DNA from: a virus
DNA length: 24,592 bases
Reading direction: 5' to 3' (one strand)
Virus record (IMG/VR): IMGVR_UViG_3300031857_001313
Span: 1-24,592 of that record
Shown here: piece by piece, positions 1 through 24,592 of the stretch
How the letters are laid out: every line of letters starts with the position of its first letter
Numbering within the stretch: the first letter of the stretch is position 1
The notes under the pieces: model-generated
Seen by the model: only the letters and a program-made list of their open reading frames with translations
Database searches by the model: none
Told to the model about the DNA's origin: nothing
Position numbers and translations under genes: made by a program

Positions 1-304
1 TCGCGGCCTTGTCGGCGGCTTCCTCCGCGCACTCTTTGACGCGGTAATAGGCGGCGCGGGCGACGACGGATTGCTGATGCTCGTGATACCTGTCCAGCTC
101 GCCTTCGATGTAAGTTTCCCAATCGCCCACGTCGTGTTCGTAATCGTTTTCGGGGTTGAGCTTGTAGGCTTCCTCACCGATTGCCAGACCGTCTTCACGC
201 AGTTCGTCGGCGTTGGCCCAGTCCTTATCGTTTTCGTGGGCGTAGTCGCGATGCGCCTCCCACATATCGTCTTCGAGTTTGCAGAGTTCTTTTGACGGCT
301 TCAT
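1..304 (-). CDS. Small acidic protein, 3' end cut by window edge
   Basis: A reading frame on the minus strand starts at ATG 304-302 and stays open to the window edge, giving at least 101 residues and no visible stop. A ribosome site (AGGGAGAC) lies 5-12 bases upstream of the ATG. The visible part has about 29 Asp/Glu against about 12 Lys/Arg, has no signal peptide or membrane segment, and looks largely helical. I do not recognise a family. It is divergent from the XRE regulator at 407 and shares its control region, which is where phages often carry early regulators or anti-host proteins. A DNA-mimic or antirepressor role would fit the charge but is only inference. Complete codons without stops and the good ribosome site make it a real gene with fair confidence. 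Confidence 0.6.
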   Translation of the reverse strand, partial: MKPSKELCKLEDDMWEAHRDYAHENDKDWANADELREDGLAIGEEAYKLNPENDYEHDVGDWETYIEGELDRYHEHQQSVVARAAYYRVKECAEEAADKAA

Positions 305-326
305 GTCTGTCTCCCTTGTTGGAGAG

Positions 327-356
327 ACAAAAGCACGGCACCGGGGAGGGCGTCAA
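327..356 (-). promoter_or_regulatory. Putative leftward promoter for the acidic protein gene
   Basis: Reading leftward, TTGACG (356-351) matches five of six -35 consensus bases. It is followed after 17-18 bases by a weak -10 (CTTTTG or TTTTGT, 333-327). The start would fall about 20 bases before the ATG at 304 and leave room for the visible ribosome site. The -10 is poor by the E. coli consensus, but GC-rich alphaproteobacteria tolerate weak -10 elements. Confidence 0.4.
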
Positions 357-366
357 GCTAAAATAT

Positions 367-390
367 TCGCTTGCGAGAACGTTTCCGTTC
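367..390. promoter_or_regulatory. Two adjacent dyads, candidate repressor operators
   Basis: Two perfect inverted repeats abut: TCGCTTGCGA (367-376) and GAACGTTTCCGTTC (377-390). The first overlaps the -35 of P1 and the second fills its spacer. The divergent -35 lies only ten bases to the left. That is the expected place for operators through which the XRE protein could control both directions. The two dyads are not copies of each other, so they may not bind the same protein. Confidence 0.4.
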
Positions 391-400
391 GGTCTATGGT
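371..400 (+). promoter_or_regulatory. Putative leaderless promoter of the XRE regulator (P1)
   Basis: TTGCGA (371-376, 4/6) and TATGGT (395-400, 4/6) are separated by 18 bases. The usual initiation point seven bases after the -10 is the A of ATG 407. There is no Shine-Dalgarno sequence before that ATG, so the message is predicted to be leaderless, as for lambda cI from PRM. The last 19 bases before the ATG match the equivalent bases before ATG 4921 at 15 positions. Confidence 0.5.
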
Positions 401-406
401 TACATC

Positions 407-628
407 ATGGAAGAAACATTTGCCGACCTACTGCGACGCCTCCGCAAGCGCGAAAGGCTTTCGCTATCCGACGTTTCCCGCCAGACCGGGCTTGCCAAAG
501 GCAACTTGTGCGACATGGAAAAAGGAAACCGGGTCAATCCAACCGTTTCGACGCTTGGCGCTTTGGCCTCCGTTTACAACACGTCCCCGGCTACATTGCT
601 GCGGGCAGCTTTGAGGAACGAATTATGA
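407..628 (+). CDS. XRE/Cro-C1 family HTH transcriptional regulator
   Basis: A 73-residue protein made almost entirely of one XRE-type helix-turn-helix domain. Residues 8-60 carry the typical pattern LSLSDVSRQTGLAKGNLCDM, with the recognition helix around residues 29-38, followed by a hydrophobic helix ending ATLLRAAL. There is no C-terminal cleavage or dimerisation domain, so it is Cro-sized rather than full CI-sized. It probably controls the divergent early promoters from the dyads at 367-390. A TTG at 371 would add 12 residues, but it forms the -35 of the promoter, so ATG 407 is the better start. Its stop overlaps the next ATG (ATGA at 625), so it opens a coupled operon. The fold is sure; the repressor role is inferred from position. 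Confidence 0.85.
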   Translation: MEETFADLLRRLRKRERLSLSDVSRQTGLAKGNLCDMEKGNRVNPTVSTLGALASVYNTSPATLLRAALRNEL

Positions 629-888
629 TTGCTCTCCTTCGCCGTCTCATCCAGCGTTATGGTTTCCATCGCCAGCCCACACCGCAAAAGCGGGACGACT
701 GGCAAGCCCACCCCTTTTATACAAGCGCGGGAGACAAAGCCCGACGCCTTGCCGAGATTGCTCGCCAGCGTGACGCGCTGAAAGACCAACTGGCAAAGGC
801 TATCAAGGCGAAGAAGGCAAGAGCGCCGATCTATGCGGCTCTGCGTGCTTTGTCGATTGAGGAACTGCGAGTGGAGACGGGCAAATGA
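625..888 (+). CDS. Small basic protein of unknown function
   Basis: An 87-residue protein starting in an ATGA overlap with the XRE gene stop and ending in an ATGA overlap with the next gene. A longer open frame runs upstream to 181, but that stretch is antisense or out of frame to better genes, so the coupled ATG is preferred. The N-terminal third is basic and aromatic (RRLIQRYGFHRQP). Residues about 42-70 form a Lys/Ala-rich helix likely to be a coiled coil (ARQRDALKDQLAKAIKAKKA). No membrane segment or enzyme motif is visible and I do not recognise a family. Tight translational coupling on both sides supports it as a real early phage gene. Confidence 0.65.
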   Translation: MIALLRRLIQRYGFHRQPTPQKRDDWQAHPFYTSAGDKARRLAEIARQRDALKDQLAKAIKAKKARAPIYAALRALSIEELRVETGK

Positions 889-1067
889 GCGCCCCGGTTT
901 TTGATCCCGATGACTTGAGCGAAGCAGTTAGCGCGGGTTTTCTGAAAGGCGTCGCTTGGGTCTTGGCGCGGAAAAACGCTCGCTTCAGCGTGGCCGACGT
1001 TCGGGAAGCGGCGGAAGCTTTCGGAGGCGAGTTTGTCGAAGGCGTAATGGCTGAGATTGAAAAGTGA
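885..1067 (+). CDS. Small acidic protein of unknown function
   Basis: A 60-residue acidic protein coupled to the gene before it by an ATGA overlap at 885-888. It contains two probable helices (DLSEAVSAGFLKGVAWVLAR and a C-terminal VREAAEAFGGEFVEGV stretch) and no cysteines or signal sequence. The second half resembles a small helical adaptor, but no family is recognised. It ends 34 bases before the RusA-like gene. The overlap, the lack of a better frame and the codon use support translation; function is unknown. Confidence 0.6.
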   Translation: MSAPVFDPDDLSEAVSAGFLKGVAWVLARKNARFSVADVREAAEAFGGEFVEGVMAEIEK

Positions 1068-1101
1068 CCCCACCCCCTTGGATAGATGAGAGGGCTTGGC
1101 G

Positions 1102-1443
1102 GTGATCGAGCTTCCCTTTCCAGACAAGCTGCTTTGGCCAAACGGGCGAACTCGTAGCTATTTGGCCCGGTGGCAGCAGACGAAAAAGCACCGCGAATGG
1201 GCAAGGCTGGCAACGCTGGCAGCTAAGATACCGGCTCCAAGCGGTCGGGTTGACTGGTCTGTGACCATACACCCAAAAACCGGCAATGTCATCGACAGAG
1301 ACAACGCTCACGCCAGCCTTAAGAGCTACGCAGACGGAATTGCACAGGCCCTTGGCGTAGATGACAAACTGTTCAATACGCCGTCGCTGACGTTTGGTAA
1401 GCCGATCAAGGGCGGGCTTGTGCGGATTGTGATTGCACAATGA
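1102..1443 (+). CDS. rusA: RusA-family Holliday junction resolvase
   Basis: A 113-residue protein of the usual RusA length. The family signature is clear: VIDRDNAHASLKSYADGI with acidic residues D65 and D67, N68, K74 and D78, then GVDD with D87/D88, matching the metal-binding aspartates of RusA nucleases that cut four-way DNA junctions. The N-terminal LPFPDKLLWPNGRTRS matches the family opening (substrate-facing P-N-R). It would resolve recombination or replication junctions before packaging. I prefer GTG 1102: the purine stretch AGAGGG at 1088-1093 lies eight bases before it, while TTG 1096 is too close. The stop overlaps the HNH gene start (ATGA at 1440). Function is well supported by the active-site residues. 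Confidence 0.88.
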   Translation: MIELPFPDKLLWPNGRTRSYLARWQQTKKHREWARLATLAAKIPAPSGRVDWSVTIHPKTGNVIDRDNAHASLKSYADGIAQALGVDDKLFNTPSLTFGKPIKGGLVRIVIAQ

Positions 1444-1811
1444 CAGCCGCGCCACCCCGCCCAGCCATGTCGAAAGCCCGACGCCTTCGTTTGTTCACCC
1501 GTGACGGTGGCGTGTGCGACATTTGCAAGCGGAAGGTTCTAGCCGGTGAAGCATATGAGCTAGACCACATCATCCCGTGGGCTTTAGGGTTTGACGACAG
1601 CGATGAGAACTTAAGGCTGGTCCACAAAACCTGCCACCGGACGGATAAGACGGGAGGAGACGTTGCCCGCATTGCCAAGGCGAAGCGCCAAGGCCGGGAG
1701 ACGGGCCAGCAAGCTAGGCGGGCAGTCAAAGGCGGTTCAATCCCGTCCCGCCCGTTCCAAAAGACAAAAACCACATGGCCAAAACGGCCTTTTAAGGGGA
1801 GAGAGACTTGA
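1440..1811 (+). CDS. HNH endonuclease
   Basis: A 123-residue protein with a complete HNH fold of the zinc-containing type. CDIC (C26, C29) is followed by the metal/catalytic pair D42-H43 (ELDHIIPWALG), then N57 and HKTCH (H62, C65, H66). It should bind and cut double-stranded DNA. The C-terminal 50 residues are basic and rich in Arg, Lys, Gln and Pro and probably contact DNA. It overlaps the RusA-like gene by ATGA and ends overlapping the DnaA-like gene by TTGA. Being embedded in a coupled operon argues for a phage function rather than a free-standing homing gene. Phage HNH proteins often assist packaging terminase, but usually sit next to it, so the role here is open. Confidence 0.85.
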   Translation: MTAAPPRPAMSKARRLRLFTRDGGVCDICKRKVLAGEAYELDHIIPWALGFDDSDENLRLVHKTCHRTDKTGGDVARIAKAKRQGRETGQQARRAVKGGSIPSRPFQKTKTTWPKRPFKGRET

Positions 1812-2176
1812 GACAGACAGTCGCCAACATCTTGCGGGAGGTCGCTCAGGAACACGGCCTAACCGTCGCCGCGTTAACGGGGCAGGGTCGCTCGCGTCAT
1901 ATCGCGCGGCCAAGGCAAGAGGCTTATTACAGGGCCTTCACCGAGTGCCCGCATCTCTCTTATCCAGAGATTGCCCGGCGCATCGGTGGTCGAGACCATA
2001 CAACAGTTTTGCACGGGGTCCGCGCTCATTGCGAACGGAACGGACAGACATACACTCACGCCGTGCGAATTAGGAAGCATGGCGGGCCGGACTTTGCTTT
2101 TTACGCGCTGGCCAAAAGTTACGAGCGCACGATGGTTAGCGCCAGATCGGGAGGCGAATATGCGTCAGCCGCGTGA
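1808..2176 (+). CDS. Orphan DnaA domain IV-like DNA-binding protein
   Basis: A 122-residue protein whose residues about 18-80 match the C-terminal DNA-binding domain of DnaA. LTGQGRSRHIARPRQEAYY is followed by SYPEIARRIGGRDHTTVLHG (residues 51-70), which holds the DnaA signature GGRDHTTV. The AAA+ and helicase-loading parts of DnaA are missing. It is therefore expected to bind DnaA-box-like DNA without ATPase activity: as a regulator, as a competitor of host DnaA, or to recruit host factors to phage DNA. The start is TTG 1808, preceded by a strong site AAGGGGA (1794-1800) seven bases upstream, and it overlaps the HNH stop. The C-terminal 40 residues are unlike DnaA. Confidence 0.85.
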   Translation: MRQTVANILREVAQEHGLTVAALTGQGRSRHIARPRQEAYYRAFTECPHLSYPEIARRIGGRDHTTVLHGVRAHCERNGQTYTHAVRIRKHGGPDFAFYALAKSYERTMVSARSGGEYASAA

Positions 2177-2537
2177 TTGGTTTACATCCGTTCAAGATAA
2201 CACGCTTCGCAAGATGAAGCGAATGGGCTTTAGCCCCGCCGAGATTGGCGAGAAGCTGGGCCGGACGGAATACACTGTCCGGGAACGAGCGCGGACTATG
2301 GGCATCCCGTGGCAGAAAGACCTAGGCCGGTCTGACCTAGCCAACCAGTATGCAAACGGCTTTGACAAAGACCGCGAGACCGAGGCACGGCAACGGGCAG
2401 CAGATGAACGCTTTGTCTATGCCCTAGCCCTTGCGTTTCAGCGGGGTGACCACCTTCCTACGCCGACGCCGGAGCCGGTTAGAACCAGGCCGGTCCCTGC
2501 CAAGCGTCCATCACTGTTTAGCATTTGGGAGGATTGA
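2160..2537 (+). CDS. Myb/GcrA-like HTH DNA-binding protein
   Basis: A 125-residue protein. Residues about 7-46 form a Myb/SANT or GcrA-like helix-turn-helix: three short helices with GFSPAEIGEKLGRTEYTVRE and ending ARTMGIPW. The central part (about 60-90) is charged and helical (DKDRETEARQRAADERF), and the tail is Pro/Arg-rich. ATG 2160 is chosen because GGGAGG lies six bases upstream; the start overlaps the end of the DnaA-like gene by 17 bases. The upstream extension of this frame to 1971 lies wholly inside the DnaA-like gene and is rejected. It is a likely transcriptional regulator or replication accessory protein; the DNA-binding fold is reasonably sure, the target unknown. Confidence 0.7.
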   Translation: MRQPRDWFTSVQDNTLRKMKRMGFSPAEIGEKLGRTEYTVRERARTMGIPWQKDLGRSDLANQYANGFDKDRETEARQRAADERFVYALALAFQRGDHLPTPTPEPVRTRPVPAKRPSLFSIWED

Positions 2538-2539
2538 GG

Positions 2540-2707
2540 ATGCGTAAACCACCGGGACACTGGACGCCTGACGAGGACCGCATCGTCAAATCCGGCTCGC
2601 TTGCCAAGCGACCTGTCGCAGACGTGGCAGAGACGCTTAACCGGCTAGAGGAAAGCGTAATCATCCGGGCTAAGGTGATTGGTTTTCCGTTTGATGATGC
2701 GGAATGA
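2540..2707 (+). CDS. Mini Myb/SANT-like protein
   Basis: A 55-residue protein consisting of a single Myb/SANT-like unit: HWTPDEDRIVKSGSLAKRP, a second helix VADVAETLNRLEE, and a closing helix ending RAKVIGFPF. That ending mirrors RARTMGIPW in the neighbour upstream, so the two genes may be diverged tandem copies. ATG 2540 has the site GGGAGG (2528-2533) six bases upstream, inside the end of the previous gene, and starts two bases after its stop. It is followed by a strong hairpin at 2714-2741. It is probably a small DNA-binding protein. Confidence 0.65.
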   Translation: MRKPPGHWTPDEDRIVKSGSLAKRPVADVAETLNRLEESVIIRAKVIGFPFDDAE

Positions 2708-2713
2708 AAAAGA

Positions 2714-2741
2714 CCCGGCGCGGTATGGTTCACGCGCCGGG
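2714..2741 (-). terminator. Strong hairpin; reads as terminator on the minus strand
   Basis: A perfect 9-bp stem (CCCGGCGCG / CGCGCCGGG) with a 10-base loop lies just after the Myb-like mini-gene. On the plus strand it is preceded by AAAAAG and has no T-run after it. On the minus strand the stem is followed by TCTTTTT, the classic intrinsic terminator layout. It would stop leftward antisense transcription entering the early operon. On the rightward transcript it could act as a stability hairpin separating the first operon half from the leader of the next gene. Confidence 0.6.
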
Positions 2742-2779
2742 CCAGTCTAGCCACCATGACAAGGGGAGGAAACGACCGC

Positions 2780-2986
2780 ATGGCGACGGGCTACCTTAGC
2801 GCCTTGCAATCATCCCTGCAATCATTGATAAAGGGAGGGAGGGCGAAGCTTCGTGCCAGTCGCTTCAAGCCCTCCCTGTGCCAACGGCTTTCGAGGAGCC
2901 ATCGACCATGCGGATATACCGCTACCAGTTTAATCGCGCAAGCCTCTGGGCGGTGTTGTAATGAGCGCCGACCCGTTCATCATTGA
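2780..2986 (+). CDS. Possible small basic ORF in the leader region
   Basis: A 68-residue frame with an unusually good ribosome site: AGGGGAGGA (2762-2770) nine bases before ATG 2780. The predicted product is Ser/Arg/Leu-rich with five cysteines and no recognisable domain. It overlaps the PAPS-reductase-like gene by 26 bases in another frame. The stretch also contains a tandem repeat (2802-2825) and a strong hairpin (2836-2877) that would fold over this frame, so it may instead be a regulatory leader. The amino-acid make-up is not convincing, and I list it mainly for the ribosome site. Confidence 0.3.
   Translation: MATGYLSALQSSLQSLIKGGRAKLRASRFKPSLCQRLSRSHRPCGYTATSLIAQASGRCCNERRPVHH
2802..2825. 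repeat. Tandem 12-bp direct repeat
   Basis: Two copies of CC[T/C]TGCAATCAT lie head to tail (2802-2813 and 2814-2825) with 11 of 12 bases identical. They sit upstream of the hairpin and of the PAPS-reductase-like gene. The spacing of slightly more than one helical turn suits a protein-binding site, but no known motif is recognised. Confidence 0.5.
2836..2877 (+). promoter_or_regulatory. Strong hairpin in the leader of the PAPS-reductase-like gene
   Basis: AGGGAGGGC (2836-2844) pairs with GCCCTCCCT (2869-2877), and inside it GAAGC (2845-2849) pairs with GCTTC (2862-2866), with a two-base bulge and a 12-base loop. No T-run follows, so it is not an ordinary terminator. The 5' arm is purine-rich and ribosome-site-like, so folding could hide a false start or control translation of the downstream leader peptide and gene. 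Confidence 0.5.
2908..2961 (+). CDS. Possible 17-aa leader peptide coupled to next gene
   Basis: ATG 2908 has GAGGAG nine bases upstream (2893-2898) and opens a 17-codon frame ending TAA at 2959-2961. Its last base is the first base of the downstream ATG (TAATG). The downstream gene has no convincing ribosome site of its own, so translation of this mini-frame could deliver ribosomes to it. The predicted peptide (MRIYRYQFNRASLWAVL) is basic and aromatic. It is too short to judge by composition; the coupling geometry is the only evidence. Confidence 0.35.
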   Translation: MRIYRYQFNRASLWAVL

Positions 2987-3806
2987 CGGCCCGTGCCTTT
3001 GGTCGTTTAGCGGCGGTCGGACTTCGGCCTATATGCTTTGGCGGGCGCTGCAAGCGTATGGCGGAAAACTGCCAGACAATCATGTTGTGGCCTTTGCCAA
3101 CACCGGGAAGGAGCGCGAGGAGACGCTGCGCTTCGTCTATGAGTGCGGGTCGCGCTGGGGCGTTGACGTTGTTTGGCTTGAGTTTGTCGCACGGTCTGGG
3201 CCAAGCGCCGGACGTTACGAGCGCGTTAGCTACAACAGCAGCAGCCGTGATGGCGAGCCATTTGCGCGGCTAGTCAAAGCCAAGTCATACACGCCCAATT
3301 CCGTTATGCGGTTCTGCACCGAGGAAATGAAGGTCAATACGATCAAGCATTTCATCGCTACGGAGCTGGGCTGGACAACCTGGTCTAACGCCGTTGGTCT
3401 TCGCCACGACGAAGGCCACCGCGTGTTGAAGGCGTTGGCGCGAAACTACGAGGGCAAAAGCCCTTGGACGACAAAGGTTCCCCTAGCTAACGCAAACATC
3501 ACGAAGCGTGACGTTGAGGAGTTTTGGAAAGCGCAGCCGTTTGATTTGGGGCTGCGTCCGTACGAAGGGAATTGTGACCTTTGTTTCCTTAAAGGTCGCG
3601 GAACGATCAAGGCGCTAATACGCGAAAAGCCCGGTTCTGCTGATTGGTGGATTGAGCAGGAGCGCGTTGGAAAAGGCTCTTTTAACAAGGACTGGTCTTA
3701 TTCCGACTTGGCGCGAGAGGTTCAGCAGCAGCCGCACCTGTTTGATGATTTGCCGGATGATGAACAAGACGCCGAGTGCGGCCTGTGGTGCGGAGCGGAC
3801 GAATGA
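2961..3806 (+). CDS. PAPS-reductase/ATP-pyrophosphatase-like protein
   Basis: A 281-residue member of the PP-loop family related to PAPS reductase. The nucleotide-binding loop is SFSGGRTSAYM (SGGRTS at 17-22) and is followed by FANTGKEREETL, typical of phage homologues. The cysteines suggest an iron-sulfur site: C119 in MRFCTEEMK, C205/C208 in CDLCFLKGRG, and C273/C277 near the end. Such proteins adenylate or activate a substrate, or handle sulfur; family members work in sulfate assimilation, tRNA thiolation and DNA phosphorothioation (DndC). The substrate cannot be read from sequence. It follows a structured leader and overlaps the replication gene by ATGA at 3803, so it belongs to the replication operon, which hints at nucleic-acid modification over sulfur nutrition. 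Confidence 0.85.
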   Translation: MSADPFIIDGPCLWSFSGGRTSAYMLWRALQAYGGKLPDNHVVAFANTGKEREETLRFVYECGSRWGVDVVWLEFVARSGPSAGRYERVSYNSSSRDGEPFARLVKAKSYTPNSVMRFCTEEMKVNTIKHFIATELGWTTWSNAVGLRHDEGHRVLKALARNYEGKSPWTTKVPLANANITKRDVEEFWKAQPFDLGLRPYEGNCDLCFLKGRGTIKALIREKPGSADWWIEQERVGKGSFNKDWSYSDLAREVQQQPHLFDDLPDDEQDAECGLWCGADE

Positions 3807-4678
3807 GCCTTCAAGCAATCACCGCTGCGCTGGCGTATCGCGGCTTAAGCTCGTCTGAAAAGCTAATTCTTATTGGCTGGGCAAACTATGCCGATGAGGC
3901 TTTCCGCTGCTACCCGTCACAGCGTCGGCTTTCCGAAGACACAGGGCTATCAGATCGGCAGATCAGGCGGCTTGCGTTGTCCCTTGAGGAGCGCGGCCTA
4001 ATCCAACGCGAAGAACGACGCCGGGCGGATGGTTCACGGTCCAGCGACCTAATCACTTTGGTCTGCTTGCAAGCGGACACCATGTCCGGGGGGGTGCGGA
4101 CACCATGTCCGGGGGGTGCGGACACCATGTCCGGGCAGAACCTTTCACTTAACCACTCAGGTTCTAAAGAACCTTCGTCTAATAGCCCGCGAGCGAAAAA
4201 AAGCTGTCGATTGCCTCCCGATTGGACGCCATCTGACGCCGACCTGACATTCGCTGCTAACCAAAACATGACCGCCGAGGAGACGAAACATGAAGCCGAT
4301 CAATTCCGTGATTTCTGGATTAGTAAGCCGGGCGCAGGAGGATGCAAACTCGACTGGTCCGCAACATGGCGGACGTGGTGTCGCAACCGTCGCGGTGCTG
4401 GCCAAGCTCGAAAGCCAATCTCCAGCGGAGACAGATCGAAACCTACTGGCATGGCTGGAATCCTCGCTGAACGTCGCCGCCAAGCCTCAATCCAGGATGA
4501 TGTTTCCGCCGGAGGGTGGGTTTTATCGGAGGACGACGGGCTTTCAGGTGTCTGGATTAACCCCAGAGAACCGGGAGACGGCTCGACAAGCGGTTCAGTC
4601 AGCAATGACCCGGCCCTCGCTGGACAAGTGCGAGGAATGGGTCGCGGGACTTCACGCGGTAACGGCCCGCCGTGGTGA
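3803..4678 (+). CDS. Lambda O-like replication initiator (winged HTH)
   Basis: A 291-residue protein. Residues about 1-85 are a winged-helix domain of the HTH_36 type (YPSQRRLSEDTGLSDRQIRR, then a wing around GLIQREERRRADGS). Residues 91-130 are a low-complexity linker coded by the iteron repeats. Residues about 137-196 form a second conserved unit found in phage replication proteins (LPPDWTPSDADLTFA to LDWSATWRTWCRNR). The rest is disordered. It should bind the iterons in its own gene and recruit the replisome. ATG 3803 overlaps the previous stop. The last 389 bases are shared with the next gene in the +1 frame, so the disordered tail may be constrained mainly by that overlap. The initiator role is inferred from architecture and the internal repeats. 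Confidence 0.75.
   Translation: MSLQAITAALAYRGLSSSEKLILIGWANYADEAFRCYPSQRRLSEDTGLSDRQIRRLALSLEERGLIQREERRRADGSRSSDLITLVCLQADTMSGGVRTPCPGGADTMSGQNLSLNHSGSKEPSSNSPRAKKSCRLPPDWTPSDADLTFAANQNMTAEETKHEADQFRDFWISKPGAGGCKLDWSATWRTWCRNRRGAGQARKPISSGDRSKPTGMAGILAERRRQASIQDDVSAGGWVLSEDDGLSGVWINPREPGDGSTSGSVSNDPALAGQVRGMGRGTSRGNGPPW
4073..4135. repeat. Three palindromic iterons (candidate replication origin)
   Basis: Three direct repeats of GCGGACACCATGTCCGGG begin at 4073, 4096 and 4118 (spacings 23 and 22). Each holds the dyad GGACACCATGTCC (4075-4087, 4098-4110, 4120-4132). The units are separated by G7-T and G6-T tracts. Because the first spacing is not a multiple of three, unit 2 is translated in a different frame from units 1 and 3; the DNA rather than the protein is therefore what is conserved. 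Iterons in the linker of the initiator gene are the hallmark of lambdoid origins. Confidence 0.8.
4137..4173. other. Palindrome next to the iterons, possible unwinding element
   Basis: Immediately after the iterons come AGAACC (4137-4142) and the near-perfect palindrome GGTTCTAAAGAACC (4160-4173; 6-bp arms, AA centre). They sit in the locally AT-richer stretch 4137-4203, which includes an A-run near 4196-4202. In lambda the AT-rich unwinding region follows the iterons in the same order. This is a positional analogy; opening has not been shown. Confidence 0.45.
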
Positions 4679-4883
4679 CGACACCGCCACGCTGGACCTC
4701 ACGATGAGCCTTTATGCAGCCTGTCTGGCCAAATACCCTGCCGACGTAGCCAAGCAAGCCTGTCTGCATTTTGCCATGCGAAGCGCCAAGCCAAACTGGT
4801 TCCCGACTCTGAGCGAACTGGCTGAGTGGTGCGAGCGCGAAGCGGCTCAACGGCAGCAGCTTTTGGACAGCTTGCAAAAATAG
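4290..4883 (+). CDS. Lambda P-like/helicase-loader-type replication protein
   Basis: A 197-residue protein. The second half has the pattern of phage replication-partner proteins: LTPENRETARQAVQSAM, a helix pair around KCEEWVAGLHAVT, then LYAACLAKYPADVAKQA and a final WFPTLSELAEWCEREAAQ with a charged C-terminal helix. The order after an O-like initiator suggests loading of host helicase, but there is no ATPase motif, so this is by context. ATG 4290 has a good ribosome site (GAGGAGA, 4277-4283) six bases upstream, and an in-frame stop at 4269-4271 closes off longer starts. The first 389 bases overlap the O-like gene. Inner starts such as ATG 4497 or 4605 are possible if only the conserved half is made. 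Confidence 0.65.
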   Translation: MKPINSVISGLVSRAQEDANSTGPQHGGRGVATVAVLAKLESQSPAETDRNLLAWLESSLNVAAKPQSRMMFPPEGGFYRRTTGFQVSGLTPENRETARQAVQSAMTRPSLDKCEEWVAGLHAVTARRGDDTATLDLTMSLYAACLAKYPADVAKQACLHFAMRSAKPNWFPTLSELAEWCEREAAQRQQLLDSLQK

Positions 4884-4886
4884 GTG

Positions 4887-4914
4887 TTTACATCCCCTAG
4901 CGTCGGTGTATGTT
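4887..4914 (+). promoter_or_regulatory. Putative leaderless promoter of the second early unit (P2)
   Basis: TTTACA (4887-4892) and TATGTT (4909-4914) are 16 bases apart, and the predicted start falls on ATG 4921, with six bases between -10 and ATG exactly as in P1. No ribosome site precedes the ATG. The motif GTTTACATC (4886-4894) recurs as GTTTACCTC (4912-4920), 26 bases downstream, and P1 has GGTTACATC at the matching place, so a shared regulator could bind here. Confidence 0.5.
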
Positions 4915-4920
4915 TACCTC

Positions 4921-5088
4921 ATGAGCAAGCCAAACCCGATTGCAATCCGCCCCCGCCAAGGCTCCGCGCTGGAGACCGTATGGAACGACAACGAGCGTTC
5001 TAACAAGGCTATGGGCGACATCATTCATTCATGGGCCGAGACATTCGCGCTCATGACAAAACAGTCAGAACAAGGGGAAAACCAATGA
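4921..5088 (+). CDS. Small protein of unknown function, leaderless start
   Basis: A 55-residue protein beginning MSKPNPIAIRPRQGSALE, followed by a helical, polar second half. No family is recognised and there is no membrane segment. I choose ATG 4921 because the -10 of P2 ends six bases before it. A GTG at 4906 would add five residues but lies upstream of the -10. It is coupled to the next gene by an ATGA overlap (5085-5088). Confidence 0.55.
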   Translation: MSKPNPIAIRPRQGSALETVWNDNERSNKAMGDIIHSWAETFALMTKQSEQGENQ

Positions 5089-5279
5089 TTGACCGTGCAG
5101 ATTACACCGATCACCGCATGAAAGCGGCTCAGGCGACTAATCAATCCAATCGCGGGTTTGATTTCCGCCCTTGCGACAAGCCACCGCTGTGGTTTCGCGC
5201 CGTGGCCGAGGTGCTTCGCCCGCGTAGCATCATCATCCTGCTGGCCCTCGCTGGCGTTATCAGCCTGTGGTTTCTGTGA
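5085..5279 (+). CDS. Small C-tail membrane protein
   Basis: A 64-residue protein: a polar N-terminal 45 residues, then one strong membrane segment at the very end (SIIILLALAGVISLWFL), preceded by positive residues (RPRS). This suggests an N-in, C-terminal membrane anchor. ATG 5085 overlaps the previous stop and has AAGGGGA seven bases upstream. The stop overlaps the next ATG (TGATG). The function is unknown; small early membrane proteins of phages may act in superinfection exclusion, which is only a guess here. Confidence 0.6.
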   Translation: MIDRADYTDHRMKAAQATNQSNRGFDFRPCDKPPLWFRAVAEVLRPRSIIILLALAGVISLWFL

Positions 5280-5620
5280 TGGGGGCGGCAACGTGGCGGA
5301 CCGTTCCGATAGAGCCGACCGAGGCGATGTTGGTGAATGGCCGCGAGGCGCTGATGCCTCTCGTCCGGCTGGACAGTTACGGGCCGTTGATCGGCGTCTG
5401 GAAGGACATGCTCGCAGCAGCCCCTGTCGTTCCGGTAGGGAGCAGGGAGCGGGTCTTGGACGAGCTTGACAAGGCGTGGCTTCATGATCAGCGGCGGACT
5501 TCGTGGAGACGCGATGAATCCGCCGACGCCATCATGGCAGCCCTTACAGGAGAAGACGCAGCCACGCTTGGTCTTTCCGGCGAAACTCAAACCGACGCCC
5601 GCACAAGGGGGGACGCATGA
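5279..5620 (+). CDS. Conserved phage protein of unknown function
   Basis: A 113-residue protein. The N-terminal half has a pattern seen in many phage early proteins of unknown role: WRTVPIEPTEAML, then a short helix, and VWKDMLAAAPVVP. The C-terminal half is charged and helical (ERVLDELDKAWLHDQRR, then a DAIMAAL segment). There is no catalytic motif or membrane segment. ATG 5279 shares a base with the previous stop (TGATG) and is preferred to GTG 5267, which lies inside the previous gene. The stop overlaps the next gene by ATGA. Confidence 0.65.
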   Translation: MGAATWRTVPIEPTEAMLVNGREALMPLVRLDSYGPLIGVWKDMLAAAPVVPVGSRERVLDELDKAWLHDQRRTSWRRDESADAIMAALTGEDAATLGLSGETQTDARTRGDA

Positions 5621-5814
5621 TGGTTCACTCCGCGCAAGGGCGCTCCGTCCCCACCGAGGGCCAGCCTATCAGCAACGCCCGCCTTGCGGCAGAACTTCAG
5701 GCCATCACCCTGGCTCTCCGCATTGGAGGTTTGGACGGGCTGCGGTCGGGACGGGTCAGCCTAATTCTGGATCACCGTCGTCAAGGGTGCCAGGATCAGG
5801 GCGCAAATCCGTAG
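5617..5814 (+). CDS. Small protein, last gene of the early operon
   Basis: A 65-residue protein coupled by ATGA to the gene before (ATG 5617; a second ATG follows at once at 5620). The middle is a probable helix (NARLAAELQAITLALRIGG) and the tail is basic. I do not recognise a family. It ends 110 bases before the end of the leftward late operon, so it is the last rightward gene here. Confidence 0.5.
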   Translation: MMVHSAQGRSVPTEGQPISNARLAAELQAITLALRIGGLDGLRSGRVSLILDHRRQGCQDQGANP

Positions 5815-5924
5815 CCGAGCGCGGAAAAGGCCTGCCGGTGTAGGTTGCCCACCTTGCCCGCTTGGCGCTAGCCTTGCGGTTCAGGGCCTTGTTTGCTTCC
5901 ATAAACAAAGCGCTGGCAAAAGGC
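5815..5924. other. Convergence zone between early and late operons
   Basis: This gene-free stretch separates the end of the rightward early operon from the end of the leftward metallophosphoesterase gene. The only structure I see is a weak 6-bp stem TTGTTT/AAACAA around 5889-5906 without a T-run. No clear intrinsic terminator is visible for either direction, so termination may be factor-dependent or by collision. Confidence 0.45.
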
Positions 5925-6986
5925 TCAAGTGTCACGGCTTAACCCATATTTATGCTCTAACAGGCTCATCTCCTCAAAGCACCATGATCGAACGTGACCG
6001 CCCCATATCTTTGCCAGACAAACGCCAGAGCGCCAGGTTCCACCGCCCTTGTTCGCAAAGCCTTCAATGAAGCCGTTAGGCAGGGCTGTGGCGGCTGAGT
6101 AGACGGTCGGGGTGCGAAATGGCCCAGACTTGTGTTCCGTGATCTGGGTAGCCCTGTGGTCGTCCCCGTGAATGGTGTCGCACATAGCTTTATTGGCGTG
6201 TTGCCCTTGGGCTAGGGGTTTCCCCCGTCCATTAAACGGAATGTGCGTGAAGCCCACGCCGTCAATAAAGCGATATTCGCCATACATGGACGTTCGCCAG
6301 CCCCATTGCAGGAAAGCTTCCTCGACCATGTGAGCGTGGGAGATGCCGTCTGGATGAAAGTTGTCGTATCGCCAAGCCCGATGTTCGTGGTTGCCGAACG
6401 TGATGAGCTTGCGCGGCTTTAGCTTTCCAAGCCCGCGCTGGAACTCTTTCTGCGATGCGTGAAAGCTAGCCAGTTCCTGCTCAAACGTCGGCTTGGAAAA
6501 ACCTTCAAACGTCGCCCGGTCATTGAACGACGAAAAGCAATCCATCGTCATCCAGTCGCCAACGGACACAACCCAATCGACGTTATGTTCCGCCGCAAAC
6601 CGGCCCAGCCAATAGAACCGTTCCTTGTTAGGAAGGTGCGGGCTGTCGTGAGCGTCACCGATGACGCAAACCAGAACCGGATTACCGTCTGGAATTGGTT
6701 CTTTGATATGGTCTTGCGATACCATAGCCGGGGCGCCCGGCTGTCGGTGCTGATACTGGCGAGGCCGATAAAGCGTGTCGTCTGCTTCTAGCCCGTAATG
6801 CAGTTTAGCCGCCGCCAATCTGCCATTCATGGTTCCGCGTGAGATACCCCACGCATCAGCAGCAGCGGATGCCGCACCTGGTCCCGCCCCACCCATTCCG
6901 ATAGGTCGGAATCCTTCCCTTAACTTTTCCTCAACGCGCTCAACTGTCTGAAGCGCAACTTCACGGGAAAGGGAAGGCTGGGCCAT
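5925..6986 (-). CDS. Metallophosphoesterase with N-terminal HTH-like region
   Basis: A 353-residue protein. Residues about 105-300 carry the calcineurin-like phosphoesterase motifs in order: VIGDAHDS (D111, H113), SVGDWMTMD (G143-D144), TFGNHEHRAW (N199, H200, E201), then candidate metal-binding histidines at FTHIP (H248) and TIHGD (H273). Residues 1-70 look like a DNA-binding helix-turn-helix region (ASAAADAWGISRGTMNGRL), so the enzyme may act on nucleic acid. Metal-dependent phosphodiester or phosphomonoester hydrolysis is well supported; the substrate is unknown. It starts six bases after the o-spanin stop and is the last gene of the late transcription unit. No strong ribosome site is seen, so it probably depends on coupling. 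Confidence 0.82.
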   Translation of the reverse strand: MAQPSLSREVALQTVERVEEKLREGFRPIGMGGAGPGAASAAADAWGISRGTMNGRLAAAKLHYGLEADDTLYRPRQYQHRQPGAPAMVSQDHIKEPIPDGNPVLVCVIGDAHDSPHLPNKERFYWLGRFAAEHNVDWVVSVGDWMTMDCFSSFNDRATFEGFSKPTFEQELASFHASQKEFQRGLGKLKPRKLITFGNHEHRAWRYDNFHPDGISHAHMVEEAFLQWGWRTSMYGEYRFIDGVGFTHIPFNGRGKPLAQGQHANKAMCDTIHGDDHRATQITEHKSGPFRTPTVYSAATALPNGFIEGFANKGGGTWRSGVCLAKIWGGHVRSWCFEEMSLLEHKYGLSRDT

Positions 6987-6992
6987 GTCAGG

Positions 6993-7292
6993 TCACCAAA
7001 AGCGCCAGAACGGGCGGGAAGGGGGTGCCAACGCGCGAGACTGTGCGTCGAAGGCCTGAACCGCTAAATCTCTCTTGCCGTCGCACAAAGCCACGGCCAC
7101 ACCCCTGTCAGCGTATCCAGACTCAAGGTCTGCCTCAGTCGGGTTCTCCGGCAGGAACGACAGCCTGCACGGCTGGCGAACCACCTCCGGCAGGGTCAGG
7201 ATCGGGGCAGATTGCGGGGTATGCGCTGCACAGCCGGTGATCAGCAGCCCGTAAGCGGCCCACACGGTCAGGAGTAAGGGGCGTCTCAGCAT
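6993..7292 (-). CDS. o-spanin lipoprotein (Rz1-like)
   Basis: A 99-residue protein with a lipoprotein signal: positive start, hydrophobic core LLLTVWAAYGLL, and lipobox ITGC with C21 as the lipid-attached residue. The mature part has two cysteines and a short Pro-rich C-terminal region, as in outer-membrane spanins. It should pair with the i-spanin across the periplasm and fuse the membranes in the last step of Gram-negative lysis. Its gene starts inside the i-spanin gene in another frame (158 bases shared), the typical Rz/Rz1 layout. Lipobox and nesting together make the call firm. Confidence 0.85.
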   Translation of the reverse strand: MLRRPLLLTVWAAYGLLITGCAAHTPQSAPILTLPEVVRQPCRLSFLPENPTEADLESGYADRGVAVALCDGKRDLAVQAFDAQSRALAPPSRPFWRFW

Positions 7293-7584
7293 CTGATGCT
7301 GTCCTCGCTTCTATTTCAGCCTGACGCGAAAGTTCGCGGATTACAACCTCGCGCGTGTGAAATGTTTGTGTAGCCGCTGCGACCTCTGCGTTACCAATAG
7401 CTTCGCGTTCCATGACGGAAACTTGGTCCGTCAGTTGGTCCAATTTTCTGGCGTCGATGCCGAACGGGTCGAACTTAAAGCCAAGGAAGCTAGGTCTGGC
7501 TAACCCAGCCAAGCCAAACAGCACCACCGCAACCGCAGCAATGATAAGCCAGCCGGTCGGGGTAATGATGCGAAGATATTTCAC
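7135..7584 (-). CDS. i-spanin (Rz-like)
   Basis: A 149-residue protein with one N-terminal membrane helix (GWLIIAAVAVVLFGLAGLA, residues 11-29) and a periplasmic coiled-coil region (KLDQLTDQVSVMEREA through REVVIRELSRQAEIEA). It ends with a Cys- and Pro-containing tail (RLCSAYPAIC). This is the normal form of inner-membrane spanins. It starts in an ATGA overlap with the endolysin gene, and its second half contains the start and first part of the o-spanin gene. Confidence 0.82.
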   Translation of the reverse strand: MKYLRIITPTGWLIIAAVAVVLFGLAGLARPSFLGFKFDPFGIDARKLDQLTDQVSVMEREAIGNAEVAAATQTFHTREVVIRELSRQAEIEARTASDAETPLTPDRVGRLRAADHRLCSAYPAICPDPDPAGGGSPAVQAVVPAGEPD

Positions 7585-7964
7585 GGGTATTCTTTCCGCC
7601 GCAGTTCTATATGGGGTCCGTCCCGCAAACTAACCCAGTCGCCACCCCAGACGATTGGCACTTTAAGTTCTTTTGCCGCTCGCTTGAAAGCATCAGCAAC
7701 CGGGCCATAAAGCGGCCAATCCCATCGCACTTTGCCCGCAATAAGCACCGCAAAGTCGATAGCATGGCCGGTAATGTGCCGGGAGTTTATGGTGCGAGAC
7801 GCCCCCGCTTCGAGCAAAGCCTTTTGCCGGGCAACCGTTCGCAGACCCTCGGTGATGAGGAAATCGTGCGGGCTATAGGTTAGGGCAAGTTCGACCACGC
7901 GCACCAGGTCGGGGTGAACGCCTTTAAGCCGAGTGCGAGAGCGTGAGCCAAGAACGAACGACAT
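7581..7964 (-). CDS. Endolysin, M15-type peptidoglycan peptidase
   Basis: A 127-residue protein of the VanY/L-Ala-D-Glu peptidase group (M15). The zinc site is visible as SRHITGHAID (H63, D70) and DGPHIE (D115, H118), and the Arg-Gln region ITEGLRTVARQKALL is typical of phage M15 endolysins. It cuts peptide cross-links of the cell wall. It has no signal peptide, so it should reach the wall through the holin. ATG 7964 shares a base with the holin stop (TAATG) and is preferred over a frame extension to 7991. Confidence 0.88.
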   Translation of the reverse strand: MSFVLGSRSRTRLKGVHPDLVRVVELALTYSPHDFLITEGLRTVARQKALLEAGASRTINSRHITGHAIDFAVLIAGKVRWDWPLYGPVADAFKRAAKELKVPIVWGGDWVSLRDGPHIELRRKEYP

Positions 7965-8200
7965 TAGGCAACGCCTTTCAGTTTTTCCCACGACTTAAGG
8001 CCAAGCACCGCAGCGGCAAAGGTCAGCCAAACCGCAAGATAGCCCTCATTCATAGGCTTGCCGATGGCATGGCCGATGAACCCAGCATAAGCCGTGCCAC
8101 CAACTACCACCCAGCCAGCCGTAGGACGCCACAAACGGTCAAACGCCTGCCAAGCCCAATGTTTGCGAATGGGGTGATCGGGCAGGGGAATGTCAGTCAT
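7964..8200 (-). CDS. Holin (GTA/3TM type)
   Basis: A 78-residue protein with a polar N-terminus, the opening RLWRPTAGWVVVGG that resembles the GTA_holin_3TM family, and two clear hydrophobic segments (about residues 29-45 and 55-67). The C-terminus is basic (KSWEKLKGVA). It lies directly upstream of the endolysin with a TAATG junction, as expected for a holin that forms holes at lysis time. The family usually has three segments; here the third is weak. Confidence 0.75.
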   Translation of the reverse strand: MTDIPLPDHPIRKHWAWQAFDRLWRPTAGWVVVGGTAYAGFIGHAIGKPMNEGYLAVWLTFAAAVLGLKSWEKLKGVA

Positions 8201-8490
8201 GCCGTCGGCTTTCTGTGACTGGGCGGCGGCAACAAGCGTTCAATCAAATCCGTCAGATGCTTAATCTGCTCTTGCAACCGAATGACCTCATCGCGCGTAT
8301 TGTCATGCGCCGCCTCTTTGGCCTGCAAAGCCGCAACCACCGCAGCCAGCGCACTGATTTGCGATGTCAGCGTGGCAAGCTGATTTGTCGTTGCTGTGCC
8401 GTTTACGCGGCCTTCAAGCCGCACAAGCCAAACAATGACCGAGACGCCCGCAAGGCCAAGGGTAAGAAGAACGCTCGGTTCCAAAATCAT
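8197..8490 (-). CDS. Membrane-anchored coiled-coil protein of the lysis module
   Basis: A 97-residue protein: an N-terminal membrane helix (LLTLGLAGVSVIVWLV), then a long coiled coil (TLTSQISALAAVVAALQ and DEVIRLQEQIKHLTDLIERL) and a Pro-rich end. ATG 8490 has a fair ribosome site (AAGGGC) and the stop overlaps the holin ATG. The frame extension to 8820 is antisense to or within the fibre gene and is rejected. It could be a second holin, an antiholin or a membrane protein of the tail-fibre/lysis boundary. Confidence 0.6.
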   Translation of the reverse strand: MILEPSVLLTLGLAGVSVIVWLVRLEGRVNGTATTNQLATLTSQISALAAVVAALQAKEAAHDNTRDEVIRLQEQIKHLTDLIERLLPPPSHRKPTA

Positions 8491-8501
8491 TGCCCTTGCT
8501 C

Positions 8502-10493
8502 TTACGGTTCGGTTGCAAGAACTTGGATTGCGCCGGTAGCAAACCGAACGCAAAGCTGCGTTTTGCCTGCGCCATTGTCGCGAGCGTAAACCACGGCCTG
8601 GTTTGACGACGGGGCCGAGGGATCGGCGCGTTCGGTGTAGAGCAGCCTGTCGTGAAAATAGACCCCGCCAACATTGATTTGGTTGCTGGCGGTCGCGCTG
8701 TCTGCTTCCTGCCCGGACCCGATGACAATGTTGCTTGATCCAGTCGTGAGCGCGTCGCCCGCCGTCTGGCCCAACAGGACGTTGTTTGCGCCGGTCGTCA
8801 GACCATAACCAGCCTGCCACCCGACGCAGGTGTTTTTGTCGGCACCGTTCGCTGGGTCTCGCATCGTCTCATAGCCGACGCAAACATTGCCGGTGATGTC
8901 GAAGCGGACGTTGATGTTTCCGCCCGAAGTCCACGTCCCGGTGGCGGTCGAGGCGACCGTGGTCGAGGTGGTGGTGCTGGCGGTGACGGTAAACTGGCCG
9001 TTGTATTGCGTCGGGACGACTTCGGTAATGAAGACCGTTCGCCCAACTTGAATTGCAGTCCGCGCCGAATGAGTGAAAGTGACGGCGGTCCCGGTTGCGG
9101 CGCTAACGCCGGTGATCGAAGTGCTGTTGTCTTCTTGGCCACGGCCTGACTTGCCGCCAACCCAAGTGTTTTCCGATCCGGTCGCTTGGATGTAGCCCGT
9201 CTCACCGCCGAGGCCGACGTTGTAGGAGCCGGTCGTCAGGCCATCCATAGCCCGCTCACCAATGGAGGTGTTGTAGCCACCAGTCGTGACGTAAATCATC
9301 GCTTGGTTGCCGACCGCCGTGTTTTCAAGGCCGGTTGTGCAGTTCAATAGAGCTTGGAAACCGACCGCCGAATTATTCGCTCCGGTCGTGTTCCGATACA
9401 GCGCACCCACACCGACCGCCACGCCGTTTGACGCCGTCGTGTTGGAGTAAAGCGACTGCTGACCGAGAGCGGTGTTGTTCCCGCCCGTCGTGGCTGCGCG
9501 TAGGGCGTCGCCGCCGACTGCCGTGTTATAACTGCCCTCGGTCAGCGCAAGCAGCGCGGTTGCGCCGACTGCCACGTTTGCGCTGCCAGTCGTCACAGCA
9601 GGAAGCACGTTGTGCCCGATGCCGGTGTTGCTGCTTGCAGTCGTAGCTGCAATCATACCGATGCGTCCGACAATGACGTTCTCGGAACCCGTTGTCAGCA
9701 GGTTGCCAGTGCTATCCCCGATCAGGACGTTGCTGGTCCCGGTCGTCATGTTGTAGCCCGTATCCACCCCGATGCCGATGTTGTAGGAGCCAGTGGCTCC
9801 CCGCAGCGCATCGACCCCGATGGCAATACAGCGGATGTTGGTTGTGCCGACCCGCAGGGCATTGGACCCGATGGCCACGTTTGACGCGCCCGTGGTGAGG
9901 TTGAGGCCCGCCTGGTTGCCGAGGAAGACGTTTGAGGCACCAGTCGTGACGTTGAAGCCCGCCGCTTGACCGACCAGCACATTGCCGTTGCCAGACGAGA
10001 CGGCCTGTCCCGCCTGACCTCCGACCGCGACATTGTTTGAGGCGGTCGTCAGCGCGTTCAGTGCAAAGAAGCCCACTGCCGTGTTGGTCGCTCCCGACGT
10101 GGCCCCCTGAAGGGCTTGTTGGCCAAAGCCGGTGTTTTGTGCGCCCGTCAGACTGGCCGACCCGCCTGCACTCTCCCCAACAAAGGTATTGCTGGCCACC
10201 GAAGTTGAGACGCCGCGCCCGACCCGCACGGTGCCGACAGTCAACGCCGTCAGGCCCAACGCCGTTCCCGTCGTGATGGCGACGCCCGACATCGTGCCGC
10301 CCGTAATAGCTACGGCGTTGGCGTCTTGCGTTGCCATCGTGCCATAACTGCCTTGGACGTATGTTTTGAGAACAGACGCCGTTGTGCGCTTGGCAGGACC
10401 TGGCGAACGATAAACCGCCAGCACGTCGCTATCCACTATCGGGGCAGATAGAGCCTGAAGTTCAGGAAAAGTCTTACGGGGAGTCGTGGCCAT
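8502..10493 (-). CDS. Tail fibre with 17-residue beta-repeats
   Basis: A 663-residue protein. Residues 1-90 resemble the N-terminal attachment region of podovirus fibres. From residue 102 to 442 an N-x-x-x-G unit (as in TNTAVG, SNVAIG, ENVIVG) recurs about 21 times with an almost exact 17-residue period, and four more units lie at 536-593. Between them sits a Thr-rich insert (455-535) that may form a separate domain. Repeats of this type form left-handed beta-rolls like YadA heads, giving a long trimeric fibre. The C-terminal 60 residues (HDRLLYTERADPSAPS onward) probably cap the fibre. It lies next to the collar fibre and lysis genes. A receptor-binding role is likely but not shown. Confidence 0.82.
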   Translation of the reverse strand: MATTPRKTFPELQALSAPIVDSDVLAVYRSPGPAKRTTASVLKTYVQGSYGTMATQDANAVAITGGTMSGVAITTGTALGLTALTVGTVRVGRGVSTSVASNTFVGESAGGSASLTGAQNTGFGQQALQGATSGATNTAVGFFALNALTTASNNVAVGGQAGQAVSSGNGNVLVGQAAGFNVTTGASNVFLGNQAGLNLTTGASNVAIGSNALRVGTTNIRCIAIGVDALRGATGSYNIGIGVDTGYNMTTGTSNVLIGDSTGNLLTTGSENVIVGRIGMIAATTASSNTGIGHNVLPAVTTGSANVAVGATALLALTEGSYNTAVGGDALRAATTGGNNTALGQQSLYSNTTASNGVAVGVGALYRNTTGANNSAVGFQALLNCTTGLENTAVGNQAMIYVTTGGYNTSIGERAMDGLTTGSYNVGLGGETGYIQATGSENTWVGGKSGRGQEDNSTSITGVSAATGTAVTFTHSARTAIQVGRTVFITEVVPTQYNGQFTVTASTTTSTTVASTATGTWTSGGNINVRFDITGNVCVGYETMRDPANGADKNTCVGWQAGYGLTTGANNVLLGQTAGDALTTGSSNIVIGSGQEADSATASNQINVGGVYFHDRLLYTERADPSAPSSNQAVVYARDNGAGKTQLCVRFATGAIQVLATEP

Positions 10494-10502
10494 TGTGGTC
10501 CC

Positions 10503-11678
10503 TTAAAACTTAATAATGAACATGAGGGCGATGTTCCGAGGCCGCGTCTCGGTGCCGCCGGTCGAGGCCGTGTCATACGCTGTAATGGTTTCCACGCCGC
10601 CTGAGCCGGTAGTGGTCAGGCCCGAACCAGCTTCGCCACTGGCTGCTGGGGGCTGAACGCTGTGAACGTGCGCCTCAAGTTCATCCGCCTGCGCCGAACC
10701 AAAGGCGCGAGCCGGATCAACACCGCGCCCGTTATCCCATCCCCGCGCAAACTCGCCTTGCATCTGGGGAAGATTGAACGTGGTGGAGCCGTCCCCTGAA
10801 CCAAACACCGTGCCGATTGCAGCGAAAAGGCCAGCGTATGTGGTGCGAGAAACCGCCGCGCCGCTACATTCCAGCCAACCGGTTGGGGCCGCGTTAGCGG
10901 CATACATTGTGACGGAACCGACCGGCACCGCCGCCGCAAACGTGCCAGCCGCGCTAAGGAACCGAGCCGCAGCCGCGTCACCGGCAGCAGGGGCGGGAAC
11001 TAGGCCCTTAGTGCCACCCGATCCGCTGTCACCCACAACCGCGTCAAGCAGCGTCGTCGCCTGCGTCCCCGTCAAATCTTGGACGTGTCCCGTGCCTGCA
11101 CCCACGCGACCTTTGAGCGTTGCTGTGGCAACAGTGGCCAATTTTGCGTTAACAAACGAATGGTCAGGAACGGTTACGGTTGAGGTAAAGGTGGCCGTGC
11201 CGTTAAAGGTCTGGTTGCCGGTAAATGTGCCGGTAGCCACAACCGAAAGCGTGTCCGTGCCAGCGTTGCCAATGGTCGTGTTACCGTTGACCGTAAGGTT
11301 TCCGGTGACGGTCTGGTTTCCGGCAAAGGTCACACCGAGCGGGAACGTCACGCCCGACGACGTTGCGGCCAAAACAGACACACCGCCACAAACCAGTGTG
11401 GCCGAGTTCGCAGCCGGGAAATAAAAGCCGGTGTCCGTGTCGCCAATGACGCTAATCGACGGCGCCGTAATCAGGCCATCGGAAACGCGGATGCCTTGAG
11501 CAAACGGGATAACCGCAGCCGCAGGCGTCTGACCATCGGATGCAAGCGATTGCGTCAGCGCCGTAGCGAGGTCCGCAAGCGTTGCGTTCCAGTCATCCGA
11601 CAGGATAGCGGTTTCAGGAACCGCAGGGTTCCATGTGTTTGATGGGGGCGAATAGCTCCCCGACCCGTTTCTAGCCAA
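10503..11678 (-). CDS. Tail collar-domain fibre protein
   Basis: A 391-residue protein. Residues about 252-310 are a phage tail collar domain (PVGSVTMYAANAAPTGWLE, then a YAGLFAAIGTVFGSGDGSTT segment and FNLPQMQGEFARGW). The C-terminal PRNIALMFIIKF is the usual ending of collar-type fibres. The middle is Thr/Gly-rich beta-repeat (TGNLTVNGNTTIGN). The start is TTG 11678, supported by a strong ribosome site AAGGAGG five bases upstream; no ATG fits as well. It likely forms part of the adsorption apparatus together with the next fibre. Confidence 0.85.
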   Translation of the reverse strand: MARNGSGSYSPPSNTWNPAVPETAILSDDWNATLADLATALTQSLASDGQTPAAAVIPFAQGIRVSDGLITAPSISVIGDTDTGFYFPAANSATLVCGGVSVLAATSSGVTFPLGVTFAGNQTVTGNLTVNGNTTIGNAGTDTLSVVATGTFTGNQTFNGTATFTSTVTVPDHSFVNAKLATVATATLKGRVGAGTGHVQDLTGTQATTLLDAVVGDSGSGGTKGLVPAPAAGDAAAARFLSAAGTFAAAVPVGSVTMYAANAAPTGWLECSGAAVSRTTYAGLFAAIGTVFGSGDGSTTFNLPQMQGEFARGWDNGRGVDPARAFGSAQADELEAHVHSVQPPAASGEAGSGLTTTGSGGVETITAYDTASTGGTETRPRNIALMFIIKF

Positions 11679-11695
11679 TCGGGCCTCCTTTGGTG

Positions 11696-11701
11696 TATGC
11701 T
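11696..11701 (+). promoter_or_regulatory. Weak -10-like element before a rightward ORF (P3)
   Basis: TATGCT sits six bases before ATG 11708, and the eight bases GGTGTATG before it match P2 exactly at the same distance from the start codon. No good -35 is seen at 16-18 bases, so this may be chance. Confidence 0.2.
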
Positions 11702-11707
11702 GCGGTT

Positions 11708-11941
11708 ATGTCCCGATACATCGTTCTAGCCGTCATTCTTGCCGTGCCGTTTACAGGCGGGTGGATGTTGGGAGTCATTGCTGCACTTGCAGCGTGGTTT
11801 GTGGTTGATTCTGAACGTCGGGCTGAGCGAGCTGAGCAACGTGCTGCACGGCTTGCTGATAGGCTTCCTGAAACTCAGGGTTCCGTTGCGCCAACTGGGC
11901 CATTTCGGCCAAGGCTGGTCTGGCCTGTTCAGGGTCAGTAG
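11708..11941 (+). CDS. Possible small membrane protein, antisense to the late operon
   Basis: A 77-residue frame on the plus strand starts in the 96-base gap between two leftward genes. It has two hydrophobic segments (VLAVILAVPFTGGWMLG and VIAALAAWFVV), then a charged helix (DSERRAERAEQRAARL). The first 22 codons lie outside any other gene; the rest is antisense to the end of the 716-aa ejection-type protein. There is no ribosome site, only the weak element P3. The membrane-then-charged-helix design looks protein-like, but antisense frames of GC-rich helices can mimic this. Confidence 0.3.
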   Translation: MSRYIVLAVILAVPFTGGWMLGVIAALAAWFVVDSERRAERAEQRAARLADRLPETQGSVAPTGPFRPRLVWPVQGQ

Positions 11942-13925
11942 ATCGATAAATGGCGTTGATTAGCGCTTGCCCAATTTTTGTGTAAGGTGCGCTCGCCCCG
12001 ATAACTACCGGAATAGCGACCTCTGGTTTAAGCACAACGCCACCACCCAAAAGCGCAGCCAACAACCCGCGACCGGCTGTTCCGCTATCAGGAACGGTAG
12101 ACGGCAAAACTTCTCCCATGTTGGTAGCCAAGTCGCGCATCAAGCCAGCTCCAGCGCCGCGTTGCGACCGGCTTCCGGTATTGCGACGAACAGCGTTGGC
12201 AAATTGCGCTGGGGTGAACACACCTTCGCGCGTTATTGCACCAGCAGAGCCAGCCGCATCCTCAACTCGGACTAGGTTGGCATAGCCCGTGTTAATTTGC
12301 TGAAGGCGCGGCGCTTCAGCGGGATATTGACGCGCCAGCGCATCGCGGAATTCACCACGAATGTCGCCAAGCGCTTGACCAAGCGCACGTTGGTCACCGT
12401 CTAGCGCCCGCGCAAGCTCGCGCTGTTGCTGGCCGAGAACTGTTTCGATGCGCTTAAATTCTTCACCCGAAATGGCCCCTGTTGCGGGGTCTACATTTCG
12501 CATCACGCGGGATGACAGGATTTCTGCCAATTGTTCCGCACGGGCTTGCCCCATAGACGCAGGCGCGTCTGCAAGAATTTGGGCAATGCCGGTCTGAAGC
12601 GGCTGATCAACAGTCGGTGACACACGCGAAAGAATATCCCCGTATGCTTGTCCGAGCCGGTTTTGAACGTATTCCACAGCCTCATAGCCGGGGGCAACTT
12701 TTGACGGTATTGTTTCGCCGATAGGTGTAAGCCCACGTTGCGCCGCTGCAATATTAGCTGTTTCAAGCCCTCGCGTTCTAGCGCCCTGAATAGCATCACC
12801 AAGGAGCGGCATTCCAGCCAGTCGGTCTTCTGTGCCGCGAAGAAACCCTCCAATCAAAGGCGTCTCTTGCAACATTTGACCCGGCGTAAGCTGCACCCCC
12901 TCGCGCGAAAGCTGACGCGCTGCCGTTGTGTCTGCACCGACAGCGCCACGCGCGAAACGGTCAACAACCCGCTGGCCAACCACGCCAGTAAGCGCACCGA
13001 TGCCAGCACCCTCTATCGTCGGCGCAAGACGGTCAACAAGCGGGCCTTCCGCATTGCCGAAACCAGTTGCGCCACCAACGCCAGCGCCAACCGCTGCCGC
13101 CCGACCGGCTCTAGCGCCGCCAGTAGCGCCGCCCGCAATGTAGCCACCGGCAGGAACCATTCCTGGCGCAACCGCACCACCGGCCAACTGTAACGCAAAG
13201 TTTTGAAGCGGGCGGGTGCGGGCGAAATCCTGCGTGTTGCCTCGCGCTACATCGCTGTATGCCTCGCCGTATTGCTCTGCCGTATAAGGAATTTCTTCGC
13301 CAAGAATGCGTCGGTTGAGGTTTTCGCCTCGCGTCTGCGCTTCCACTAACGCGCGTTCAAGTTCGTCAGAAAGGCCGTAGCTCATGCCCGACGAAAGCGC
13401 ACGAATGCGGTCAGCAAGACCGCCCTCGCTGCCCGCCATTTGCGCTTCAGCGGCATTACGGGCCGCAAGTTCTCCGACCTTTGGAAGCAACGGCGCAGGC
13501 ATACCAGGCGCTTCTTGACGGCCTACAACTCGCGCCCATCGGTTTGTTGCGGGGTCTAATTCGTAGCCCTGCGCACGAAGGCTTTCAGGCGTGTCTTGCG
13601 GGCTAAGTTCTTCTTCGCGGGTTACGCCATACCCAACGACCGGCCCAGCGCGAGCAACGTAGTTTTCCTGCATCACGCGGTCGGCTTCTTCCGGCGTATA
13701 GCCTTGGTAAATCAGCGCGTCGCGTTCTTCCGCATCTGTGATGCCAAGTTCATTTAACTTGGGGGCCGGTGCGGCTTGTGGCGCACCTTGCGGGCGCTGT
13801 TGTGCGGGCCGCTGCGGACGCGGCTGCGCTTCATCAAGACGAAAGCCGGTCGGCAACCCGTCAGCCCTCGCCGGAGCCGGTGACACAGGGTCCAAACGAA
13901 AGCCGGGCGGCAAGTCTTGCATCAT
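11775..13925 (-). CDS. Large internal virion/DNA-ejection-type protein
   Basis: A 716-residue protein. It opens with a duplicated motif, LPPGFRLD (5-12) and LPTGFRLD (24-31), seen in phage internal virion proteins. This is followed by a Pro/Gln-rich linker, charged helices, and Gly/Ala-rich hydrophobic stretches (GGYIAGGATGGARAGRAAAV and GAGIGALTGVVG) that could insert in membranes. The rest is long helical segments ending in a Gln-rich tail. It has no enzyme motif. By size, composition and place between the adaptor/tail genes and the fibres it fits a protein ejected with the DNA, like P22 gp16 or T7 core proteins. ATG 13925 overlaps the upstream stop; 13937 and 13922 are alternative starts. 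Confidence 0.7.
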   Translation of the reverse strand: MMQDLPPGFRLDPVSPAPARADGLPTGFRLDEAQPRPQRPAQQRPQGAPQAAPAPKLNELGITDAEERDALIYQGYTPEEADRVMQENYVARAGPVVGYGVTREEELSPQDTPESLRAQGYELDPATNRWARVVGRQEAPGMPAPLLPKVGELAARNAAEAQMAGSEGGLADRIRALSSGMSYGLSDELERALVEAQTRGENLNRRILGEEIPYTAEQYGEAYSDVARGNTQDFARTRPLQNFALQLAGGAVAPGMVPAGGYIAGGATGGARAGRAAAVGAGVGGATGFGNAEGPLVDRLAPTIEGAGIGALTGVVGQRVVDRFARGAVGADTTAARQLSREGVQLTPGQMLQETPLIGGFLRGTEDRLAGMPLLGDAIQGARTRGLETANIAAAQRGLTPIGETIPSKVAPGYEAVEYVQNRLGQAYGDILSRVSPTVDQPLQTGIAQILADAPASMGQARAEQLAEILSSRVMRNVDPATGAISGEEFKRIETVLGQQQRELARALDGDQRALGQALGDIRGEFRDALARQYPAEAPRLQQINTGYANLVRVEDAAGSAGAITREGVFTPAQFANAVRRNTGSRSQRGAGAGLMRDLATNMGEVLPSTVPDSGTAGRGLLAALLGGGVVLKPEVAIPVVIGASAPYTKIGQALINAIYRSTDPEQARPALAEMAQLAQRNPEFQEAYQQAVQHVAQLAQPDVQNQPQTTLQVQQ

Positions 13926-15469
13926 TGCTGCACCCATTGACCGCCGCGACGCACCAGACGTTCGTTGTTAGGGCCGGTCGCCGTGCGACCTTCCAACGGG
14001 TCAGGCGCACCGCTTTGAGCGGGTCCGCCAACAGAACGACGCTCCTGAAGAAGCCGTTGACGCCCAGCCCGCAGCCGGTCGTTGTTCGCCATAACCGTCG
14101 GCAGGCGACGCATGACGTATTCTCGATTATCGACGTTCGACAGCAGGGCTTCAGCTTCACGAATGGCGTCTTGATCAGTTTGCGGGCCGGTGTTCAAACG
14201 CAGCGCGTCAGAAACCGCCGCGCGGATTTCCGAAACATAATCACCGTAAGCGGCTGCTTCTGGGGTCATGCCAATTCCAGTTGCCAGCGCGGCTTTGTAG
14301 CGCAGCGCGTTGCCCGGAGACAAATCAAATGCAGGCGGAACACCTGCTTCTGGGTCACCCGCAATGTTTCGAAGTTGCGCCGCAAAACGCTGGTTAGCTG
14401 CCTCAAAGCCTGCGATTGCCGCACGGTCCTCATTGTCGCCCGGTCGCGGCGCACCTTCAGTTGTCGCAAGCCGTCTGCGGTCTAGGTCTAGCAGGGCTTG
14501 ACGGTATTCTTGATCGCTTCCGTATTTGTCGCGGTCAAGCTCAAGCCGCAACAAATCCAAACGACGCTCTTGTTCGTTATTTTCCGCCCTAATTTGTTCA
14601 TCAATCGACGGGGTTGTGCGCGTGTAAACCGGGGTAACGCCTGTCGAGGTGCGCCGCAATGTAGTGTCGCCCGAGGTGTCGAATGACGGCTGCTCTACCG
14701 CAAAACTTCCCTCGCCAGGTCCGTAAGTCGTGCGACTTCCTGCCCCCGTCGTAACGGGGCGATACCGCATCCCATAACTTTCCGCGACCGCTTCAGGGGA
14801 TTGCGTCGCAGCCCACGCAGCAACAGGGTCGTTGCGGATCGCTTCTGGCAATTGCGACATCATGGCTTGCTGTTGTTGCCAGTTGCCGTAAACGGCCTGA
14901 GCGCCAGCCAAATCGGTCCGCGCCAGTTGCCGAATATATGCGGCAAGTTGTGGCGGCATTTGCGGTTCAGCAGGGGCCTGCGGTGCCATCGGGGCCGGAG
15001 CCGGTGCCATTGTCGGTGCCGAAACCATTTGCGGCATAGACGGAACATCGGCCATTGGCATAGGTGCGGCAGGCATACCAGCCGGAGCAGCATCAGGAAG
15101 CGCCGAACCCATAATTGGCGCAACCGGCGCCATGTTGGCTTGCTGCGGTTCTTGCGTGTTTGTCACTTGAGGCGCGACGAGTGCAGCAGCAAGGGCCGGG
15201 CCGCTTGGTGCTGCTTCTGGCGCGACAGGCAGTCCAGCCAGAAACGCCTCGCGCGTCGCCTCGCGTTCGTCACGCACAGCCCGCTCTGCACGGTTAGCAC
15301 TGAACTGCGTGATGCCTTGGCCGAGAAGCCTAGCCGCAAGCTCGCCGTAACCGCCCTTAATCTCTACGGGCTGGCGCTGTTCCTCAAGCAGTTTGGCCAG
15401 CATTGCGCTACGGCGCATCGCTGGCGTTTCGATCATCTGCGGAACAGGCATGGGAGGACGGACGGCCAT
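13922..15469 (-). CDS. Internal virion protein with Pro/Met-rich segment
   Basis: A 515-residue protein. The first 60 residues are helical and basic. About 85-175 is a long Ala/Pro/Met-rich low-complexity stretch (for example MPAAPMPMADVPSMPQM). Then come helical regions with strong coiled-coil character (EQERRLDLLRLELDRDKY). No catalytic motif is seen. It starts just after the previous gene's stop (TAA then ATG) and its own stop overlaps the next gene's start, so the three large proteins here are made together. It is likely a second ejection or core protein; the family is not recognised from sequence. Confidence 0.65.
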   Translation of the reverse strand: MAVRPPMPVPQMIETPAMRRSAMLAKLLEEQRQPVEIKGGYGELAARLLGQGITQFSANRAERAVRDEREATREAFLAGLPVAPEAAPSGPALAAALVAPQVTNTQEPQQANMAPVAPIMGSALPDAAPAGMPAAPMPMADVPSMPQMVSAPTMAPAPAPMAPQAPAEPQMPPQLAAYIRQLARTDLAGAQAVYGNWQQQQAMMSQLPEAIRNDPVAAWAATQSPEAVAESYGMRYRPVTTGAGSRTTYGPGEGSFAVEQPSFDTSGDTTLRRTSTGVTPVYTRTTPSIDEQIRAENNEQERRLDLLRLELDRDKYGSDQEYRQALLDLDRRRLATTEGAPRPGDNEDRAAIAGFEAANQRFAAQLRNIAGDPEAGVPPAFDLSPGNALRYKAALATGIGMTPEAAAYGDYVSEIRAAVSDALRLNTGPQTDQDAIREAEALLSNVDNREYVMRRLPTVMANNDRLRAGRQRLLQERRSVGGPAQSGAPDPLEGRTATGPNNERLVRRGGQWVQQ

Positions 15470-16540
15470 TTAGAGCTTCCCGTAATCGACCATGAGGAAG
15501 CCCGTCCAGTGACGGACCACCGCATCAATGCCAGCCTTGAGAACGTCCTGCGCCATGACGCCAATGTGACGCTTGCGGCCCCAGACGTAGCGGTATTCGT
15601 AAACCGGCAAACCGTTAGCCATCGTGCCAACGCGCTTGATGTTGCGCTTAAGGCGACGGTCTGATGCGGCAATACCGGCGCGGCCAAGGCCAAACAGCCC
15701 GCTCATAAGCCCTTGCTGCTGTTGCATTCGAGAATTGTAGTTTGCGTTTTGTTGGCCGAGGCTCATTTGGTTAGCCGCCAGAACGTCCGTCTGGCCCACG
15801 CCGGTCGGGCTGTATTGGATGCCTTGGGGCATACCGACTTGGCCCGTGCCTAACAGGGCTTGAAGCTGCTGAAGCGGCTGGTTCTGGACGTAAGCCCGCT
15901 CTTGTAGGCCCTGCGTCCGCGCCTGATTACCGAATGTCCCGCCCGCAATGGCTTGCTGAATAGCACGAGATTGCTCCGCGCCACCGGCTTGGATGGCTTG
16001 GTTGGCTGCCTCTCCGTATGCGTCAGCTCTATCTCTAGCAAAATCAGTTCGTAGGTTTCGCGTTGCCTCGCTATTCGCTCCAAGGCCCTGCGCGGCAAGA
16101 CGTGCATCTTGCGACCTCTCAAGCCGCTGAAACTGCGGGTCAAGCCGACGGGTTTGGCTGGCATAAACCGAATCCTCAAACCGTTGGCGGTCAAAGTCAG
16201 GTGCGTTGTAGCCTTGCAGTTCCGGCAAGCCTTCGGTGTTCAGGCCCTGCCCAAGCGCCGTATTCACGCGGCCAATCTGCTGGCCAGCCGTGTCGAGGGC
16301 GCTACCGTAAACGCCGGTTGAGCGTTCGTAATTCTGCTGCTCAAGCGGGCTAAGTGCCGTTTCTTGACGATAGCCACCAGGTGCGGACGGGTCAGCGATA
16401 TAACGCACGGTCCCTTGGGGGCCGGACGTATTCACCATATTCAACCGCTGCTGTTCACGCGCGGTTGCGGTGTTTGCCGTGCTTTGAGCGTTGGCAAGCT
16501 GGACGGGATCAGGAGCCGCTGGGGGCCGGGGCTTGCTCAC
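15470..16540 (-). CDS. Virion protein with C-terminal S74-like chaperone domain
   Basis: A 356-residue protein. Residues 1-290 are Gln/Ala/Asn-rich and helical, without membrane segments. The final 64 residues match the intramolecular chaperone (peptidase S74) domain: SDRRLKRNIKRVG (S293, K298), GLPVYEYRYVW, HIGVMAQDVL and GFLMVDYGKL. In tail spikes this domain drives trimer folding and then cuts itself off just before the Ser, using the Ser/Lys pair. Here it sits on an otherwise fibre-unlike protein in the ejection-protein cluster. It may be a short fibre, a needle-like protein or an ejection protein that needs the chaperone. It overlaps the GNAT gene by 32 bases. Confidence 0.75.
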   Translation of the reverse strand: MSKPRPPAAPDPVQLANAQSTANTATAREQQRLNMVNTSGPQGTVRYIADPSAPGGYRQETALSPLEQQNYERSTGVYGSALDTAGQQIGRVNTALGQGLNTEGLPELQGYNAPDFDRQRFEDSVYASQTRRLDPQFQRLERSQDARLAAQGLGANSEATRNLRTDFARDRADAYGEAANQAIQAGGAEQSRAIQQAIAGGTFGNQARTQGLQERAYVQNQPLQQLQALLGTGQVGMPQGIQYSPTGVGQTDVLAANQMSLGQQNANYNSRMQQQQGLMSGLFGLGRAGIAASDRRLKRNIKRVGTMANGLPVYEYRYVWGRKRHIGVMAQDVLKAGIDAVVRHWTGFLMVDYGKL

Positions 16541-16976
16541 TTACACGGTCCTTGTTGAAACGGTGAACACGCCACTCGCTTTCGAGGAGACCGGATATGA
16601 TGCAATCATCGTCACCATAACCACGCCGGATAGTCCCCTCATGTTTGAAACCAAACTTTGAGAGAAACTGGCGAGCGGGACGCAAACGCTTTGGCGTCAG
16701 GCTGGTGATTCTCGCCGCCCCTAACTGCTGGAACGGATAACGCAAGATACCTGTGACCAGCGAAGGCGTCAACCAGTTGGACCGACTAGCGGCAAAGCTA
16801 ACCTCAATGTTGCGATATTGGGGCTGATATTGGTTAAAGACGACACCGCCAATGAGATTGTCGTGCTTATCGACCACCCCGATAGCTTCGCACGGTCCCC
16901 AGTCCAGTCCATGCCCAATCTGGTCCGCTACCCATTGAGCGACTAGCGGAGAGAACGGGCCGGAAACTAGCCTCAA
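16509..16976 (-). CDS. GNAT-family N-acetyltransferase
   Basis: A 155-residue protein of normal GNAT size. The core is IGVVDKHDNLIGGVVFNQYQ (beta strands 2-4) with VEVSFAASRSN-type features (as IEVSFAASRSNWLTPS), a helix RYPFQQLGAARITSLT, then the acetyl-CoA-binding/C-terminal part AARQFLSKFGFKHEGT-like (RPARQFLSKFGFKHEG) and RRGYGDDDCIISGLL. It would move an acetyl group to an amine on a protein or small molecule. The start is TTG 16976 in a TTGA overlap with the upstream stop. It lies inside the late virion operon, so its target may be a virion or host protein made late. Confidence 0.8.
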   Translation of the reverse strand: MRLVSGPFSPLVAQWVADQIGHGLDWGPCEAIGVVDKHDNLIGGVVFNQYQPQYRNIEVSFAASRSNWLTPSLVTGILRYPFQQLGAARITSLTPKRLRPARQFLSKFGFKHEGTIRRGYGDDDCIISGLLESEWRVHRFNKDRVSEQAPAPSGS

Positions 16977-18661
16977 AGTTGCCCGCCCGTCTGGTTTTCA
17001 TATTTGAGGTTAAACGCGATAATCTCACACGGCGCGTTGGTGTTTCGTGCCGCTTGCATCGCAATGATGCCGTCTGCCTCATAGGCAAGCGACGTATCGT
17101 CATCGACGCCAAGGTCAATGTAAAGCGTAGCGTTTGGAGCCACGCGCATCCGCACCGCACCGCAGTAGCCAATCCCGGTAACACTTGTCCAGCTATCGCG
17201 CGTTTCAACGCTGTTAGCCCACGTCGCCACGTCCCACAGGCCTGTGTCCCATCGACCGCCCGTCGTCGTAATCGTGGTCGGGACTGCCGTTGGTATCTTC
17301 TCTTTAAAGTCCGTGACAATCTCGACAGCCGGTGCCAGGTCCGCACCAATCCGCAACACGGGCTGAAGCATCTCAAATTTCTTCAGACTGCCGCGCGAGC
17401 CAAAATAGTTAAAAGCCGTCTTGATGTCGCCAACAATGCCGGTCGTGTTGTCCGCATAGCCGGTGTCCCACAGGCAGACCGAATCAGCCGCGCCAAAATA
17501 CATTTGGTCATTGGCCACGGCCCAGCAGAACGCATTGATGCCCGTGAACCGGCACCACGCGCCCGTCTGGACGTTCTGCACATATTGCTCCGACCGGGTC
17601 AGATCAGCAGTCGGGACGTTAAAAATTGCCAGCGTCCCTTTCGGGTAAAGCGTCCCTTCCCATCCGAAGTTGCCGCGATAGCGGGTCGTGGCTTGCTGAA
17701 ATGCGTTCTGGATTTTCTGCGTCAGCGCCACAAGGTTCTCTTGTGCGCGGTCCAGCTTCAGCGCCTGCGAAAGCGGCACGACACCGTTGGTCGTAAGCAC
17801 CACCAGGTCAGAACCATACTTGATGAGCGACCGCCGCGACAACGGTAGACCAATGTCATAGACGCCGACCAATGCCCAGTTGTTTGCATCCGAGGGGTCA
17901 AGGCCCTGATACACCGCCACTTGGCCCTGCGTCGTTACCCAAACCGCCAGATCATCGGCACCCGAACCACCGTCGAGCGTCCATGTCGCTTGACAAAGGA
18001 TCGAGCCGCCCTTGTCAAAAATGGGGCCAAGGTCCAGCAGATTAGCCGCGCCTTGAATGGCAAACGGCTCAAGGAACCAACACCGCAGACTATCTTCTTG
18101 CACAAAGAACAAGCGGCCCTTGTGGTCCATCACGTCAACCAACGTGCGCGGGTCGAGGGTAATCACCCCAGCCGAACCGGTGATGACCGTAGAGGCAAAC
18201 GTAGAGCCGTTGTAATAGATCGGGTCAACAGAGCCGTTAGCCGCAATCATGAACGTTCCAGCGTCGTTGGCGAAGTTAATCCATTGCCAACGGGCATTTC
18301 CGGTCCCGGAAAACACTTCAACCGGCGCGTCGTTCTGGTTGCTCACGTCATAGATCGAGCCGCCAGCCGCTGCAAAAATCTCATCTGGCAAAACAGCCGT
18401 GCCACCACGCCAAACCATCAACGATTCAGTGGGAAGCGGCAGACCCTCTTGCCACGGCACAAACCCTTTACGCAATTCCACATAGCCAGCGCGGGGAATA
18501 AAGTTGTCCAGAATGACCGCGTTTTCGGCAGGCATATTGGCCAGCGGGGATTGTGCATCCCACCCACCAACGGGAGCCGGGACAGCGCGTCCGATAGACA
18601 CCCGCTGTTGAGACACCGCCCGTAAAGGCTGGCGACCGTATCGCTGCGCCGCTTGTCTCAT
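16973..18661 (-). CDS. Tail/DNA-stabilisation-type structural protein
   Basis: A 562-residue, beta-rich protein with few charged helices. Repeated blades are suggested by recurring motifs such as DHKGRLFFVQ, TQGQVAVYQG, GSDLVVLTTNG and AVANDQMYFGAAD, as expected for the beta-propeller-like tail/head-completion proteins (P22 gp10 type) of podoviruses. It lies two genes after the gp4-like adaptor, in the order seen in P22-like phages. ATG 18661 overlaps the stop of the 64-aa gene; a start at 18673 would add four residues. The structural role is well supported by place and form; the exact homologue is not settled. Confidence 0.72.
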   Translation of the reverse strand: MRQAAQRYGRQPLRAVSQQRVSIGRAVPAPVGGWDAQSPLANMPAENAVILDNFIPRAGYVELRKGFVPWQEGLPLPTESLMVWRGGTAVLPDEIFAAAGGSIYDVSNQNDAPVEVFSGTGNARWQWINFANDAGTFMIAANGSVDPIYYNGSTFASTVITGSAGVITLDPRTLVDVMDHKGRLFFVQEDSLRCWFLEPFAIQGAANLLDLGPIFDKGGSILCQATWTLDGGSGADDLAVWVTTQGQVAVYQGLDPSDANNWALVGVYDIGLPLSRRSLIKYGSDLVVLTTNGVVPLSQALKLDRAQENLVALTQKIQNAFQQATTRYRGNFGWEGTLYPKGTLAIFNVPTADLTRSEQYVQNVQTGAWCRFTGINAFCWAVANDQMYFGAADSVCLWDTGYADNTTGIVGDIKTAFNYFGSRGSLKKFEMLQPVLRIGADLAPAVEIVTDFKEKIPTAVPTTITTTGGRWDTGLWDVATWANSVETRDSWTSVTGIGYCGAVRMRVAPNATLYIDLGVDDDTSLAYEADGIIAMQAARNTNAPCEIIAFNLKYENQTGGQL

Positions 18662-18852
18662 ATCGCCACCCATGCCCCGGAACGGTTCTGATAGCCTTGT
18701 GCGCCGATATAGAACAACCGACCGTCTGGGCTATCCGCAGCGGCTGGCAGGGCTGAACCATAGCCGGGCGCATACACCGACAGCAGCGAGTTAATCTTCT
18801 TGCGCTGCGTCTCTTGGTTTTTGGTGTCAGAAATGGTGACGAACAGGATCAT
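18658..18852 (-). CDS. Small conserved-context protein of the head-tail module
   Basis: A 64-residue protein between the adaptor and the stabilisation-type protein, overlapping both by ATGA. It begins with a short hydrophobic strand (MILFVTISD), then a helix (KNQETQRKKINSLLSVY) and ends with a beta-like SPDGRLFYIGAQGYQNRS segment. No family is recognised. Coupling on both sides supports it as real. Confidence 0.55.
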   Translation of the reverse strand: MILFVTISDTKNQETQRKKINSLLSVYAPGYGSALPAAADSPDGRLFYIGAQGYQNRSGAWVAI

Positions 18853-19553
18853 CCGGGGAAATTTCCCTCCATGATGTTCGTTGACCAGCCGTAATAGTTA
18901 CCGCCCGTGCTGTCGATAATCGTGTTACCGCCGTCACGGGCCATGCGCTGATTACGCTCGCCCTGATAGGTGCGGAAATCTTCACTATAATCCAGACCCT
19001 TAGACTTCAAGAAACGCCAGCGGAGGCCAAGCGGAAACAGCTTGTCATCCAGATACGTCAGGTCTGTGTCAGCAAGGAATGACGATTGCGCCGAACCGGC
19101 AGCCGATTTGGCCCAGTTTGTCGTAATGTATTCATACGCAATCGTCTCCCCGGCGGCGGGCGTCGGCGTCACTAGAAACTGACCGTCCCGCTCAATGAAC
19201 GCTAGAAACACGCGATTGAGCTGAGGCTGCGCTTGGATAGCCTGCCACTCTTGCGGGGTAATAGGCCCGTAAATGTAACGCATTGTCGTCCGATTGAAGA
19301 ACGAGTTAGCGATAAAATGGTCTAGGTCAGACGGAACTGCGCTCGCCTGCACCGCGCTTGCCACCGTATTAAACAGGTGTTGCCGACGCATCACCTGCCA
19401 ATCATAGGTGCCTGACAGTTCGTCGCCTTCTTCATTGGCTAGTGCGTAAAGCTGCTGAACCTGCGCGTCAGTCGAGTTGACGACTTCCGTAGGGACGGGG
19501 ATCGACAAAAGGCGGCAAGCCCTTTGGACAATCGCAAGTAAATCCATAGCCAT
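18849..19553 (-). CDS. Head-tail adaptor protein (P22 gp4-like)
   Basis: A 234-residue protein with the pattern of phage adaptor proteins: an N-terminal helix (LLAIVQRACRLLSIPVP), STDAQVQQLYALANEEGDEL with DWQ, a GPITPQEWQAIQAQP segment, FLVTPTPAAGETIAYEYITT, and LKSKGLDYSEDFRTYQ. These attach to the portal ring and receive the tail. ATG 19553 shares a base with the HNH gene's stop (TAATG), so the longer frame to 19568 is not favoured. It stands directly after the HNH gene, which separates it from the rest of the head module. Confidence 0.78.
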   Translation of the reverse strand: MAMDLLAIVQRACRLLSIPVPTEVVNSTDAQVQQLYALANEEGDELSGTYDWQVMRRQHLFNTVASAVQASAVPSDLDHFIANSFFNRTTMRYIYGPITPQEWQAIQAQPQLNRVFLAFIERDGQFLVTPTPAAGETIAYEYITTNWAKSAAGSAQSSFLADTDLTYLDDKLFPLGLRWRFLKSKGLDYSEDFRTYQGERNQRMARDGGNTIIDSTGGNYYGWSTNIMEGNFPG

Positions 19554-20101
19554 TAGATGTGCCCCCAAGAAAGCCGCTTGCGAATTCGATAGATTGATTG
19601 CGGCGTAACGCCATACGCCCTTCCCGTCACCGTGAGGCCAGCGCCGCTTGCTCTAATCGCCAAAACATCCTCCGCCGTCAATTTTGCGGCATGATGCATG
19701 GTTCCACGCAAAACGCGGTCTGGCCTCGTCTTTGACCCGTGCCGCTCGCCTGTTGCGGGATTTTCTCTAGACGGCTGCTTCCAACGCCCCTTGCGGAACA
19801 TATCAGCCGTGTTTTCTTTTGGCGTTCCGAGAAACAAATGGTCTGGGTTGACGCAGGTTTTTACGTCACACTTGTGGCAGACGCTCATTCCTTTTTGAGG
19901 AAGCGTCTTGTTGGCGGTCGCCCACGCTATCCGATGCGCAGAATCTTGTTCCCTGCCATCTTTGGCCCACGAAGCACAAAACACGCCGTAACCGGATTTG
20001 CTCACGCCGCCACCCCACAGCCAACACCCAGTGTTCGGCTCATGGTAAACGTAGGCGTTAAACCGCTGCGCCTGTTCGTCGCTCAAAAGGTTCATCGCCA
20101 T
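19553..20101 (-). CDS. HNH homing-type endonuclease with C-terminal HTH
   Basis: A 182-residue protein. Residues about 25-105 match the HNH_3 type: CWLWGGGVSKSGYG, AHRIAWATANKTLP, then CHKCDVKTCVNPDHLFLGTP, with the zinc-like Cys/His cluster and the N-P-D-H-L motif. The C-terminal 45 residues (AKLTAEDVLAIRASGAG and YGVTPQSIYRIRK) form a DNA-recognition helix-turn-helix typical of free-standing homing nucleases. It lies between two structural genes. Its first residues MAMNLL echo MAMDLL, the start of the adaptor downstream, as if it had been inserted at the adaptor start codon. Confidence 0.82.
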   Translation of the reverse strand: MAMNLLSDEQAQRFNAYVYHEPNTGCWLWGGGVSKSGYGVFCASWAKDGREQDSAHRIAWATANKTLPQKGMSVCHKCDVKTCVNPDHLFLGTPKENTADMFRKGRWKQPSRENPATGERHGSKTRPDRVLRGTMHHAAKLTAEDVLAIRASGAGLTVTGRAYGVTPQSIYRIRKRLSWGHI

Positions 20102-20104
20102 TGG

Positions 20105-20434
20105 TTAGGCCTTTGCAGGACGCCCGCGCTTCTTAAGGGCGGGGATGGTTTCAGGAACCGCCACAACGTCCGTTTGGTCGTCGCTGACAGGCTGGGCTAC
20201 ACCGCCGGGACCATCCACCCCGTCGTGATCAAACGCTTCAATCGGCGCGTTATTGAACGCCGTCTTGAGGTACATATCATATTCCGCGCCATGTGCCTTC
20301 TTGTCGGCTTCAGTCGCTACACGCGGACCAATCACCGACGACGAATCGGCCTGAAAGCGGAACATTAGGAACTTGCCTTCCTTATAGAAGGTAGCACCAG
20401 GCTTATACATCACGTCGCGTTCCAGACCGCTCAT
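20105..20434 (-). CDS. Small virion-module protein with basic tail
   Basis: A 109-residue protein. The first half (VMYKPGATFYKEGKFLMFRF) looks beta-structured. The second half is acidic and disordered and ends KKRGRPAKA, an AT-hook-like R-G-R-P motif. It overlaps the upstream gene by ATGA and ends three bases before the HNH gene start. I do not recognise the family. Confidence 0.6.
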   Translation of the reverse strand: MSGLERDVMYKPGATFYKEGKFLMFRFQADSSSVIGPRVATEADKKAHGAEYDMYLKTAFNNAPIEAFDHDGVDGPGGVAQPVSDDQTDVVAVPETIPALKKRGRPAKA

Positions 20435-20952
20435 GCCACTTCCTTCTCGATTTTGGCTTCCAGAGCCAGTGCCAGTTTTTCCTCAAGCTCACGAATGCGC
20501 TGCGTCATTTCAGCAAGCGGCTTCTCAGCCTCCGTCTGCTCAATAAACCGCTGCGCTTTGGCGCGGAGGGCTTGGCCACCCATCGGGACACACTTGGCCA
20601 GTTGGCTATCAGACAGACCCGCAAGAGCCTCAACGGTGCGGATATGAACGCTGTTAAGCTCAATCACCTGACTGCGGCCCACGCCCGCCCATTCCTCTAG
20701 CGGTGTGCCGCTCTCAGGGGCTTCCATGTTAGCCTTGAACGCAGCGTATTTGGTGGGCCAACGTTCGCGGTGTTCTTCCTTCACGGCAACGTCAACGATA
20801 TTTTTGTTATCGCCCGGCACGATGAGTTCCACATACTCAACGTCAGTCCAGACCTCGCGGCCCTCTTTCTCTGACAAAAAGTTGTTACGAACCGGCTTGA
20901 TATGGAAACGCGGAATGATCCGGTCCCGTCCGTCTGGCGCTACATAATCCAT
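20431..20952 (-). CDS. Conserved phage protein of the head module
   Basis: A 173-residue protein. Residues about 85-140 contain a helix-hairpin-like segment (GTPLEEWAGVGRSQVIELN, then VHIRTVEALAGLSDSQLAK), followed by a C-terminal coiled coil (EMTQRIRELEEKLALALEA). The N-terminus is basic and beta-like. I have an impression that this arrangement occurs next to capsid genes in other podoviruses but cannot name a family. It directly follows the FkbM gene (TAG then ATG) and overlaps the 109-aa gene. Confidence 0.6.
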   Translation of the reverse strand: MDYVAPDGRDRIIPRFHIKPVRNNFLSEKEGREVWTDVEYVELIVPGDNKNIVDVAVKEEHRERWPTKYAAFKANMEAPESGTPLEEWAGVGRSQVIELNSVHIRTVEALAGLSDSQLAKCVPMGGQALRAKAQRFIEQTEAEKPLAEMTQRIRELEEKLALALEAKIEKEVA

Positions 20953-21531
20953 CTATGTCCTCCGATACACAGTGTCATTTCCAATCCGCATCACGCTAGA
21001 ATAGCCGGGCAGATCGGCTTTTGGGCCTAGTCCCTTTTCTTCGAGGACTATGATAGGCGAAAACTTCTCGATTGTCGCTAGTGCGCCTTTAATGGCGTCC
21101 GCCTCCGCACCTTCGATGTCCAGCCAGATCAAATCGCACTGATCGAGGCTCAGGCTATCTATCGTTTGAACTGGGATAGCCGTTCCCGGCAGCGTCTTGT
21201 GTGAGCCGCAGTTGTCCGTGTCGATGCGCTGAACAGCACACCAGCCAGGTTCCGCCCCAAGCGCACCAAAATACACAAGGGCTTCGTCATATGTGACGTT
21301 CTTATGCAGGCATTCGAAATTGTCTTCATCCGGCTCAAACGTGATGACCTGACCAAACACCTTTGACAGCGCGAGCGGATACACCCCGACATTGCCACCA
21401 GCCTGAACACATACCCGCTTTTCAGCCACCAACGGCAGAACAAGGGGCATAGCAGCGGCGCATTCGTGTATGACCACCGCACGACACCGCACGTCAAAAT
21501 CGGGCCACCAGAGACCGTCAATCTGTTTCAT
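20953..21531 (-). CDS. FkbM-family methyltransferase
   Basis: A 192-residue SAM-dependent methyltransferase. Motif I is CVQAGGNVGVYPLALSKVF (residues 41-59), followed by the acidic ribose contact TFEPDEDNFE (E66), and the family ending VQTIDSLSLDQCDLIWLDIE with GAEADAIKGA (D138, E140). FkbM enzymes O-methylate sugars and related hydroxyls. In this operon it directly follows a 59-aa gene and the glycosyltransferase-DUF115 gene, so methylation of a sugar added by that enzyme is the natural reading. It starts in an ATGA overlap with the 59-aa gene. Confidence 0.85.
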   Translation of the reverse strand: MKQIDGLWWPDFDVRCRAVVIHECAAAMPLVLPLVAEKRVCVQAGGNVGVYPLALSKVFGQVITFEPDEDNFECLHKNVTYDEALVYFGALGAEPGWCAVQRIDTDNCGSHKTLPGTAIPVQTIDSLSLDQCDLIWLDIEGAEADAIKGALATIEKFSPIIVLEEKGLGPKADLPGYSSVMRIGNDTVYRRT

Positions 21532-21707
21532 TTTGCCAAGCCTTTTTCGTCATACAGGTGCCGTTGAGCGTCAACCGGATGGTAGAAATCCGGCTCATCT
21601 AGCAGCAACAGCGCCCGGTCAGCGTCCGTCAGCCGCTCCGGATACCATTTCAGCGTTGCCCACGCCTTGCGCCGCTCGTTGTCGTTCCGCTCATGGTATT
21701 GTTTCAC
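21528..21707 (-). CDS. Small charged protein between glycosyltransferase and FkbM genes
   Basis: A 59-residue frame with GTG start (21707-21705) in a GTGA overlap with the glycosyltransferase gene's stop, and TGA at 21530-21528 in an ATGA overlap with the FkbM start. The protein is rich in Arg, Asp, Glu and Leu (YHERNDNERRKAWATLKWY, then ERLTDADRALLLLDEPDFY) and is likely a helical bundle without membrane segments. It fills the space between two coupled genes exactly, which strongly suggests it is translated. The function is unknown; a small partner of the modification enzymes is possible. Confidence 0.7.
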   Translation of the reverse strand: MKQYHERNDNERRKAWATLKWYPERLTDADRALLLLDEPDFYHPVDAQRHLYDEKGLAK

Positions 21708-23137
21708 GCCAGCAATCTCGCCATGTCCGGCACGAGCCCGCGCCCGTGCGCAATGACCTTTACGCCACGGTCACGCAGATACAAAAATTGCTGCTGAAAC
21801 TCCATCGCCTGCCTGATCATCCAGCGGGCGCAAGTGTATGTTTTGTCACCCAGCACAACGTCCATTGTCGCTTCACCGTCATTCAAGCTTTGCGAATAGG
21901 CATGATGCGAACCCTCGGCATACGAACTGTCGAAACCATAAAGGTGTATTTTCTTATACCCCGACAGCCACGCCAGATTGATAGCGCGAAGCCCGACAGT
22001 GCCTCCACCGGGCACTAGAACGCACGGCTTCTGGTCTGGGCCTTCGTCAAACCACGGCTTGATGATGTCCATAAGTTCCTCACCAGAACCCATCGCATTG
22101 TGCCACAAAACAACATCATGCCCCGAAAGCGCATCAAACACGCACGGATGAACCTGCGAGGCGAGGAAGTAGCGCACGGACATTGGCGCATCCTCGACCA
22201 TGTGCAGATTTTCTTCCCGCGCATCCAGCATGACGTGACCGTCTGGCGTTAGGCCGTGCTTGATCAGATACCGCATTGCATTATTGACGCTGATAATCTT
22301 GGCGCCGCGTCTGCGATGGTCCTTGATGGCCTGCACACTGTCCGCAAGCGAGGGACCGCCACCGACAATGACGCAAGCCTTGTCTTGGTCCCCAAAGCCG
22401 GAAAACCACGCTAAGTCCCGCTGCACGTTTGCCCGCACGTTAGCATAGGCAAAGTCGTGCGTTACGTTCATGCCCCTCAGTTCTGGCATGGCCGTGTAGC
22501 CACCGACGCGCCACACACCTGGCACCCACCCCTCGGTCACTTCATGCGGCTTGGGCTGTCCGTGAAAGATGACTGCCTTAGCTGTCTCAGGCGGCCATGA
22601 TACCGCATTCCGGTATGACACGAACATATCAGCGGGGAACGTGTCCCATGTGCTGATTTGCGTGATCCATTCTTGGTCCCCGCCATTCACTTGGCCCTCA
22701 GGCAGCAAGCCTTGCAAGGTGTCAGACAGCAGGTCGATAAACTCAGGCTCAAACCACGTCCAAATGTCGGAATGGTCGCCATACTGCCAGCGCATGACGC
22801 TGCTGTTATAGGTCGGCCAGTGCCAGTCCTGAATGATGCCGTGCGGCAGTTCCTCAAGCCTGCCAGTCACGCATACGTCAAGGTCCATATACAGAACCTC
22901 GTCGCCTAACTCCCACGGCATATCTTCTTCGCAGAACAGATAGACCTTTTGCCACCAGCCCGGCAGATCGGGATTGTGCGCGATAGCCGTAATGCCTTCT
23001 GGCAGTTCGTCCGGTCTGTCGGTCAAGCACCAATGGCGCTGTTCTTCGCCCAAATGCCGGGCAATGCCGTCATGCAGTTTGGTGACGTACTCAATCCCGT
23101 ACTTGGTTCCGACGCGGACGCTGACGACGTTAATCAT
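21704..23137 (-). CDS. Glycosyltransferase-DUF115/MAF-like fusion protein
   Basis: A 477-residue two-domain protein. Residues 1-245 look like a GT-A fold glycosyltransferase: VLYMDLDVCVTG has the DxD metal/sugar-nucleotide motif (D85, D87), followed by NGGDQEWIT (D154) and IFHGQPKPHE. Residues about 252-430 match the DUF115/MAF domain: ACVIVGGGPSLADSVQ, IISVNNAMRYLIKHGLTPDG, VMLDAREE and IHLYGFDSSYAEGSHH. MAF proteins are linked to adding nonulosonic acids to flagellin. One protein may thus pair two sugar steps. It lies just after the capsid genes behind tandem hairpins and before the FkbM gene, so the target may be a virion protein; this is inference. The ribosome site is GGAGG four bases before the ATG. 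Confidence 0.8.
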   Translation of the reverse strand: MINVVSVRVGTKYGIEYVTKLHDGIARHLGEEQRHWCLTDRPDELPEGITAIAHNPDLPGWWQKVYLFCEEDMPWELGDEVLYMDLDVCVTGRLEELPHGIIQDWHWPTYNSSVMRWQYGDHSDIWTWFEPEFIDLLSDTLQGLLPEGQVNGGDQEWITQISTWDTFPADMFVSYRNAVSWPPETAKAVIFHGQPKPHEVTEGWVPGVWRVGGYTAMPELRGMNVTHDFAYANVRANVQRDLAWFSGFGDQDKACVIVGGGPSLADSVQAIKDHRRRGAKIISVNNAMRYLIKHGLTPDGHVMLDAREENLHMVEDAPMSVRYFLASQVHPCVFDALSGHDVVLWHNAMGSGEELMDIIKPWFDEGPDQKPCVLVPGGGTVGLRAINLAWLSGYKKIHLYGFDSSYAEGSHHAYSQSLNDGEATMDVVLGDKTYTCARWMIRQAMEFQQQFLYLRDRGVKVIAHGRGLVPDMARLLA

Positions 23138-23150
23138 GCTACCTCCATAG

Positions 23151-23184
23151 CAAAATGGCCCCGAGGACGAACCCCGAGGCCATT
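23151..23184 (-). terminator. Terminator-like hairpin after the capsid genes
   Basis: On the leftward transcript the stem AATGGCC/GGCCATT, extended inward by CCTCGGGG-type pairs with two mismatches around a five-base loop, is followed by TTTTGC. The short T-run suggests partial termination, letting capsid messages outnumber those of the modification genes downstream. Confidence 0.55.
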
Positions 23185-23193
23185 AAGCTAACA

Positions 23194-23215
23194 CCTAACC
23201 CCAGTGGAGGCTAGG
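23194..23215 (-). other. Second hairpin just after the small head gene
   Basis: On the leftward transcript CCTAGCCT (23215-23208) pairs with GGGTTAGG (23201-23194), including two G-T pairs, around a six-base loop. It lies ten bases before the terminator-like hairpin and has no T-run. It may protect the 3' end of the capsid message. Confidence 0.4.
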
Positions 23216-23228
23216 GCAGGCGAGAGGC

Positions 23229-23516
23229 TTAGATAGCGGTGCGCTTGGCCCAGAAATATTGGCCAGCGGCGACACCGCCCGTGGTGTTGACCGTGAAGCC
23301 AGCCGAACCGGAATCCGACGACGCAGAGCCGTTGGTGCCGATCAGGATGGTTTGCGTCGAAGACAGGGCTTCCGACGCGCGAGCGTAGAGGTGCATCCGC
23401 GCGTCGTTAGCGCGAATGGTCAGGTTGACGGCAAAAGCAGGGGTCGAGGACTTGTCGTCCAGATCAATCCCCACAGTCGGAGTGGTCGAAAAGACCGTAG
23501 CAGCAGTCGATGCCAT
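23229..23516 (-). CDS. Small head protein, possible decoration protein
   Basis: A 95-residue Ser/Thr/Ala-rich, beta-type protein with no membrane segment or catalytic motif (VGIDLDDKSSTPAF, then NLTIRANDARMHLYARASEA and a C-terminal FTVNTTGGVAAGQYFWAK). It lies 24 bases after the major capsid gene and has a very strong ribosome site (AGAAAGGAG, eight bases upstream), so high expression is expected. Place, size and expression suit a head decoration or minor capsid protein. Its many Ser/Thr residues would also offer sites for O-glycosylation by the neighbouring enzyme. Confidence 0.65.
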   Translation of the reverse strand: MASTAATVFSTTPTVGIDLDDKSSTPAFAVNLTIRANDARMHLYARASEALSSTQTILIGTNGSASSDSGSAGFTVNTTGGVAAGQYFWAKRTAI

Positions 23517-23540
23517 GTTAGTGGCTCCTTTCTAAGGGGA

Positions 23541-24512
23541 TCAGGTTTGGAACAGGACGCCTTGGAGGAAGGCGTTCGACAGGGTCAGGTTGCCAGCCCA
23601 AACGATAGGCTTGACCATAGCGTCCTGGTTGATCGAACGAACTTCTTCCAGCGGAACCATGTTGCGGTCCTTGTGAGGGCGCCAGTGGATGTAGCCGGTG
23701 TTCAGCATATACATGTGATTGGCCGGGCAAGCCCCGCCGAAACCACCGTCAAACACCACATCCGTCCCCTTATACTTCAGCGACACATAACCGGCGTCGC
23801 CTTCGTTGGGGTTGCTGATGCGCTGGATGTCCTGAAGCGCCGACTCATAGAATGCGAAATAGTTGTCATCGCACAGAATGAGGTCCGGCTTGTCAGTGCC
23901 GCGCGAGCATTGACGATACAGGTTGTTCATGAAGCGAATGATGTTGGCAGCCGAGGCAGCCGAACCGCCGTCCGAAGTGGCTTGGAACTTCTGGTTTTGC
24001 CAGAACGACCACGTTGCACGGTTGATGCCGCCGACAGTGCCGGTGGTGGGGTCGTCAGCCACGAGGAGCTGAAGGCCACCAATCTGCTTGCCGCCCGAAG
24101 CCGTGCCGTTCGAGTAGAGGTCTTCGGCCACACCGTTCTGCATGGTCTTTTCCGCGTTCTTGATACGCGAGGCCAGCAGGTCAATGATGGCGTCAACGCC
24201 GGAGTTTTGCAGTTGCTCCAAACCGCTCATGGTCACGTTGACGGCGATTTGCTTCCAGTCAAACTCAGCCGAGGTGAACACGTCGCTGGGCGAGATGTTC
24301 AGGACTTCGTAGCCCGAGTAGCGCTGATAAGTGACGTTCTCAGCGTATTCGAGTTCCTGGATGATGGTGCGGCCACCGGACACCGGCTTGATGGTGCCAC
24401 GACGCTGCATACGCGACAGAATCGCGTTGTTTTGCGTCACGTTGTCGGCCAGCTTACCCGTGCGATTACGCAGGGTCGTGGTTGCGATTTCCGAAAGATT
24501 CGGGGAGGTCAT
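23541..24512 (-). CDS. Major capsid protein
   Basis: A 323-residue protein of the phage major capsid type (HK97 fold expected). An N-terminal arm (ATTTLRNRTGKLADNVTQN) is followed by QELEYAENVTYQRYSGYE, VFTSAEFDWKQIAVNVTMSG, an alpha-helical backbone segment (VDAIIDLLASRIKNAEKTM), and late conserved parts LILCDDNYFAFYESAL, YKGTDVVFDG, ANHMYMLNTGYI and the end NLTLSNAFLQGVLFQ. It builds the icosahedral head. The ribosome site TAGGAG overlaps the stop of the gene before, seven bases from ATG. The small head protein follows. The match in pattern, size and place makes the call strong. Confidence 0.88.
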   Translation of the reverse strand: MTSPNLSEIATTTLRNRTGKLADNVTQNNAILSRMQRRGTIKPVSGGRTIIQELEYAENVTYQRYSGYEVLNISPSDVFTSAEFDWKQIAVNVTMSGLEQLQNSGVDAIIDLLASRIKNAEKTMQNGVAEDLYSNGTASGGKQIGGLQLLVADDPTTGTVGGINRATWSFWQNQKFQATSDGGSAASAANIIRFMNNLYRQCSRGTDKPDLILCDDNYFAFYESALQDIQRISNPNEGDAGYVSLKYKGTDVVFDGGFGGACPANHMYMLNTGYIHWRPHKDRNMVPLEEVRSINQDAMVKPIVWAGNLTLSNAFLQGVLFQT

Positions 24513-24522
24513 TTAAGTTCTC

Positions 24523-24592
24523 CTAGGCCGCACCGGCAACTTCTTCAAAAGCTGCGCGGATGTCGTCCTCGATTGATCCATTGGACTTGGGA
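24523..24592 (-). CDS. C-terminal end of a probable scaffold/head gene (partial)
   Basis: The last 22 codons of a leftward gene end at TAG 24525-24523, ten bases before the capsid ATG. The visible end is acidic and helical (SIEDDIRAAFEEVAGAA). Scaffold proteins usually lie directly before the major capsid gene and end in a charged helix, so this is the first guess. Too little is visible for more. Confidence 0.5.
   Translation of the reverse strand, partial: PKSNGSIEDDIRAAFEEVAGAA

Follow-up and report, generated by a model that had tools for sequence, protein, structure and literature searches.

The stretch of viral DNA analysed here (the window: IMG/VR record IMGVR_UViG_3300031857_001313, positions 1 to 24,592, 24,592 nucleotides in all) carries a predicted two-domain glycosyltransferase gene on the minus strand, between the genes for the head shell and a gene for a putative sugar methyltransferase. 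In the order in which they would be transcribed, the features of this region are:

23541..24512, minus strand: major capsid protein, candidate acceptor (phrog_9953, E 2.3e-118)
23229..23516, minus strand: small decoration-type head protein, candidate acceptor (directly after the capsid gene, in the position of Mx8 p49)
23157..23183, minus strand: conserved RNA hairpin followed by TTTT, probable attenuator or terminator (fold z-score, covariation)
21704..23137, minus strand: predicted GT8-DUF115 (glycogenin-like plus Maf-like) bifunctional glycosyltransferase, 477 aa (Pfam, PHROG, profiles, structure model, dN/dS)
22496..23137, minus strand: its N-terminal GT-A domain of GT8 type, residues 1-214 (PHROG 1962, glycogenin profile, LgtC and glycogenin Z about 16, motif conservation)
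21707..22462, minus strand: its C-terminal DUF115/Maf_flag10 domain, residues 226-477 (PF01973, Maf 5mu5 by profile and structural Z)
21528..21707, minus strand: 59-aa ORF (GTG start overlapping the glycosyltransferase stop; own stop overlapping the FkbM start)
20953..21531, minus strand: FkbM-family SAM methyltransferase, proposed glycan O-methyltransferase (PF05050, TIGR01444, fusion in contig L242)

The glycosyltransferase reading frame opens with an ATG a few bases downstream of GGAGGT and continues without a frameshift. A Pfam search of the 477-aa protein returned a single family, PF01973 (DUF115/MptE-like, the Maf domain), at residues 233-408 with E 1.2e-25 and 90.7 bits, above the curated cut-off of 34.6, and residues 6-210 matched the PHROG 1962 glycosyltransferases (E 5e-18). 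Sequence profiles matched Maf (5mu5, E 4.5e-9), glycogenin (E 0.002) and MptE (E 0.0028); matches to AI-designed TIM barrels in a PDB sequence search were set aside, as no single stretch passed alone. The motifs DLD, VGGGPSL and YGFDSSY lie at residues 85-87, 258-264 and 400-406. The N-terminal half combines a GT-A fold with the DxD, GDQ and HGxxKP motifs of GT8 enzymes (D85xD87, N151GGDQ155 and H192G..K196P), and in the glycogenin alignment its DLD coincides with the metal-binding DxD, NGGDQ with (D/N)GGDQ and HGQPKP with HFLGQxKP. Across 36 aligned GT8 rows, D85, D154 and G193 do not vary and D87, Q155, H192 and K196 hardly vary; DxS replaces DxD in some relatives (L151, L159, L222). In the DUF115 half, P262, S263, N285, D305, D403, H412, Q416, N419, W439 and Q443 are invariant in 58 rows. 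Both active sites therefore look intact, and the protein, as read from its sequence, is a chain of two glycosyltransferase-type domains with presumed catalytic activity.

A structure model supports this division. The final model, from an alignment of 59 rows that was deeper than the first, has a mean pLDDT of 89.1 and a pTM of 0.63; it replaced one built from an alignment of close relatives only, which had a poor C-terminal half (mean pLDDT 58.5). In structural alignments, residues 1-214 matched LgtC (Z 16.1), glycogenin (16.0) and GlyE (16.0), all of GT8 type, and residues 226-477 matched the central-domain fold of Maf from Magnetospirillum (5mu5) with Z 21.4 and an rmsd of 3.0 over 224 residues. 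Motifs, profiles and structure thus agree with the original prediction of a GT-A domain with DLD and a MAF-like domain (VGGGPSL, YGFDSSY) on one chain, which stands on structural grounds because the model shows both a Maf-like and a GT8-like domain.

PF01973 also includes MptE, a pterin diphosphokinase, and phage homologues of the protein carry the MptE name in database entries. The C-terminal half might accordingly be an MptE-type pterin or nucleotide kinase rather than a glycosyltransferase, with the fusion serving cofactor metabolism, and MptE of M. jannaschii (8sd5) does match residues 226-477 with Z 15.9. We regard this as highly improbable: among PF01973 proteins Maf is clearly closer than MptE by both profile (4.5e-9 against 2.8e-3) and structure, fusions with GT8 and methyltransferase domains recur (see below), and pterin genes were not seen. 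Proteins of uncultured phages entered as MptE-like, with predicted structures, are relatives; the name 'MptE-like pterin kinase' is probably misleading for them.

The 92-nt intergenic stretch between the decoration gene and the glycosyltransferase has a fold z-score of −6.0, and the 11-bp stem of its hairpin is 100% paired in 16 distinct relatives, with compensatory changes at 8 of the 11 pairs (0 of 500 shuffles). The hairpin may act as an attenuator that lowers expression of the enzyme relative to the capsid protein. Downstream, the stop codon of the 59-aa ORF overlaps the ATG of the FkbM gene, which itself abuts p50; by their overlapping ends, the glycosyltransferase, the 59-aa ORF and FkbM form what reads as a translationally coupled set. 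HNH endonuclease genes occur at varying spots around this cassette in relatives (L006, L016, L034, L043 and others), including between the glycosyltransferase and FkbM. The FkbM assignment rests on scores above both family cut-offs, PF05050 (E 3e-11, 44.1 bits, cut-off 22.7) and TIGR01444 (63.5 bits, cut-off 37.7). FkbM-type enzymes (TIGR01444/PF05050) methylate small molecules and sugars, which argues against the proteins making a glycosylated or methylated DNA base that would protect the genome. Such hypermodification is very unlikely here: the window and the parts of the related genome G001 looked at yielded no hydroxymethylase or base-synthesis gene, and the glycosyltransferase gene lies in the structural module, away from the replication genes, even though G001 has a DNA methylase gene and DNA-hypermodifying phage glycosyltransferases are known (cited in PMC12619734).

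Other genes in the window were also considered. A GNAT-type acetyltransferase gene (16509-16976, minus strand) lies between virion genes; its candidacy as a member of the glycan cassette was rejected, as related phages have it whether or not they carry DUF115 (for instance ppBjS10J-1 and MW202489, which do not), and it belongs to the backbone. The adjoining virion-module protein (16973-18673, minus strand) matches PHROG 5107, labelled amidase, a label that looks doubtful; its MW202489 homologue is annotated as a phage stabilization protein. Among the early genes, 2961-3806 (plus strand) encodes a PAPS-reductase-like protein with a weak Pfam match.

A first search of genome contigs with the full-length alignment gave no matches, and a search of viral contigs with the DUF115 domain yielded 308 relatives, of which 80 were kept. 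A capsid gene lies upstream on the same strand in all 107 DUF115 loci that include one (within 1.5 kb in 105), and p50 lies downstream in 135 of 141 distinct DUF115 ORFs, so that the usual slot is after the decoration gene and before p50. Many divergent phages thus keep the placement in a late structural operon next to capsid genes that was originally described. Some 50 IMG/VR loci have an intact copy of the fused gene, 69-98% identical. When loci were anchored on the capsid protein, those of at least 68% capsid identity that are long enough carried it, and it is absent from L109 (67% capsid identity), the more distant loci listed, Mx8, ppBjS10J-1 and MW202489. Many phages with related capsids do without the enzyme, which is patchy across the Mx8-like lineage; it is therefore not needed for assembly in general. 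One DUF115 domain per contig was found in 12 of 12 relatives. Elsewhere, in a Rhodospirillaceae MAG, a phage-like contig (L241, 2571-4680) has two DUF115-like genes flanking a tail-completion gp17 gene, and Maf-like enzymes may therefore also occur beside tail genes.

Within the slot, DUF115 appears alone, as GT8-DUF115 (the type in the window), in the reversed order DUF115-GT8 (L159, L160, L222), fused to methyltransferases of Methyltransf_23/25 type (mostly below Pfam cut-offs, also matching PHROG 24759), and as a triple fusion GT8-DUF115-Methyltransf_24 (L151, L152); some apparent cases of DUF115 alone, such as L055, are cut short where the contig ends or the frame breaks. In one further contig (L153, 591-2297) the domain is fused to an N-terminal region of about 300 residues without a Pfam or PHROG match. 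The tree of DUF115 domains requires 12 architecture changes (minimum 5), a count inflated by the cut cases and drawn on a tree in which some long branches are unsure. These varied fusions in a single slot identify DUF115 as the constant core and GT8 and the methyltransferases as interchangeable add-ons. GT8, DUF115 and FkbM form one 702-aa chain in L242, a contig from this phage type that was binned with a Rhodopila MAG; the two genes of the window are joined there in the same order. Since fusion of proteins that are separate elsewhere is good evidence of joint function, GT8-DUF115 and FkbM probably act together. The FkbM partner, the shuffling of domains and this single chain had no place in the original prediction.

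The patchy distribution, together with the HNH endonuclease genes that separate the glycosyltransferase from FkbM in some relatives, could also mean that this is a mobile or moron gene without a set function, near the capsid genes by shared ancestry only. That seems quite unlikely, given dN/dS values of about 0.05-0.14 in both domains, which point to purifying selection on each half, and given that this set of domains has been rebuilt repeatedly at one position.

The late-operon position alone does not name the acceptor, but the fixed place beside capsid genes across many divergent phages favours a virion protein. The original prediction had drawn attention to Ser/Thr-rich head proteins as candidates for sugar coating. 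The decoration-type protein does contain 27% Ser+Thr, and the Mx8 gene in its place is annotated as a major virion structural protein; such richness is not specific to enzyme-bearing phages, however, since the Ser+Thr content of the gene that follows the capsid gene is no higher in DUF115 phages from outside the window's group than in phages without DUF115. The case for coating virion proteins thus keeps the support of gene position and loses that of composition. The decoration gene also lost some of its claim to be special to the DUF115 group, as Mx8-type phages that lack DUF115 have such a gene directly after the capsid gene. Host flagellin, the other target once proposed, found no evidence in its favour, and the N- and C-terminal domains proper to Maf are absent.

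Host surface glycans (LPS, capsule or flagellin) might instead be modified late in infection, for example preventing re-adsorption of progeny to debris or infected cells. GT8 members like LgtC, which is among the best structural matches, act on lipooligosaccharide, and PHROG 1962, matched by the N-terminal half, is filed under moron/host takeover. We nonetheless think this unlikely: a flippase- or GtrA-like partner and an integrase were not seen in the window or the G001 parts, the slot between the decoration and p50 genes is fixed in divergent phages, unlike that of free-floating morons, and Maf-type enzymes work in the cytoplasm, on proteins.

Ser/Thr residues of flagellin are O-glycosylated by Maf, whose central PF01973 domain is similar to the sialyltransferase Cst-II (PMC11339370); Maf is reported to act before chaperone binding and export (PMC4065374). 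By analogy with Maf on flagellin, a virion protein from the same operon would be O-glycosylated directly. The data presented above have led us to propose a model, which we hold to be on balance probable, in which a virion protein is glycosylated and then methylated late in infection in the cytosol, the activity, donors, order of steps and virion acceptor all being deduced from the genes. The enzyme would be a late-expressed, probably soluble, two-headed glycosyltransferase whose Maf-like DUF115 domain most likely transfers the first sugar, in the cytoplasm, directly onto Ser/Thr of the decoration protein or the major capsid protein; DUF115 is the likeliest to act first because it is constant and able to stand alone. 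A UDP-sugar would next supply a hexose, added by the GT8 domain, and O-methylation of the glycan would fall to the coupled FkbM enzyme; that methyltransferases from three Pfam families have joined the DUF115 core argues for a methylated product. The sugar donors would probably come from the host, since nucleotide-sugar synthesis genes were found neither in the window nor in the further parts of G001 looked at; the system is to that extent not 'self-contained', as had been suggested. More tentatively, and with some doubt, Mx8-like phages may possess a modular single-slot line in which a Maf-type enzyme acts on the capsid or decoration protein, GT8 extends the glycan and methyltransferases of the three families cap it, so that each phage would have a methylated capsid glycan of its own.

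Maf enzymes are known to target flagellin, and few cases of glycans on phage virions are known. The present genes suggest that a phage group known mostly from environmental DNA may sugar-coat its own shells with a DUF115 enzyme and a methylating partner. To our knowledge, Maf-type protein glycosylation would here be seen for the first time outside flagella, and for the first time with a virus shell as its target. A DUF115 domain fixed beside capsid genes and rebuilt with varied partners suggests selection for variable virion sugar coats, and the locus offers compact protein glycosyltransferases with the likely substrate encoded next door.

Maf, GT8 and FkbM enzymes and phage virion glycosylation are each already known; the literature searched contained no instance of Maf-like, GT8 and FkbM enzymes united in a single slot next to capsid genes, nor any text on PF01973/DUF115 enzymes in phages. 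The phage protein shares with the Maf flagellin glycosyltransferases (5mu5) the central DUF115 fold and the GPS and GxD...H motifs. Maf has in addition an N-terminal Rossmann-like and a C-terminal helical domain, whereas in the phage protein GT8 takes the N-terminal place and the chain ends with DUF115; NCBIfam PseD gives it 17.5 bits against a cut-off of 670. Maf genes lie with flagellar or nonulosonic-acid genes, and the phage gene lies in a capsid operon with head and tail genes as neighbours. Residues 1-214 share the GT-A fold and motifs described above with glycogenin, LgtC and GlyE, but unlike these are fused to DUF115. P1 PmgQ, P7 HdmD and the PHROG 1962 glycosyltransferases are related to the N-terminal GT8 at roughly 22-30% identity and match that half only, a DUF115 relative not being found in these records. 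A tblastn search with the DUF115 half, which would miss very distant relatives, found none in 50,697 phage or 72,556 plasmid records, so that cultured relatives could not be used for comparison. According to two papers on mycobacteriophages (PMC12619734, PMC11256854), virion glycosylation is known in these phages, Che8 and Rita encode glycosyltransferases whose presumed substrates are capsid and tail-tube proteins, and the Maravista glycosyltransferase genes sit close to the genome's 3' end (PMC11256854), unlike here. The putative system described here differs from that of Che8 and Rita in that its core is Maf-like, is accompanied by GT8 and methyltransferase domains, and adjoins the capsid genes directly.
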